Below are positions 1 to 64,000 of a stretch of 64,000 nucleotides of DNA, one piece after another. The notes under the pieces are model-generated. The model did not search any database. It was given only the letters and a program-made list of their open reading frames with translations, and was not told the DNA's origin. The translations under genes and the position numbers were made by a program. The DNA comes from Rhodocyclales bacterium (GTDB taxonomy: Bacteria > Pseudomonadota > Gammaproteobacteria > Burkholderiales > Rhodocyclaceae): contig JACRLX010000050.1 of the NCBI GenBank assembly GCA_016235165.1, positions 79,665-143,664 of the forward strand, written 5' to 3'. How positions within the stretch are numbered: position 1 is the first letter of the stretch; every line of letters starts with the position of its first letter.

Positions 1-579
1 GCCGAGGTCACCGGCTACTACGCCACGGTGGCGCCGCGCCCGCTGGTGCGCGTGCGGCGCATCCACCGCCGCCGCCATCCGGTGTTCCAGACCATCATTT
101 CCGGCGGCGAAGTGTTCAACTCGGTCGGCCTGCTCGGCGAGGCCAATGTGCTGGCGCTGCTGCAGAAGCAGGTGCCGGGCGTCAAGGACGTGTATTTCTC
201 GCACGGCGGCTGCGGCTTCTACCATGCCGTGGTGCAGATCGCGCAAAAGCGCGCCGGCTGGGCCAAGCAGGCACTGATGGCGGCCTTCGCCGCCTTCCCG
301 CCGCTGAAAATGGTGACCGTGGTCGATGACGACGTCGACATCCGCAACCCGGCCGACGTCGAATGGGCGATGGCCACGCGGCTGGATCCGAAGCGCGGCA
401 TCCTGGTGATCGACAGCGTCTTCGGCCACGGCCTGAATCCGACCTTCCCCGACTATCTGGGAAGCAAGGTCGGCTTCGACGCCACGCGGCCCTTTCCGCA
501 CACGCCCAACTTCACCCGCGCCAGGGTCAGGCCGGCGACGCTCGACGGCCTGGACATCGAGGTGCCCGAAATCAGGTAA
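1..579 (+). CDS. UbiD-family decarboxylase, C-terminal part (5' truncated by window edge)
   Basis: Open frame from base 1 to stop at 579; translation ...GGCGFYHAVVQIAQKRAGWAKQALMAAFAAFPPLKMVTVVDDDVDIRNPADVEWAMATR... typical of UbiD C-terminus. Confidence 0.85.
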   Translation, partial: AEVTGYYATVAPRPLVRVRRIHRRRHPVFQTIISGGEVFNSVGLLGEANVLALLQKQVPGVKDVYFSHGGCGFYHAVVQIAQKRAGWAKQALMAAFAAFPPLKMVTVVDDDVDIRNPADVEWAMATRLDPKRGILVIDSVFGHGLNPTFPDYLGSKVGFDATRPFPHTPNFTRARVRPATLDGLDIEVPEIR

Positions 580-642
580 ACAGCAGCACCGTACCCGCCG
601 CGCGGCCGGACGCACGCGCTCACAAGAACAGGAGGAGTCAGC

Positions 643-1662
643 ATGAAACGTCGCACCACGCTTTCTGCCATCGCCGCGCTCGCTGCCGGCCTGCTTGGTC
701 TGCCGCCGGCGGCCTCGGCCGCCGAGATCACCCTGACCTACGCCTTCTTCGCCCCGGCCAAGACCTTTCCCGCCGTGCAGATGAACCACTGGGCGCAGCA
801 GCTTTCCAAGCGCAGCAACGGCAAGGTCGAGGTCAAGACCTTCCCCGGCGGCACGCTGCTCGGGGCCAAGGAGATGTATGACGGCGTCAGCAAGGGGGTG
901 GCCGACATCGGCCTGGGCTCGCCGTCCTACGATCCCGGCCGCTTCCCGCTGACCTCGGGCGTGGCGCTGCCGGTCGGCTTCACCAGCGCCACCCAGGCCA
1001 GCAAGACGCTGTGGGCGCTGACCAAGGAGTTCAAGCCCAAGGAGTACGAGGGCTTCAAGGTGATCGCGATGTTCACCACCGAGCCCGGCTTCATCCAGAC
1101 CAAGACCGCGGTCAGGAGCGCCGGCGACCTCGCCGGCATGAAGCTGCGCGCCGCCGGTACCGGCGTGCCGGTGCTGAAGGCCCTGGGCGCGGCGCCGATC
1201 GGCATGCCGATGCCGGAAGTGCCGCAGTCGGTGCAGACCGGCGTCATCAGTGGCACCATGACCTCGCGCGAAGTGCTGCAGGATTTCAAGCTGGCCGAGT
1301 CGCTCAAGTTCGTCACCGACTACCCGACCGTGGTGGTGGCCTTCGCCGCGGTGATGGAGCAGAAGAAGTGGGACAAGCTGCCGGCCGACGTGAAGAAGCT
1401 GATCGAGGAGCTGGCCGAGGAAATGCCCGGCTGGACCGGCAATTACCACGACAACGAGAACGTCGGCGCCGCCATGGCCTGGGCGCAGAAGGACCACAAG
1501 CTGCAGGTGGTGTCGCTCGCCGCCGACGAGAAGGCGCGCTGGGACGCCAAGCTCAAGTCGATGGAAGACGACTGGGTCAAGGAGATGTCGGGCAAGGGCC
1601 TGCCCGCTGCCGCCTACCTCAAGCGCCTGCACGAGCTGGCACCACAGTTCGCCAAGAAGTAA
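643..1662 (+). CDS. TRAP transporter substrate-binding protein (DctP family)
   Basis: Signal peptide plus DctP-like sequence; followed by small and large permease genes. Confidence 0.9.
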   Translation: MKRRTTLSAIAALAAGLLGLPPAASAAEITLTYAFFAPAKTFPAVQMNHWAQQLSKRSNGKVEVKTFPGGTLLGAKEMYDGVSKGVADIGLGSPSYDPGRFPLTSGVALPVGFTSATQASKTLWALTKEFKPKEYEGFKVIAMFTTEPGFIQTKTAVRSAGDLAGMKLRAAGTGVPVLKALGAAPIGMPMPEVPQSVQTGVISGTMTSREVLQDFKLAESLKFVTDYPTVVVAFAAVMEQKKWDKLPADVKKLIEELAEEMPGWTGNYHDNENVGAAMAWAQKDHKLQVVSLAADEKARWDAKLKSMEDDWVKEMSGKGLPAAAYLKRLHELAPQFAKK

Positions 1663-2204
1663 TGAGTTCTGCCGCGCAACCGGGCGCCGGAAGTGCCCCC
1701 GGGGGGCTGGTCCACGCCCTCGACCGCGCCAGCGCCTGGCTCAACGAGGGCCTGGCGCACGGCGCCGCGCTGATGCTGGGCGCGATGATGCTGTTCTCGG
1801 TGGTGGACATGGTGGCGCGCGGATTCGGCCTCACCATCGCCGGCTCCTACGAGGTCATCGGCTGGATGTCGGCGGCGGCGATGGCGCTGGCCCTGGGCAC
1901 GGTGCAGCGCCACAAGGGCCATGTCGCCATGGAACTCTTCGTCGTCAGGCTGGGGAGCCGCAACCGCGCGCTGGTCGAGGCGGCGATGGCCGTGCTGTCG
2001 CTGGCGCTGTTCGCCGTCACCGCCTTCTACGTCCTGCGCTACGGCCGCACCCTGCACGAAACCGGTTCGATGTCCGAGACCCTGCGCGTGATCGTCTATC
2101 CCTGGGTGTATGTCGTCGGCCTGGGCTGCGTCGGCCTGGCGCTGGCGCTGCTGGTCGACTTCCTCAAGTCGCTCGCGGCGCTGGGCGGCGCGCTGAAAGC
2201 CTGA
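1662..2204 (+). CDS. TRAP transporter small permease (DctQ family)
   Basis: ATG overlaps previous stop (TAATG); hydrophobic, four predicted TM segments, operon context. Confidence 0.85.
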   Translation: MSSAAQPGAGSAPGGLVHALDRASAWLNEGLAHGAALMLGAMMLFSVVDMVARGFGLTIAGSYEVIGWMSAAAMALALGTVQRHKGHVAMELFVVRLGSRNRALVEAAMAVLSLALFAVTAFYVLRYGRTLHETGSMSETLRVIVYPWVYVVGLGCVGLALALLVDFLKSLAALGGALKA

Positions 2205-2205
2205 C

Positions 2206-3516
2206 ATGGATGCGAACATCGTCGCCGTGATCGGCCTCGCCCTGATGGCGCTGCTGATGCTGCTGGGCCAGCCGATCGCCTTCACCATGCTCGCCGCCGG
2301 CGTGCTCGGCAATGCCTACCTGCTGAGCACCGGCGCCGCCACGCATCTCCTGGCCACCAATATCTGGGAGCAGTTCTCCTCCTACGGCCTGTCGGTGATC
2401 CCGCTGTTCGTGCTGATGGGCCAGTTCGCCTACCGCGCCGGCACCACCGAACGGCTCTACCACGCGGCCTACACCTGGGTCGGGCGCCTGCCCGGCGGCC
2501 TGGCCGGCACGACGATTGCCGCCAGCGCCGGCTTCTCGGCCATCTGCGGCTCCAACTCGGCGACCACCGCCACCATGGGCACCATCGCCATGCCCGAGAT
2601 GCGCCGCTATGGCTACGACCCGGCGCTGTCCACCGGGGCCATCGCGGTGGGCGGCACGCTGGGCGTGGTGATCCCGCCCTCCGTGGTGCTGATCGTGATC
2701 GCCGTGCAGACCGAGCAGTCGCTGCTGCGCCTGTTCGTCGCCGCCGTGGTACCGGGGCTGATCCTCACCGCGCTGTTCCTCGCCACCATCTTCTGGATGT
2801 GCAAGCGCAATCCGGCCCTGGGTCCGCTCGGGCCGCAGACGGGCTGGGGCGAGAAGTTCCGCGCCCTGACCGGCGTGATCGAGGCCCTGGCCCTGTTCTC
2901 GCTCGTCATCGGCGGCCTCTACATGGGCTGGTTCACGCCCACCGAGGCGGGCGCCGCCGGGGCCTTCGGCGCCCTGGCGATCGGCCTGATCCAGCGCAGC
3001 CTGGACCTCAAGGGCATCATCCTGTCCATCGTCGAGAGCGTGCGCATCTCGGCCATGGTGGTGCTGCTGATAGCCGGCGCCGTGCTGTTCGGCCGCTTTC
3101 TCACCGTCTCGCGCCTGCCCTTCGAACTCGCCGAGTGGGCCTCCGCCCTGCCGGTGGCGCCCTTCGTCATCCTGCTGGTGGTGCTGGGCATCTACATCAT
3201 CGGCGGCATGCTGATGGACGCGCTGGGCTTCCTCGTCGTCACCATTCCGATCTTCTTTCCGCTCGGCGTCGCGCTCGGCTACGACCCGGTCTGGTACACG
3301 GTGATCCTGACCATCATCACCACCATGGGCGCGGTGACGCCGCCGGTGGGGGTCAATGTCTTCATCGTGCATGGCCTGGCGCCCGAGGTGCCGATCCATA
3401 CCATCTTCCGCGGCGTGATGTATTTCATGGTCTCGTTCGTGCTGTGCATCCTGGTGATGTGGGTCTTCCCGGCCACCGTCACCGGCCTGCCGAACTGGAT
3501 GCTGGGGCCGGGTTGA
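2206..3516 (+). CDS. TRAP transporter large permease (DctM family)
   Basis: Long hydrophobic ORF with DctM motifs (GASAGFSAICGSNSATTATMGTIAMPEM). Confidence 0.92.
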   Translation: MDANIVAVIGLALMALLMLLGQPIAFTMLAAGVLGNAYLLSTGAATHLLATNIWEQFSSYGLSVIPLFVLMGQFAYRAGTTERLYHAAYTWVGRLPGGLAGTTIAASAGFSAICGSNSATTATMGTIAMPEMRRYGYDPALSTGAIAVGGTLGVVIPPSVVLIVIAVQTEQSLLRLFVAAVVPGLILTALFLATIFWMCKRNPALGPLGPQTGWGEKFRALTGVIEALALFSLVIGGLYMGWFTPTEAGAAGAFGALAIGLIQRSLDLKGIILSIVESVRISAMVVLLIAGAVLFGRFLTVSRLPFELAEWASALPVAPFVILLVVLGIYIIGGMLMDALGFLVVTIPIFFPLGVALGYDPVWYTVILTIITTMGAVTPPVGVNVFIVHGLAPEVPIHTIFRGVMYFMVSFVLCILVMWVFPATVTGLPNWMLGPG

Positions 3517-3542
3517 AAGTCGGCGTTCACGCAACGGCGATT
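3514..3542 (+). repeat. KVGAG-type dispersed repeat (TGAAAGTCGGCGTTCACGCAACGGCGATT)
   Basis: Matches consensus GAAAGTCGGCG-N8-ACGGCG; overlaps dctM stop. Confidence 0.65.
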
Positions 3543-3556
3543 TCCGGGGCCAGGCC

Positions 3557-4633
3557 ATGCGCATAGCCGTGCTGGGCGGCGGCAACGGCTCCTACGCCGC
3601 CGCCGCCGACCTCTCCGACCTCGGCCACGAAGTGCGCTTCTGGCGACGCGACGCGGCGGCCTTCGGCGACCTGGCGACGACGCGCCGGCTGATGCTGAAG
3701 GACATCGCCGGCCGCCGCGAAGTGGAGGTCGCCGTGGTCACCGCCGACATCGGCGCGGCTGTGCGCGGCGCCGAGCTGATCCTGATCCCGACGCCGGCCT
3801 TCGCCCAGGAGGACATCGCCCGCGCCCTGGCGCCGCACCTGGTCGACGGCCAGGTGATCTTCCTGCCGCCGGGCACCTTCGGCAGCGTGGCCATGATGCA
3901 GGTCCTGCGCCACGCCGGCTGCGGCGCCGACGTGGCCTTCGCCGAGACCGGCACCCTGCCCTGGCTGACGCGCAAGCACGGGCCGGCCGAAGTCGCCATC
4001 ACCATCCGCGCCGCGCGCCTGCCGACCGGGGTGTTTCCGGCCGACAAGGCGGCGCAGTCCTTCGCCGTGCTGCGCGCCGCGTTTCCCTCCGTCGAGCCGA
4101 TCGAGGAAGTACTGGCCGGCGCGCTGATGAATGCCGGGCCGATCATCCATCCGCCGCTGATCCTGATGAACGCCGGCCCGCTGGAACACTTCGAGCGCTG
4201 GGACATCCACAACGAAGGCACCCAGCCTTCGATCCGCCGCGTCACCAATGCGCTCGATGCCGAACGCATCGCGCTGCGCGTCGGCCTCGGCTACACCGGC
4301 GAGCACTTCCCGCTGCGCGACCACTACGAGAGCGATCGCTGGATGTACGGCGACGCCCACCAGCGACTCACCGACAGCGGCGACTGGCGCGAACACATCG
4401 TGCTCACCGGGCACCGCTACATGACCGAGGACATCCACTACGGGCTGGCCTTCCTGGTCTCGGTGGCGGACTGGGCTGGTGTCAGCATGCCCGTCGCGCG
4501 CGGCCTGCTGGCGCTGGCCTCGGCCGTCTGCGCGCGCGACCTGCGCGCCGGGCCGCGCACGCTGGAAGCCCTGGGGCTGGCCGCGCTCGATCGCGCCGGC
4601 ATGCGCCGATTGCTGGCCACGGGCCACGTTTGA
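3557..4633 (+). CDS. NAD/NADP octopine/nopaline (opine) dehydrogenase family protein
   Basis: N-terminal Rossmann MRIAVLGGGNGSYAAAADL; opine-dehydrogenase-like C-terminal region. Confidence 0.75.
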   Translation: MRIAVLGGGNGSYAAAADLSDLGHEVRFWRRDAAAFGDLATTRRLMLKDIAGRREVEVAVVTADIGAAVRGAELILIPTPAFAQEDIARALAPHLVDGQVIFLPPGTFGSVAMMQVLRHAGCGADVAFAETGTLPWLTRKHGPAEVAITIRAARLPTGVFPADKAAQSFAVLRAAFPSVEPIEEVLAGALMNAGPIIHPPLILMNAGPLEHFERWDIHNEGTQPSIRRVTNALDAERIALRVGLGYTGEHFPLRDHYESDRWMYGDAHQRLTDSGDWREHIVLTGHRYMTEDIHYGLAFLVSVADWAGVSMPVARGLLALASAVCARDLRAGPRTLEALGLAALDRAGMRRLLATGHV

Positions 4634-4706
4634 TGACCGCCGCCCGCCGGGCCGTCCCAAGGGCGGCGGCGCCAAACGTCCGGAGCGGGCCTAGCCCGCG
4701 AACCTC

Positions 4707-4744
4707 CGTCACCCCCTCCCGTGGGGATGGGGTTGGGGGGAGGG
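4707..4744 (+). repeat. 38-bp G-rich repeat, copy A
   Basis: CGTCACCCCCTCCCGTGGGGATGGGGTTGGGGGGAGGG; 32/38 identical to copy at 59965-60002 (minus). Confidence 0.7.
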
Positions 4745-4748
4745 CGCT

Positions 4749-5717
4749 TTGATTGTTGCCGCGCTCGGCGCCGGACGCATGGGGCGCGGCATCGCCCATG
4801 CCTTCGCCTATGCCGGCCACGAGGTCTGGTTGATCGACAGCAAGCCGCGCGCGGCCGATGCCGCGCAGGCGCTCGAAGCCGATGCGCGGCGCGAGATCGA
4901 AGCCAGCTTGCGCACCCTTGCCGAACTCGGCGTCTTCGATGCGGCACTGATCCCCGCGATGCTGGCCCGTGTGCATTTCGCCGCGCGCGAGGCGGCGCCC
5001 GAGGTGCTGGCCCAGGTCGATGTGCTGTTCGAAGGCGTGCCGGAAAAGCTCGACGCCAAGCGCGAAGCCTTCGAATTCGCCTGCCGGCACCTGCGGCCCG
5101 AGGCGCTGCTGGCCTCGACCACCTCGACCATGCTGTCTACCGAACTGGCCGGCCTCGTGACGCATCCCGGGCGCTTCCTCAACGCGCACTGGCTCAACCC
5201 CGCCTACCTGATCCCGCTGGTCGAGGTCTCGCCGCATCCGGGCACCGACGCGGCGGCGACGCGGCGCCTGTGCGACCTGCTCTCCGCCATCGGCAAGCAG
5301 CCGGTGCTGTGCCAGGCGGCGCCCGGCTACATCGTGCCGCGCCTGCAGGCGCTGCTGATGAACGAGGCGGCGCGCATGGTGGAGCAGGGTGTGGCGACGC
5401 CCGAGGACATCGACCGCGCGGTGCGCTACGGCTTCGGCCCGCGCTTCGCCAGCATGGGCCTGGTCGAGTTCATCGACTTCGGCGGGCTGGACATCCTCTA
5501 CTACGCCAGCCACTACCTGGCCAAGGCGCTCGACGATCCCTGGCGCGAGCCGCCGGCCATCGTCGATCGCTACATGGCCGAGGGCCGCGCCGGGCTGCGC
5601 GCGGGACGCGGCTTCTTCGACTGGTCGACGGTCGACGCGGCAGCCTATCGCCGCGAGGTGATGCAGCGCCAGTTGGCTCTGCTGAAACAGCTCGGTATGG
5701 TGCCGGCGCCGGGCTGA
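4749..5717 (+). CDS. 3-hydroxyacyl-CoA dehydrogenase family protein
   Basis: GAGRMGRGIAHAFAYAGHEVWLID... and HWLNPAYLIPLVEVSPHPGT motif; TTG start. Confidence 0.85.
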   Translation: MIVAALGAGRMGRGIAHAFAYAGHEVWLIDSKPRAADAAQALEADARREIEASLRTLAELGVFDAALIPAMLARVHFAAREAAPEVLAQVDVLFEGVPEKLDAKREAFEFACRHLRPEALLASTTSTMLSTELAGLVTHPGRFLNAHWLNPAYLIPLVEVSPHPGTDAAATRRLCDLLSAIGKQPVLCQAAPGYIVPRLQALLMNEAARMVEQGVATPEDIDRAVRYGFGPRFASMGLVEFIDFGGLDILYYASHYLAKALDDPWREPPAIVDRYMAEGRAGLRAGRGFFDWSTVDAAAYRREVMQRQLALLKQLGMVPAPG

Positions 5718-5755
5718 GAGACTGCCAGTCGCTCGAAGCACCATACCACTTGAAT

Positions 5756-5791
5756 ATGCCCGAAATGGGCAGTAAGATGCCCAATATGGGC
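5756..5791. promoter_or_regulatory. Twin palindromic operator upstream of the WH-MNT gene
   Basis: ATGCCCGAAATGGGC and ATGCCCAATATGGGC, centres 21 bp apart. Confidence 0.65.
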
Positions 5792-5794
5792 TTG

Positions 5795-6412
5795 ATGAAG
5801 AACGAACCTGCGATCCACCCCGCACCAGCGGTGAGCTTGGCCGATGCCTTGTTCGCCGGAATCCAGCAACGGGTGCTGGCCTATCTTTTTGGCCAGCCGG
5901 ACCGCAGTTTCTACGCTACCGAGCTGATCGGCCTGACCGGTGGCGGTTCCGGCGCGGTGCAGCGCGAACTGGCGCGGCTGGCCGGTAGCGGCCTGGTAAC
6001 GGTAACGCGGGTCGGCAACCAAAAGCACTACCAGGCCAATCCGGCGGCACCGATCTACACTGAGCTCTGCGGCATCGCAATGAAGACGGTCGGCCTCGCC
6101 GAACCCTTGCGCCTGGCGCTGGCGCCGCTCGCCAAGCGTATCGTTGCGGCCTTCGTCTTCGGCTCGGTGGCCAAGCGCGGCGATACGGCCGCGAGCGACA
6201 TTGACGTCCTGGTACTGACCGACAAGCTCGATTACGCCGATGTCTTCGCTGCGCTTCAGGCAGCCGAAGCGCAATTGGCCCGTCCCGTGAATCCCACGCT
6301 GTATTCCCGGACCGACTGGCGCCGCAAGCGCAAGGAAGGCCATGCCTTTGTCACCCGGATCATGGCCCAGCCGAAAATCATGCTGATCGGCTCGGAGGCC
6401 GATCTTGACTGA
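5795..6412 (+). CDS. Winged-helix plus nucleotidyltransferase (MNT) fusion protein, probable antitoxin/autoregulator
   Basis: Winged-helix N-terminus (GLTGGGSGAVQRELARLAGSGLVTVTRVGNQKHYQAN) and GSVAKRGDTAASDIDVLV NTase motif. Confidence 0.75.
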   Translation: MKNEPAIHPAPAVSLADALFAGIQQRVLAYLFGQPDRSFYATELIGLTGGGSGAVQRELARLAGSGLVTVTRVGNQKHYQANPAAPIYTELCGIAMKTVGLAEPLRLALAPLAKRIVAAFVFGSVAKRGDTAASDIDVLVLTDKLDYADVFAALQAAEAQLARPVNPTLYSRTDWRRKRKEGHAFVTRIMAQPKIMLIGSEADLD

Positions 6413-6839
6413 GGCCGGCCTGACGAATCTTGCCCGCATCGGCAAGCTGGCCGCCGAACCCGGTTCGGTGGCCGAGATCGTTGGCCTGCTGCGTTCAGGG
6501 GTGGAGCGACTGAGGGATGCCCGCAACGAGGCCTTGGCGTATTCCAGCCGTTTCGACTTGGCCTACAACGCCGCCCACGCCTTTTCGCTGGCCGCTTTGC
6601 GCTGGCACGGCTACCGATCGGACAACCGCTACCTGGTGTTTCAGGCGCTGCCGCACACGCCGGGCCTGCCCGCGCCGGTGTGGCGGGTGCTGGCCAAGGC
6701 CCATGAGGTGCGCAATGCCGCGGAATACGAGGGTTGCCTCGATGTCGATCTGGCTTTGCCAAACGGCCTGATCGATGCGGCAGAAAAGGTCTCCGTCGCG
6801 GTTGGATTGCTGCCGGCGCCGGGCGCCAAATCGCCGTAG
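6405..6839 (+). CDS. HEPN-like small helical protein paired with upstream MNT protein
   Basis: Overlaps MNT gene; TTG start; all-helical sequence with HEPN-like features. Confidence 0.55.
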   Translation: MTEAGLTNLARIGKLAAEPGSVAEIVGLLRSGVERLRDARNEALAYSSRFDLAYNAAHAFSLAALRWHGYRSDNRYLVFQALPHTPGLPAPVWRVLAKAHEVRNAAEYEGCLDVDLALPNGLIDAAEKVSVAVGLLPAPGAKSP

Positions 6840-6858
6840 TACCGGCGCCGACTCCCGA
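6829..6858 (-). repeat. KVGAG-type dispersed repeat (GGGAGTCGGCGCCGGTACTACGGCGATT)
   Basis: Minus-strand match spanning the stop codon of ORF 6405..6839. Confidence 0.65.
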
Positions 6859-6861
6859 CCC

Positions 6862-7992
6862 ATGAAGAACCGCTACGACCTCGCCGAACTGGGAGGCGCC
6901 TTCGGCGACCTCGGTACCCTGATCCCCTTCGTCGTTGCCTACGTCGCGGTGCTCAAGATGGACCCGACCGGCATCCTGCTCGCTTTCGGCGCGGCGCTGC
7001 TGGTGGTCGGCCTGACGCGGCGCACACCCTTCCCGGTGCAGCCGATGAAGGCCATCGGCGCCGCCGCCGTGGCGCAAACGGCCGGCATCGCCGCGCTGAC
7101 GCCGGCGATGGTCACCGGCGCCGGCATCGCCACCGCCGTGTTCTGGCTGCTGCTGGCGGCCAGCGGCATGGCGCGGCGGCTGGCCGACATGGTGCCCAAG
7201 CCGGTGCTGGTGGGCATCGTCATGGGCTTGGGCTTCAGCTTCATGCGCGAGGGCATCCTGATGATGGCGCAGGCCCCCTGGCAGGGCGGCCTGCTGCTGG
7301 CGCTGACACTGCTGATGCTGTCGCGCCCGCGCTTTCCCGCCATGCTGGTGCTGCTGCTGGCGGGCATGGCCATTGCGCTGGCCGAGCAGCCGACGCTGGC
7401 CGCCAGTCTGGCGGCGATCCGCCCCGGCTTGCGCCTGCCCGACTTCGCCTGGGGCGCGCTGGGCTGGAACGAGCTTTGGCTGGGCGCGCTGCTGCTCGCC
7501 CTGCCGCAGCTGCCGCTGACCTTCGGCAACGCGCTGGTCGCCATCACCGAGGAAAACAACCGCCTCTTCCCCGACCGGCCGGTGACCGAGCGCCAGGTGG
7601 CGTTTTCCACCGGCGCGATGAACCTGTTTTCCAGCGCCATTGGCGGCATCCCGCTGTGCCACGGTGCCGGCGGCATGGCCGGCCACGTGCGCTTCGGCGC
7701 GCGAACCGGCGGCGCCTCGGTGATGCTGGGCGCATTGCTGCTGGTCTGCGCCCTGTTCTTCGGCGAGGCGATGCTCACCCTGTTCCGCCTGTTTCCGCTG
7801 CCGGTGCTGGGAGTCATCCTGTTCCTCGCCGGGGCCGAGCTGGCGCTGGGCGGCAAGCCGCAGGACGCCGAGCGCGGCAGCCGCTTCGTGGTGCTGACCA
7901 CGGCGGCCTTCGCCATGTGGCATGTCGGCGCCGCGGTGGTGTTCGGCCTCTTGCTGCACCAGGCGGTGCGGCGGGAGTGGATGAAACTCTGA
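6862..7992 (+). CDS. Putative molybdate/sulfate transporter (MOT1/SulP-like)
   Basis: YDLAELGGAFGDLGTLIPFVVAYVAV...FPVQPMKAIGAAAVAQ, typical of MOT1-type transporters. Confidence 0.8.
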   Translation: MKNRYDLAELGGAFGDLGTLIPFVVAYVAVLKMDPTGILLAFGAALLVVGLTRRTPFPVQPMKAIGAAAVAQTAGIAALTPAMVTGAGIATAVFWLLLAASGMARRLADMVPKPVLVGIVMGLGFSFMREGILMMAQAPWQGGLLLALTLLMLSRPRFPAMLVLLLAGMAIALAEQPTLAASLAAIRPGLRLPDFAWGALGWNELWLGALLLALPQLPLTFGNALVAITEENNRLFPDRPVTERQVAFSTGAMNLFSSAIGGIPLCHGAGGMAGHVRFGARTGGASVMLGALLLVCALFFGEAMLTLFRLFPLPVLGVILFLAGAELALGGKPQDAERGSRFVVLTTAAFAMWHVGAAVVFGLLLHQAVRREWMKL

Positions 7993-8013
7993 TTTCTGGT
8001 TGATGCTGGCTGG

Positions 8014-9144
8014 TTAGCGATACCGCTTGAGGTAAAGCGATTCGAAGAAGTCCTTGGCGTTGTGCATCAGCTTCATGCGCGGCAGCGCCCAGGCGGACGA
8101 CTCGGTGCGCCGCACCAGCATGCCGGCATCGAGGCTGTCGACAATGCACATCAGCTCCGACTTGAAGGTCTTGTCCGCCGGCCGACCCGCCAGTTCGGCG
8201 AGCAAGTTGTCCACCGCCGTGGCGGCCTGCAGGTCAGCCATGTGCGCCTGCTTGGGCATCCAGTCGGGCCCCGGAAAGCTGCCGGCATCGCCGACCACAT
8301 ACACGCGCTCCATGCCGTTCACGCGACAGCCGGCGTCGGCGGCGATCAGGCCACCGGGCGAGCGCGGCAGGCTGGTGTTGTCGAACCAGGCATTGCCGGT
8401 CAGCCCTGGCATGAAGACGATAATGTCGGCAGCAATCTCGCCGACTTCGGTCTTGACCTTGTCCGCCTCGAAGCCCGTGATTTTGTGTCCCAGGTGGGTT
8501 TCTATTCCGCGTCGACGCATTTCCGCCATCAGGCGTTCGACCGCGCGTTCGCCGAGGCGATTGCCCGGTTTGGGCATGGGATTGAAGAACACCAGCTTGA
8601 TGTTGTCGCGCCGGCCTTCCTGGCGCAGTTGCGTGTCCAGGCCGAGCAGGAATTCGAAGATCGGCCCGCCGCGCATGGCGATCGGCTCGTTGGGATTGCC
8701 GGCAAAGCCGAGCGCAATGGTGCCGGATTGCAGGGCCGCCACTTTCTCGCGCAGCCGTTCCACGGGAGCGATGCCTTCGCAAGGCAGGATGGCATGTTCG
8801 ATGCCCGGCAGCTTTTTGATGAAGCGGCCGCCGCAAGCGATCACGAGGCCGTCGTTGCCGATCGTCCCCGCCGTGGTGTGTACGCTGCGGCCGCCCTCGC
8901 CTATTCCTGTCGCCTCGCCGGCGACGAAATCGATCCGCTGTTCCTTGAAGAACCCTTCCAGCGGCACCACGAGGTCCTCCGGTTTACGCTTGCGCGATGG
9001 CAGCCAGATCAGGCTCGGCAGGTAGATCAGTTCGGGCCGCGGCGCGATCAGGGTGATCTTTGCTCCGGCGTTGCTCTTGCGCAGGCAGCGGGCGGCGGTC
9101 AGCGCGCCGAAGCCGCAGCCGATGATGCTGATGTTCTTGGACAT
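8014..9144 (-). CDS. FAD-dependent oxidoreductase, sulfide:quinone oxidoreductase-like (copy 1)
   Basis: MSKNISIIGCGFGALTAARCLRK...YVVGDAGSFPGPDWMPKQAHMADLQAATA. Confidence 0.8.
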   Translation of the reverse strand: MSKNISIIGCGFGALTAARCLRKSNAGAKITLIAPRPELIYLPSLIWLPSRKRKPEDLVVPLEGFFKEQRIDFVAGEATGIGEGGRSVHTTAGTIGNDGLVIACGGRFIKKLPGIEHAILPCEGIAPVERLREKVAALQSGTIALGFAGNPNEPIAMRGGPIFEFLLGLDTQLRQEGRRDNIKLVFFNPMPKPGNRLGERAVERLMAEMRRRGIETHLGHKITGFEADKVKTEVGEIAADIIVFMPGLTGNAWFDNTSLPRSPGGLIAADAGCRVNGMERVYVVGDAGSFPGPDWMPKQAHMADLQAATAVDNLLAELAGRPADKTFKSELMCIVDSLDAGMLVRRTESSAWALPRMKLMHNAKDFFESLYLKRYR

Positions 9145-9265
9145 GGTTTCTCCTGAATTCGGTGACGCGACTACGTGATGGAGAGCTATCGGGATTCGAT
9201 GCTTCCGCTGACAGCGATGAAGCTGCCCCATGCCAGCGCCGCGGGCGGCATTTTGACCCGCAGGG

Positions 9266-9730
9266 CTATTTCTTCACGGCTCGGCTCGCGGCCTCGAAAC
9301 CGCCCTTGGCTTTCCATTCGGCGAATCCGCCCTGGAGAATGCGCACATTTTCGTACCCGGCGACGCGCAAGGCGAAACCGGCCTGGGCGGAAAGCGATCC
9401 GGTATTGCAATAGATCAGTACCGACTTGTTCTTGGGTATGGCCGCCCGCTTTTCCAATACCTGTCGCCATTCCAGATTGACGGCACCCGGAATATGGTCC
9501 TTGACGTACTGTTCCTTGTCGCGTGCGTCGATGACATGGAAACGCGGCCAATCTTCCTTGGGAATCTGCTCCGGAAGCATCGTTGCGCCGCCGTAATCGA
9601 CGAATGCAAGATAGTCTTCCATGACCTTGATCGCATCGCTATCGGCATCCGCCCGGGCGGACGGGGGCAGCAAGGTCAAGGTGCAGGCGAAAACGAGGGC
9701 GAGAGGCTTCAAAAGCGCAAGAGCATGCAT
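9266..9730 (-). CDS. Periplasmic rhodanese-like protein
   Basis: Signal peptide; rhodanese motif FHVIDARDKEQYVKDHIPGAVNLEW...LIYCNTG. Confidence 0.85.
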   Translation of the reverse strand: MHALALLKPLALVFACTLTLLPPSARADADSDAIKVMEDYLAFVDYGGATMLPEQIPKEDWPRFHVIDARDKEQYVKDHIPGAVNLEWRQVLEKRAAIPKNKSVLIYCNTGSLSAQAGFALRVAGYENVRILQGGFAEWKAKGGFEAASRAVKK

Positions 9731-9809
9731 GGCTTCACTTTCAGGGATGGGTCAGGAAATGAATGTGCATTCACACGCGGCCGATTGCATGGTTCAAGCC
9801 CGCAATGGA

Positions 9810-10946
9810 TCAAGACACCAGGCGTCGCCAGGCATCGCTCAACGCCTCGGCAGCCCTTGCGATTTCCTCTGCCGTGGTCGGAAAACCAACCGACAGGCGC
9901 ACCGCACCACGGGTGCGCAGGGCGTCGCAGCCCATCGCGGCAAGGACGCCGCTGACGGCGTCGGCATCGGAATGGCAGGCCGAGCCGACCGATGCCGCAA
10001 CGCCCGTTGTGGTCGCAAGCAAGTCGCGTCCGGACACGCCGGGAAAAGAAACATGCAGCGTATTCGGCAGGCGGAGATGCGGGTGGCCGTTGAGTTCCAG
10101 GCCGGGCACGGCCGCCGACAACAGGGCATGCAGCTCGTCGCGCAACATCTCCAGATGCGACGCGGCTTGATGGAAACGCAGTTGTGCCAGCCACGCCGCC
10201 GCCCCGAGCCCGACGATCTGCGCCACGTTCTCCGTGCCGGGCCGCAAGCCGTGTTCCTGATCCGCGCCGAACACGATGGGCTTGAGCGGCGTGCCGCTGC
10301 GGACGAACAGTGCGCCCACGCCCTTGGGTGCGTAGAACTTGTGTCCGGCCAGCGTCAGCAAGTCGACGCCCAAGCGGTCTACGTCAATCTCGACCTTGCC
10401 CGCCGATTGCGCCGCGTCCGCATGCATCAGGCTGCCGTTAGCATGGGCCAGTTGCGCAATTTCGGCGACGGGTTGCAAGGTACCCACTTCGTTGTTGGCA
10501 TGCATCACTGAAACCAGGGCGGTGTCGGGCCGAAGCGCGGCGCGGACCGCCTCGGGATCGACGCGGCCGTAGGCATCGACCGGGACGATGCTCAGGTCCC
10601 AACCGTATTCGCGCAAATGCAACGCCGGCTGCATCACCGCCGGATGCTCAACGTCGCTCACCAGCAGATGGCGCTTGTGCGCCGGCGCGGCGCGCGCCAT
10701 GCCCAGCAGGGCCAGGTTGTTGGCCTCGGTGGCGCTGCCGGTGAATACGATTTCGCCATCGACGGCACCGATCAGCTCGGCCACGTTGGTGCGCGCTTCC
10801 GCAACCGCCTGGCGCGCGGCCAGACCATAGGCATGCGAAGACGACGGGTTGCCGAACTGCGCTTCGATCCAGGGCCGCATGGCGGAGACCACTTCCACGG
10901 CAATCGGCGTGGTCGCGTTGTAGTCGAGATAGATGGGCTGATTCAT
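9810..10946 (-). CDS. Cysteine desulfurase (NifS/IscS family)
   Basis: MNQPIYLDYNATTPIAVEV...SLMHADAAQSAGKVEIDVDRLGVDLLTLAGHKFYAPKGVG. Confidence 0.92.
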   Translation of the reverse strand: MNQPIYLDYNATTPIAVEVVSAMRPWIEAQFGNPSSSHAYGLAARQAVAEARTNVAELIGAVDGEIVFTGSATEANNLALLGMARAAPAHKRHLLVSDVEHPAVMQPALHLREYGWDLSIVPVDAYGRVDPEAVRAALRPDTALVSVMHANNEVGTLQPVAEIAQLAHANGSLMHADAAQSAGKVEIDVDRLGVDLLTLAGHKFYAPKGVGALFVRSGTPLKPIVFGADQEHGLRPGTENVAQIVGLGAAAWLAQLRFHQAASHLEMLRDELHALLSAAVPGLELNGHPHLRLPNTLHVSFPGVSGRDLLATTTGVAASVGSACHSDADAVSGVLAAMGCDALRTRGAVRLSVGFPTTAEEIARAAEALSDAWRRLVS

Positions 10947-10983
10947 TGCCGGATGCATGCCTTTTCGTCGAATTGCCTGAGCG

Positions 10984-12285
10984 CTATTTGCCTGTCTGAC
11001 CACCAGTCTGTTGCGGCTTGAGCCGCGCCAAACCCAGAATGTGCAGCACCCACTTCTCGAAGATTGGCTCGGTGCCGCCCCGGCGCATCTTGTACATGAA
11101 GTACTTCTCGAAGGCGATCTTCGCCCAGTGCGCCCACTTGCCCTGCTTGGACCAGGTCACGTTGCGCGGTGGCATCTGCGGCTGGGCGATGAACACCGCG
11201 CCGGTATCGCCGAAATCGGCGATGCAGAAGGCATTCCAGGTGGCTTTCGCCTGCGGCGCCCGTCCTTCCAGTTCGGCGTGGATGTTGGCGACCACGGCGC
11301 TGACCATGGATTCGATCATGTAGCCGGTCTTGGGCGGGCCGGTCGGCACCGGCGTCGGATCGACCGGCGGCAGGGCGATGCAGGCGCCGGCGGCATAGAT
11401 GTTGGGGTACTTCGGGCTGCGCTGGTGTTCGTCGACGATCACCAGGGCCTTGGGATTCACCAGACCGTCCACTGCCGCCACCGGCGCGACGCCACGGAAG
11501 CTGGGCACCAGCATGGCGTGGGCGAAGGGGAGTTCGTGGTCCTGGAGAGGCTGCCCAAAGCGGTCGACTTCCTCGGCGAACAGCTTGCCTGCTTCGATCT
11601 TCCTGATCCTGGCGTTGGTGATCCACTTGATGTGGCGGTGGCGGAATTCGTGTTCCATCATGCCTTTCGAATCGCCGACGCCGCCAATACCCAGGTGCCC
11701 GATGTAGGGCTCGGCAGTCACGAAGGTGATCGGCACGCGGTCGCGCACCCGATGCCGGCGCAATGCCGTATCGAGGATGGCGACGTACTCATAGGCGGGG
11801 CCGAAGCAACTCGCGCCCTGCACGCCGCCGACAATCACCGGGCCGGGATTGGCGATCAATTTCTGTACGTCGGCATGGGCTTTTTCCGCATCGTCGACGC
11901 TGCCGATCCATTGGGTATGGCCGTCCTGCGGACCCAGCCCCGGTACATCCTCGAAAGCACAGCGAACCCCGGTGGTGATCACCAGATAGTCATAATCGAC
12001 CTGACGATCGCCCTGAACATGAAGGCGGTTGGCTGCCGCGTCGATCCGTTCGACCCGTCCGGCAATGAAGCTGATGCCATGCTTTTCCAGACTGGGTCCA
12101 GCCGGGAAGGTGACTCCCTCGCGCTTGCGCCAGCCGACTGCCAGCCAGGGAATCGAGGGCACGAACTGGAAATATTCCTGTTCGTTGATCACCGTGACCG
12201 CATGTTTGCGATCGAGCAGCGCCCGCAGTTCGTAGGCGGCCGGCATGCCGCCGAGCCCGGCGCCAAGTATCACGACATGAGCCAT
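10984..12285 (-). CDS. Sulfide:quinone oxidoreductase-like FAD/NAD(P) oxidoreductase
   Basis: MAHVVILGAGLGGMPAAYELR...VPSIPWLAVGWRKREGVTFP; SQR-type sequence. Confidence 0.82.
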   Translation of the reverse strand: MAHVVILGAGLGGMPAAYELRALLDRKHAVTVINEQEYFQFVPSIPWLAVGWRKREGVTFPAGPSLEKHGISFIAGRVERIDAAANRLHVQGDRQVDYDYLVITTGVRCAFEDVPGLGPQDGHTQWIGSVDDAEKAHADVQKLIANPGPVIVGGVQGASCFGPAYEYVAILDTALRRHRVRDRVPITFVTAEPYIGHLGIGGVGDSKGMMEHEFRHRHIKWITNARIRKIEAGKLFAEEVDRFGQPLQDHELPFAHAMLVPSFRGVAPVAAVDGLVNPKALVIVDEHQRSPKYPNIYAAGACIALPPVDPTPVPTGPPKTGYMIESMVSAVVANIHAELEGRAPQAKATWNAFCIADFGDTGAVFIAQPQMPPRNVTWSKQGKWAHWAKIAFEKYFMYKMRRGGTEPIFEKWVLHILGLARLKPQQTGGQTGK

Positions 12286-12322
12286 GGATTTCTCCGTTCT
12301 CTGGGCGCTGATTGCATATCTG

Positions 12323-13486
12323 TCAAGCCAGCGCCTGATCCAGGTCGCGGATCAGGTCCTCGGCGTCTTCCAGGCCGATGGACAGACGCAGCAGCGCATC
12401 CGATATGCCGCGTCGCGCGCGCTCGTCGGCGGAAAGTCCGTGATGGGTGGTGGTGCATGGCTGGGTCACCAGGCTTTCGGCGCCACCCAGGCTGGGTGCC
12501 AGCGCGAACAGTTTCAGTCGGTCGGCAACCCGCGTCGCCGCCTCGCCGCCGCCCGCGACCTCGATGCTCAGGATGCCGCCGAAATCGCGCATCTGCTTTT
12601 TGGCGACTTCGTGGCCGGGAAAGTCCGGCAGCCCCGGATAGAACACGCGAAGCACGCGCGGATGCCGCGCCATCGCCTCGGCCACGGCCAGCGCCGTGCG
12701 GTTCTGGCGCTCGACGCGGACCACCAGCGTGCGCAGGCTGCGCGAGAGCAGGGCCGCGGTTTCCGGCGCGATCATCGAACCCAGGTTTTTGCGCCAGGCC
12801 CAAACCGGCATCAACAAGTCCTTGCGTCCGGCCAGCACGCCGGCGGTCAGGTCGGAATGGCCGCCCAGGTACTTGGTCGCGCTATGCACCACGAAATCCG
12901 CGCCGAGTTCCAGCGGCGATTGGTTCACCGGCGAGGCAAAAGTATTGTCGATGGCCAGCAGGGCCGCATGGCGATGGCACATCTCGGCGATGCGGCGGAT
13001 ATCGAGCACTTCCAGGGTCGGATTGGTCGGCGTTTCGAGAAACACCAGCCCGCAGCCGTCGGCAATGCGGCTTTCGGCCAGTTCAAGCTCGTTGCCGCGC
13101 AGCAGGTGAGTGCGCACGTCGAAGCTGCGGATCTGCTCGCCGAGCAGTTCCAGCGTTCCGCCGTAGGCGTCGCCGAGGCAGACGATGCCATCGCGGCCAT
13201 GGGCGAGAAACAGCGCCGCTTCCGCCGCCATGCCGGAGCAGAAAGCCCAGGCCATTTCCGCGCCTTCAAGATTGGCCAGCTTGGCTTCCAGCGCCTGTAT
13301 GGTCGGATTGAGGCCATAGCGGGTGTAGAGGCTGCCCGGCTTGCGGCCGTCGACCACGTCGAGCAGATCGGCGGTGGTCGGAAACTTGAAGGTCGTGGTG
13401 TTGTAGATCGGCGTGTGCGGCGAGCCGTGCGCGTCGGCGATTTCACCGGCATGGACGCAGCGGGTGGATAGTCCTTCGCTCATCAT
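12323..13486 (-). CDS. PLP-dependent Cys/Met metabolism enzyme (cystathionine gamma-synthase/lyase family)
   Basis: RCVHAGEIADAHGSPHTPIYNTTTFKF...VHSATKYLGGHSDLTAG. Confidence 0.9.
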   Translation of the reverse strand: MMSEGLSTRCVHAGEIADAHGSPHTPIYNTTTFKFPTTADLLDVVDGRKPGSLYTRYGLNPTIQALEAKLANLEGAEMAWAFCSGMAAEAALFLAHGRDGIVCLGDAYGGTLELLGEQIRSFDVRTHLLRGNELELAESRIADGCGLVFLETPTNPTLEVLDIRRIAEMCHRHAALLAIDNTFASPVNQSPLELGADFVVHSATKYLGGHSDLTAGVLAGRKDLLMPVWAWRKNLGSMIAPETAALLSRSLRTLVVRVERQNRTALAVAEAMARHPRVLRVFYPGLPDFPGHEVAKKQMRDFGGILSIEVAGGGEAATRVADRLKLFALAPSLGGAESLVTQPCTTTHHGLSADERARRGISDALLRLSIGLEDAEDLIRDLDQALA

Positions 13487-14034
13487 GTGCTCCCTTGGTT
13501 GATCAGTTGTTTGAGTTGGGCGACGATGGCCGGATTGTCGAACTCGCGACCGCCCACCACCCGCAGTGCCAGCCGGCCGCGCCGGTCGACGACATAGGTG
13601 GACGGCAGGCCGCGTACCGACCAGCGCTCCATGGCCTGCGAGTCGTGGTCGAACACGACCGGAAATTCCGGCGATCCGGCGAAGGAAAACACGGTTTCCG
13701 CGTTTTCGCCGACATTGACCGCGATGACTTCGAAATCGGCCGGACGGAACAGCTTGCGCACCCGGCCGAGGGAGGGGAATTCCTTGCGGCAGGGCGGGCA
13801 CCAGGTCGCCCAGAAATTCACCAGCACCACCTTGCCGCGCAGGCGGCCGAGATCGACGGGCTTGCCGTCCATGTCGGGCAGGACCAAAGTCGGCGCTGGC
13901 GGCACGGCGACGATGGGCGTCATGGCGGCGGGTTGTGCGCGCACGGCGGGTGCGACGACCAGCGCGGCCAGCGCGGCGACGAAGCGGCGGCGCTCAGTCG
14001 CCGGCGCAGGACAGTTGGTCGAGGATGATTTCAC
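13483..14034 (-). CDS. TlpA-like thioredoxin-fold protein
   Basis: VVLVNFWATWCPPCRKEFPSL; GTG start proposed after which a signal peptide is read; overlaps next gene. Confidence 0.8.
   Translation of the reverse strand: MKSSSTNCPAPATERRRFVAALAALVVAPAVRAQPAAMTPIVAVPPAPTLVLPDMDGKPVDLGRLRGKVVLVNFWATWCPPCRKEFPSLGRVRKLFRPADFEVIAVNVGENAETVFSFAGSPEFPVVFDHDSQAMERWSVRGLPSTYVVDRRGRLALRVVGGREFDNPAIVAQLKQLINQGST
13884..13912 (+). repeat. KVGAG-type dispersed repeat (CCAAAGTCGGCGCTGGCGGCACGGCGAC)
   Basis: Antisense to TlpA-like gene; encodes AVPPAPTL there. Confidence 0.7.
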
Positions 14035-14539
14035 GTTGCTCCTTGTCTTCGAAATACCGCAGCACCAAGCGGAAGCCGTCGGGCAGCGGATGCTCCAGCG
14101 TCGCCATGCCCATGATCCAGTCGCCGGATGCGAAGTCATTCTCGGCCTGGAACTGGGCCCAGCGAAAGGCGACACGCGCCGAGGGCGGCACGCCGGATCG
14201 CGCCCATTCCGCCTCCCACTCGGCCGGCAGGCGCAGGCGCGCTCGCCGTCCGTCGGCGGCGACGGCCTGCCAGTCGGCCAGCCGGGTCCGGAGGTTGCCC
14301 GCGCCGCGATTGACCAGGCGAAACGAAAAGCCGCAGGCCTCCGCGTACGGCCTGATCGATTCGGCGGAGAAGCCGCGGGCGATGTAGAAGGCTGTCCGCT
14401 GCGTCGGTGGCAGCGGGTTGGCGTTCAGGGTCAGGGCGCCCCGGGTGACGCCATGACGCCAGACGATGTCGTCTTCGGCAAGGCAGGCGAAGGCCGGCAT
14501 CAGCAGGGCGGCAAACAGCGCGAGGCATCGAATCTGCAT
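13994..14539 (-). CDS. Hypothetical exported protein
   Basis: Signal peptide MQIRCLALFAALLMPAFACLAED; tightly packed in operon. Confidence 0.6.
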   Translation of the reverse strand: MQIRCLALFAALLMPAFACLAEDDIVWRHGVTRGALTLNANPLPPTQRTAFYIARGFSAESIRPYAEACGFSFRLVNRGAGNLRTRLADWQAVAADGRRARLRLPAEWEAEWARSGVPPSARVAFRWAQFQAENDFASGDWIMGMATLEHPLPDGFRLVLRYFEDKEQREIILDQLSCAGD

Positions 14540-14587
14540 GATCGTGGAGTGTTCGCTTGCGGTGTCGGTACGGCGGCGTGCATGCGC

Positions 14588-15808
14588 TCAAAACTCGTAG
14601 CGCAACTGCAGGTACAGGTTGTCGTCGCGGGAGAGTTGTCCGAAAGCCCCGGCGGCCTTGCCGCCGTAAACGTTGGCGCCGACGGCAGCCCATACCCGGT
14701 CGTTGAAACTGTAGCGCAGTTCCGGGTTCAGGAAGCGGTCGCCGTTGCCTTCATTCCACGAACCATAGATCGACAGCCGCAGCGTCTGGTGCAGGAACAT
14801 CTGTGTCACGCGCGCCGTCAGCGTATGGCTCCAGCGCTGGTCGACCGGAAACCCGGCGGGCAGGGTGGCGCGATAGGCGGAATAATCTTGCATGTGTTCG
14901 GTGTAGTACTGGAAGCCGAGCGTGAGGTCCTCGACCGGCTGGAACTGGTAGCCCGCCAGGAGGCGCGTCTGCGAATTGGGAATGGCGAAATCGCTGCCCG
15001 CCCTGTCCTCGGGCGAATCGTAGGCGGCGGCCTCCAGGCTAAGCACGCCTTCGCCGACGCGACCGGACAGGCTGGCGCCGTAGACCGACAGCCGGGGGTA
15101 AAAGTAGCTGATCCGCGTCGGCGCCACCATGCTGTCGGCGCGCATCGATGGCGTGCGCTGGAAGCCCCGGTAGACATAGAGCGCCGCATCCCAGCCGGCG
15201 ACATCGCGATAGAGGCGCAAGCCCCAATCGCCCTGCCCCGGCATCGTGGTGGCACGGCTGGCCACCGCCGGCATCGGGTCGTAGAGATGGAAGCGGCGCG
15301 CGTCCGGAATCCGGCTTGCACGAAAATGGGGAGCCACCACCAGCTCGACATTGGCGAACTCGGGATAGGCGCCCAGCTTGACGGCATCGACGCCACGCTT
15401 CAGGTAATCCAGCGGGCGGCCGGCAAACAAGGCTTCGTGGTCCTTGGGAAACACGTCATTGACGAACACCAGGTCGCCCAGGCCCCAGGTGACGACCTGG
15501 CGGCCGACACGCAGATCCCATTGGCCGGAGCTGTAGTCGACATAGGCTTCGCGCAGTTCCGACTGGTCCTGACGCCCGAGATGGTCCCAGGCCAGATCAC
15601 CCTTGAGCCGCAGGTTCCAGGCGCCTTCCCCGGCGTCCAGCTTGAGCTGGGCGCGCTCTTCCAGCCACTTGTAATGGCGTCCGTCGGGATTGGCGCCGCG
15701 CGTGTTGAACGCCGTGTTCTGCTGCAGGAATCCGCTCAGAGCAAGGTCCGCCTGCGCCGCCAGAGGCGCCAGCAGCAGTACGGCCAGGAAGGCTGCCCGC
15801 GCGAACAT
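14588..15808 (-). CDS. DUF1302-like outer-membrane beta-barrel protein
   Basis: Signal peptide, alternating beta pattern, GRQVVTWGLGDLVFVNDVFPKD, terminal aromatic residue (YEF). Confidence 0.75.
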   Translation of the reverse strand: MFARAAFLAVLLLAPLAAQADLALSGFLQQNTAFNTRGANPDGRHYKWLEERAQLKLDAGEGAWNLRLKGDLAWDHLGRQDQSELREAYVDYSSGQWDLRVGRQVVTWGLGDLVFVNDVFPKDHEALFAGRPLDYLKRGVDAVKLGAYPEFANVELVVAPHFRASRIPDARRFHLYDPMPAVASRATTMPGQGDWGLRLYRDVAGWDAALYVYRGFQRTPSMRADSMVAPTRISYFYPRLSVYGASLSGRVGEGVLSLEAAAYDSPEDRAGSDFAIPNSQTRLLAGYQFQPVEDLTLGFQYYTEHMQDYSAYRATLPAGFPVDQRWSHTLTARVTQMFLHQTLRLSIYGSWNEGNGDRFLNPELRYSFNDRVWAAVGANVYGGKAAGAFGQLSRDDNLYLQLRYEF

Positions 15809-16605
15809 CAGTCAAGCCATTTGCGCGGCGGCTGGCGCAGGAAGCGCTCGGAGAACAGGCTGTCCTCGATGCCCACTTCGTAGTCGCTGTTGGCATAGAC
15901 GGCCTCCGTGCGGTGCCCGGTCTGCTGGTTCTTCATGGTGCGGCGTATCACGGTCGGGTGGGTTTTGACGACGGCCACCTCATCGGCAGTGAACAGTTTG
16001 TAGGCGGCGCCCTTGCGGTCGAACTGGTCCTCGCGCAGCGGCAGGAAACTGGCCTTGTCCACCCAGGTCAGCTTGTGGCCGAAATCCGCATCGCCGGCCT
16101 TGGGCGTGCTCTTGACCACGTAGCAGTCGCGGCCGCCGACCTTCTCCTCGCGCTCGATGGCATGGCTGTCGTCCTCGATGTCGCGGCCGGAGACATCCTC
16201 GTAGGTGAAGTCCGAGCCGACGAAGCTGGAGCGCTTGTCCTGGGCGGCGATGCGCTTGACCATGTTGACCGCCGGGATGAACATCCAGCGGTCATCGTCC
16301 TTCGCCGGGTACTTGTAGGTCATGAAGCTCATGTCCTTGACGTCGGCGGGCTTGAAAAACACCATGAAATATTTCTGCTCGCCGCCCGGCGCGCCGAAGT
16401 TCTTGCGCAGCATTACCAGTTCGCGCACCCGCTCGCCGCCGTCCTTGGCGATCAGCTTCATGGTGACGCGCGCCTTGAAGTCCTTGCCCGGATAGAGGAA
16501 GGCCGCCTGCGCCTTCTTCATCACCTCCTCGCCCGTCATCGCCAGCACGGACATCGGCAGCAGGGCGGTCAGGACCGCCATGGCCGGGAGCCATCGTTTC
16601 AGCAT
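15808..16605 (-). CDS. Outer-membrane lipoprotein-sorting (LolA-like) protein
   Basis: KKAQAAFLYPGKDFKARVTMKLIAKDGGERVRELVMLRK...; between barrel and MMPL genes. Confidence 0.75.
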   Translation of the reverse strand: MLKRWLPAMAVLTALLPMSVLAMTGEEVMKKAQAAFLYPGKDFKARVTMKLIAKDGGERVRELVMLRKNFGAPGGEQKYFMVFFKPADVKDMSFMTYKYPAKDDDRWMFIPAVNMVKRIAAQDKRSSFVGSDFTYEDVSGRDIEDDSHAIEREEKVGGRDCYVVKSTPKAGDADFGHKLTWVDKASFLPLREDQFDRKGAAYKLFTADEVAVVKTHPTVIRRTMKNQQTGHRTEAVYANSDYEVGIEDSLFSERFLRQPPRKWLD

Positions 16606-16606
16606 G

Positions 16607-18940
16607 TCATTTCTCCTCGATCAAAAAGCGCCGGCCGAGCATGACCAGCGCGGGCAGCAACCACAGGGTGAGCAGGGCCGAAATCAGCATCATCGAGACG
16701 ATGAAGGCGCCCACGGCCATATAGGGTGTCAGCGGCGCGGCCATCATCACGGAGAAGGCGGCGGCAAACAGCAGGGCGTTGCGCATGATGCCCTTGCCCG
16801 GCCGCGCCGCCGTCCAGGCCAGGCTTTCCGCCACGGTCTCCATGTTGGAAGCGAGCCGGCCATTCGCCGTCCCGTCAGCGCCGACTTCCGCGCGGCGCTG
16901 GCGGAAACGACTGACGAAGTGGATCGCGAAATCCACCGCCATGCCCAGCGACAGCGTGCTCATCACCGACAGCGGCATGTCGAAGTCCTTGCCGACGAAG
17001 CCGACCACGCCGTAGATCATCAGGATGGTCAGCAGCAGCGGGACGTAGGCGATCAGGGCCCACTTCAGCGAGCGGAAGTCGATGGCGAGAATCACCAGCA
17101 CCACCACCAGCGCCAGGCTGAAGCCGAGCACCAGATCGCCCAGCACTTCATCGTTCCACACCAGGTTGAACCAGGCGATGCCGGCTGGCTCGGCCTTCAC
17201 CGGCAGCGGATGGGCCTTCTGATAGCCGTCCTTCGCGGCGATCACCTGTCGCATGGCGTCGGCATCCCAGGTCTTCATTTGCACCCAGAGGTTGGCCTGG
17301 CGGAAGGCAGGATCGACGACGTTGTTGAGGTCGGCCGGCTTGGCCGACATGCTGAACAGGAACAGGTACTGGCCGATGCCGTCCTGCGTGTCGGGCACCA
17401 CGTCGAACTTCGGATCGTCGTCGTGCAGCACGCGGTTGATGCGCTTGACGTAGTCGGCCACGGAGAAGGTCTTGCCGACCACGGGAAGCTTTTCCAGTTC
17501 GCGCTGCAAACCTTCCAGCCAGCGCATGGTCTCCGGGCGCTTGATGAAATCGTCCGCCTTGCCATCGATAACCAGGTAGCCGAGCGAGGTGCCGCCCAGC
17601 GCTTGATTGATGGCGTCGTCGGCGACGCGGATTTCGCTGCCGGGCTTGAACCAGGCGACGAGGTTGTTGTTGACGTGGATCTTCGAGGTGCCCCAGACCG
17701 AGACCAGGATCGCCGCGACCGCGATCGCCACCACGAGTCCGGGATGCCGCGCGCCATGCGCGCCGATGCCGCCGAGCAGGCGGGCCACCGGGTCGGCGGC
17801 GACATCCTCGCCGCCGGCGGTCTTGCGCAGCTTGTCCTCATTGACGAAGGTCAGCACCGCCGGGATGAAGCTGAAGGAGAGCAAGCGCAGCACCACGGTG
17901 CCAAAGGCGATCAGGCCGCCGAACACCTGCACCGGGACGATGTTCATGAACAGCAGCACGGCGAAGCCGGCCGCCGTCGCCAGCGCCGTGAAGCGCACCG
18001 GTCGACTTACGGCGGCCATCGTCTGACGGATCGCCGCCAGCTTGTCGCCGCCTTCGCGGTAACGAAAATAGAACTCGTTGAAGATGTGGATGCTGTCGGT
18101 GGCGATGGCCATCAGGAACACCGGCGCCATCGAGCTCATGATATGCACCGGGAAGCCGGCGCCGATCAGGAGGCCGATGCTCCAGATGATGGCCACCATC
18201 GAGACACCCATCATCGCCGCGGAAAGCGCCAGGTTGCGGAACATCAATTGGATCGCCGCGAACATGATCATGCCGGCGATGGGCGAGAACAACGCCATCA
18301 GCTTGAACATCTCGGCGCCAAAGGTGTCGCGCGCCACCGGGTCGCCGGCGACGTAGTAGCGCTCCGGCCCCTTCTCTTTCGCTACGATGGCGCGGATCCT
18401 GTCGGCGATCTCGGCGCCGTTGGCACCCCGCTCCAGCGGTACATAGATCGCCGTGGTCTTGCCGTCCTTCGAGATCACGCGGTCGACGAACAGTGAATTG
18501 CCGAAGAGTGCCTTGCGCAGGGCTTCGACTTCGTCCTGGGTCTTCGGCGCCGCGGCCATCAGCGGCCCGACCTTGAGCGTGCCATCCTCGGCCGTGACGT
18601 TGGTGATCGTGGTGAAGCCGTTCACGTCGCGGCTGGCCACCCCCTCCAGGCCGAGCACTGCGTCGGTGATGCGGGCGATGCGTCCCAGGGTGTCGACGTT
18701 GAGTACCCCGGACGGGTTCTCGACGCCGACCACGATGGTGTCCTCATAGAGCGCAAAGGTCTTGTCCACCTTGTCGTTCCAGACCCGCACGTCGGAGGTC
18801 TCCGGCAGCATGTGCTTCGGATTGGTATCGGTGCGTATCTTTGGGAACTGGGTCAGGAACAGCAGCGTCAGCAGCGCCGCCGCCGCCAGCACCCATTTCG
18901 GCCGGGCAATCGAAAACTCGACCAGCGAAAACTTCATCAT
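16607..18940 (-). CDS. MMPL/RND-family transporter
   Basis: Two repeated TM halves; RPKWVLAAAALLTLLFLTQFPKIRTDTNPKHMLPE. Confidence 0.88.
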   Translation of the reverse strand: MMKFSLVEFSIARPKWVLAAAALLTLLFLTQFPKIRTDTNPKHMLPETSDVRVWNDKVDKTFALYEDTIVVGVENPSGVLNVDTLGRIARITDAVLGLEGVASRDVNGFTTITNVTAEDGTLKVGPLMAAAPKTQDEVEALRKALFGNSLFVDRVISKDGKTTAIYVPLERGANGAEIADRIRAIVAKEKGPERYYVAGDPVARDTFGAEMFKLMALFSPIAGMIMFAAIQLMFRNLALSAAMMGVSMVAIIWSIGLLIGAGFPVHIMSSMAPVFLMAIATDSIHIFNEFYFRYREGGDKLAAIRQTMAAVSRPVRFTALATAAGFAVLLFMNIVPVQVFGGLIAFGTVVLRLLSFSFIPAVLTFVNEDKLRKTAGGEDVAADPVARLLGGIGAHGARHPGLVVAIAVAAILVSVWGTSKIHVNNNLVAWFKPGSEIRVADDAINQALGGTSLGYLVIDGKADDFIKRPETMRWLEGLQRELEKLPVVGKTFSVADYVKRINRVLHDDDPKFDVVPDTQDGIGQYLFLFSMSAKPADLNNVVDPAFRQANLWVQMKTWDADAMRQVIAAKDGYQKAHPLPVKAEPAGIAWFNLVWNDEVLGDLVLGFSLALVVVLVILAIDFRSLKWALIAYVPLLLTILMIYGVVGFVGKDFDMPLSVMSTLSLGMAVDFAIHFVSRFRQRRAEVGADGTANGRLASNMETVAESLAWTAARPGKGIMRNALLFAAAFSVMMAAPLTPYMAVGAFIVSMMLISALLTLWLLPALVMLGRRFLIEEK
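16862..16889 (-). repeat. KVGAG-type dispersed repeat (GGAAGTCGGCGCTGACGGGACGGCGAAT)
   Basis: In frame in MMPL transporter: EVGADGTAN. Confidence 0.75.
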
Positions 18941-18989
18941 GTTCTCCTCGTCTTGCGCTATCGGGAGTAGGGGCCGCCCTGCCGCCTGC

Positions 18990-19340
18990 TCAGAAGACCA
19001 GCACCTTGTCGGCCCACTCGGTCCATTCGGTGAGCTGGTCCATGGTGCCGCGCACGGCGCCCTCGATCAGCCGTTCCGCCGCCATGCCGCGGGCATCCAT
19101 GCAGGTGCCGCAGACGGCGATCTCGCCGTGGCGCCGGATTACCCCGCCCAGCATGTCGCCGAGGTTGTAGTAGCCCTGCGGCACTTTCTGGCCGGCGGCG
19201 GCGCAGGCGGCGGCGTCGCCCATCAGGAAGACGCGGACTTCCTCCTGGGCGTTGAGCAGCGAACGGGCGAGGCGCACGGCGTTGTAGCTGCGCTCGGTGC
19301 CATAGGGCGGGTCGTTGAGGATGAACAGATGCTTGGCCAT
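18990..19340 (-). CDS. DsrE-family sulfur relay protein
   Basis: MAKHLFILNDPPYGTERSYNAVRLARSLL...VCGTCMDARGM. Confidence 0.85.
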   Translation of the reverse strand: MAKHLFILNDPPYGTERSYNAVRLARSLLNAQEEVRVFLMGDAAACAAAGQKVPQGYYNLGDMLGGVIRRHGEIAVCGTCMDARGMAAERLIEGAVRGTMDQLTEWTEWADKVLVF

Positions 19341-19372
19341 TTCACTTGCCTCCTGTCTATATCGGACAATAA

Positions 19373-19388
19373 TCTAACGATTGTTAGA
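19373..19388. promoter_or_regulatory. Palindromic operator between dsrE-like and ArsR-rhodanese genes
   Basis: TCTAAC-GATT-GTTAGA perfect inverted repeat in divergent intergenic region. Confidence 0.65.
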
Positions 19389-19500
19389 CAATGTAGTACC
19401 GAGGTCAGGCGCTTGTCAAGCGGAAGTTTTCGCCGCCACGGCCGGCGAACGGCAAGCGCTTCATTTGACAGATGATCCGGCCATCATTAGATTTAGCTTC

Positions 19501-20154
19501 ATGAACGATCAGCGACGCATCAAGGACATGCTCTATGAGCAGGTCGCCCGGATCGGCAAGGCCGCCTGCAGCCCGAAGCGGCTGGAGCTGATCGAGCTGC
19601 TGTGCCAGGGCGAGAAGACGGTGGATACCCTGGCGCGCGATGCCGGTATCAGCATGAAGCTTGCCAGCGCCCATCTGCGCGAGCTGCGCACGGCGCGTTT
19701 GGTGGAAACCGAGAAACAGGGCAAGCATGTGATCTACCGCATCGCCAATCGCGCCGTGGCGGATTTCTGGGTGGCGATCCGCTGCCTGGCCGAGGATCGC
19801 CTGGTCGAATTGCGCCTGGTCATCGAGCAGATGGCCAGCCATCCGAAAGAGCTGGCGCCACAGGACAGGGAGAGCCTGGTCAAGATGGCGCGCAAGGGCG
19901 AGGTCGTAGTGCTTGATGTCCGACCTTCCGAGGAGTTTCTCGCCGCCCACCTTCCCTTCGCCAGGTCGATTCCGCTGGAGGAACTGAAGTTGCGCCTGGC
20001 CGAACTGCCCAAAGGCAAGACCGTGGTCGCCTATTGTCGCGGCCCCTATTGCCTGATGGCGCGGGATGCCGTGGCGCTGCTGCGCAAGAAGGGCTATGAA
20101 GCCGTACGTCTGCCGGAAGGTGTGGCGGAATGGGGTATCGTCCAAGTCCGGTAA
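19501..20154 (+). CDS. ArsR-type HTH regulator fused to rhodanese domain
   Basis: N-terminal ArsR winged helix; C-terminal VVVLDVRPSEEFLAAHLPFARSIP...VAYCRGPYC. Confidence 0.9.
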   Translation: MNDQRRIKDMLYEQVARIGKAACSPKRLELIELLCQGEKTVDTLARDAGISMKLASAHLRELRTARLVETEKQGKHVIYRIANRAVADFWVAIRCLAEDRLVELRLVIEQMASHPKELAPQDRESLVKMARKGEVVVLDVRPSEEFLAAHLPFARSIPLEELKLRLAELPKGKTVVAYCRGPYCLMARDAVALLRKKGYEAVRLPEGVAEWGIVQVR

Positions 20155-20272
20155 GGCTTGGGCGTGACGTTTCGACGCGGGAAAACCGCTACCACTTCGC
20201 CGGATTGGGCAGCGCTTTCGGCAACCGGAGCTGTCGGCGGCTGAAGCTCCGGCCGCCGCCCGCGCCGGCCGC

Positions 20273-21451
20273 TCAGCGGTAGCGCTTCAGGTACAGCGCC
20301 TCGAAGGCATCCTTGGCCGTGTGCATCAGCCTCATGCGCGGCAGCGCCCAGGCGGAGGATTCCGTGCGCCGTACCAGCATGCCGGCATCGAGGCTGTCGA
20401 CGATGCACATCAGCTCGACCTTGAATTTCCTGTCGGCGGGGCGGCCGTCGAGTTCCGCAGCCAGATTTTCGGCGGCGGTGGCGGCCTGCAGGTCGGCCAT
20501 GTGCGCCTGCTTCGGCATCCAGTCCGGGCCGGGGAAGCTGCCGGCATCGCCGGCCACATAGACATGCTCGACGCCGGCCACGCGGCAATGCGCGTCGGCG
20601 GCGATCAGGCCGCCGGGCGAGCGCGGCAGGGACGTGTTGTCGAACCAGGCGTTGCCGGTCAGGCCGGGCATGAAGACGATGATGTCGGCGGGAATTTCGC
20701 CGCCGTCGGTCTTGACCTTGTCCGCCTCGAAGCCGGCGATCTTGTGGCCCAGGTGGGTCTCGATGCCGCGCCGTTTCATCTCCGCCATCAGGCGTTCGAC
20801 GGCCTTTTCACCGAGGCGGTTGCCGGGTTTGGGCATGGGGTTGAAGAACACCAGCCTGATCCGGTCGCGGCGCCCCTCGCGGCGCAACTGTGTGTCGAGG
20901 CCGAAGGCGAATTCGAACACCGGTCCGCCGCGCATGGCCACCGGCTCGTTGGGGTTGCCGGCGAAGCCGAGCGCGATGGTGCCGGATTGCAGGGCGGCCA
21001 CCTTCTCGCGCAGGCGTTCCACCGGGGCGATGCCCTCGCAGGGCAGGATGGCGTGTTCGATGCCCGGCAGCTTCTTGATGAAGCGTCCGCCGCAGGCGAT
21101 CACCAGGCCATCGTTGGCGATGGTGCCGGCGCTGCTCTCCACTTGCCGGCCGTCCGCGCTGAGCCCGGTGGCCTCGCCGGCGACGAAGTCGATGCGCTGT
21201 TCGCGGAAGAACTTTTCCAGCGGCACCACCAGGTCGTCGGGCTTGCGTTTCCCGGAAGGCAGCCAGATCAGGCTAGGCAGGTAAGTCAGTGCGGGCTGCG
21301 GCGCGAGCAGCGTGATCTTCGCCACGGTATCGTGTTTGCGCAGGCAGCGTGCGGCGGTCAGGGCGGCGAAGCCGCCGCCGATGACGGTGATTCTTGGCCA
21401 TGGAATCTTCGGGGCTTGGCGATGCAAATTTGGGGCGCCATAGTCGCCCAT
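20273..21451 (-). CDS. FAD-dependent oxidoreductase, SQR-like (copy 2)
   Basis: Very high similarity along full length to ORF 8014..9144. Confidence 0.8.
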   Translation of the reverse strand: MGDYGAPNLHRQAPKIPWPRITVIGGGFAALTAARCLRKHDTVAKITLLAPQPALTYLPSLIWLPSGKRKPDDLVVPLEKFFREQRIDFVAGEATGLSADGRQVESSAGTIANDGLVIACGGRFIKKLPGIEHAILPCEGIAPVERLREKVAALQSGTIALGFAGNPNEPVAMRGGPVFEFAFGLDTQLRREGRRDRIRLVFFNPMPKPGNRLGEKAVERLMAEMKRRGIETHLGHKIAGFEADKVKTDGGEIPADIIVFMPGLTGNAWFDNTSLPRSPGGLIAADAHCRVAGVEHVYVAGDAGSFPGPDWMPKQAHMADLQAATAAENLAAELDGRPADRKFKVELMCIVDSLDAGMLVRRTESSAWALPRMRLMHTAKDAFEALYLKRYR

Positions 21452-21500
21452 CGCTTGGCCAAGGGCTAGCGCCGGACAGGAATATCCCGTCGTGCTCGCG

Positions 21501-21963
21501 CTCAGCCGCCCTTCAACACCTTGCCGGCACCGTCGCGCACCGTGACATTCACCGGAAAACCGCCGCGCACGCTTTGTGTGACCACGCAGAAATCCTCGAA
21601 CTGGTCGAGCACGCGATCGAGGTGTTCGAGGCTACCGGCCTCCGCCTCGAACTGGATCACCACATCGACGTGGCCGACGCGCAGGCGCTTTTCCTCGTTG
21701 CGTTCCAGGTGCGCGGTAACGGTGCTGACGATCTGCCCCGGATGGTTCTTGAACTTGCGCAGCGCGAACAGCAGGCTGGCCGAAAGGCAGTTGGCGACGC
21801 CGGCGGCGAGCAGGCGCGAGGGATTGGGGCCGGCATCGTGGCCCAGCGGTGGTGGCTCGTCGGCCAGCAGGGGCGGGATGTCCTGGTCGAAACGGATCAG
21901 GAAGGCGAAGTCCTCCTGCTGTTCGAGGGTGAAACTGAATTGTTGCGTGTCGCTCGGGATGTG
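21501..21963 (-). pseudogene. OsmC-like protein, copy 1, apparently lacking a start codon
   Basis: Reads ...PSDTQQFSFTLEQQEDFAFLIRFDQDIPPLL...; the ATG of the paralogue at 56549 is CCG here; no upstream in-frame ATG/GTG/TTG seen. Confidence 0.6.
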
Positions 21964-21970
21964 CCCCTGA

Positions 21971-22002
21971 TGAAAGTCGGCGCTGGCACTACGGCGGTCA
22001 TC
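21971..22002 (+). repeat. KVGAG-type dispersed repeat (TGAAAGTCGGCGCTGGCACTACGGCGGTCAT)
   Basis: Intergenic, upstream of OsmC copy 1. Confidence 0.75.
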
Positions 22003-22387
22003 AGTTCGAAATCGTTGCCGTCGCCCAGTTCATGACAGCGGCTACCGTGGCGGCGAGCGCTGCGCGCGAAATGTCGGGGATCAGTTCGTCGTTATAGCGG
22101 TATTCCACGGCAAACGGATTGAGGCCGCGAAGCTGGTCCAGCGACAGTGGCAGCGCGATGCCTTTGTCGCAAATCACCTGGCCCAGCGCGGCAAGATCGT
22201 GTGTGCGCGGCACGTCCAGACCGAAGTGCACCGCAATCGCCTTGAGTGCCTTTTCCACGGCCTGCTGCGCGTGGAATCCCAACGCCGCCAGGCTTGCCTG
22301 GCTCAAGGGCAGCAGCAGGTCGAAGGTTTCCTGATCACGCCGCGCTAGCCGCAGCAGGCGCAAGGCTTCTTCACGCTGCGGCGTCAT
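22001..22387 (-). CDS. HEPN-domain protein
   Basis: MTPQREEALRLLRLARRDQETFDLLLPLS...HAQQAVEKALKAIAVHFGLDVPRTHDL. Confidence 0.8.
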   Translation of the reverse strand: MTPQREEALRLLRLARRDQETFDLLLPLSQASLAALGFHAQQAVEKALKAIAVHFGLDVPRTHDLAALGQVICDKGIALPLSLDQLRGLNPFAVEYRYNDELIPDISRAALAATVAAVMNWATATISN

Positions 22388-22694
22388 AGAGCAGCCTGCC
22401 TTCCCGCTTGGCCCAGTACGGCACCGTGCCCGTCACCTGGCTGCGTCGCTCGAATTCCTCTTGCGAGAACACCAGCACGTCCACGCCGACCCCGATAGAT
22501 CCAACGGCACGATGGAGCTTCATGTACTCGGCGGCCTTGTCGCGAACTTCGCGTTCGACCACCAGCAGGTCGAGGTCCGACCCTTCGTCGGCATTGCCGC
22601 GCGCGTAGGAGCCGAACAGGAAAATCCGCAGCGGACTTTCAGCGGCGGCGGCGGCGCGGCGGGCGGCTTCGACGATGGCTTGCTCGGTAAGCAT
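22371..22694 (-). CDS. MNT-type nucleotidyltransferase
   Basis: LFGSYARGNADEGSDLDLLVVE; overlaps HEPN gene. Confidence 0.85.
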   Translation of the reverse strand: MLTEQAIVEAARRAAAAAESPLRIFLFGSYARGNADEGSDLDLLVVEREVRDKAAEYMKLHRAVGSIGVGVDVLVFSQEEFERRSQVTGTVPYWAKREGRLLYDAAA

Positions 22695-22763
22695 GTTCGA
22701 TCAACCGGTCAGGGACGCCGCGATGCTATCACGCTGTCCCTGCGCTGCGCTCCAGGTTCGATG

Positions 22764-23480
22764 TCAGAAGGCGAAAATAGCCTTGTTCTCGGCATCGCAG
22801 TCTTTGCCACGATCAATATAGAGTTCCACTGCGGACTCACGCTCCCAGACAACGTAGTTGTAGGTGACTCCTCCTCGTCCCGCTCCGGTTCCGATCCAAT
22901 GATATTTTCCAGGGCTGATCGTCGCGTGCAGTTTGGTTTTCGACTTGGCTTCGGCGAGGAGCCGTGTCCAGAAAGCACGCCTGACGTCGTAGCGCTCTGC
23001 AAATTCGTGCTTCGCCTTACCGACGGCCTTGGTGGATTCGCTTGGACCCACGATCAAGGTCAGCAATGGGGCAGCCGAAGATTCCCCGATCTTTATTGCT
23101 TCAAGCTTAACGAGATAGAAGTCCGCAGTGGATGCTTCATTCAGTCAGGTGATTGCTGATACGTGCTCCGGCCGGGGATCGGAAACAATCCAGACCGCCG
23201 CCTTTGCCTCCATCGCCACCAGATAGGTAATGAGCTTGCCGAGATGATCGTGGTTTGACTTCTCCAGTTGGTTCTCGACGATGACCTTTGCCCCCGACTC
23301 GTCCTCGGCAACGATGTCGACACTGAAGTCCCCGGCATTTTGTTCGCGCTCGGCATTTGACAAAGAGATGTCGAGGCAGTCATTGAGAACGTCAATGTTG
23401 TCTTCAAGCCAGCGCGTGAAATCGTGGGCTTCGTGCTTGAATGCTTCGCGCAGCGGGATGCGCGTGATTTTCTGAATCAT
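22764..23480 (-). pseudogene. DUF4268/PD-(D/E)XK-like protein interrupted by an in-frame TGA at 23147-23145
   Basis: ORFs 23145..23480 and 22764..23066 are in the same frame; bridging reads HVSAIT-*-LNEASTADFYLVKLEAIKIGESSAAPLL. Confidence 0.75.
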
Positions 23481-23494
23481 GGGCTAGTCCTTGG

Positions 23495-25938
23495 CTATGT
23501 GTGCGGGTCCTGCTCGAAAGATGGCCGGTCTCGCAAGTGATCGCATGCCGGGCGTTCCTCATTCGCCACGGCACGCGAGGCCTTTTCATGGCTGCGCGAA
23601 GCGGCTGGGTTCAGCACCCTTTTTCGTTCTTCTAGCCAGGTTCGTCCCTGCTTTCGCAAGTAGTTATTGCGAAACCAGTCAAACTGGCCATCTCCATCGG
23701 AAAGACGCCGGATCAGGCCGAAGTGGCTTCTGCTTTGGAAACGGAATCCCTCGGGGTCGGCGATCAGCTCACCAGCAATGAAATGTTCTCCCGACGAGGG
23801 GTCTCCACCACCATTTGGATAACCGTCCTCGATCCATCCAAAGCCCATGCCGGTACCGAACACGAATACAGCAAAGCGACGCATGACGTGATTCGGATCG
23901 TCGGGCATGCGATGCGTCTCGTAATCGCTGCCGTCACCGTAGAACGACCGGTCGCATAGGGCAATCTCTGCCCCCCATTGCCAGCGTTCGTTGGAAACTT
24001 CCGCATCGAATGTGCTTCGACTGACGGGCTCCTTTGCGGAGCGCTCCAGGTTCAGCGCCAGCAACCGCCGCAGGATTTCCTCGTCGGGCATGTCGGGTGT
24101 GTAGTCGTTCCAGCCGTAGGCGGCGGCGACTGCCGCGTCGAGCGCCTTGTGCGCGTTGTCCAGCCAAGCCGGGCGGGCGTTGTAGAGATTGGTCAGGGTG
24201 CGCTTCTTCAGCTCGGCCTCGAAGCCGGCCCTGGCCAGGCCTCGAAGATGCTTCCGCTGCCGACAATGCGGTCGAGCACCTTGCGGTTGGCGCCGCCGCG
24301 TACCGAGTTGGTGCCGACCAGTCCGGCCGCCATGCACTTCCCGCTTTCGACTTGCGCCCTTGCCTTCTCGAACCAGTAGGTGACAAAGTCCGCTCCGCCC
24401 GGCACACGGCCTTCGTAGCACTTGCGCAGTGCTTCGGTGTAGTCGGCGCCGAGTTGTCCGCGCATCACCTTGTCCCCAAGAAACGGCGGATTGCCGACAA
24501 TCGCGTCGCAGGCGGGCCATTCAGCCTCGCTCGCCGTGCCGTCAGCGCCGACTTTCAGCAGCGCGTCGCGGTTCTCGATGGTGTCGAGCGGGCGCAGGAC
24601 GGGCTGCGTTGCATACGGGTAGCCATTCCTCAACATCCATTGCAGCTCGCCGATCCAGACCGTGACTCGCGCCAGTTCGGCGGCATAGGGGTCGAGTTCG
24701 ATGCCGAGCACATTGGCCGGCGATACCTCGATGCCCACTTGGCGTTGCAGGCCCAGCGCTTCGGCTTCGGTATTGGCGCGGCGCTCCAGGTCCTTCAGCG
24801 CCTTCAGCGCGAGGTAGAGGAAGTTGCCGCTGCCGCAGGCCGGGTCGAGCACGCGGTAGTTGCGCAGGCGTTCGAGGTGATGCTGGAAGATCGCGGTGGC
24901 GTCCTTGTGCGCCTTGTCGCCATGCTTTTTCGATTTGGCCAGCAGCGCGGCGATCTTCTCCTTCGCGGCCTGCCATTCGGCCGTGAGCGGGCGCACGATC
25001 ACCGGCTCGACCAGGCGCATGATCGTTGCCGGGTCGGTGTAGTGGGCGCCGAGCTGCGAACGTTTGGAAGGATTGAGGCCGCGTTCGAACAGGGTGCCGA
25101 AGATCGAGGGGTCGATATTGCGCCAGTCCATGCCGGCCGCGCGTTGCAGGGCGGCGATGTCGGCGCGCTCCAGCGGCGGCACGTCGACGCGGGCGAAAAG
25201 GCCGCCGTTGAACCAGGCGATGGTCTCGTCGCCGTAGTCGCCGCCGTCGCGCATGGCGGCGAACAGCGCGCTCAGCCGATTCGCGGCCCGCGCCGGATCG
25301 TCGGCGGCGCGGTTCAGCAGGCCGGTGAACAGGCCGCGCGGCAGCAGGCCCTCGTCCTCGGCGAACATGCAGAACAGGCACTGGATCAGGAAGTGAGCCA
25401 CCGGCTGGGCTTCCAGCCCGCGCTGACGCAGGGTTTCGGCCAGCGCGCCGAACTGGCCAGCGGCTTCTTCGGTGATGGCGGCGAGCGATTTCACCGGGCG
25501 CAGCTGCTCGGGATCGGTGAACACCCAGCGCAGGGTTTGCAGATTCTCGGGAGCGCCGATGTCGGCGATGGCGATATGGCGCGGCTGGTCCGGGTAGCCG
25601 GTAAAGGCGGTGTGGATCTCGATGATCTCGCGGTCGCTGACCACCAGCAGCGGCGGGTTTTCGAGTTCCAGCGCGTAATCAGTCAGCTGCTTCAGCGCGG
25701 CGCGCAGGTCGCGCCCCGGGCACTTGTTTTCCCAGCCGAAGTGGCCGCGCTTCCATACATCGGCCCAACCATCACCGCCGCTGGCCTTGCCGGCGCCGCG
25801 CTCGAAGCAGTAGTGGTCGAGATCGCGCGGCTTGTCCACGCCAAGCAGATCGCACAGGTCGTCGAAATGGCCTTGCGCCCCGGCCCTTTCGGTAAGCGGA
25901 TTGTTCTGCCAGAGGGCGATGAATCTTTCAGGTGTCAT
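23495..25938 (-). pseudogene. DNA methyltransferase (N6-adenine, class I SAM) with internal deletion and frameshift near 24235
   Basis: N-terminal ORF has NPPF motif (CDAIVGNPPFLGDKVMRG) but breaks after SGSIFEAW; C-terminal segment ELKKRTLTNLYNARPAWLDNAHKALDAAVAAAYGW continues in another frame. Confidence 0.7.
24528..24557 (-). repeat. KVGAG-type dispersed repeat (CTGAAAGTCGGCGCTGACGGCACGGCGAGC)
   Basis: In frame in methyltransferase: LKVGADGTAS, just before NPPF motif. Confidence 0.78.
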
Positions 25939-26023
25939 GCCGCGATTGTGCCGCAAAAACTCCCGCAGGGACGCAGAACGCTGGCGCCGAAACCGCGGCA
26001 ACCGTGACGACGACGTGCTTGCC

Positions 26024-27359
<1,336 letters not shown>

Positions 27360-27373
<14 letters not shown>

Positions 27374-28808
27374 AGGGGATCTCGATGCGGAAGGTGGTGT
27401 TGCCCGGCTCGCTGTCCACGGTCAGCCCGCCATTGAGCTGCTTGACGATCTGGTAGACCACCCAGAGGCCGAGGCCGTGGCCCTTCTCGCGACCGCTGGC
27501 GAAGGGCTCGAAGAGGTGGGCCATCCGGCTGTCGGGGATGTGGGCGCCATCGTTGCAGACCGACAGGTGCAGCATCCCGTTCCTTGCATCCATGCCGAGG
27601 CGTACCTTGCCGCCGTGATCGGCGGCGGCCACGGCATTCAGCAGCAGGTTGAGCACGATCTGTCGCAGCAAGGTCGCCGGCAGCGGCAGCGGGCTTTGCA
27701 GCCGGCCGCCGACGTGCAGCGTCACCTTGCGGGCGGCGGCTTCGGCGTCGACCAGGATCAGCAGGTCGTCGATGTCGGCCGGGGCGAAGGAGCGGTCCTT
27801 GGCCTTGGTCTCGACCAGCAGCGCCGCCACGGTGTTGCGGATCTGGTCGAGGCCGCGTTCCAGCAGGGAGAAGGTTTCCAGCGCCAGCGGGTCGCCGTTG
27901 CCGTGGCGGCGATAGGTGGTGATCGCGGTCAGCATGCCGCCCAGTGGATTGTTGATCTCGTGCGCGATGCCGGCCGAGAGGCGGCCCACGGCAGCCAGGC
28001 GCTGCGAGGCGATCATCTGTTCCTCCAGTTCCTGCTTCTCGCGCAGTTCGCCGACCATGCGGCGGAAGGCATCGCCGAGCTGGCCGATCTCGTCCTTGTT
28101 CTGCGGCAGATCGGGCAGCCGGGCGGAGCCGAGTTCGCCGGGCACCTGGCGCATGGCATCGGCCAGTGCCAGCAGGGGCGCTCCGGTCTGGCGCGCGGCG
28201 AACCACGACACCGGCAGGATCAGCAGCAGCACCAGCAGGGTGACGAAGGCCGCACGCCCAACCAGGCCGATGAAGCGCGGCACGAAGGAAATCTTCGAAT
28301 AGCCGAGGATCACGTGGCCCAGCGCGACACCGTCGGCCACCAGCGGCGACATGACGAAGTAATGGACCGAATCGGCCGGCTCGATCACCTGCTGTTCGGT
28401 TGACTTGCGGTCCATCAGCGCCGCCCGCAGGCGTGCGTAGGCACCGCCCTGCCGGGCCGGGCTGGCACCGATCGGGAAATCGCGCGGCCGGCTGGAGACG
28501 AACACGCGGAATTCGGCATCGGTCACCATGACCACGTCGGCCTGCAGTTCGGGGGCGATGGCGGCCGGGTCGCGCGCCGATTGCAGGATCTCGTAGGCGC
28601 GCCAGATGTCGTCGTGCAACACTGGCGTAACCAGGGTGTTGGCCAGCACCCGCGCCAGGCTCTTGGCATGGGACTCCAGGTTCTGGCGCATTTCGTCGTA
28701 CTCGCGCGTGACCAGCGCCGCCGTGACGGCCAGCGCGGTGCCGAGTACCGCCGCCATCACCCGCAGCGGTATCTTCCAGCGCAGCGAAAGGTCGTCGAGC
28801 GCGATCAA
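27360..28808 (-). CDS. Membrane sensor histidine kinase
   Basis: HAMP-like region, RLSAGIAHEINNPLGG H-box, GHGLGLWVVYQIV; TTG start overlapping upstream stop. Confidence 0.88.
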
Positions 28809-29683
28809 ACCTTGCCCACCCGCATCGCCATGCGCGCGATGCCGTCGAACAGCGCGGGCTGGCCGGCGACGAAGCCGTCCAGGCTCAACAGCCGCAGCAG
28901 TTGCGCACCCTCGGGGTCGGCCGGCATGTCGAGCAGGGCGCCGCGAAACTGCCGCATTTCCGCCGCGGGAATGTCGCGGCGGGCGACAAAAGGCGTATGG
29001 CCGAAATCGGGCGAGCGTTCGATGATGCGGGTGGCGCTGGTCAGGCCGGGGTGGAACTCGGCCAGGGTGTCCCAGACATAGCCATCCACCGCGCCGCCGT
29101 CGGCCAGGCCCACCCCCACCGCCTCGACCACCTTGCGGTGCGCCCAGGTGAAGAAGCTGCGCGAGAAGAAGGTGGTCGGGTTCTCGCCCTGGCTGGCGAG
29201 GCGGTATTGCGGATAGAGGAAGCCCGAATTGGAATCCGGGTCCGAATAGGCGAATACCTTGCCGCGCAAGTCGGCCAGGCTGCCGGTCTTGCGATCGTCG
29301 GCCGGCACGATGAGGTAGGACTGGTAGTAGGGGCGCCCGCGCCACACCGGTACCGCGACCAGCCGCAGATCATGCCGGTAGCGTACATAGGGATAGCCGC
29401 AGATCCATGCAAAGTCGAGCTTGCCGCCGCGGATCAGGTCCATCACCTCGCGATAGCTGCCACGCTGGACGAAGACCACGGAACGCTTCAGTCGGCGCTC
29501 CAGCCACACTCGCCAGCGCGTCAGGAAGCTCATCTGGTCGTCAAGGAATACCGGTGTCAGGCCGACTCGCAAGCCGCCCTGCTCGGCGCGCGCAGGCAGC
29601 AGCGGCAGGGCGGCCGCAACCAGCGCGGAGCGCAGGAAACATCGCCTGCGCAGGCGGACCGGACTGCGATCATCGTCGTTCAT
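28805..29683 (-). CDS. PhnD-like periplasmic substrate-binding protein (sensory)
   Basis: Signal peptide; LRVGLTPVFLDDQMSFLTRWRVWLERRL...LDFAWICGYPYVRY...DPDSNSGFLYP. Confidence 0.85.
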   Translation of the reverse strand: MNDDDRSPVRLRRRCFLRSALVAAALPLLPARAEQGGLRVGLTPVFLDDQMSFLTRWRVWLERRLKRSVVFVQRGSYREVMDLIRGGKLDFAWICGYPYVRYRHDLRLVAVPVWRGRPYYQSYLIVPADDRKTGSLADLRGKVFAYSDPDSNSGFLYPQYRLASQGENPTTFFSRSFFTWAHRKVVEAVGVGLADGGAVDGYVWDTLAEFHPGLTSATRIIERSPDFGHTPFVARRDIPAAEMRQFRGALLDMPADPEGAQLLRLLSLDGFVAGQPALFDGIARMAMRVGKV

Positions 29684-29779
29684 GACGGCGATGATAAGCG
29701 CGAAAGGCGCCGCGCTTCCAGCCAAACGCGCGGGAGTTACCTTGTTGTAGCAGGTTGCAGCGCAGCATCCAAAGCGAGT

Positions 29780-29795
29780 GTTACGCCGGCGTAAC
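29780..29795. promoter_or_regulatory. 16-bp perfect palindrome between PhnD-like gene and molybdoenzyme operon
   Basis: GTTACGCCGGCGTAAC. Confidence 0.6.
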
Positions 29796-29984
29796 GCAAC
29801 CGGCGGCGCGGCAATTTTGCGGACCGACACAATCCCCTTGATCGACAAGGAATTGGCCGTCGCGGCGACGGCGTGGTCCGGATGTTGCTGAAAGGAAACG
29901 GCGGCTTGATCCGGGTTGCCCTTGGGCGCCGGATCGCCGGGACAAAAACCGAATCACGGCAGGCACAAAGAGGAGGCAAGACAC

Positions 29985-30695
29985 ATGAGCGAAGAACTGA
30001 GGGTTTCGCCCATCGAAACCCGTGGCGTCGCCGGCAAGCGCCGGTTTGCCATGGTGGTCGATACGCGGCGCTGCATCGGTTGCATGGCATGCCAGGTCGC
30101 ATGCAAGGCAGAGTACGACACGCCGCTGGGCGTCAACCGGACCTGGGTGCCTTACAAGGTGGTCGGCAAGTATCCCAATGTCAAAAAGCAGTTCCTGCCA
30201 CGGCTGTGCAACCACTGCGACGACGCGCCCTGCGTGCGCAACTGCCCGGTCGAGGCGACCTTCAAGGTCGAGGACGGCGGCTTCATCCTGCAACGCTACG
30301 AGCGCTGCATCGGCTGCCGCAGCTGCATGGCGGCCTGCCCCTACAACGCGCGCTTCATGCTGCCCTCGCACCGCACCTACACGCCGATCACCAACGTGGT
30401 CGACAAGTGCACCTTCTGCTTCCACCGCGTGACGCAGAACCTGGTGCCGGCCTGCGTGCAGACCTGCATCGGCCGTTCGCGCGTGTTCGGCGACCTCAAC
30501 GATCCAAACAGCGAGGTCTCCTATCTGGTGGCGAAGAACGCGACCCAGGTGTTGCGCCCGGAAGAAGGCACCAAGCCGCACGTCTTCTACATCGGCGCCG
30601 ACCGCAACGCCACCGAGTTCGGCCGCGACGCCTACCGCCAGCCCGAAGTGATGGAGCTCGAGCGCTCCGCCTTCAAGCGCAACTTCAAGATCTGA
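29985..30695 (+). CDS. 4Fe-4S electron-transfer subunit (PsrB/TtrB/SoeB-like)
   Basis: Four ferredoxin Cys clusters (CIGCMACQVAC, CNHCDDAPCVRNCP, CIGCRSCMAACP, CTFCFHR...C). Confidence 0.9.
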   Translation: MSEELRVSPIETRGVAGKRRFAMVVDTRRCIGCMACQVACKAEYDTPLGVNRTWVPYKVVGKYPNVKKQFLPRLCNHCDDAPCVRNCPVEATFKVEDGGFILQRYERCIGCRSCMAACPYNARFMLPSHRTYTPITNVVDKCTFCFHRVTQNLVPACVQTCIGRSRVFGDLNDPNSEVSYLVAKNATQVLRPEEGTKPHVFYIGADRNATEFGRDAYRQPEVMELERSAFKRNFKI

Positions 30696-30705
30696 GAGGG
30701 ACATC

Positions 30706-31563
30706 ATGGGTGATTACGTCTGGTTTCACGATGTGTCGTGGCACGCGAGCTACGCCGTCTATTTCTTCGTCATCGGCATCCTCGCCGGTCTGTCCTTCAT
30801 GTCCTACGGCTCCTGGATCACGCCGGCATTGCGTCCGCTGCGCGAAAAGGCGGCCTATGGCTCGCTCGGCCTGCTGGCGCTGGGCGGCCTGCTGCTGATC
30901 GGCGACCTGTCGCAGCCGATGCGTTTCCTCAACATCCTCAATCCCGGCTACCTGAACTTCAGCTCGCCGCTGGCCTGGGGCGCGCTCAACATCGTCGCCT
31001 TCGGCATCTGTTCGGTGCTCTACATCATGGCTCTGAAGAAGGGCGACGAGGCCAGGGGCAAGCTGCTGGCGCTGGTGACGGCGCTGCTGGCGCTGGGCCT
31101 GCCGGTGTATACCGGCTTCGACCTGACGGTGCACCAGTCGCGCCCGGTGTGGAACTCGCCGATCATTCCGGTGCTGTTCGTCGCCATGGCGATCGCCTCA
31201 GGCTCGGCCGTCGGTTCGCTGCTGGCGATGGGCAATGACGAGGCGCAGAAGGTCCTGCGCCAGTACATGCTGTGGTCGGCCGGCGCGGTGTCGATCATGC
31301 TGGTCTCGGTGATGGGCACCACCAACTACGGCGGCTCGGCCCAGGAACTGACCTTCATGATCATGACCACCGGCACCATGGGCCTGCTCTTCGTCGGCGT
31401 CGGCTTCCTGGCCGGCAGCGTGGCCCCGGCGGTGCTGCTGTTCGCGCCAATGGGCAAGAGCCAGGGCGTCCTGATGGTTTCCGCCCTGCTCATCCTGGTC
31501 GGTGGCGCGGCCCTGCGCTATGTGTTGCTGATGGCCCCGCAACAATTGCAGACCCTGTATTGA
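30706..31563 (+). CDS. NrfD/PsrC-like membrane anchor
   Basis: Hydrophobic polytopic protein between FeS and molybdopterin subunit genes. Confidence 0.85.
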   Translation: MGDYVWFHDVSWHASYAVYFFVIGILAGLSFMSYGSWITPALRPLREKAAYGSLGLLALGGLLLIGDLSQPMRFLNILNPGYLNFSSPLAWGALNIVAFGICSVLYIMALKKGDEARGKLLALVTALLALGLPVYTGFDLTVHQSRPVWNSPIIPVLFVAMAIASGSAVGSLLAMGNDEAQKVLRQYMLWSAGAVSIMLVSVMGTTNYGGSAQELTFMIMTTGTMGLLFVGVGFLAGSVAPAVLLFAPMGKSQGVLMVSALLILVGGAALRYVLLMAPQQLQTLY

Positions 31564-31586
31564 TCGGCCACGAGGAGATTAAGAAA

Positions 31587-34226
31587 ATGGAAATGCCAAA
31601 AGTCACACGTCGTACCTTTCTCAAGGTCAGCGCCACCACCGGCGCCGCGGCCGCGGCCGCGCCGCGCCTGCTCAACGCCATGGAAACCCAGCTGGGCGGC
31701 AAGGATTTCGGTCCCGTCACCGGCGCCGAGCGCAAGGCGATCCCGATCAACTGCCATGTCTGCAACATCCAGGACGGCGCCATCGCCTATGTCGAGAACG
31801 ACCGCGTGGTCAAGCTGGAAGGCAACCCGGAGCATGTCTCGACCCGCGGCCGACTGTGCGCCAAGGGCAATTCGGGCATGTGGTACAGCTATGACCCGGA
31901 CCGCATCCTGTATCCGCTGAAGCGCGTCGGCGCCCGCGGCGAAGGCAAGTGGAAGCGCATCAGCTGGGACGAGGCGCTGACCGAGCTGGCGGCCAAGCTC
32001 GACGCCGCGATCAAGGAGGATCCCAACACCATCATGCTGAAGTTCGGCCGCCAGCGCACCGGCGGCGTGATCGACCGCTTCATGCATACGCTGGGCTCGG
32101 CCACCATCGTGAACCACACCTCGGTCTGCGAATCGTCGAAGAAGATCGGCATGGAACCGACCTGGGGACCGGATATCGAAACGCCGGACTTTGCCAATGC
32201 CAAGTACGTACTCAACTTCGGTTCCAACATCCTCGAAGCCGCCTACTTCCACAATCCGCTGTCGCAGCGCATCACCGAAGGCCGCGTGGACAACCACATG
32301 AAGATCGTCACCTTCGATGTGCGCCTGTCCAACACCGCCGGCTTCTCCGACGAATGGATCCCCGTCCATCCGGCCACCGACGGCGCCGTGGCGCTGGCCA
32401 TGGGCCACGTGATCCTGCGCGAGAACCTCCAGGATTCGGACTTCATCAACACCTGGACCAATGTCTCGGTCGACGAGCTGAAGAAGCACTATCAGCAATA
32501 CACGCCGGAGTGGGCCGCGAAGATTTCCGGCGTGCCGGTGGAAACCATCGAGCGTATCGCGCGCGAGTTCGCCACCACCAAGCCGGCCACGCTATTTACC
32601 TATCGCGGCCCGGCCAAGCACCTTTACGGGTCCTACAACGAGAAGGCCTGCATGATGTTGCCGATCATGACCGGCAACATCGAGACCCAGGGCGGCTACT
32701 GCCTGCCGCGCGGCATGGGCTGGCCGCAGCCGAGTCCGCAGCCGGGCAAGCCGAAGAAGGCGTCCTACCTCTCGCATCCGCCGGATTACCCGCTGGCCGG
32801 CCACAAGGTCAGCCACCTGGTGCCGTTCTGGATCGCCGACGGCAAGCAGAAGATCAACGTCTACATCACCTACCAGGACAACCCGGTCTACACCAATCCG
32901 GGCGCCATGGCGGTGTGGGGCAAGCTGTTCAAGGACGAGAAACTGCTTCCCTACCTGGTCTCGATGAGCCCCTTCATGGGCGAAGAGACGGCGCTGGCCG
33001 ACCTGATCCTGCCCGACTGTCCCTACCTTGAGCGCTGGGAGCCGGAATCGATGCCCAACTCGCTGTGGCCCTGGCTAGGCATCCGCCAGCCGGTGCACAA
33101 GTCGCTCGGCGAATCGCGCGAGAACCGCATCATGATGCGCGACATCATCTGGAAGCTCGACCCGGACGGCAAGCGGGGCATGAAGCAGTTCTGGGATTTC
33201 AAGGATGGCGAAGCCTACATGCGCCACCACTTCGACAACATCCCAGGGCTCAAGGAAGCCGGCGGCCTCGACTTCCTCAAGAAGCACGGCGTCTGGCCGA
33301 TTTACGGCAAGCTCGATCCGAAGTCCGGCAAGGTCACCGACAAGACCGGGCGCGAAATCAAGGCCGAGTACGGCCTGTTCAAGAAGGAGCTGTCGGCGGC
33401 CGACATGGCCGGCACCGCGACCGACAAGAACGGCGTGATCAGCAAGAACGGCAAGGCCATCGGCGTCAAGCGCAACGGCAAGAACTACGTCGGCTTTCCC
33501 ACCGGCAACCGCATCATCAACGTGCGCGTCGACCAGTGGGCCGAGTACGGCTTCAATCCGATGCCGACCTTCAAGCGCATCCCGTGGCACGAGACCATGA
33601 AGGAGGACGAGTTGATCCTCACCACCTTCAAGCTCAACGTGCACAAGCAGTCGCGCACGGCGGCGGTCAAGTGGCTGGCCGAAATCGCCCACAGCAACCC
33701 GCTGTGGATCAACCAGGCCACGGCGAACAAGATCGGCGTCAAGACCGGCGACCTGGTGCGGGTCGAAAGCCGCGCCGGCCACCTGGTGACCAAGGCCTAC
33801 GTCACGGAAGGCATCCACCCGAAGACGGTGGCGATTCCGACCGGCTTTGGCCACTGGGAATACGGCCGCCTGGCGACGCTCAAGCTCAAGGAGAAGAAGG
33901 GCGACGCCAGCCACGGCCAGGAAGACCCGGATCTCAACAACGTCTGGTGGGATGACAAGGGCGTTCATCCCAACAACATCATTCCGGTGGTGGCCGATCC
34001 GATCGGCGGCTCGCAGGGCTGGTACGACACCGTGGTCAAGGTGAGCAAGGCCGGGCCCAACGACAAGTACGGCGATTCGCAGGGCGACTGGCAGAAGCAC
34101 TACGATGCCTACAAGGAGACCATGCGCTATGCCTACACCGGCGACCTGCACCGCAAGATGCATCCGGAGATGGCCTCATGGGCGGGTCCGGCCAGCGTCA
34201 AGGCGCACGAAGGCGGCGGTCACTGA
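31587..34226 (+). CDS. Molybdopterin-dependent oxidoreductase catalytic subunit, Tat-exported (PsrA/PhsA/TtrA/SoeA-like superfamily)
   Basis: TRRTFLKVS Tat motif; N-terminal C-x2-C-x3-D-x27-C; DMSO-reductase-family sequence. Confidence 0.88.
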   Translation: MEMPKVTRRTFLKVSATTGAAAAAAPRLLNAMETQLGGKDFGPVTGAERKAIPINCHVCNIQDGAIAYVENDRVVKLEGNPEHVSTRGRLCAKGNSGMWYSYDPDRILYPLKRVGARGEGKWKRISWDEALTELAAKLDAAIKEDPNTIMLKFGRQRTGGVIDRFMHTLGSATIVNHTSVCESSKKIGMEPTWGPDIETPDFANAKYVLNFGSNILEAAYFHNPLSQRITEGRVDNHMKIVTFDVRLSNTAGFSDEWIPVHPATDGAVALAMGHVILRENLQDSDFINTWTNVSVDELKKHYQQYTPEWAAKISGVPVETIERIAREFATTKPATLFTYRGPAKHLYGSYNEKACMMLPIMTGNIETQGGYCLPRGMGWPQPSPQPGKPKKASYLSHPPDYPLAGHKVSHLVPFWIADGKQKINVYITYQDNPVYTNPGAMAVWGKLFKDEKLLPYLVSMSPFMGEETALADLILPDCPYLERWEPESMPNSLWPWLGIRQPVHKSLGESRENRIMMRDIIWKLDPDGKRGMKQFWDFKDGEAYMRHHFDNIPGLKEAGGLDFLKKHGVWPIYGKLDPKSGKVTDKTGREIKAEYGLFKKELSAADMAGTATDKNGVISKNGKAIGVKRNGKNYVGFPTGNRIINVRVDQWAEYGFNPMPTFKRIPWHETMKEDELILTTFKLNVHKQSRTAAVKWLAEIAHSNPLWINQATANKIGVKTGDLVRVESRAGHLVTKAYVTEGIHPKTVAIPTGFGHWEYGRLATLKLKEKKGDASHGQEDPDLNNVWWDDKGVHPNNIIPVVADPIGGSQGWYDTVVKVSKAGPNDKYGDSQGDWQKHYDAYKETMRYAYTGDLHRKMHPEMASWAGPASVKAHEGGGH

Positions 34227-34282
34227 ATCCCTGAGGAGGGATGACCGGCCAGCACTCCTCCCCCTTTGCGGCCGGGTTATTT

Positions 34283-34314
34283 CGGCCCGCCATACCCGGC
34301 GGGCCGGCTTTTTT
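34283..34314 (+). terminator. Rho-independent terminator
   Basis: CGGCCCGCC-ATACCC-GGCGGGCCG perfect 9-bp stem followed by GCTTTTTT. Confidence 0.85.
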
Positions 34315-34324
34315 AGGAACCGAC

Positions 34325-35191
34325 ATGCTGAAAACTGAACTGACACTGGATGAAGGCGAGGAAGTCGGCGCCGGCGAGACGGCGGCGGTACTGGCTTCGC
34401 CCGGAGAAACGGCGACCGAGTGGCGTGCCCGCGCCGAGGTCTATCACCTGCTCTCGGGCGTCTTCGTCGAAGAGCCGGGCCGCGAATTCATCGAGGCATT
34501 GCGCGCGCCGGCGGCACTGGCCGACCTGGCCGCCACCGGCCTGCGCTTCGACGAGGACTTCCTGGCGACGCCGCTGGACGTCCTGCTGGAAAACCTGGCG
34601 ATCGAATACACCACGCAGTTCGCCTGCACCGGCGGCTTTCCGCCGGTCGAGTCGGTGCGCCTGACCGGGCGCTACAAGCAGCAGCCGAATTTCGATGTCA
34701 TGCAGACCTACCAGCGCCTGGGCTTTGCGCTGCACCCCGGCCGCTTCGAGGTGTTCGCCGACCAGCTCGGCGTCGAGCTGATGTTCGTCGCCAAACTGCT
34801 GGAGCGCGGCGCCGCCGCCCTCGACCAGGGCGATGTCGCCGCCCAGCGGCGCCTGGACAAGGAAATCAAGCGCTTCTGGAGCCAGCACCTCGGCCGCTGG
34901 GTGCGCGGCTACAGCCAGTTGATCGAGCGTACCGCCCAGCATTCCTTTTACCGCGAAATGGCGCGCTTCCTCGGCGGCTTTGCCGGCGAGGAAATCGAGG
35001 CCATGGGCCTGCGCATCGAGGATGCCGACCAGGCGCGGCTGGAAGTGCCGAAAACCGAAGTGCGCGTCGAGTTCAATCCCAATGAGCCGGTGTGCAACGG
35101 CTGCATGACGGATGCGCTGTCGACGACGCTGGCGGCGCCCGACAACCTGCGACGCTTCGAGGAGCTGCGCGACCTCGGCGGCTTGCGCTAG
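34325..35191 (+). CDS. TorD-like molecular chaperone
   Basis: RAEVYHLLSGVFVEEPGREFIEALR... TorD/DmsD-like helical protein. Confidence 0.75.
   Translation: MLKTELTLDEGEEVGAGETAAVLASPGETATEWRARAEVYHLLSGVFVEEPGREFIEALRAPAALADLAATGLRFDEDFLATPLDVLLENLAIEYTTQFACTGGFPPVESVRLTGRYKQQPNFDVMQTYQRLGFALHPGRFEVFADQLGVELMFVAKLLERGAAALDQGDVAAQRRLDKEIKRFWSQHLGRWVRGYSQLIERTAQHSFYREMARFLGGFAGEEIEAMGLRIEDADQARLEVPKTEVRVEFNPNEPVCNGCMTDALSTTLAAPDNLRRFEELRDLGGLR
34358..34388 (+). repeat. KVGAG-type dispersed repeat (GAGGAAGTCGGCGCCGGCGAGACGGCGGCGG)
   Basis: In frame in TorD-like N-terminus: EEVGAGETAA. Confidence 0.72.
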
Positions 35192-35200
35192 GGGCCGGCC

Positions 35201-35644
35201 ATGATCCTCGATCTCGCCACGCCCAGGGAGCTGCCGCCGCCGGATCGCCAGGTGCTGTCCCAACTCGACTGGAAAGAAGCCCAGATCATGTGGGACAGCA
35301 ACGACCTGGGCGCCCTGCACGATTGGTTCAACGAACGCTGGTCGCGCCTGATCCGCAACAGCCTGCTCGGCACCAGGGATCCCGAGGCCGAATTCCTGCA
35401 AGGGCTGGCCTTCGCCACGCTGGCGCTGTTCTTCACCCAGAACCAGAACCAGGAAGGCGCGCTGCTGCTGATCGACGACGCGCAGATGGCGCTGGCCAAA
35501 TACGCCCCGCGCTTTCTCGGCGTGAATGTCGCACCGATACTCGGCGCCTTGCAGGAACTGCGTCCGCTGCTGGTCGGCCTGGCGCCCGATGCCGACTGTC
35601 CGCTGTATCCTTTCGTCTATCCGAAATTCGAGTACGCCGCTTGA
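35201..35644 (+). CDS. Hypothetical protein of molybdoenzyme cluster
   Basis: Complete ORF in co-oriented gene string; no family recognised. Confidence 0.6.
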   Translation: MILDLATPRELPPPDRQVLSQLDWKEAQIMWDSNDLGALHDWFNERWSRLIRNSLLGTRDPEAEFLQGLAFATLALFFTQNQNQEGALLLIDDAQMALAKYAPRFLGVNVAPILGALQELRPLLVGLAPDADCPLYPFVYPKFEYAA

Positions 35645-35648
35645 TCCC

Positions 35649-36380
35649 ATGACGCGTGATGACATCGCCGTTACGGAAGGCTTGCCCGCCGCGGCGGCCG
35701 AAGCGCCCGCCGGGCAAAAGTCGGCGCCGGCGGTACGCCGCTGCGTGGCTTACGAGGAGGGGTGCACGGTCGATGCCGACGACCTGCTGTTCGACGCGCC
35801 CGGCGTCGAAGCCGTCGCCGCCCTGTGCGCCGGCATCGTGGTCGACGCCGGCGACGAACAGCGCGTCGCGACCTTGCTCGCCGCCGGCGCCGATTGCGTC
35901 TTCGTCGGCGCCGCCGCGGTGGAGGACAGCGCGGTGGTGGACCGGCTGGCAAAGGCCCACGGTGCCGAACGCATCGGCGTCTACGCCCGGCTCGGGCGAC
36001 AGAGCGTCAGTTGGTCCTTCGAGACGGTATCCAATGCCGATTTCAAGACCGTCACGCCCTCGCATTGCGAGCCTGCCTGGGAAGTGCTGCGCGCCGACGG
36101 CAGCGGCAGTGGTGCGCTGGCATCGTGGTGGCTGAAGGCAATGCGCGAACTGGGCGCCACGCGCTTCCTGGTGCAGGTGGATATCTGCGATGACACCGAC
36201 CTCAACCTCTGCGCCGGGCTGGTCGATGAGCTCGGCGACGCGCTGTGGATCGGTCCGCTGGTGCAGCCCGCGCCGAGACTCGCCGAATGGGTCGGTTACG
36301 GCCAGTGCCGCCAGCTGGTGCTGCCGCCGACCGTCTACGCCCGCCGCGCCGACCTGCTCGCGGCAACGCCGGCAGCATGA
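35649..36380 (+). CDS. HisA-like TIM-barrel protein
   Basis: VDAGDEQRVATLLAAGADCVFVGAAAVEDSAVVDRLAKAHGAERIGVYARLGRQSVSWSFETVSNADF resembles HisA/HisF half-barrel phosphate-binding repeats. Confidence 0.5.
   Translation: MTRDDIAVTEGLPAAAAEAPAGQKSAPAVRRCVAYEEGCTVDADDLLFDAPGVEAVAALCAGIVVDAGDEQRVATLLAAGADCVFVGAAAVEDSAVVDRLAKAHGAERIGVYARLGRQSVSWSFETVSNADFKTVTPSHCEPAWEVLRADGSGSGALASWWLKAMRELGATRFLVQVDICDDTDLNLCAGLVDELGDALWIGPLVQPAPRLAEWVGYGQCRQLVLPPTVYARRADLLAATPAA
35714..35743 (+). repeat. KVGAG-type dispersed repeat (GCAAAAGTCGGCGCCGGCGGTACGCCGCTG)
   Basis: Inside HisA-like gene in an alternative frame: QKSAPAVRR. Confidence 0.65.
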
Positions 36381-36847
36381 AACCGCTGCCCTGCTGGTTG
36401 CTGGCGCTGGCCGGCCTGGCGGCGGCCGCAGCGGCGCAGGCACAAGCCAGTCTCAAGGACAAACCGCAACTGCTTGCCGCGCTCGCCGCCAGGCCGCCGT
36501 GCTGCGTGATCGATGGTCGCGGCGTGGCGAGCCGCCAGCGCGAGGCGCTGGACGATGCCCTGGCTTGGCGCAGCGACCTGGAAATCAGCCCGACGGCGAC
36601 CGTGATCGTGGTCGCCGACCGCGACCAGGATGCGCTCGCCATCGCCCGTACCCTCGAACGCAAGTACCCCGGCAAGCCGATCCTGGCGGTCAAGGGCGGT
36701 GTCGCCGCCTGGAAGGCGACCAAGCTCGCCATGCTCGTGCGCAGCGCCGACGGCGGCGCCAGCGGTCTGGTCAATTTCGTGATTCCGGCCAACACCTGCG
36801 AGCACGGCAAGCCGCTGCAAGAGCTGCGTCCGGACAAGAAGAAGTGA
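36377..36847 (+). CDS. Exported rhodanese-like protein
   Basis: Signal peptide; ILAVKGGVAAWKATK rhodanese C-terminal signature; ATGA overlap. Confidence 0.6.
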   Translation: MKPLPCWLLALAGLAAAAAAQAQASLKDKPQLLAALAARPPCCVIDGRGVASRQREALDDALAWRSDLEISPTATVIVVADRDQDALAIARTLERKYPGKPILAVKGGVAAWKATKLAMLVRSADGGASGLVNFVIPANTCEHGKPLQELRPDKKK

Positions 36848-37947
36848 ACATCGCCGCGCCCGAGTTCGATGTCGCGCGCTGCGTGCGCTACCGCTATCGC
36901 TACAGCGAATGCACGCGCTGCCAGGACGCCTGCCCGCACCAGGCGGTGACCCTCACCGACAGCGGTGCGGCAATCGAAGCGGACAAGTGCCGCAACTGCG
37001 CCCTGTGCGTTTCCGCCTGCCGTACCGGCGCTTTCGCCGCCGCCAACTTCAAGCCCATCGACATGTTGCGCCAGGCGATCAAGTGCGAAAACTTCAGCAT
37101 CGCCTGCGCGCCTTCGGGCCATGCCGCCGATGCCGTGGTGCCTTGCCTCGGAGCGCTCGACGCGCCGCTCCTGGCCTACCTCGAAAAGCGCCGCCTGCCG
37201 ACACGCCTGCTCGGCGCCAGCCGGTGCGCCGATTGTGCGCACGGCGCCACGGGCGCGGCGCAACTTGCCGCCAACCTGGAAGCCGCGGCCGAGTTGCGCG
37301 CCGCCGCCGCGCCCGAGGAATGGCTGCCGGTCGAAGTCGTCACCGATGACGATCCCGCGACCAAAGCGGAACCGCAGCGCTTTGCCGCCGGCCGGCGCCA
37401 CCTGTTCCGCCGCCTGCTCGGCCGCGGCGTCGACGAAGTTGCCGCCGCGGTCGAGGCCAAGCCGGCCGCCGTGCCGGTGCCCGACAAGGCCATCCGCGCC
37501 GGCGCCTATGCGCTGACCGAACAGCGCGAGTTGTTGCAGATCGTCGCCGCGCGCAAGGACGGCCAGCCGTATCACGTCTCCATCCACGAGGCGCTGCCGG
37601 CGCTCGACATCCGCATCGGCCCCGGCTGCACGGTCTGCGAAGCCTGCTTCCGGGTCTGCCCCACCGGCGCCATAGGCATCACGGAAAATCCCGGTGACTG
37701 GGCGCTGGAGTTCAAGCGCGACCGCTGCGTCGGCTGTGCCGTCTGCCTCGAAGTCTGCCAGCCGCGTGTGCTCGACGCCGCGGCCGACTTCGATCTGACG
37801 CCAGACCTGCCGCCGAGGCTCCTGTTCAGGCTGGCCAAACAGCGCTGCGACCGCTGCGACCGATTTTTCGTATCGCCGCATCCGGAAAAGACCTGCAAGG
37901 TGTGCAGCGACGACCAGGATGCCTTCGCCGCCATCTTTGGCACATAG
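36844..37947 (+). CDS. Multi-cluster 4Fe-4S ferredoxin-type protein
   Basis: CTRCQDACP, CRNCALCVSAC, CTVCEACFRVCP, CVGCAVCLEVCQ and a terminal CDRCD...CKVC; GTG start. Confidence 0.85.
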   Translation: MNIAAPEFDVARCVRYRYRYSECTRCQDACPHQAVTLTDSGAAIEADKCRNCALCVSACRTGAFAAANFKPIDMLRQAIKCENFSIACAPSGHAADAVVPCLGALDAPLLAYLEKRRLPTRLLGASRCADCAHGATGAAQLAANLEAAAELRAAAAPEEWLPVEVVTDDDPATKAEPQRFAAGRRHLFRRLLGRGVDEVAAAVEAKPAAVPVPDKAIRAGAYALTEQRELLQIVAARKDGQPYHVSIHEALPALDIRIGPGCTVCEACFRVCPTGAIGITENPGDWALEFKRDRCVGCAVCLEVCQPRVLDAAADFDLTPDLPPRLLFRLAKQRCDRCDRFFVSPHPEKTCKVCSDDQDAFAAIFGT

Positions 37948-37963
37948 AAAGGGAACAGCGATC

Positions 37964-38365
37964 ATGGAATGGGAATTCACCCCGGAAGACGTGGTCAAGG
38001 GACGCTGCGGCTACGCCCTCGCCGATTTCCGCCAGGGGCTGGCCGAGGAAGTGCGGCAGAACATCGGCGCCGACGGTGACGCCTTCATCCGCGCCTACCA
38101 CCTGATCTACGACCTCTGCTACGCGCTGGCGACCAGCAAGGATCTCGACGCCCATCTCGGCGCCTATGCCTACGATCCGCCTACGGTGCAGTTCCTGCGC
38201 GAACTGGCGCCGGCGATGGAAGCCAACGTCGACATGCTCGGCGCGATCCTGCAACGCCAGATCATGGATCGCGTCGAGGCCGGCACGCCATTGCAGAGCG
38301 CGGTCGGCGAAGTTGCCGACTGGCACAGGCAATCTGTCAGCGACCATCCGCCGGCGACGCATTGA
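37964..38365 (+). CDS. Hypothetical protein of molybdoenzyme cluster
   Basis: Complete ORF with good RBS in co-oriented string. Confidence 0.6.
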   Translation: MEWEFTPEDVVKGRCGYALADFRQGLAEEVRQNIGADGDAFIRAYHLIYDLCYALATSKDLDAHLGAYAYDPPTVQFLRELAPAMEANVDMLGAILQRQIMDRVEAGTPLQSAVGEVADWHRQSVSDHPPATH

Positions 38366-38411
38366 CCCCGCCGCCCCTGGCCGAATCCGTTTTCGACTGG
38401 ATGGATCGAAC

Positions 38412-39119
38412 ATGGACGCACGAAACGATAGGGTAGGGAATGCCAGGTCGAGGTTCTACCTGTCGATGGCGAGGGCGTTCATGGCCCCCACGGAAACCCC
38501 CGTCGCGGCGGCCATGCTGTGTGGGAATTTGACGGAGACACTGGCCGAGCTCGACCACGAGATCGGGTATGGACTCGCGACCGAAATCGATGCCTGCCAG
38601 GTCGAGTTCGACCTGATTGGCGATGCCGACGATCTGCTGCTGCACTATTGCTCCCTGTTCATCCTGCCGCCGCGTCGAGTCAAGATCAATGTCGGTGCCT
38701 ACCTCGACGGCACCTGCAATGGAGCCACCGCGCGGGCGCTGGCAAGCTGTTATGCGGCGGGTGGCGCGAATCACGCCGGAGAGTTCCCCGATCTGGCCGA
38801 TCACATGGCCTTGCAACTCGAATTTGTCGCCCGCCTATTTGCGCGCGCGGTTCCCGGTGGCGCGCCGGGGCGGTTCATCGACCGCTACCCGGCATCCTGG
38901 ATCGCGCCGCTGATCGGCGATATCTGGTGTGCCGGGACGGATCAGGATTTTGCAGGCAAGCCCTATCTCGCGCTTGCCATCCTGCTGTGCAAGGCGCTAG
39001 CCTGCGATGCCGACAGCAAGTGCGACGCGCTGGCGGAGGTTGCGGGAAAATATTCGCTCGGCGTCCCATCGCCGCTGCGTGGCACGGCACCGAACGCTTG
39101 CCGGGCGTGCAAACGATGA
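38412..39119 (+). CDS. TorD-like chaperone (second)
   Basis: RSRFYLSMARAFMAPTETPVAAAM...LLHYCSLFILPPRRVKINVGAYLDG. Confidence 0.65.
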   Translation: MDARNDRVGNARSRFYLSMARAFMAPTETPVAAAMLCGNLTETLAELDHEIGYGLATEIDACQVEFDLIGDADDLLLHYCSLFILPPRRVKINVGAYLDGTCNGATARALASCYAAGGANHAGEFPDLADHMALQLEFVARLFARAVPGGAPGRFIDRYPASWIAPLIGDIWCAGTDQDFAGKPYLALAILLCKALACDADSKCDALAEVAGKYSLGVPSPLRGTAPNACRACKR

Positions 39120-39150
39120 ACCGCCGTGCCGCCAGCGCCGACTGTTCGCC
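39118..39150 (-). repeat. KVGAG-type dispersed repeat (GGCGAACAGTCGGCGCTGGCGGCACGGCGGTTC)
   Basis: Overlaps stop of TorD-like gene 38412..39119. Confidence 0.7.
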
Positions 39151-39275
39151 AAGGCCGTGGCGATCGCCCCTGGCCGTTGGCCACGGACGACGGCGCCGGC
39201 CTGAAAACCATGATCCGCGCCGCTGTGTCGGCTACCGCGCTTAGGATATCCAGTCCCGATGGAGAGGAGAGCACC

Positions 39276-39725
39276 ATGAGCACGATCCGCAACCTGCTAC
39301 AGAACAAGAAGCCCCTCGTCACCGCGCATATCGGCCAGACGGTCAACGAGGCGGTCGCCCAAATGACCGGCGCCGATGTCGGCGCCGTCCTCGTCCTCGA
39401 CGATCTCGGGCGTATCGCCGGCATTTTCACCGAGCGTGACTGCCTGCAAAAAGTCACCCGGCCCTGCCTCGATCCCTGCGCCACGCCACTGCGCGAGGTG
39501 ATGACGACCAGCGTGCGATTTGCCAAGCCGGACCAGGCCATCGAGGACTGCCTGCGCCTGATGACCGAGCGCTACTTCCGCCACCTGCCGGTGCTCGCCG
39601 AAAATGGCGACATCCTCGGCATCGTCTCCATCGGCGACCTGGTCAAGGCGCGCCTCAGCGAACAGGAATTCGCCATCGACCAGCTGGAGCATTACATCGC
39701 CGACAGCCTGCCGGTGGGACGCTGA
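39276..39725 (+). CDS. CBS-domain pair protein
   Basis: VNEAVAQMTGADVGAVLVLDDLGRIAGIFTERD...HLPVLAENGDILGIVSIGDLVKA. Confidence 0.9.
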   Translation: MSTIRNLLQNKKPLVTAHIGQTVNEAVAQMTGADVGAVLVLDDLGRIAGIFTERDCLQKVTRPCLDPCATPLREVMTTSVRFAKPDQAIEDCLRLMTERYFRHLPVLAENGDILGIVSIGDLVKARLSEQEFAIDQLEHYIADSLPVGR

Positions 39726-39850
39726 GATGGCTCGATGCACGAATGGACCCAGGAGCGCCTCGCGACCGCTGTCGCGCAAGTGGGAGATCAAGTAGCGGGA
39801 CGGGCGGCTGCCAGTGCCGCGGGCGCGTGGGCATGCGCGGACGGCGTGGT

Positions 39851-41104
39851 TCAGAAATAAAGTCGCGCCGTCAGTTCCAGCTTGCGTTCATTCTGCTTCT
39901 CGCCGAACTCGCTGCCGGGCTTGCCGTGCAGCCAGGTGGCGCGCAGGCGCAGGTCGAGGTTGGTGACGCCGGTGTAGAGCAGTTCCGGCGTCAGCGACCA
40001 GCTCCTGTCGTCGAGGTTGGCGATCAGCGTCGCCGAGGGCGTGAAATAGACGATGTCGAAGGGCTCTTTCTGGCTGGCGCGCAGGTAGAGGTAGCGCTCG
40101 CCGGCGTTGGCGCGCGCGTAGGCAGGGCTGATCTGCTTCGCCCGGTTCACCAGCAGCGGGTTTCCGCTGTCGACCAGCGTGTTGAAGTCGGCGAGTTGGT
40201 GCCCTGAAAAGCCGGTGCCGTTGCGGTAGAGCTCGGCAATCCAGGTGGTGTCGCTCTCCGTCTGGTAGCGCAGGCCGAGCAGGTAACTCGTGACATCGCG
40301 TGTCCTGCTCGTCACGGCGCCGGCGGCATCGATGGCGCGCAGTTCGACGTCCTTCGTCCGTGCCCACTCGCCGTGGATTTCGAGCGCGCTGGTCAGGTTG
40401 CGCGAGAAGTCGAGACCGAAGCGCGGCGTGCGGCTGCCACGGCCGAGCCAGGTGAAGTCGATGTCGGTGTCGTGCCAGAGGAAATACAGCTTGGCGGCGG
40501 CATTGACGTGGCCCGGTGTGCCAAAGTCGCCGTTGGCGCGCTCGTTCGCCGGCAGCAGCACCGGGGTGAAGGCCACGGTCTTGAGCTCGCCACCGTCCGC
40601 AAGGTTGCGGATGAAGTCCGCCGTGAGCATCGTGTAACCCTCGCGCGCCAGCTCCGGGTCATTCGGATCCTTCGCCCGTTCGACGAAGCCGACAGGGTTC
40701 CACGCATAGCCCTTGCCCCATTTCAGCGAACGCTTGCCGATCTCGAGCGTGACGCCGGGATCGGGCTGGAAGGAGGCATAGGCTTCGTCGAAGCGGCTGA
40801 TGCGCTCGCTCGCCAGCTCGTCACGCCGTACTTCGGCTGAGCCACGGAGATTCAGGCTGGCGATGCCCTGGGTGTATTTGGCATTGAGCTTGAGCGTGGC
40901 GGTGTTGCGGTCCAGCGTGTCGCGATTCAGGCCGTTGAGCTTGTAAAGGCTGCCCTCGCGGTTGAGCCGGGCGCGTTCGGACTTGAGTTCGAGGTAGCCG
41001 CCGAACTCGAAGGGCTTCTTCTCGAACTCGCTGGCATCGAAGCGGAACTCCTCGGCCTGCGCGCAGAACGCCAGCCCCGCCGCCAGCCACCACGCGCGTT
41101 TCAC
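39851..41104 (-). CDS. Outer-membrane beta-barrel protein
   Basis: Signal peptide, alternating beta pattern, terminal ...ELTARLYF; GTG start. Confidence 0.75.
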   Translation of the reverse strand: MKRAWWLAAGLAFCAQAEEFRFDASEFEKKPFEFGGYLELKSERARLNREGSLYKLNGLNRDTLDRNTATLKLNAKYTQGIASLNLRGSAEVRRDELASERISRFDEAYASFQPDPGVTLEIGKRSLKWGKGYAWNPVGFVERAKDPNDPELAREGYTMLTADFIRNLADGGELKTVAFTPVLLPANERANGDFGTPGHVNAAAKLYFLWHDTDIDFTWLGRGSRTPRFGLDFSRNLTSALEIHGEWARTKDVELRAIDAAGAVTSRTRDVTSYLLGLRYQTESDTTWIAELYRNGTGFSGHQLADFNTLVDSGNPLLVNRAKQISPAYARANAGERYLYLRASQKEPFDIVYFTPSATLIANLDDRSWSLTPELLYTGVTNLDLRLRATWLHGKPGSEFGEKQNERKLELTARLYF

Positions 41105-41829
41105 TTCCTCAGATCCTCGACCCGCGGCAGGTAGTTGAGCGAGAACACCTCGTCGGGGAAGTCGCGCTTCTTGATGTTGGCATAGAGCATCACCGACTTG
41201 TAGCCCTGATGGAGCGGGCTGTCGGTTTCGATCGTCGCCGGGCGCCTGATGCCGCCGCCGAAGTCCTTGCTGTCCTTGAAGCGCAGCGTCTTGATCAGCA
41301 TGCCGCTCGCCGCGTAGCACTCGATCACGGTCGGCAACAGCGCCTTCCTGTCCACCCACATCCTGAGCTTGTCGTAGGCCACCTCGTTGGTCCTGGCCTT
41401 GAGCGTCAGCAGGTAAGCGTCCTTCTCCTCGGCGGCCGACTCGACCGCGTATTCCTCGGCGTAGTCGATGCGCAGGATGTCGGCGTTGTTGAATACGCCG
41501 CCGGTCACCGATTGCAGGCTGGTGATGCGCATCGGCTTGCCGACCTCGGGAATGTAAAGCCACATGTTGTCGCCCAGGCGCAGCGTGGCGCGGCCCTTGT
41601 CGCTCTGCGGCGCGAGAAAGAGCGCGACGATCCTGTCGCGGCCCTTCTTCACCGAGTAGAGCACGAACTCCTTCTTCTGGCCGTTCGGCTCGATGTTGAT
41701 GAGCTTGCGCATCATCTCGTAGGACTCGGGTTCGAGGTTGCGGTCGACCTTCTTGAGGATCGCGGTTCCGTCCAGCGCCATAGCTGGAAAAGCGAGCAGG
41801 AAGGTCAGCAGGGCGAGCAGTTGCTTCAT
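41101..41829 (-). CDS. Outer-membrane lipoprotein-sorting (LolA-like) protein
   Basis: Signal peptide; KKVDRNLEPESYEMMRKLINIEPNGQKKEFVLYSVKKGRDR. Confidence 0.78.
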   Translation of the reverse strand: MKQLLALLTFLLAFPAMALDGTAILKKVDRNLEPESYEMMRKLINIEPNGQKKEFVLYSVKKGRDRIVALFLAPQSDKGRATLRLGDNMWLYIPEVGKPMRITSLQSVTGGVFNNADILRIDYAEEYAVESAAEEKDAYLLTLKARTNEVAYDKLRMWVDRKALLPTVIECYAASGMLIKTLRFKDSKDFGGGIRRPATIETDSPLHQGYKSVMLYANIKKRDFPDEVFSLNYLPRVEDLRK

Positions 41830-41838
41830 GATGGTTTC

Positions 41839-43086
41839 CTAAACATGGCGCAGCGCCTGGATGGGGTCGAGGCGCGAGGCCTTCCACGCCGGTTGCAGGC
41901 TGGCGATGACGGCGACGACGACCACCAGCGCGGCGATGGCCAGCACGTCGCCTGCGGCAATCGACGGTGCCATGACCAGCCCCTGCTGCTGGCCGAAGTT
42001 GAAGGTGGGCTGCCAGAGCTTGATACCAGCGATGGCGGCAAGGCTCAGCACGATGCCCGCCAGCGTGCCGGCCAGCCCCAGCATCAGGCCCTCGGCGAGG
42101 AACAGCGAGAGGATGCGCGAAGGCGGCGTGCCGATCGCGGCGATGGTGCCGATTTCGCGGATGCGCTCGAACACCGCCATCATCATCACGTTCATCACCG
42201 CGACCAGCACGATGGAGATCAGCATGATCTTGATGAACAGGGTCATCAGGTCGATCATCTTCGCCAGATTGGCGAAGGGCGAGAGCTCGGCCCAAGTGTG
42301 CACCTCCAGCACCGGCTTGCCTTCCTTGTTGCTCGCATTTTCCAGCGCGACCTTGATCTGGCCGCTGCTTTGGTCGAGGCGCGAGAAGTCCTTCAGCCGC
42401 ACGGCGTATTCGCTGACTTCGGCTTCGCCCATGCGCAGCAGTTCGCGCGCATCGTCGATATGCACGTAGCCGTCGCGTCCCCCCGGCCCGGTAACGCCTT
42501 CGAGCACGCCACGCACGACGAAGGTCTTGCCATTCACCGAGCCGTCGCGGTTGGTGGCGACCACCACCGCGGTGTCGCCGACCTTCGTCTTCATTCCGCG
42601 CGCCAGCAGTTGCGGGATGACGATCTGGCCGCGCCCGACCAGCGGCCCGTTCTTGTCGCCTTCGACCATGCGACCGGGCAGCAAGGGCGTGGTTGCAGCC
42701 TCACGCGCCGGGTCGACGCCGTTCACGCGGATGCTCGTCGTCTCGGCGAAGTTGCTGAACATGCCGCCGAACTTGACCCGCGGCGACCAGGTTTCGACCG
42801 CCGGGTTGGCCTCTAGCGCCTCCTCGACCTTGGCCGCCATCTGCGGCTTCATGTTGAGGTTGAGCGGCAGGTTGTCGATCGAGGCGACATAGCCCTTGCG
42901 ATGCACCTGCAGGTGGCCCAGCACCGAATCGGTAATCTGGCCGACCATCATGGCCTTGAAGGAACCGGCCACGGCGATGAACAGCAGCACCGCCACCATG
43001 CCGATCACGATCAAGAGCAGGGTCAGCGCGGTGCGGCGGCGGTAGCGCAGCAGGTTGCGGCTGGCAATGCCAAGGATGTCAAACAC
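41839..43086 (-). CDS. ABC transporter permease (FtsX/LolC-like)
   Basis: NLLRYRRRTALTLLLIVIGMVAVLLF..., C-terminal FtsX TM block. Confidence 0.88.
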   Translation of the reverse strand: MFDILGIASRNLLRYRRRTALTLLLIVIGMVAVLLFIAVAGSFKAMMVGQITDSVLGHLQVHRKGYVASIDNLPLNLNMKPQMAAKVEEALEANPAVETWSPRVKFGGMFSNFAETTSIRVNGVDPAREAATTPLLPGRMVEGDKNGPLVGRGQIVIPQLLARGMKTKVGDTAVVVATNRDGSVNGKTFVVRGVLEGVTGPGGRDGYVHIDDARELLRMGEAEVSEYAVRLKDFSRLDQSSGQIKVALENASNKEGKPVLEVHTWAELSPFANLAKMIDLMTLFIKIMLISIVLVAVMNVMMMAVFERIREIGTIAAIGTPPSRILSLFLAEGLMLGLAGTLAGIVLSLAAIAGIKLWQPTFNFGQQQGLVMAPSIAAGDVLAIAALVVVVAVIASLQPAWKASRLDPIQALRHV

Positions 43087-43768
43087 GATGGCCTCCGTTC
43101 TGCAAACGTCCGTCTTCCAGCGAGAAAGTGACTTCCGCTTCGCCCATGATCTTCGGGTCATGGGTGGAGAATATGAAAGTGGTGCCGAACTCGTCGCGCA
43201 TTTGCTTCATCAGTTCGAGGATGCGGTAGGCGGTGTCGTGGTCGAGGTTGGCGGTCGGCTCGTCGGCCAGCACCAGCTTCGGCTTGCTGACCAGCGCGCG
43301 CGCCACGGCGACGCGCTGCTTCTGGCCGCCGGAAATCTGGTCGGGACGCTTGTCGGCCTGATCGCTCATGCCCACGGCGGCCAGCAGGCGCAGCACCTGG
43401 TCGCGGCGCTTTTCCGCCGGCCAGTTCAACACCATGCGCAGCGGGTACTCGACGTTCTCGAACACGGTCAGCACCGGGATCAGGTTGAAGTCCTGGAACA
43501 CGAAGCCGATGTGCTCGCCGCGAAAGCGCGCGGCCGCCTTGCGGTCGAGCGTGGCGATATCGGTGGACAGCAGCTTGAGCGTGCCCGAGGTCGGATGGTC
43601 GAGGCAGCCGAGCATGTTGAGCAGCGTGCTCTTGCCGCTGCCCGAAGGGCCGACGAAGGCGACGAAGGAGGCCGGCGCGATGGCGAAATCCACGCCCTTG
43701 ATCGCCGGCACGTCGATGTCGCCGGCGCGGTAGGTCTTGGTGAGATTGTGCGCGGTGACGAGGCTCAT
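43079..43768 (-). CDS. ABC transporter ATP-binding protein (LolD/MacB-like)
   Basis: [18 protein letters not shown] Walker [16 protein letters not shown] signature, LVLADEPT Walker B. Confidence 0.95.
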
Positions 43769-43780
43769 GATGGGTCCGGC

Positions 43781-44530
43781 CTATTGGCAGTTGTTGTGCA
43801 GCTTCCACTTCTCGGCATGGCCCATGGCCACGGCGAAGGCCGGCGGCGTGCAGCGGTCGGCCTCGGTGACCGCTTCCGTGGCGCCGGGATGGGCCATCAT
43901 CGGCCGTGCTGCCAGCGACTCGGCGGCGGGGAAGGCCTGCGAGCCAACGACGGCCATCAGGGCGAGGTAGGTTGCCACGATCGCCGTGCCGCCGGCGCCG
44001 ACTTTCTGCGTCGGGTGCGGCACGAAGACCTCGCAGCTGCCGCCCGCGCATAGCTGCGCCCGGCGGCCGGGCAGGGCGTTGTAAATCTTGCAGCCGATGC
44101 AGATGCCGAAGGCGGCCTCGAAGAACATCAGCGTCAGGCAAGAAGCGCAGACCAGCATGTTGATCGGCCCGATCACGTTGTTGATCACGATCAACCACAG
44201 CATGGCGATCGCCAGCAGCCAGCCGATGGCCCAGGCAAAGCGCTTCTGCGGCGCGCCGACCCATTCCGGCGCCTGCCCGCGCACGGCGAAGCGCGCCGCG
44301 ATCATCGACGGCGCGTAGCGCGGATTGACGAACAGGCGGAGCGTGAAATCGATCAGGAAGGCGATCACGAAAATCTTGGTCGGGCGGAAGTTGCCGACGA
44401 ACCAGGCGCTGGAAAAAGTCATGAAGGCGAACAGGAACAGGATGCCCGCCGCGGCGCGCACCTCGCGTTCGTTGAGTACCGGTACGTCGTAACCGGGCAG
44501 CGTTTCGCCGAATCCGAATATCTTGCTCAT
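43781..44530 (-). CDS. DUF4395 membrane protein
   Basis: GILFLFAFMTFSSAWFVGNFRPTKIFVIAFLIDFTLRLFVNPRYAPS. Confidence 0.75.
   Translation of the reverse strand: MSKIFGFGETLPGYDVPVLNEREVRAAAGILFLFAFMTFSSAWFVGNFRPTKIFVIAFLIDFTLRLFVNPRYAPSMIAARFAVRGQAPEWVGAPQKRFAWAIGWLLAIAMLWLIVINNVIGPINMLVCASCLTLMFFEAAFGICIGCKIYNALPGRRAQLCAGGSCEVFVPHPTQKVGAGGTAIVATYLALMAVVGSQAFPAAESLAARPMMAHPGATEAVTEADRCTPPAFAVAMGHAEKWKLHNNCQ
43979..44010 (-). repeat. KVGAG-type dispersed repeat (CGCAGAAAGTCGGCGCCGGCGGCACGGCGATC)
   Basis: In frame in DUF4395 protein: QKVGAGGTAI. Confidence 0.78.
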
Positions 44531-44600
44531 GTCCAGCTCCTTGTCTGTCGATGAGCGCATTTGACCGCAATCCGGCGGGCGCCACGTTACCGCCTGCCGC

Positions 44601-44650
44601 CGTTTTGCATCGCCCGGTTGCGCAAGCGGGGCTTGTTACGCTGCGTTACA
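44601..44650 (+). promoter_or_regulatory. Shared promoter-like module, copy A
   Basis: CGTTTTGCATCGC-N21-GTTACGCTGCGTTACA. Confidence 0.6.
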
Positions 44651-44712
44651 AAGCGCAGGGTCGGTGGGGGGCAGCAGCCGGCGCTCGGAGGCGACGGGCT
44701 ATACCTTTGCCG

Positions 44713-46170
44713 TCAATTGCGCAGGCCCGCGGCCACGTCGCGGAATGCCGCCAGCGCCGCTTCCAGGTGATCGATGATCTCCTGTTGCAGCACATCGGGC
44801 GGCGGCAACTGATCCAGATCGTCGAGGCTGTCGTCTTTGAGCCAGAAGATGTCCAGGCTGGCCTTGTCGCGGGCAACGAGTTCATCGTAAGCGAAGTGGC
44901 GGAAGCGTTCGCTCTCCTTACGTTCGTGCCGGTTCTCCGGGTTGTAGCAGGCGACGAAATCGCGCAGGTCATCGGGCTTCAGCGTCTTGGTCTTGAGCGT
45001 GAAATGCTTGTTGGTGCGCAGATCGTAGATCCACACGCCCTGGGTATGCCGCTTGCCATCCTTTGGCTTGGCATCGAAGAACAGCACGTTGGCCTTGACC
45101 CCCTGGGCATAGAAAATGCCCGTGGGCAGGCGCAGCAGGGTATGCACGTCGCAGGTTTCCAACAGCTTGCGGCGAATCTTCTCGCCCGCGCCACCCTCGA
45201 ACAGCACATTGTCGGGCAGCACCACGGCGGCCTTGCCATCCAGCTTCAGCATGCTGACGATGTGCTGGAGGAAGTTGAGCTGCTTGTTCGAGGTGGTTTC
45301 CCAGAAGTCCTGTCGCTCGTAGGTCAGCGCATCCTTATCCTCCTCGCCTTCCTCGTTGGTGATGGTCATGCTGCTCTTCTTGCCGAAAGGCGGATTGGCC
45401 AAGACATAATCGACCTTTTGCCGCGGCTCGGCGACCAAGGCATCGGAGCGTTCCACCGCCGGTTCGCCGTCGAGCTCTCCGACGTTGTGCAGAAACAGGT
45501 TCATCAGGCACAGGCGCCGCGTATTCGGCACGATCTCGTTGCCGTGGAAGGTCTGGTCGCGCAGGAACTCCTTTTGCCGCTTGTTGAGCTTGGCACCGGG
45601 GCGGTTCAGCCAGTTGTAGGCGCCGAGAAAGAAGCCGCCGGTGCCGCAGGCCGGATCGCCGATGGTCTTCATCGGCTCGGGGCGCACGCAGGTCACCATC
45701 GCCTCGATCAGGGCGCGCGGCGTGAAGTACTGTCCGGCGCCGCTCTTGGTGTCTTCCGCGTTCTTCTGCAACAGTCCTTCGTAAAGATCGCCCTTGGTGT
45801 CGGCGCCGAGGCTGATCCACTTCTCGGCGTCGATCATCTGCACCAGTCGCGCCAGCTTGGCCGGATCCTGGATCTTGTTTTGCGCCTTGAAGAAGATCGC
45901 CCCCAGCATCCCCGGCTCCTGGCCCAGCTTGTGGAGGACGGTCAGGTAGTGGGCCTCCAGCGGTTCGCCGGTCTTGGCGCGCAGGCTGGCCCAGTCGCAA
46001 CTGCGCGGTACATGGGTGTTGCGGCCGTAGGGCGGCTGCGCGTACTCGTGGGCGAGCTTGAGGAACAGCAGGTAGGTGAGCTGCTCCAGGTAGTCGCCAT
46101 AGCCGACGCCGTCGTCGCGCAGAGTGTGGCAGAAGTTCCAGATTTTCTGGACCAGGGTGGAAGCGTTCAT
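44713..46170 (-). CDS. hsdM: Type I restriction-modification methyltransferase subunit
   Basis: DPACGTGGFFLGAYNWL and NPPFGKKSS motifs; HsdM N-terminus. Confidence 0.95.
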   Translation of the reverse strand: MNASTLVQKIWNFCHTLRDDGVGYGDYLEQLTYLLFLKLAHEYAQPPYGRNTHVPRSCDWASLRAKTGEPLEAHYLTVLHKLGQEPGMLGAIFFKAQNKIQDPAKLARLVQMIDAEKWISLGADTKGDLYEGLLQKNAEDTKSGAGQYFTPRALIEAMVTCVRPEPMKTIGDPACGTGGFFLGAYNWLNRPGAKLNKRQKEFLRDQTFHGNEIVPNTRRLCLMNLFLHNVGELDGEPAVERSDALVAEPRQKVDYVLANPPFGKKSSMTITNEEGEEDKDALTYERQDFWETTSNKQLNFLQHIVSMLKLDGKAAVVLPDNVLFEGGAGEKIRRKLLETCDVHTLLRLPTGIFYAQGVKANVLFFDAKPKDGKRHTQGVWIYDLRTNKHFTLKTKTLKPDDLRDFVACYNPENRHERKESERFRHFAYDELVARDKASLDIFWLKDDSLDDLDQLPPPDVLQQEIIDHLEAALAAFRDVAAGLRN

Positions 46171-46212
46171 CGACGTCGGGGAACTGGCTGTCTATGCATC
46201 TAGTCTGTGTGG

Positions 46213-46241
46213 CAATTGTCGCCACAACGTGGCGACAATTG
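46213..46241. promoter_or_regulatory. Perfect 13-bp inverted repeat upstream of hsdM (candidate operator)
   Basis: CAATTGTCGCCAC-AAC-GTGGCGACAATTG; no poly-T tract following. Confidence 0.7.
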
Positions 46242-46252
46242 TGCTCTTGTCA

Positions 46253-46951
46253 TCACGTTATCGCCTTGACTGCCCGCACTTCGAAATCGCGGGCTTGTGA
46301 ACAATGCTGCTTTACAGAGCCTTCCCAAGCGAACGTCAGCGCGGCGGCGCGCGCCGAATACTCGCGGGGGCTCTTGCGCACCCGCTGCGCCTTAGGCAAG
46401 CCAGCGAGTATCCCTGCTATGTTCATTTCGCACTCGATTTCAGTCATTAAGTCTTGCTCGTTGGACAACAATGCTGCCGCAAGCCAGGCTTCCGTGGCTT
46501 TGGACGGAATGCACACCACGGTCTTTGGGCCAAGCATTGCGACGCCGAGCCACGCGCGGAGCAGGTCGTGAATCGGTGCCACCGTTGCCGAAGGAGGAGG
46601 ACAGGGCTGCGCAATCGGCATAGGCGGGAGTCCACGATCAACAGCCATCTGTGCTACGGCCGGCCCATAGTCCGCATAGGATTTCCCCGCGACATCGGCG
46701 TCCAGGTGCAGAATCAGCAAGTCGAAGCCTTCGAGTTTCGGATCGTCTTCGAGGGCCGCGTACCCTGCCTGACGGAAGGCCTGGCACCACTTCAGTACTC
46801 CACCCCAGCCGGAGCCCATCTGTGGCTGACTGGGTTCCGGTTGAAGCTGAGTCAACACAAACGGTTGTTCCAGGAATGCCCGTAGCGCCGCCTCGATCAC
46901 TACGACGTCGGTCGGTCCCTCGGCCACTAGACCGATGCGCAGCTCAGACAT
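46253..46951 (-). CDS. DUF4276-family TOPRIM-like protein
   Basis: LVAEGPTDVVVIEAALRAF, LHLDADVAG, PSKATEAWLAAAL. Confidence 0.75.
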   Translation of the reverse strand: MSELRIGLVAEGPTDVVVIEAALRAFLEQPFVLTQLQPEPSQPQMGSGWGGVLKWCQAFRQAGYAALEDDPKLEGFDLLILHLDADVAGKSYADYGPAVAQMAVDRGLPPMPIAQPCPPPSATVAPIHDLLRAWLGVAMLGPKTVVCIPSKATEAWLAAALLSNEQDLMTEIECEMNIAGILAGLPKAQRVRKSPREYSARAAALTFAWEGSVKQHCSQARDFEVRAVKAIT

Positions 46952-48122
46952 TCGGCACGGCGCCCAGATTGCCCATCAGCCACAAACGCGAGAGGGGGTA
47001 GGTTTCGTTCAGCCTCAGTAGCTCCGCGCTTGGCTCGATGGACCGTACACAGGTATGTCCTTCGCTGTTGCGCTCCACCGCAAACAGGCGGACTGTCTCA
47101 TCGCTCAGGTCCAGACCGTCCAATACGGCCGGATTGTGAGCGGTAAAGAGCAATTGCCGCCCGGAACCCGACTTCCGCAGCCAAGCGGAGAGTCTTTCGG
47201 TAAGCCGCGAGACCAATCGCGGATTCAGAGCTTGATCCAGGTTGTCGATCGCCAGCATCCGCGGCGCATTGGGTGCCAGGCACAAGATCGCGCAGTAGAG
47301 GACGTAGAGCGCGCCCTCGCTGGCGTCGTAGGCGGTAAGAGTGTTACGGCTCTTCTTCATGAAGCGGTCGGCAAACTTGAGGACTTCCTTGGTGCGGGCG
47401 ACCGAAGGCGATAGCAAAGAGCCGGCAGCTGCTGTCGTCTGTATGTCTGCCACCCAATCGAGCAGACCGAATACATCGTCGAGCAGAGCTTCATCCCGAT
47501 CCAGCACGACTTTCCGAAACTCGGCAAATCCCTCGGCCAGTCGCCCCCCGGCCAAGCCGACCGGGCTGCGCGATTGCGGATCGCCGACCATCCCCCGCAG
47601 TGTCGGTGTATTCGGCGAATAGATGGCAAAGTTCTGCAGATACTGCATCAGCTCGAAGGCGGGATTCCGCTCCGGCACCTCCACCACCTTAAGCGCCGCC
47701 AGGCCTGCCGTCGGGGTCAGGTTGCGCTTGTTACGCACGCCATCCGAAACGATTTCGTCGTGGCCGTCATACAAACGTTCGGTCTTGAACGACCAAGCAG
47801 GCTCGGGACTTTCCAAAGGATTAAGGAGCGACACCCGATAAGTCGCACCCTGGTCACTCTCGGCCTTAATGCCAATATGCACCGGCACCTTGCCGGATTC
47901 GAAGGATGTCTTATATAGACGCGGCACCCCGGGGCGGACCCCGCGCCGCAACAGGGCTTCGTCATCCACCTTGCCGTTGGCCGCCGCCCCAAGGACGCCG
48001 ATGGCTTCCAGGATATTGGTCTTGCCGACACCGTTGGCGCCGATGAAACAGTTCAGCCGCCCCAAGGGAAGCTGCATCGTCGCAATCGACTTGAAGCCGT
48101 CGATCTGGATAGTCCGAATCAT
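46944..48122 (-). CDS. AAA/RecF-like ATPase
   Basis: IQIDGFKSIATMQLPLGRLNCFIGANGVGKTNILEAI; MLAIDNLDQALNP; LLFTAHNPAVLD. Confidence 0.88.
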   Translation of the reverse strand: MIRTIQIDGFKSIATMQLPLGRLNCFIGANGVGKTNILEAIGVLGAAANGKVDDEALLRRGVRPGVPRLYKTSFESGKVPVHIGIKAESDQGATYRVSLLNPLESPEPAWSFKTERLYDGHDEIVSDGVRNKRNLTPTAGLAALKVVEVPERNPAFELMQYLQNFAIYSPNTPTLRGMVGDPQSRSPVGLAGGRLAEGFAEFRKVVLDRDEALLDDVFGLLDWVADIQTTAAAGSLLSPSVARTKEVLKFADRFMKKSRNTLTAYDASEGALYVLYCAILCLAPNAPRMLAIDNLDQALNPRLVSRLTERLSAWLRKSGSGRQLLFTAHNPAVLDGLDLSDETVRLFAVERNSEGHTCVRSIEPSAELLRLNETYPLSRLWLMGNLGAVPNV

Positions 48123-49741
48123 GGTTTTATTCTCCTGTGCGTCCGCCGGTTGCCCGAACCGGGGGCGGCGGTTTCGGCCGTTCCACGCAGGCCTGCCTTT
48201 CGGCGCGACATTCTCCCTGTTTCTCTGGCATTGCGCTCGGCTTTGATGCGCTCCAGCAGTACGTCGGCGGGTTCGTCGTTGGGGTCTTGAGGGACGATCT
48301 GGCCGGAGAACGCGGCTTTGAGGATGTTCTTGCGTTGGGCGGCGGATTGCTTGAGGCCCGCGGCAACGGAGGCGTCTAGCTGTTTCGCCGCCGAGAGCTG
48401 TTGATCCAGTTGTTCCAAGATCTGCTTCATTTCGACCGAAGGCGGCAGCGGGATTGCGATTTGACGGATTCGCTCTTGCCCGATGTTCCGCATCGATTCT
48501 TGGTTGCCTGATGCAAGTAGTTCAATTTGCGATCTGCCAACTTCGCTGCGCAAACACCCAAGCAACCAGTTCTTGACATCGTCCCATACCACGACGAAGC
48601 GCAAAATCTTGTCACTCAGCATCATGCGCAGACGAACCGACTCGGCGATTACGCAGGCACCGACCAGTTCAATAGTGTTAGCGCGTGAGAACAGGAAGTC
48701 ACCTTCACGTATAAAGAGCCCTTCGTTCATACGTTCGGGGTCAGTGCATGTCTTGCTTTCGCCCTCGTCGTACTCGCCCCATGAGACTGCGCTCACCTTG
48801 ACGACGCCTATCTCACTTGGCCTTGGCGGCCGCTCCACGCACTTGAAGCTCTTTCCGGTTTCAATCTCCGAGAGCAGGGAATCGACGCTTGCCCACGCCC
48901 ACCGCTCCGGCAACGCCGGCAAATCGCTCGTATCGGGCCGCACCGGCTCGGGGTACTTGTCCTGCCAGTCCTTGGGCGGGGTCTTGCCTTGCTCCTTGAA
49001 CTTGGCGAGTTGCTTCGCTTCCCAGCGGGCGCGGCGCTCGCGCAGGATGCGCTCCAGCAGTTGCGCGCCGGTTTCATTCGCCGTCTCTCCAGCGCCGACT
49101 TTTGCTTCGGCTCGCCATTGCGCGGTCAGTGAACCCTCTACGGCCGATTTCAACAGCGATTGCCGGTACTGGGCGAGCTTCTTCTGCGCCGCCTTGAGCT
49201 CGGCCACGCCGGCATCGAGGTCCGAGAGTAGTTCTTCGAGTTTTTCGACGATTCGGGTTTGTTCGGCAGTGGGCGGCAGAAGAATGTCCATGCCCAGCAA
49301 TACTTCCTGGTTGAGATTCGCCATCGTCGAGCCAACTGATGCCTCAAGCAAATAATTGACTGAGGCGTCGCTAGACAAGTAATGCTGCAAGAAATCTGGG
49401 ACAAGACCTTTCGCACTCCGAATGACCAACGATCCAGTACCGCAGAGCCAGCCCGATTGGTGAGACCTAACGACAGCGCAGCGACCCATTTCGCCCCTGC
49501 GTCCTATAACGATGTCGCCGGACTCAACCCTGAACTCGCTCAACCGCGCAGCGGTTTCGGCACTGACACGATGCTTCGCTGTCGGCGATATGCTCCCATT
49601 GGCTATGTGCATCGGATTGATTATGGGAATGCCGTCCGCGACATAGTCAGACTGATGTAGCGAACTCCCGAACGGTCCCGTTTTCAGTGAAACAAGTTCT
49701 CGCAGCTTGGTAGCGACCCAGTCGGAGGGAATACAACTCAC
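48119..49741 (-). CDS. hsdS: Type I restriction-modification specificity subunit
   Basis: Two target-recognition regions and conserved LLERIL.ERRARWE / ILKAAFSGQIVPQDPNDEPADVLLERI repeats. Confidence 0.93.
   Translation of the reverse strand: MSCIPSDWVATKLRELVSLKTGPFGSSLHQSDYVADGIPIINPMHIANGSISPTAKHRVSAETAARLSEFRVESGDIVIGRRGEMGRCAVVRSHQSGWLCGTGSLVIRSAKGLVPDFLQHYLSSDASVNYLLEASVGSTMANLNQEVLLGMDILLPPTAEQTRIVEKLEELLSDLDAGVAELKAAQKKLAQYRQSLLKSAVEGSLTAQWRAEAKVGAGETANETGAQLLERILRERRARWEAKQLAKFKEQGKTPPKDWQDKYPEPVRPDTSDLPALPERWAWASVDSLLSEIETGKSFKCVERPPRPSEIGVVKVSAVSWGEYDEGESKTCTDPERMNEGLFIREGDFLFSRANTIELVGACVIAESVRLRMMLSDKILRFVVVWDDVKNWLLGCLRSEVGRSQIELLASGNQESMRNIGQERIRQIAIPLPPSVEMKQILEQLDQQLSAAKQLDASVAAGLKQSAAQRKNILKAAFSGQIVPQDPNDEPADVLLERIKAERNARETGRMSRRKAGLRGTAETAAPGSGNRRTHRRIKP
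49077..49105 (-). repeat. KVGAG-type dispersed repeat (GCAAAAGTCGGCGCTGGAGAGACGGCGAA)
   Basis: In frame in HsdS: AKVGAGETAN. Confidence 0.78.
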
Positions 49742-52530
49742 GCCACCAACTCCTCATTCATCTCCTGCATCAACCCATCCAACTGCTCGCCGAACACCGC
49801 CCAGGCACGCTGTAGCCCGCCCTTGTCGGCCAGTTCGGCGTAATCGAAATCCTCGCGGGCTATGCAGCAACTGCTGGCGATGTGCTCCTTGACCAAGCGC
49901 AGCCACTCGGTCTGCTCGGGCGTGAAGGCGGTGGCGCGCTGGGCGTTGTGGCGGAAAATCCATTCCTGGAAGCGCTTGTCGACCTGATCGGCGAATGGCT
50001 TGAGCTCGGCATCGAGGCCCAAGGCAAATCTCACCAGGGCGACGAGGTCGGTGAGCTGGCGGCGGGACTCCGCGCCCTTGACCTGCGAAGCCTGCAAGCG
50101 GGCGTAGGCGCTCCACAGCCGCTCGGTGGTGAGCATCAGCGGCGGCCGGGCGAGCTGCTCGTGCAGTTCCTCGATCATGTCGAAGGTCAGTTGCCGGCGC
50201 TGGTAGGGCTGCTGGTAGAAGAAGCCCAGGGCGGCAATCTCGTTCTTGTGGCTCCGGATGTAGTCGGCGAAGGTCTGGATGGTCCTCCGCGCCTGCGCTT
50301 CGGCCTGTTCGCTGTAGCCGGAGAAGGTGACCTGGTCGAGGTTGATGTGGTCGATCAACTGTTCCCGCTCGCGGCGGGCGGCCTCAATCTGGTCGCGCAG
50401 CTCGGGCTGGTCGAAGGGCGCGCAGGCGGCGGCGACGCGCTCGGTGCGGGCAGCGGCGATCTCTTCGGCGGTGAGCGTGTCCTCGGAACGGGTGATGCCC
50501 TTGGCCTTTGCAGTAGCCAGGGCAGTCTCGACGATACTGTCGGGGTCGAGGGCGGCGACCAGGCTCTTGCCCAGCTCCGCGATGGGAATGCCGCCGGAAG
50601 CCTTCTCGATGCGCGCCTTGGCTTTGTCGTCGAGTGCAAGGCCCAAGCGCACCAGCCGGTTGGCCAGCGACAGCACGGTGTCGTCGTCGCGGTGGCCGAT
50701 GGCGATGCCCTGCAACAAGTCCTTGAGCGGGACGGTGGGCTTCTTCTCCAGCGGACGACACTCGGTCTTGAGGGATTGCTCCACGCCGACGGCATCGATG
50801 AGCACGAAGCGGGTCTTGGCGCTGGAGGCGCTGTTGGAGACGCGCTTGAGGTCGTCGAAGCCGAGGCTCCTCACGCCCCGGCCCTTCATCTGTTCGTAGT
50901 AACCCTTGCTGCGCACGTCGCGCATGAAGAGCAGCACTTCGAGCGGTTTCACGTCGGTGCCGGTGGCGATCATGTCCACGGTGACGGCGATGCGCGGGTG
51001 GTAGTCGTTGCGGAAGCTCGCCAGGATGCTGTCGGGGTCTTCGGTGGCGGCGTAGGTGACCTTTTTGCAGAAGGCGTTGCCCTGGCCGTAGACCTCGCGC
51101 ACGATGTTGATGATGTCGTCGGCATGGCTGTCGGTCTTGGCGAAGATGAGGGTCTTGGGCACTTCGCGGCGGGCCGGAAAGATTTCGCATTCCACCGCTG
51201 TTTTCATGGCCTGGATGACTTTGCGGATCTGGCTGGTGTTGACCACGGAGCGGTCCAGCTCCTTGCCGGTGTAGGGCGTGTCGTCCTCGGTTTCGGCCCA
51301 GCGCTTCTTGCGGGTTTGGCGGTCGCGGTGATCGACCCACTCTCTTGCCCTGAGTTGGGCACCATGCCGGGTGATCACGGTCTCGATCTCGTAGACGTCA
51401 TAGCCGACATTTACGCCATCGGCAACGGATTGCTCGTAGCTGTATTCGGCGACGACGTTTTCGTTGAAGAAGCCGAAAGTTCGCCGGTCGGGCGTGGCGG
51501 TCAGGCCGACGAGGAAAGCGTCGAAGTAGTCCAGCACCTGTTTCCAAAGGTTGTAGATGCTGCGGTGGCACTCGTCGATGATGATGAAATCGAAGCTCTC
51601 CACCGGCACGGCCGGGTTGTAGCGGACCAGCTTGGCCTGGGCCGGGGTCTGCTGGATTTCGTTGAGCGACACGTCCTCGGCCGAGTCGGCTATGGGCTCA
51701 TTCGAGAGGATGGAATACATGCGCTGGATGGTGGAGATGCAGACCTGCGCGTGCGGATCGATGGTCGCCGAGGCCAGGCGCTGCACGTTGTAGAGCTCGG
51801 TGAACTTGCGCGCGTCGTCGGGCGGCGTGTAGGCCATGAATTCCTGATGGGCCTGCTTGCCGAGGTTGCGCGTATCCACCAGAAACAGAATGCGTTTGGC
51901 ACCGCCGAATTTGAGCAGACGGTAGACCGAGGTGATGGCGGTGAAGGTCTTGCCCGCGCCGGTGGCCATGTGCACCAGGGCGCGGGGCTGGTTCGCGGCC
52001 AAGGATTTTTCCAGGCCCGTGACGGCGCTGACCTGGCACGCACGTAAATTCTGGCGCAGATCGCGCTCGGGCAGCGCGGGCAACTGTTCGGCCAGGCGGC
52101 GGCGCAGGGTGTCGGACTGGTCAAGCCAGGCGGCCAGCAGTTCCGGCTTGAAGAAATGGAAGATTTCGCGCGAGCGCGGTACGGGATCGCGGCCGTCGGT
52201 AAACCGGATGATCTGTCCTGTGCTTTCGAACAGGAAGGGCAGCGGCGCGGTCTGCACCCGCCACTTGAGGGCGGCGTGGGCGTAGCGTTCGGTCTGGCTT
52301 TCGTGGGCGGTGATGTTCTCGCCCGCCTCGTCGCGTTTGGCCTCGATGACGCCGACGGCCTCGCGATTGACGAACAGCACGTAGTCTGCGGGGCCGGTAT
52401 CGGTGGGGTATTCGCGGACTGCGACCCCTGTTCCGACGGCCAGATTGATCTTACGGAAATCCTGGATCAACCAGCCGGCAGCCGTGAGCTTGTCGTCGAT
52501 GAGTTGCCGAGCCTTTTGTTCTGGCGACAT
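49738..52530 (-). CDS. hsdR: Type I restriction endonuclease subunit R
   Basis: MATGAGKTFTAITSVYRLLKF, IIIDECHRSIYNLWKQVLDYFDAFLVGLTATPDRRT. Confidence 0.95.
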   Translation of the reverse strand: MSPEQKARQLIDDKLTAAGWLIQDFRKINLAVGTGVAVREYPTDTGPADYVLFVNREAVGVIEAKRDEAGENITAHESQTERYAHAALKWRVQTAPLPFLFESTGQIIRFTDGRDPVPRSREIFHFFKPELLAAWLDQSDTLRRRLAEQLPALPERDLRQNLRACQVSAVTGLEKSLAANQPRALVHMATGAGKTFTAITSVYRLLKFGGAKRILFLVDTRNLGKQAHQEFMAYTPPDDARKFTELYNVQRLASATIDPHAQVCISTIQRMYSILSNEPIADSAEDVSLNEIQQTPAQAKLVRYNPAVPVESFDFIIIDECHRSIYNLWKQVLDYFDAFLVGLTATPDRRTFGFFNENVVAEYSYEQSVADGVNVGYDVYEIETVITRHGAQLRAREWVDHRDRQTRKKRWAETEDDTPYTGKELDRSVVNTSQIRKVIQAMKTAVECEIFPARREVPKTLIFAKTDSHADDIINIVREVYGQGNAFCKKVTYAATEDPDSILASFRNDYHPRIAVTVDMIATGTDVKPLEVLLFMRDVRSKGYYEQMKGRGVRSLGFDDLKRVSNSASSAKTRFVLIDAVGVEQSLKTECRPLEKKPTVPLKDLLQGIAIGHRDDDTVLSLANRLVRLGLALDDKAKARIEKASGGIPIAELGKSLVAALDPDSIVETALATAKAKGITRSEDTLTAEEIAAARTERVAAACAPFDQPELRDQIEAARREREQLIDHINLDQVTFSGYSEQAEAQARRTIQTFADYIRSHKNEIAALGFFYQQPYQRRQLTFDMIEELHEQLARPPLMLTTERLWSAYARLQASQVKGAESRRQLTDLVALVRFALGLDAELKPFADQVDKRFQEWIFRHNAQRATAFTPEQTEWLRLVKEHIASSCCIAREDFDYAELADKGGLQRAWAVFGEQLDGLMQEMNEELVA

Positions 52531-52784
52531 CTGCTTTCTACGGTTCCGGTGGGGTCTGCGTGGTCAATGACGTCTGCGATTGTCCAGCATTTTGGGAGTA
52601 GACGGCAGATTCGATGCGCAGCGGGATACGAGACCGGATCTGACTCCGTGGCGACGCTGCGTTGCAAAACGAAGGGCCGGCGGGAGTTCAGCGGGCAAGC
52701 GATGCGTGCGGCCATGACAGAAGGACACACAGCGCGAGAATTTGAAACGGGCGGTGCGCGCCGGTTGCCGTGCGCCCATTTCCA

Positions 52785-52868
52785 TCATTCCGCCGAACGC
52801 GGGAATCCGGCGGCGTTTGGGCGAGGGCACTGGATTCCGGGATCCGCTGCGCGGCCCCGGAATGACCG
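52785..52868. repeat. Dispersed intergenic repeat of the 'ATTCCGC..GGGAATCC..GGATTCC..GGAAT' type
   Basis: Nested inverted segments ATTCCG/CGGAAT and GGGAATCC/GGATTCC; resembles common proteobacterial intergenic repeats. Confidence 0.5.
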
Positions 52869-52931
52869 GGCCTGGCAGAATCGGGACGTCTATCTGAGGC
52901 GCGTCGCGATCGGCAACGGCCGCACCGATCA

Positions 52932-53348
52932 TCAGAATCGAAAGTACGCCTTGGCGGATTTCACCTTGCCGGCGTCGAGCTTGAGGTCGCAGGTATGTCG
53001 CGACATGCTCGGGTCCGTGGTCACACGAAGCGATCCCTCCCGTTCAATGATCGCCAGGCCGCTCCCGGCGGCGAGCGCCTTAGTCTCCGGCGCAGACTTG
53101 CCAATCAATTCCTGACTGCAGAAATCCTTGACGGCCTGGCCGCCGAATCGCACATAGGCAATGACAGCGATATAGCTTCCAAGGAAAGCCAAGGCGGCAA
53201 GGAACAAGACAGTCCACAAAACCTTCTTCCTGCGACCGCTTTCGCCGGTGGCGGATTGATCGGCTTTTCCCAATGGCGGCGCGGGCATGGACGACACAGC
53301 GATCGGTCCCGAAGATTCGGCTTCACCGTCTGCCGAATCGCGATTCAT
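52932..53348 (-). CDS. Hypothetical membrane-anchored protein
   Basis: Complete ORF with one TM segment (KKVLWTVLFLAALAFLGSYIAVIAYV). Confidence 0.55.
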   Translation of the reverse strand: MNRDSADGEAESSGPIAVSSMPAPPLGKADQSATGESGRRKKVLWTVLFLAALAFLGSYIAVIAYVRFGGQAVKDFCSQELIGKSAPETKALAAGSGLAIIEREGSLRVTTDPSMSRHTCDLKLDAGKVKSAKAYFRF

Positions 53349-53668
53349 GCCGCCAGTTTGGCGCTCGCCAGTCGATTCAGGCTGACGCCCTGCTCGGCGG
53401 CCTCTGTTGCCAGGGCGCGATGCACCTGCGGCGGGATACGCACCCGGAACTCGCCGCTGTAGTGCTTTTCCGCGAGGGGCACGGGAATCTCCTCGCCCGC
53501 CGCCCGCATCTCGGCCACCGCTTCCGACACGACCCGGCGGATGCCTTTCAGCGCGGCTTCGGGTGTTTTCGCCAGCCACGACAGCGAGGGAAACTCGGCA
53601 CAGAGGCCGACATGTTCGTCGTCCTCGGCCGACCATGTAACGCGGTAGGTGTAGTGATCAACGCTCAT
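53345..53668 (-). CDS. hicB: HicB-family antitoxin
   Basis: YTYRVTWSAEDDEHVGLCAEFPSLSWLAKTPEAALKGIRRVV plus C-terminal SGEFRVRIPPQVHRALATEAAEQGVSLNRL. Confidence 0.85.
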   Translation of the reverse strand: MSVDHYTYRVTWSAEDDEHVGLCAEFPSLSWLAKTPEAALKGIRRVVSEAVAEMRAAGEEIPVPLAEKHYSGEFRVRIPPQVHRALATEAAEQGVSLNRLASAKLAA

Positions 53669-53909
53669 TGCGCAGCCCCTCCAGTTTGTCGATTGCACGC
53701 AACACCTGTCTGACCTGATACGCCTTGGCCTTGGTCGTCCCGGATACTGATCCGCGGATCGCGCACCCAGGGCATCTTGAAGACGGCGTGATGGTGCCGG
53801 ACTGTCGCGGCTTCCCGAAATGCGCCTCGCAAACCTTCTTGAGTTCCGCAAACCGCAGGTTGCCCGGCTCGCGTCGCATCTGGTCGAGGATTTTGCCGGA
53901 AAACGCCAA
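53658..53909 (-). pseudogene. HicA-like toxin with two compensating frameshifts
   Basis: In-frame ends KILDQMRREPGNLRFAELKKVCEAHFGKPRQSGT and KAKAYQVRQVLRAIDKLEG flank a scrambled core; the expected core HAVFKMPW.RDPRISI lies in another frame. Confidence 0.7.
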
Positions 53910-54027
53910 GGGCCGATGGTATCAATAGCGGCCCCACATATCAACCGGCACGACCGATCGGGCCATGCGGATCGACGGCGCATGCGGCACTATCGAGCCG
54001 GTGTGCGGGAACTTGAAACCACCAATC

Positions 54028-54062
54028 GGGCTGAGTCTGTCGAAGCCCCGCGCGCCCTTCGA
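54028..54062. repeat. Dispersed 'GGGCTGAG.CTGTCGAAGCCC' type repeat
   Basis: tcgggctgagtctgtcgaagcccc...cccttcgac in intergenic DNA; resembles a common bacterial intergenic repeat. Confidence 0.4.
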
Positions 54063-54271
54063 CCGTTCGAACGTTCAAGTGGATTGCAGCCGACTCAATA
54101 GCTGCCTCGGCCGGCGTCAATTCGGCTTCAATGGCGACGACATGAACTGGCTGGGCGTGACTGGCCCGGTGCCGCGCATTCTTCCGCCGGCCGGTGGAGC
54201 GCCGGCGGTTGCCCGCGCCCATGGAGGCCATTTGATGCCGGGGATGTAAGCCAGCCTTTGCCGCGGGGCGG

Positions 54272-54321
54272 CGTTTTGCATCGCTGCGTTGCGGCCCCGC
54301 GGACCGTTACAGTGCGTTACA
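54272..54321 (+). promoter_or_regulatory. Shared promoter-like module, copy B, upstream of OmpR-type regulator
   Basis: CGTTTTGCATCGC-N21-GTTACAGTGCGTTACA. Confidence 0.65.
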
Positions 54322-54363
54322 TTGCCGCCACCCGGACTCGGGCGGACGGGTTATAAGACCAGC

Positions 54364-55083
54364 ATGGACAACAAGGACAGAATACTCATCGTCGACGACG
54401 ACCCGGAAATCCGCCGCCTGCTGGTCGATTACCTGGCGAAGAACGGCTTCGAGGCCCATGCCGCCAGGGACGGACGCGAGATGTGGCAGGGCCTGGAGCG
54501 CCACGCCATCGACCTGGTGGTGCTCGACCTGATGCTGCCCGACGCCGACGGACTGACCCTGTGCCGCGACCTGCGCGTGCGCTCCAACCTGCCGGTGCTG
54601 ATGCTCACCGCGCGCGGCGAGGAAGCCGACCGCATCGTCGGCATCGAGATGGGCGCCGACGACTACCTGGTCAAGCCCTTCAGTCCGCGCGAACTGCTGG
54701 CGCGGATCAAGACCATCTTGCGCCGCACGCGCGCCCTGCCGCCCAATCTGCGCCCCGAATCGCAGCGCTGCCTGGTGTTCGCCGGCTGGCGGCTGGATAC
54801 CGCCACGCGCGCCCTGACTGCGCCCGACGGCGTGCTGGTGTCGCTCTCGGGCGGCGAATACCGCCTGCTGCGCATCCTGCTCGACCATCCCAACCGGGTG
54901 CTCAACCGCGACCAACTGGTCGAAATGATCCATGGCCGCGCGGCCGAACCCTACGACCGCGCCATCGACGTCCAGGTCAGCCGCCTGCGCCAGCGCCTGC
55001 GCGACGAAAACCTGATCCAGACGGTGCGCGGCGAGGGCTATGTGCTGGCCACCGCGGTCGAGGGGCGGGCGGCATGCGACTGA
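54364..55083 (+). CDS. OmpR-family response regulator
   Basis: ILIVDDDPEIRRLLVDYL..., C-terminal winged helix DVQVSRLRQRLRDENLIQTVRGEGYVLA. Confidence 0.95.
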   Translation: MDNKDRILIVDDDPEIRRLLVDYLAKNGFEAHAARDGREMWQGLERHAIDLVVLDLMLPDADGLTLCRDLRVRSNLPVLMLTARGEEADRIVGIEMGADDYLVKPFSPRELLARIKTILRRTRALPPNLRPESQRCLVFAGWRLDTATRALTAPDGVLVSLSGGEYRLLRILLDHPNRVLNRDQLVEMIHGRAAEPYDRAIDVQVSRLRQRLRDENLIQTVRGEGYVLATAVEGRAACD

Positions 55084-56081
55084 TGCCGCAAAGCCTGTTC
55101 GGCCGGCTGACGCTGATCCTGGTGGTCGGCCTGCTGGCGGCCCAGTTCGCCAGCCTGTGGATGCACATGGACGAACGCGAAATGCTGTTGCGCCAGGGCT
55201 ACGCGCATATCGGCGGCGTGCCGACGCGCTTCTGGATGCATTTGACATTGACGCTGGGCGCCGTGATCGCCGTCGCGCTGATTGCCGTGCGCCTGGTGAC
55301 GCGGCCGATCAAGGGGCTGGCCGATGCCGCCGAAGCCTTTGGCCGCGACCTCGATTCGCCGCCCATGGCGGAAGCCGGCCCGGCCGAGACGCGCCGCGCC
55401 GCGGAGGCCTTCAACCGCATGCAGGCACGCATCAAGGCCCTGGTCGAGGAACGCAGCCGGGCGCTGGCCGCCGTCTCGCACGACCTGCGCACGCCGCTGA
55501 CGCGCATGCGCCTGCGCGCCGAACTGGTCGAGGACGATGCCCTGCGCGCCCAGATCGGCGCCGACATCGACGACATGCAGGCGATGGTCGAATCCACGCT
55601 CGACTACCTGCGCGGCCTGCGCGAGAACGAGGCGGTGCAGGAAATCGACATCGACGCCCTGCTGCAAAGCCTGGTCGCCGACGAAGAAGCGCTGGGGCGC
55701 CCGGTAAGCCTGCTTGCCGCGCCGGCGGCGCCCTTTCCCGGACGCCTGACCGCGCTGCGCCGGGCGCTGGCCAACCTGGTCGACAACGCCGTCAAGTATG
55801 GCGGCGCGGCGCGCATCCGGGTCGCGGATGGCGACGATGCCCTGCGCCTGACTGTCGAGGACGATGGCCCAGGAATTCCCGAAGCATCGCTGGTGAGCGT
55901 GGTCGAACCCTACGTGCGCCTGGAGACTTCGCGCAGCCGCGCCACCGGCGGGGTCGGCCTCGGGCTGGCGATCGCCCGCGACGCCGCGCGCCTGCACGGC
56001 GGCGAACTGGTGCTGGCGAACCGCCCCTCGGGCGGGCTGGCGGCGACGCTGGTGCTGCGGCGGCGCAAGAGCCGGCGCTGA
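55074..56081 (+). CDS. Sensor histidine kinase
   Basis: LAAVSHDLRTPLTRMRLRAELVE; VDNAVKYGG; GVGLGLAIARDAARLHGG. Confidence 0.95.
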   Translation: MRLMPQSLFGRLTLILVVGLLAAQFASLWMHMDEREMLLRQGYAHIGGVPTRFWMHLTLTLGAVIAVALIAVRLVTRPIKGLADAAEAFGRDLDSPPMAEAGPAETRRAAEAFNRMQARIKALVEERSRALAAVSHDLRTPLTRMRLRAELVEDDALRAQIGADIDDMQAMVESTLDYLRGLRENEAVQEIDIDALLQSLVADEEALGRPVSLLAAPAAPFPGRLTALRRALANLVDNAVKYGGAARIRVADGDDALRLTVEDDGPGIPEASLVSVVEPYVRLETSRSRATGGVGLGLAIARDAARLHGGELVLANRPSGGLAATLVLRRRKSRR

Positions 56082-56093
56082 TACGCCGGCGGC

Positions 56094-56549
56094 TCAGCCG
56101 CCCTTCAGCACCTTGCCGCTGCCGTCGCGCACGGAGACATTGACCGGAAAGCCGCTCCTCACGCTCTGGGTGACGACGCAGAAGTCCTCGAACTGGCCGA
56201 GTACGCGATCCAGGTGCTCCATGGAATCGGCCGGGGAATCGAACCGGATCGCCACATCGACGCTGCCGACACGCAGGCGCTTGGCTTCGTTGCGTTCCAT
56301 GTGCGCGGTGACCACCGTGGTGATCGGGCCGGGATTGTTCTTGAACTTGCGCAGCGCGAACAGCAGGCTGGCGGAAAGACAGTTGGCCACGCTGGCGGCC
56401 AGCAGGCGCGAAGGATTGGGACCGGCGTTGTGGCCCAGCAGCGGCGGCTCGTCGGTTAGCAGGGGCGGAATGTCCTGGTCGAAGCGGATCAGGAAGGCGA
56501 AGTCTTCCTGCTGTTCGAGGGTAAAGGAAAACTGCTGGGTGTCGCTCAT
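56094..56549 (-). CDS. OsmC-like protein (copy 2)
   Basis: MSDTQQFSFTLEQQEDFAFLIRFDQD...NPSRLLAASVANCLSASLLFALRK...CVVTQSVR.G.PVNV. Confidence 0.88.
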   Translation of the reverse strand: MSDTQQFSFTLEQQEDFAFLIRFDQDIPPLLTDEPPLLGHNAGPNPSRLLAASVANCLSASLLFALRKFKNNPGPITTVVTAHMERNEAKRLRVGSVDVAIRFDSPADSMEHLDRVLGQFEDFCVVTQSVRSGFPVNVSVRDGSGKVLKGG

Positions 56550-56560
56550 GATTTGCTCCT

Positions 56561-56593
56561 GATGAAAGTCGGCGTCGGTGACACGGCTACATT
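56561..56593 (+). repeat. KVGAG-type dispersed repeat (GATGAAAGTCGGCGTCGGTGACACGGCTACATT)
   Basis: Upstream of OsmC copy 2, same relative position as at copy 1. Confidence 0.65.
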
Positions 56594-56656
56594 CCGCGAC
56601 AACGTCGGGTAGGTCTTGACGGTAATCAGGACACGTTCCCTCGCCATGGGATCGTG

Positions 56657-57580
56657 TCAAAGGTGCATTGGTGCAAACGCCTTGCCGAACTGGTGTTGCA
56701 GGGCATCGGCGACACAATGGCGATGGCATTGCTGCGGCAGCGCTTCGAAGCAAGTCAGCGCCACGCGCTCGCCTTCATTGACCCACTGCCGAATCCGCGC
56801 CAACGCCTTTTCCTGCCGCGGCAAGGCATCGCGCCGGTAATCCGCGAATAACGCATCGTAGTCCGACTGGGTCACAAGCTCGCGCCGTTCCTCCGAGGCG
56901 ATGCCCAGTTCCGGCAGGTGTTCGTAGCGGATGCCCACGCCTTCGCACCCCTTCGCCAGGGTTCCCTTGGAGAATCCGTACTTGCGGCTCAACGGGTTCC
57001 GCCGCACATCGCAAAGCAGGGTCACGCCGGCTGAGATCAACTGGTTCAGGTAGCCCTCCAGATTTCGTCCCTCGTAACCGATCGTGCATACGCCCGGTTT
57101 ACCCGGCTGCGGACGCGCCGCCAGCACGGCCGCCATGCTCTGCGGCTCATTGACCAACAATCGCTCGGCCATCTCGCTGCGAATCGCGTAATAGGGGTGG
57201 CGGCGATATGCCTCGGCCACCAGGGCGTCGCCGCGCACTCGTTCATAGTGCTGCGCGAATCGCTCTACCTTCTGTCTTACCGCCGGCGTCACGAATGCCG
57301 CAACGCGACCAGCCTCCGTCAGCTTCCAGGCGCGTTCCTCATCGGCGAGCAAGCCACGCTCGATCAGCCGGCGCTTGTCGGCATAGGACGTAAACGAGAA
57401 TCCGCCATAGCGGTAAGGGACGAATTCGTAGCTAGGCGTCTGCTGCAAGTCCTGGCAATAAAGGAACAGCAGCTTCTGGAAATCCAGGCTGCCGACATTG
57501 CCGCCGAGTGCATCCAGCAGGGCAAGCAGAGTTTTTTGGCGGTCATAGAGCATGGGGCGGATTATCGCGTAATTCTTCAT
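56657..57580 (-). CDS. DUF488 protein with N-terminal SocA/Panacea-like region
   Basis: C-terminal VCTIGYEGRNLEGYLNQL...LCDVRRNPLSRKYGFSK...VALTCFEA.PQQCHRHCVA (DUF488); N-terminal QKLLFLYCQDL...FVPYRYGGFSFTSYADKRRL. Confidence 0.75.
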   Translation of the reverse strand: MKNYAIIRPMLYDRQKTLLALLDALGGNVGSLDFQKLLFLYCQDLQQTPSYEFVPYRYGGFSFTSYADKRRLIERGLLADEERAWKLTEAGRVAAFVTPAVRQKVERFAQHYERVRGDALVAEAYRRHPYYAIRSEMAERLLVNEPQSMAAVLAARPQPGKPGVCTIGYEGRNLEGYLNQLISAGVTLLCDVRRNPLSRKYGFSKGTLAKGCEGVGIRYEHLPELGIASEERRELVTQSDYDALFADYRRDALPRQEKALARIRQWVNEGERVALTCFEALPQQCHRHCVADALQHQFGKAFAPMHL

Positions 57581-57854
57581 ACCGCAATTTCGCCGCTCAT
57601 CAGGCGCGGCAACAGCAGGTCGCGGGCTACTCGGAGTCTTTGGTTGGCGAAGCTTGTCTGCAAGAAAGTCGAGGCGCTCCCGCTTCACCTTGCCGCGACA
57701 TCGGCAGCGCACCCGCCGGACTTCCAGTGCCAGATAGACGCGCGTGTTGCCGCAAGACAGATCCCGCACGCGTCGTGTCATGCGGGCTTACCAGCCAAAG
57801 TGCGTTCGACCACATTCCTTGCTTCACAAATTGACCACTTGACTTGCGGCCGAC

Positions 57855-57884
57855 GCGAAAGTCGGCGCTGGCAGGACGGCGTTC
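57855..57884 (+). repeat. KVGAG-type dispersed repeat (GCGAAAGTCGGCGCTGGCAGGACGGCGTTC)
   Basis: Intergenic between DUF488 and cytochrome-like genes. Confidence 0.75.
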
Positions 57885-57905
57885 GTTCACCGCCCCTGGC
57901 GGCGT

Positions 57906-58514
57906 TTATGGCGGGTTGCCGTACCGGCAAATCAGCGCTGCCAGCTCCTCTTCGCTGAACGGATTGGCCAGCGCCGTGCTCTGGTCGCCGCGCACGCCGA
58001 GCCAGAGACGGGCGGCAAATTCTTCGCGCGGCATGGACTTCAATTGCGCGGCAAGATTTCTCGCCGGCAGCAGGGTGTCGGCGTCCGCGGGCGAGTCATG
58101 ACAGCCGGCGCAGGTCGCACCGTGGATCGACGCACCCAGCGCCAGCACCTCACGGGTCGGCGTCGCGCCAAGCAAGCCGCGCGCGTCGAAGGAATGACGC
58201 CTCTTGAGCGTTTCGATTTGCATCGCCAGCCTGCGCCAGTCGCGCCGCCCGTGGCTCGCGCGCAAGGCGGCCACCGGCGCCGGGTCGCCCTGCGCCCGCC
58301 GCAACAGCATGGGCAGCGAAGCCAGCGCGCCCCCCAGCCGCTGTTCGAGTCCCTTGCGTTCCAGCGGGCCGCCTTCGTGCAAGATCAGCCGCCGGGTGTC
58401 GCCGGCCATCACCACAAGTTCGGCGCCCAGGCGCCGCGTGTGATCCCCCGCAGCCTGGGCGGCGGCGCAACAGCAGGCCGCCGCCAGACCGATCAGGAGC
58501 GGGGAAAAACGCAC
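57906..58514 (-). CDS. Exported c-type cytochrome-like protein
   Basis: Signal peptide and CAGCH haem-binding motif. Confidence 0.7.
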   Translation of the reverse strand: MRFSPLLIGLAAACCCAAAQAAGDHTRRLGAELVVMAGDTRRLILHEGGPLERKGLEQRLGGALASLPMLLRRAQGDPAPVAALRASHGRRDWRRLAMQIETLKRRHSFDARGLLGATPTREVLALGASIHGATCAGCHDSPADADTLLPARNLAAQLKSMPREEFAARLWLGVRGDQSTALANPFSEEELAALICRYGNPP

Positions 58515-58520
58515 GCGCGC

Positions 58521-59453
58521 TTAGTCGAGACTGACTTTCTGTTCCACCGGGCCGGCCTTGACCAGGGTCCATTCGACCATCGATCCGTCGTAGAGCTTGA
58601 CCTTCTTGTTGCCGACCAGCTCGCTGGAGACGAACCAGCCGATGGAAGCCAGATGGCCGGTGTTGCAGAAGTTGATCTGCTCGCCGCTGGTGGACACGTT
58701 GGCCGCCTTGTAGAGTTTTTCGAGCTGGGCCTTGCTGCGGAATTTTCCGCCGCCGTTTTCCGTGGTCCAGCCGGAGGGCAGATTTTTGGCGCCGGGCAGG
58801 GTGCCGTTCTGCGTCGCCTTCGGATTGCGATTGATGCCGACGAACTGGTCCTCGGGCCGGCTGTCGACCAGGGTCACGCCCTTGGCCTTGGAGGCTTTCA
58901 CGTCGTCGAGGCTGGCGATCATCTCCATGCGCGGCTTGGCGACGAAGGTCTTGGCCGCCACCTTGGCGGCGCCGGCCTCGACCGGGTTGGCCTTGTCCTT
59001 GGCCCACTCCTTCATGCCGCCGTTGAGGATAGACACATTGTCGTGGCCCAGCACCTTGAAGGTCCAGTAGATGCGCGTGGCCCAGCCCATGTCGGCATAG
59101 CCGTCGCCGGGCGCGACCAGGATCACGTGGCTGTTGTTGTCCACGCCGAGGCTGCCGATATGCGCGACCAGCTTGTCGAGCTTGGCCGGGAACATGTCGG
59201 GCACCTTGTCGGCGCGCTCTTCGCGCCAGCCGGACTTGCCGAAGTCGGTACTCGCCGCGCCGGGAATGTGGCTGCGCAGGAAGTCCGAGGTCGGCTGCAT
59301 GTCGACGATGGCGATTCCGGGCTTGCCAAGATTGGCCTTGACCCAGGCGACATCGACCAGCGGTTCGGCGGCGAAGGCCGCGCCGATGAAACCGAACAGG
59401 AACGTCAGGGCCAGCCAGAATGAACGGCCACCTTTCATCAACAAGCTTTTCAT
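58521..59453 (-). CDS. Exported tandem-rhodanese sulfurtransferase
   Basis: Signal peptide; two rhodanese domains, INFCNTGHLASIGWFVSSEL active-site loop. Confidence 0.88.
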   Translation of the reverse strand: MKSLLMKGGRSFWLALTFLFGFIGAAFAAEPLVDVAWVKANLGKPGIAIVDMQPTSDFLRSHIPGAASTDFGKSGWREERADKVPDMFPAKLDKLVAHIGSLGVDNNSHVILVAPGDGYADMGWATRIYWTFKVLGHDNVSILNGGMKEWAKDKANPVEAGAAKVAAKTFVAKPRMEMIASLDDVKASKAKGVTLVDSRPEDQFVGINRNPKATQNGTLPGAKNLPSGWTTENGGGKFRSKAQLEKLYKAANVSTSGEQINFCNTGHLASIGWFVSSELVGNKKVKLYDGSMVEWTLVKAGPVEQKVSLD

Positions 59454-59485
59454 GGAGATCTCCTCTGTTGGAATAGTAGTGATGC

Positions 59486-59671
59486 TCAGATGCTGACGAT
59501 CCGGTCGGCGCCAAGTATGGCCTGCAACGCCGCGTCCCAGTCGTCCTGCTGCATGTCCCGACGCGCGATATCAACGACCGTGACGCGATGCGTCCCGCTC
59601 ATCTGCCGCAGCGCGGCTTCCACGGTCTGGGCGTCGGGAAACAGACCGGTATTCAGTTGCAGGATGTTCAT
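59486..59671 (-). CDS. Small hypothetical protein
   Basis: 61-aa ORF in tight co-oriented cluster. Confidence 0.5.
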   Translation of the reverse strand: MNILQLNTGLFPDAQTVEAALRQMSGTHRVTVVDIARRDMQQDDWDAALQAILGADRIVSI

Positions 59672-59678
59672 GAGGGCT

Positions 59679-59957
59679 TCACAGCGATAGCACGATGTCG
59701 GCGCCGGCGATGCTTGCCGCCATTGCGGATGCATCGAGCAGGGGGAGGTCGTCCGCCATCGCGGCCACGGTGGTTTGCGGCGCGATGCCAGTCAGTTCCA
59801 GCAGCTCCGCGTTGGCGGCGTTTTCGGCGGTTTCGGCGACCGGCCCGGTCATGAAGACCAGGCCGACCCGATGGCCGAAGATGGTCAGGCCGGCAGCGAC
59901 GCGCATCGCCTCGGCGTGGTCGCGGCGGGCCAGCACGAGGATGGATTTTTCGCTCAT
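59679..59957 (-). CDS. DsrE-like small protein
   Basis: SILVLARRDHAEAMRVAAGLTIFGHRVGLVFMTG. Confidence 0.6.
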   Translation of the reverse strand: MSEKSILVLARRDHAEAMRVAAGLTIFGHRVGLVFMTGPVAETAENAANAELLELTGIAPQTTVAAMADDLPLLDASAMAASIAGADIVLSL

Positions 59958-59964
59958 TAGACTA

Positions 59965-60002
59965 CCCTCCCCCCGGCCCCCTCGCCAAGCGAGGGGGTGA
60001 CG
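59965..60002 (-). repeat. 38-bp G-rich repeat, copy B
   Basis: CGTCACCCCCTCGCTTGGCGAGGGGGCCGGGGGGAGGG on minus strand. Confidence 0.7.
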
Positions 60003-60066
60003 ATGGTTCGCCGCTGCGCGGCTCCGTGTGATGACTGGCGCCCCTTCGGGCGGCCGTGCGGGGCGC

Positions 60067-60357
60067 TCACAGGCTCACCACTTTCTTCGCCTCGCCCATC
60101 AGGGAACTGTTGCTGGTCTGGCTGCCGGACTCGACCGGGCAGTGCAGGCCGGGACAGAACTTGTGCCAGGATTCCTCGCAAGCGACCGCGCGTTCGATGG
60201 TACCCAGCGCCGCAGCGAGATCGGTGTCGCGCAGGCCGAGCACGCCTTCGTGGGTGAAGAAGGCGCCCGCGCGACAACCCGCGCGGTTTGCGGCGAGCAG
60301 CAGCGGGTAGAGCAGCCGCCCGCCCGCGGCGGTGCCGACATGAAACAGGATGTCCAT
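60067..60357 (-). CDS. DsrE-like small protein
   Basis: MDILFHVGTAAGGRLLYPLLLAANRAGCRAGAFFTHEGVLGL; start abuts upstream rhodanese-like gene. Confidence 0.55.
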   Translation of the reverse strand: MDILFHVGTAAGGRLLYPLLLAANRAGCRAGAFFTHEGVLGLRDTDLAAALGTIERAVACEESWHKFCPGLHCPVESGSQTSNSSLMGEAKKVVSL

Positions 60358-60992
60358 CAGCGCGCCCTCGCTGCGGCAAGAGCCAATTGGCCGGGATGAA
60401 CCCGCACCGCCAAACCCCGGCCCGCGCGCAGCTGCGTAAAGTGGGCGATTGCCTGCCAGGCATCGTCCGCAATCACCACGCCATCGGCCGCAACCGGTTT
60501 GGACTCGCGGGCATCGACCAGCGCCGGCTTGTCGCGCAGGATGTCCGCGCCCAGTACCCACAGGCCATCGCGCATCGGCGCCGTCCACACCGCGCTGCGT
60601 ACGATACCGCGCTCCCGGCCACCGCCGGCCAGGCGCGGCAGCGGCCCGGTCAGGATGCGCACCGATTTCTGCCCGGCGAGATACAGCAGGCCGGCAACAA
60701 AATCGCGCGCCTTCGCTTCCTCGCCGATCACCAGCACGGATTCGCCGCCATCCAGTCCCGCCGTTCCCAATAGCCAGAGGATGTCGCGCTCGCTGGGCAG
60801 TTGCCGTTGCCGACCGAGAAAATCCTCCGCCGGCAGACAGCGCGCGCCGGGCAGGCTGGCGCGCTTGCAACCCGCCAGCGGCCGGCTGTCGATCACCGGC
60901 TCGCCAGCGCCGACTTTTGGCGTGTAGGCAAAGTCGCTCGCCGCCGACGCGGACGCGGCGAACAAGGTCAGGGCGAACAATGCCGTACGCAT
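60357..60992 (-). CDS. Exported rhodanese-like protein
   Basis: Signal peptide; divergent rhodanese-like segments. Confidence 0.55.
   Translation of the reverse strand: MRTALFALTLFAASASAASDFAYTPKVGAGEPVIDSRPLAGCKRASLPGARCLPAEDFLGRQRQLPSERDILWLLGTAGLDGGESVLVIGEEAKARDFVAGLLYLAGQKSVRILTGPLPRLAGGGRERGIVRSAVWTAPMRDGLWVLGADILRDKPALVDARESKPVAADGVVIADDAWQAIAHFTQLRAGRGLAVRVHPGQLALAAARAR
60891..60920 (-). repeat. KVGAG-type dispersed repeat, degenerate right half (CCAAAAGTCGGCGCTGGCGAGCCGGTGATC)
   Basis: In frame in rhodanese-like protein: PKVGAGEPV. Confidence 0.5.
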
Positions 60993-60993
60993 C

Positions 60994-61269
60994 TCAGCAA
61001 CCGCCGAAACGCTTGGTCGCGGCAGGCGCGGTGCCGCCGGCGCCGACCGGCGCGGGCGGGTTGTCGATGTAATAGCCCATCAGCTCGATCACGCTGACCT
61101 TGCCGAAGCCGGGCAGATCCAGCTCGGCCAGGGTTTCCGGCGGCGCCGGCTTTTTCGCTGCCTCGACGGTGGCGCGCGGCATGGCGGCCAGTGAGAAGCC
61201 GGCGGCGCAGACCGCAAGAGTGACGACCAGGCTGACGGAACAAAAGATGACGCCGGTGCGATTCAACAT
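60994..61269 (-). CDS. Hypothetical exported/membrane protein with C-terminal GGC
   Basis: 91-aa ORF, single TM/signal, cluster context. Confidence 0.5.
   Translation of the reverse strand: MLNRTGVIFCSVSLVVTLAVCAAGFSLAAMPRATVEAAKKPAPPETLAELDLPGFGKVSVIELMGYYIDNPPAPVGAGGTAPAATKRFGGC
61026..61055 (-). repeat. KVGAG-type dispersed repeat, degenerate (GGTCGGCGCCGGCGGCACCGCGCC)
   Basis: In frame: PVGAGGTAPA. Confidence 0.45.
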
Positions 61270-61285
61270 GCCATGTGCTCCGGGC

Positions 61286-61381
61286 TCACAGTGAGTCGCT
61301 GAAAAACGCCAGGTACATCATGCCGAAGGCGAGGCAGAACAGCAGGCCGTGGGCGATCACTTGCGCATCGATGAGCATCAT
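61286..61381 (-). CDS. 31-aa membrane microprotein
   Basis: MMLIDAQVIAHGLLFCLAFGMMYLAFFSDSL, overlapping upstream gene stop. Confidence 0.4.
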   Translation of the reverse strand: MMLIDAQVIAHGLLFCLAFGMMYLAFFSDSL

Positions 61382-61587
61382 TTGCCTCCCTTGTAATGCT
61401 GCACCAGCTTTTCCAGCGGCACGGCCTCGCCGCTGACCGGATGTATCACCGGCGGCGTGAAATAGGGCACGCCGTCCTTCGTCGTTCTCATACCCGGCGG
61501 CGGCGCGAAGCTCATCCAGAGAAAGCCGCCGACACTGGCAATCGCCGAGAGTGCGACAAGGAAACGCAGCAAAAGTCGTTGCCACAT
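61378..61587 (-). CDS. Small membrane protein
   Basis: MWQRLLLRFLVALSAIASVGGFLWMSFAPPP... Confidence 0.5.
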   Translation of the reverse strand: MWQRLLLRFLVALSAIASVGGFLWMSFAPPPGMRTTKDGVPYFTPPVIHPVSGEAVPLEKLVQHYKGGK

Positions 61588-61591
61588 GGCA

Positions 61592-61897
61592 TCAGTCCTT
61601 GCGGATGTAGATGTGCCAGCAGTTGGGCGCCTTGACCGTTTCCAGGTGCGTGGCATCGAGCTCGTCGCACAGCGGCGGCAGGGCCTCGACCGAGGACGGG
61701 TTGTCGGCCAGCACTTCGATGATGTCGCCGACGGCGACCTCGTTGACCGCCTTCTTGGTCATCAACTGCGGCCGCGGGCAGGAAACACCCAGGCAATCCA
61801 CGCGACGCGCGATGCCGACCTTGGTGCCGTCGGCAAGCACCGCCTCGCCACCGGCCACGACGTCCTCGACTTTCTTCTTCGATCCGAACAATCCCAT
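61592..61897 (-). CDS. TusA-family sulfur carrier protein
   Basis: VDCLGVSCPRPQLMTKKAVNEVAVGDIIEVLADNPSSVEALPPLCDELDA. Confidence 0.88.
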   Translation of the reverse strand: MGLFGSKKKVEDVVAGGEAVLADGTKVGIARRVDCLGVSCPRPQLMTKKAVNEVAVGDIIEVLADNPSSVEALPPLCDELDATHLETVKAPNCWHIYIRKD

Positions 61898-61912
61898 TTC
61901 ACTTCCTCCCGA

Positions 61913-62563
61913 TCAGGCTGCGACAGACGCGGCCTTGGCCGCCTTTTTCTTCTGGTGTTCCTTCTGGTGCTTCTCGTGCTCGGCGTGCTGGGCGGCTTCG
62001 CGGCGCAGGATGCCGCGATAGAGCAGGGCAAGGAAGGCCGTCTGCGCCAGGCCGAAGACGATCGCCGGCACGCCCAGCTTGCCTTGCAGCGTCTGCGCAT
62101 TGGCGAAACCGAGTTGCAGCGCCGGCGCGTTGATCTGGCCGGTCATGGTCTGCGGCGCCGGCGGCCACCAGCTCGCCGACCAGACCAGCGAGAACAGGAA
62201 CATGCCGACGAAGGTGAAGATCAGCGCCCACAGCGCGCCGATGTTGCCTTCGCCGGCCTTGACCCAGGTGGATACCGTGCAGGCACCGGCCAGCACCATG
62301 CCGATGCCGAACAGGAAGAGGCCGGCGAAGGTGTTGAGGCCGACATCGAACTGCAAGGGGTGGCCGGCACCGACGCTCATGAAGCCGGTGAAGCCGATGG
62401 TGAGGATCATCATCGCCACCAGCATGGCCTTGGTGTTGCGGTAGGTCTTGAACATGATGGCGTCGCGCAGCGCGGCGGTGTTGCAAAAGCGCGAGCGCTG
62501 CATCAGCAGGCCGGCCACCGAGCCGAACAGGAATGCGACCAGGCATTCGACGACGGGTGTCAT
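61913..62563 (-). CDS. YeeE/YedE-family transporter half
   Basis: LMQRSRFCNTAALRDAIMF...FGIGMVLAGACTVSTWVKAGEGNIGAL. Confidence 0.85.
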   Translation of the reverse strand: MTPVVECLVAFLFGSVAGLLMQRSRFCNTAALRDAIMFKTYRNTKAMLVAMMILTIGFTGFMSVGAGHPLQFDVGLNTFAGLFLFGIGMVLAGACTVSTWVKAGEGNIGALWALIFTFVGMFLFSLVWSASWWPPAPQTMTGQINAPALQLGFANAQTLQGKLGVPAIVFGLAQTAFLALLYRGILRREAAQHAEHEKHQKEHQKKKAAKAASVAA

Positions 62564-63057
62564 ACGTCTCCCTCCAGCAGTTTCTTGTAGATCAGCGAAC
62601 CGACCCAGGCGCCGGCGATGATGCCCGACATCGCCAGGTAACCGCCGAGGTTCATCTCCGGCATCAGGCCGAAGAAGGTGGATACGTTGCAGATGTATGC
62701 CAGGCGGATGCCGAAGCCCATCAGCAGGCCGCCGATGGTGATCAGCACCCATTCGGAAAGGTGGCGCGGCACGCGCCAGTAGAACTCCTTGCTCGCCACC
62801 GCGCCGACGAAGGCGCCGAACAGCATGCCGAGGCTGATGTAGATCTTCCAGTAGTCGGCGTGCGGAGGGAAGACGACGCTCCAGAAGGGGATGCGGTTCA
62901 GTTCGTCGCCGAGCACGGCCTGCGCCATCAGCCCGGTCATCATGGTCTCGCCGCCGCCGACGGTCCATGCCCCCATCAAGAGGAACATGAAAATGTCGAG
63001 CACCGCGATGGCCGCGAGCGCAATGATCGGATCGAGGGTCTTGCGAAAGAACTCCAT
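62560..63057 (-). CDS. YeeE/YedE-family transporter half
   Basis: GLLMGFGIRLAYICNVSTFFGLMPEMNLGGYLAMSGIIAGAWVGSL; overlaps next gene. Confidence 0.85.
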   Translation of the reverse strand: MEFFRKTLDPIIALAAIAVLDIFMFLLMGAWTVGGGETMMTGLMAQAVLGDELNRIPFWSVVFPPHADYWKIYISLGMLFGAFVGAVASKEFYWRVPRHLSEWVLITIGGLLMGFGIRLAYICNVSTFFGLMPEMNLGGYLAMSGIIAGAWVGSLIYKKLLEGDV

Positions 63058-63207
63058 GCCTGTCTTCTCCTCCATGCGTTCCGGTCTCGGGACCGGCGCT
63101 TTGTTGTGGAACGGATTCTGCGGCCTTGACACCGCCTGAGGTAGTATTTATTGCCAACAAGCCAGCGGCGCCGTTCGGGTGGAACCCCGGCGCCTTGCGG
63201 AGGAAGC

Positions 63208-63519
63208 ATGACGATTTACCACGAATCGCAGGATCTGCTCGAACACATGTTCAACGCCTGCACGACCTCGCAGATCAGCGAGTTCATCCCGGAAAAGCGC
63301 GGTTTTCGCATTCACGGGCACAGCACCACGGTGACGCTGGAGCGCGCCTTCTGGAACGTGCTCGATGCCATGGCGCTGGAGTGCGACACCACCGTGCCGC
63401 GCCTGATCGAGCGCGTGCTCGACGGCTGCCTGGTGGCCCACGACAAGAACCTGTCGTCCTGCCTGCGGGTGATCTGCCTCAAGTACCTCAACATCTACGC
63501 TTCGAATGGACCATCGTAG
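63208..63519 (+). CDS. Ribbon-helix-helix-like small protein
   Basis: FRIHGHSTTVTLERAFWNVLDAMALECDTTVPRLIERV. Confidence 0.6.
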   Translation: MTIYHESQDLLEHMFNACTTSQISEFIPEKRGFRIHGHSTTVTLERAFWNVLDAMALECDTTVPRLIERVLDGCLVAHDKNLSSCLRVICLKYLNIYASNGPS

Positions 63520-63565
63520 GGGAGCGTTCGAGTCTCGTCACCGCGTGCGTCGTCCGCGGCCGAGC

Positions 63566-63799
63566 CTACGCCAGCCAGTCGGCGATCCTGGCGCGGTCGG
63601 GAATGCCGCCGGCGTGCACCACCTTGCCGTCGACCACCACGCCCGGCGTGCTCATCACGCCGTAGCTCATGATGTCCTTGATCTCCCCTACCTTTTCGAG
63701 CTGGACGGCAACACCCCTGGCGGCGGCCGTCTCTTCGATCAGTTTCAGGGTGGTCTTGCAATTGGCACAGCCGGTGCCGAGGACTTTGATATTTTTCAT
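63566..63799 (-). CDS. Small thioredoxin-like redox protein
   Basis: MKNIKVLGTGCANCKTTLKLIEETAAARGVAVQLEKVGEIKDIMSYGVMSTPGVVVDG. Confidence 0.88.
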   Translation of the reverse strand: MKNIKVLGTGCANCKTTLKLIEETAAARGVAVQLEKVGEIKDIMSYGVMSTPGVVVDGKVVHAGGIPDRARIADWLA

Positions 63800-63864
63800 G
63801 GGGCGTTCCTTTACAGGTTGAAAGTGGCGGGCTGGAGCAGTGCCCAAACCAGGTAAATGCCTTA

Positions 63865-64000
63865 GGGAAATACTGAATAAGGTACAAACACTGTGAACGA
63901 TTTTTTTGTCATGAAGTCAGACAAAGAGTTGTGATCACAAGGGACGAACTGATGAAGCAGATGACGCTGGCGGCGACACGAGGATTCGAGAAGCACAACC
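63865..64000 (+). mobile_element. Left end of a putative IS5-family element, truncated by window edge
   Basis: Partial ORF from 63952, MKQMTLAATRGFEKHN..., resembles IS5-type transposase N-termini; upstream AT-rich end. Confidence 0.5.

Follow-up and report, generated by a model that had tools for sequence, protein, structure and literature searches.

A conserved molybdoenzyme gene cluster with an AioX-type sensor and a HisA-like accessory gene in Rhodocyclaceae

Gene content of the locus

The cluster lies in a segment of a Rhodocyclales genome (hereafter the window, meaning the whole 64-kb stretch of DNA analysed). A preliminary description had drawn attention to a string of seven co-oriented genes with ATGA and GTGA overlaps, and we found all seven open reading frames on one strand as described (34325–39119), with genuine overlaps at 36377 (ATGA, HisA-like/rhodanese-like) and 36844 (GTGA, rhodanese-like/Fdx4). 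The genes of the string are under purifying selection (dN/dS about 0.1–0.35 between close relatives, with one hyp2 pair at 0.56). The conserved unit begins further upstream, at 29985, with an Fe-S subunit (B), an NrfD-type subunit (C) and a molybdoenzyme (A), giving the co-oriented run B-C-A-TorD-hyp1-HisA-like-rhodanese-like-Fdx4-hyp2, from which three regulatory genes, the X-S-R trio (26024–29683), diverge (Table 1). The last gene of the string, TorD2, is missing from homologous clusters, and the one relative found (32% identity) lies beside ArxA in L043; as it is not conserved with the cluster it was rejected as a member of the module, and the second TorD of the preliminary description falls away.

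Table 1. Features of the cluster, with positions in the window
Feature	Position	Strand	Basis or remark
R: NtrC-type sigma-54-dependent response regulator (AioR/ArxR-like)	26024..27373	-	ORF and homologues
S: sensor histidine kinase (AioS/ArxS-like)	27360..28805	-	start codon uncertain
X: periplasmic binding protein, AioX/ArxX type	28805..29683	-	PDB match to AioX, pocket residues
Sigma-54-like -24/-12 promoter, TGGTCCGGATGTTGC	29874..29888	+	96 bp upstream of Fe-S subunit gene
B: four-cluster Fe-S electron-transfer subunit (DmsB/TtrB/PsrB type)	29985..30695	+	profile matches
C: NrfD/PsrC-type membrane quinone-reactive subunit	30706..31563	+	Pfam NrfD 5.8e-31
A: TAT-exported molybdoenzyme catalytic subunit	31587..34226	+	profiles, motifs VCESSK and FGRQRTGG, tree
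TorD1: TorD-family chaperone	34325..35191	+	Pfam Nitrate_red_del 7.5e-16, above cut-off; conserved
hyp1: small conserved protein	35201..35644	+	DUF309 match weak
HisA/HisF-like barrel	35649..36380	+	Pfam/hhalign weak, AlphaFold and Foldseek
Rhodanese-like protein, exported	36377..36847	+	rhodanese profile; Cys141 in F[VI]IPxxxC motif
Fdx4: cytoplasmic polyferredoxin	36844..37947	+	cysteine cluster motifs
hyp2: all-helical small conserved protein (MEWEF...MLGAILQR)	37964..38365	+	conservation
TorD2: TorD-like gene	38412..39119	+	Pfam Nitrate_red_del above cut-off; probably outside module

Conservation and distribution

A is present in 27 of 299 Rhodocyclaceae genomes. All but one of these 27 also carry the HisA-like gene (26 genomes), and in the exception the locus is interrupted by a contig end; the earlier view that an unusual gene string is tied to the molybdoenzyme is thereby borne out. 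TorD2 aside, the remaining six genes of the string (TorD, hyp1, HisA-like, rhodanese-like, Fdx4 and hyp2) form a fixed operon behind B-C-A. A second family carries the complete module in the same gene order in 5 genomes, and in two further families the HisA-like, rhodanese-like and Fdx4 genes adjoin enzymes with just 57–60% identity to A. The version of the module in L080 and L081 includes a glycosyl transferase. Across the homologous loci of Rhodocyclaceae B is 89–97% identical and hyp1, in 27 homologues, 57–93%, and a homologue of R adjoins the cluster in nearly all loci with flanking sequence, being annotated in Azoarcus KH32C as a sigma-54 dependent regulator.

A contig search with the HisA-like protein alone returned close Rhodocyclales relatives and nothing more distant, order-level searches around G359 and G382 (1–2 genomes each) gave no new loci, and a phylum sample of 349 genomes gave no additional family with the module. 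A literature search found no description of the cluster in the papers it covered.

The molybdoenzyme

The catalytic subunit A has the Cys molybdenum-ligand motif VCESSK, an NrfD-type partner subunit and a TAT signal, which predicts export to the periplasm. Its closest named families are of PhsA/PsrA type, enzymes that reduce sulfur compounds; the best NCBIfam match is NF012032 (PhsA) at 355 bits and the best PDB match is 2vpw, the Thermus Psr/thiosulfate reductase. These matches, together with the presence of Sulfuritalea among the nearest named relatives, would favour a sulfur-compound enzyme like PsrA/PhsA, reducing or oxidising polysulfide/thiosulfate, to which the periplasmic rhodanese-like partner hands over sulfane sulfur as Sud does to Psr, but the PhsA score is about half of the cut-off (694).

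The GRGWG-type motif, a test for ArxA, is absent from A, and FGRQRTGG occupies the site of the ArrA motif RGRY, most members having GR[NQ]R[TS]GG there. The ArrA profile NF041714 gives A 179 bits against a cut-off of 1600, compared with 942 bits for the ArrA of the same genome and about 940–1020 bits for ArrA proteins in the window's genus (about 180 for A), and the AioA profile TIGR02693 gives 31.9 bits against a cut-off of 359. In a tree with ArrA and ArxA the A-type enzymes form their own clade (SH-aLRT 100%) outside both, and ArxA clusters with ArrA elsewhere in the tree. Identity with the known Arx or Arr is therefore ruled out by motif, score and tree. The host genome already encodes ArrA and AioA elsewhere, which counts against the arsenic reading of A. 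The ArxA of Azoarcus CIB was also considered as the same system and rejected, as its paper gives a classical arxB2ABCD cluster unlike the present one.

Sensor and promoter

The best PDB match of X is AioX (6esv, E 2.8e-63), with 217 bits against 130 for ArrX. X has all seven residues of the AioX arsenite pocket (Y88, C106, Y131, S161, S163, H192 and D210 in AioX numbering), its Cys99 corresponding to AioX Cys106, and the pocket is kept in 30 of 30 X homologues, one of which has Ser163 replaced by Thr. The loop at Val56-Phe57 is of the AioX/ArxX type rather than the ArrX form. Judged by pocket and loop, A would share with ArxA an X-S-R regulation by an arsenite-binding protein. AioX-like sensors also adjoin other, less related molybdoenzymes to which no function is assigned (L084, L087, L088 and L046), and the sensor is therefore no proof of the substrate of A. 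It does weigh against a sulfur-compound enzyme, since AioX/ArxX showed no binding of thiosulfate or tetrathionate (PMC5908839).

The sigma-54-like promoter scores 19/23 in the window (p 0.083 against shuffles, for the window alone), and promoters scoring 21–23/23 (p ≤ 0.01) stand at a similar position in 18 of the 23 other loci scanned.

Arsenic genes in the neighbourhood

No more than 50 kb separates the cluster from acr3, which encodes an arsenite pump, in 17 of 34 genomes, from 11 of 19 genera, against 1.0 genus expected by chance, and the observed level was reached in 0 of 200,000 simulations. The ars genes directly adjoin the cluster in KH32C, L041, L031 and L057, and ArrA or ArxA-type genes lie within about 18 kb of it in 6 genomes; in G137, G100 and G015 acr3 is on the same contig but distant, and none of the ars genes searched for was matched in the 64-kb window. 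That acr3 is a common gene weighs against the neighbourhood argument. The enrichment of arsenic genes is a further point against a sulfur-compound enzyme. Neither the AioX/ArxX-type sensor system nor the arsenic neighbourhood, both of which point to arsenic, figured in the preliminary description.

An arsenic neighbourhood would also suit a respiratory enzyme that reduces arsenate or antimonate, or a thioarsenate/antimonite enzyme, with the same As(III) regulation and the opposite direction or a related substrate. ArrA falls within the DMSO-reductase family, the antimonate reductases AnrA and SbrA have been cited (PMC13284237), and Arx is reported to act in both directions in vitro (PMC6620896). 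We nevertheless consider such an enzyme unlikely, given the loop type of X and the replacement of RGRY in most members.

Accessory proteins

The HisA-like protein of the window matches Pfam PF00977 at 22.3 bits (E 1e-4), just under the cut-off of 23.6, which its homologue in L079 exceeds (23.8 bits), and hhalign also matches it weakly to HisA/HisF. Its AlphaFold (AF2) model (pLDDT 89.3) has HisF/HisA as top Foldseek matches in the PDB (probability 1.00, TM about 0.6), and the HisA-like barrel first described is thus upheld. Both co-occurrence with the molybdoenzyme and HisA similarity in profile search, the absence of either of which had been named as grounds for giving up the preliminary reading, were found. 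The fold is shared with HisA/HisF at an identity of about 15%, but the beta-5 catalytic Asp of HisF is missing (hhalign to E. coli HisF) and the conserved unit has no histidine genes, and a working histidine enzyme was therefore rejected. The predicted beta-1 strand, AVRRCVA, has no Asp either (read by eye, outside the profile alignment).

The rhodanese profile PF00581 matches at 15.3 bits (E 0.028) in the window, against a cut-off of 22.2 that is exceeded by the homologues in L081 (30.2 bits) and L080 (27.1 bits). A rhodanese fold encoded in the operon would accord with a sulfur-compound enzyme, but in all copies aligned the active-site Cys loop is replaced by an [AG]DxD-like or other non-Cys sequence, which also tells against the sulfur delivery once proposed for this protein; its conserved Cys141 lies in the F[VI]IPxxxC motif. 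On balance a sulfur-compound enzyme seems to us improbable. A Soe/Psr-like sulfur oxidation complex was rejected as first choice on family scores, sensor type and the missing active-site Cys of the rhodanese-like protein. The early suggestion of an undescribed maturation or sulfur-oxidation module can be kept in its first part, a maturation role of the cytoplasmic genes being plausible, and is unsupported in its second.

Fdx4 has four ferredoxin-type cluster motifs, a central CxxC region and C-terminal zinc-ribbon-like Cys pairs. The DUF309 match of hyp1 (E 3.2e-4) is under the cut-off, and hyp2 gave no sequence match in profile search and no fold match (best E 1.4).

The accessory genes might instead be a general cofactor module for bis-MGD or Fe-S insertion, with the arsenic link confined to the enzyme. 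L080 has two NUBPL-type Fe-S transfer ATPases within the module and L081 homologous ATPase genes, L105 and L081 have a moaA-like gene within the cluster or next to it, and a polyferredoxin and TorD are present, all of which would fit. However, the HisA-like gene is not general, because no genome among the 299 carries it without A, one weak broken match (G063) excepted, and an exported rhodanese-like protein misfits a cytoplasmic cofactor role. A general module is thus possible, if somewhat doubtful.

Proposed function

The arsenite-type sensor genes and recurrent arsenic neighbours suggest that this is a bacterial enzyme system, as yet uncharacterised, for arsenic and not for sulfur. We think it reasonably likely that the locus encodes a respiratory molybdoenzyme complex that responds to arsenite and has its own dedicated accessory proteins, and from the same evidence we infer both substrate and direction for A, which is probably an arsenite oxidase. 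As(III) would be bound by X through its Cys, S would phosphorylate R, and R would turn the operon on. TorD and the cytoplasmic accessory proteins may help to load A with bis-MGD and Fe-S, after which loaded A would leave by the TAT pathway. In the periplasm A most likely oxidises As(III), electrons passing to B, NrfD and quinone, although the reverse direction, or a related As, Sb or thioarsenic substrate, is possible. Location and conserved residues suggest roles for the accessory proteins: the HisA-like barrel, lacking the HisF catalytic Asp, could serve maturation as a binding or scaffold protein with no part in histidine synthesis, and the rhodanese-like protein could be a periplasmic thiol protein acting on A after export or on the substrate of A.

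To our knowledge the respiratory arsenic catalysts are Aio, Arx and Arr, of the DMSO-reductase family, and these serve to read arsenic metabolism from genomes. More tentatively, the cluster may represent a respiratory arsenite oxidoreductase class beyond these three that depends on an apparatus of its own: a polyferredoxin, a rhodanese-like thiol protein in the periplasm, and a HisA-type barrel recruited as a non-catalytic maturation factor, perhaps to hold bis-MGD by its nucleotide moiety. If so, most of the 34 carrier genomes would be overlooked as arsenic metabolisers, because most have no match to ArrA, ArxA or AioA, and a histidine-biosynthesis barrel would have been rebuilt, without its catalytic Asp, to assist a respiratory enzyme.

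Comparison with known systems

In Thioalkalivibrio jannaschii ALM2 an As(III)-induced operon beside arx/ars encodes a glycosyl transferase and a rhodanese-related protein (PMC6620896); as described, it shares these two kinds of protein and the arsenic context with the module of L080 and L081, to which it may correspond. PsrABC and PhsABC are closest by profile and PDB match, and have a Cys molybdenum ligand, an NrfD anchor and a sulfur transferase fold nearby, but A is under the family cut-off and the module differs by its sensor, its rhodanese without the catalytic Cys and its accessory set. Arr (arrAB, arrDE) has in common with the cluster a Cys-ligand molybdoenzyme, a TorD chaperone and a 4Fe-4S accessory gene, and within the window's genus two genomes have Arr genes 13–14 kb from the module; A differs in lacking RGRY and in its far lower NF041714 score. 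Arx (arxXSR/arxB2ABCD) likewise has a divergent X-S-R, the X beside the ArxA gene in L044 being about 52% identical to ours, and also a TAT molybdoenzyme, Fe-S subunit, NrfD-type anchor, TorD chaperone and arsenic neighbourhood. The Arx order is B2-A-B-C, whereas it is B-C-A here, A is without GRGWG and outside the ArxA/ArrA branch, and hyp1, the HisA-like and rhodanese-like proteins, Fdx4 and hyp2 are extra relative to Arx.

Gene order and conservation

The seven ORFs of the preliminary description all lie where it placed them, on a single strand, and both 4-base overlaps within the string were confirmed. Upstream is a molybdoenzyme operon encoding, in order, an Fe-S subunit (B), an NrfD-type anchor (C) and the catalytic subunit (A), and divergent from it are genes for a binding protein (X), histidine kinase (S) and NtrC-type regulator (R). 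The host genome is 4.47 Mb and of Rhodocyclaceae type, its nearest named relatives being Sulfuritalea and other Rhodocyclales MAGs. The methyltransferase/restriction-type genes flanking the region may be a sign of mobility.

The HisA-like protein is found in 27 of 299 genomes of the family, including one weak broken match (G063), as is the molybdoenzyme (27/299). All 26 genomes with a sound HisA-like match also carry the molybdoenzyme, and the sole molybdoenzyme genome without one (G258) has a contig that stops within hyp1; the co-occurrence on which the proposed module depended is conserved. The order B-C-A-TorD-hyp1-HisA-rhodanese-Fdx4-hyp2 (Fdx4 being a polyferredoxin) is constant wherever the locus is long enough, L041 and L034 being exceptions in that neither gave a rhodanese-like match, and it recurs in five genomes of a second family (f127). 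Loci L080 and L081, from two further families, encode enzymes 60% and 57% identical to that of the window and retain HisA-like, rhodanese-like and Fdx4 genes; hyp1 and hyp2 were not detected there, and the loci instead encode P-loop ATPases, which Pfam identifies as NUBPL-type in L080, along with a glycosyl transferase. dN/dS values between close relatives are ~0.1–0.35; the Fe-S subunit gives lower values, and one hyp2 pair reaches 0.56. TorD2, previously counted in the string, is missing from homologous clusters; this orphan TorD-like gene, whose only relative found adjoins ArxA in L043, may be a leftover arxD-like gene.

Coordinates of features in the window and in related loci
Locus	Coordinates	Feature	Remark
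Window	24208-26001; 44713-46170	Large DNA methyltransferase/restriction-type genes	Named by eye
Window	26024-29683	X, S, R	
Window	29985	Fe-S subunit	
Window	30706	NrfD anchor	
Window	31587	Catalytic subunit	
Window	38412-39119	TorD2	
Window	39276-39725	Two-CBS-domain-like protein	Immediately 3' of TorD2; no homologue seen in conserved clusters
Host genome (G000)	C14:28096-30636; C13:304134-306452	True ArrA (RGRY); AioA above cut-off	acr3 on the ArrA contig
L041	7437-11450	arsR-type regulator, permease, thioredoxin-like protein, arsC, acr3	3' of hyp2
L043	13562-14101	TorD2 relative	Adjoins ArxA
L046; L048	26-5823; 303-3879	Second X-S-R trio	Adjoins cluster
L080; L081	1240-1719; 12974-13627	Presumed archease-like protein	Homologous; in each of these distant clusters 5' of the Fe-S subunit gene
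L095 (G132)	C254:2323-4074	Molybdoenzyme of fourth group	
L105; L081	5606-6643; 13456-14445	moaA-like molybdenum-cofactor gene	Two distant lineages

HisA-like and rhodanese-like proteins

Against Pfam His_biosynth (cut-off 23.6 bits) the window HisA-like protein scores 22.3 bits and its homologue in L079 23.8, while those of L080 and L081 align with another part of the same profile. E. coli HisF matches it with E 5.5e-6 (hhalign), and for an AlphaFold2 model built from 28 sequences (mean pLDDT 89.3) the best 50 PDB matches listed were all HisF/HisA or designs derived from them. With weak profile and hhalign matches and a confident fold model, the original HisA-like call stands. TM-scores of ~0.6 show a remodelled barrel. 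Nothing in the alignment corresponds to the HisF beta-5 Asp, and AVRRCVA, the beta-1 strand predicted for the window protein, contains no Asp; what is conserved is a block SNADF..PS...WE, with WW and DDxDLN motifs. The catalytic residues of the histidine pathway have thus been lost from this barrel.

The rhodanese-like protein, whose N-terminus resembles a signal peptide, exceeds the rhodanese Pfam cut-off in L080 and L081 only, and the active-site Cys is missing from every copy aligned. Nearly all aligned copies end in a tail F/Y-x-[IV]-P-x-x-x-C; a CC pair at 42-43 is confined to Rhodocyclaceae.

Molybdoenzyme relationships

The top profile for A is PhsA, at half its cut-off, with ArrA, AioA, DmsA and TtrA models scoring lower; among PDB entries it is closest to Thermus thiosulfate reductase/Psr and ArrA. 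Most members carry [FYW]GR[NQ]R[TS]GG in place of the RGRY of ArrA, and some carrier genomes also encode true ArrA (RGRY) and ArxA (GRGWG). A quick LG+G4 tree, which contains no characterised PhsA, PsrA or TtrA sequences, groups the 18 window-type sequences as a single clade (SH-aLRT 100), with the 57–60% identical group and two divergent sequences close by and ArrA/ArxA elsewhere; deeper placements are unsure owing to long branches. A fourth group (L095 and L090, ~45% identical to the window enzyme, with B and C subunits) forms long branches close to this clade.

Sensor and arsenic gene neighbourhood

X matches AioX (E 2.8e-63) better than ArrX (6.7e-37) and has the Val56-Phe57 loop that ArrX lacks. 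AioX residues Tyr88, Cys106, Tyr131, Ser161, Ser163, His192 and Asp210 are kept in 30/30 homologues, bar one Ser163Thr. AioX and ArxX are reported to bind arsenite and no other tested oxyanion, each sensor recognising what its partner molybdoenzyme uses as substrate (PMC5908839). A sigma-54-like element is directed at the operon; most loci score 21–23 of 23 for it, and the window scores 19 (p 0.08). In other families, ~42% identical molybdoenzymes (L084, L087 and L088; YGRHKAS motif in the first two) each adjoin their own AioX-like trio with the arsenite-pocket Cys, and the second trio of L046 is divergent from another molybdoenzyme (L120 type, scoring weakly for both PhsA and ArrA). Since such sensors also adjoin other molybdoenzymes, an AioX-like sensor alone does not fix the substrate.

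On either side of the cluster, arsR-type, arsC or acr3 genes are direct neighbours in Azoarcus KH32C, L041, L031 and L057, as is acr3 in L106. Across 34 carrier genomes acr3 lies within 10 kb in 5 of 19 genera (expected 0.21), 20 kb in 7 (0.41) and 50 kb in 11 (1.0), counts reached in 0 of 200,000 simulations, with distances taken by hand from search tables and different-contig cases scored as misses. Six genomes, from three genera, have ArrA/ArxA-type genes no more than ~18 kb away. At E 1e-60, a threshold that possibly missed some ArxA, ArrA/ArxA was matched in 9/34 genomes and AioA in 5/34, most having neither.

Proposed function

The sulfur interpretation first suggested holds poorly and an arsenic one holds better. 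We propose that the locus encodes a quinone-linked molybdoenzyme, induced by As(III) and exported by TAT, that is served by its own specific accessory set; X would bind arsenite, and the enzyme would most likely be an arsenite oxidase. For the cytoplasmic accessory genes we favour a role in cofactor maturation, given the Fe-S transfer ATPases of the L080 module and the moaA-like genes; these genes separate X from the Fe-S subunit gene when inside the cluster and otherwise lie beside it. Thioalkalivibrio jannaschii is reported to carry, beside arx and ars, an arsenite-induced operon in which a glycosyl transferase gene accompanies one for a rhodanese-related protein (PMC6620896); this operon may be the L080/L081 version of the module.
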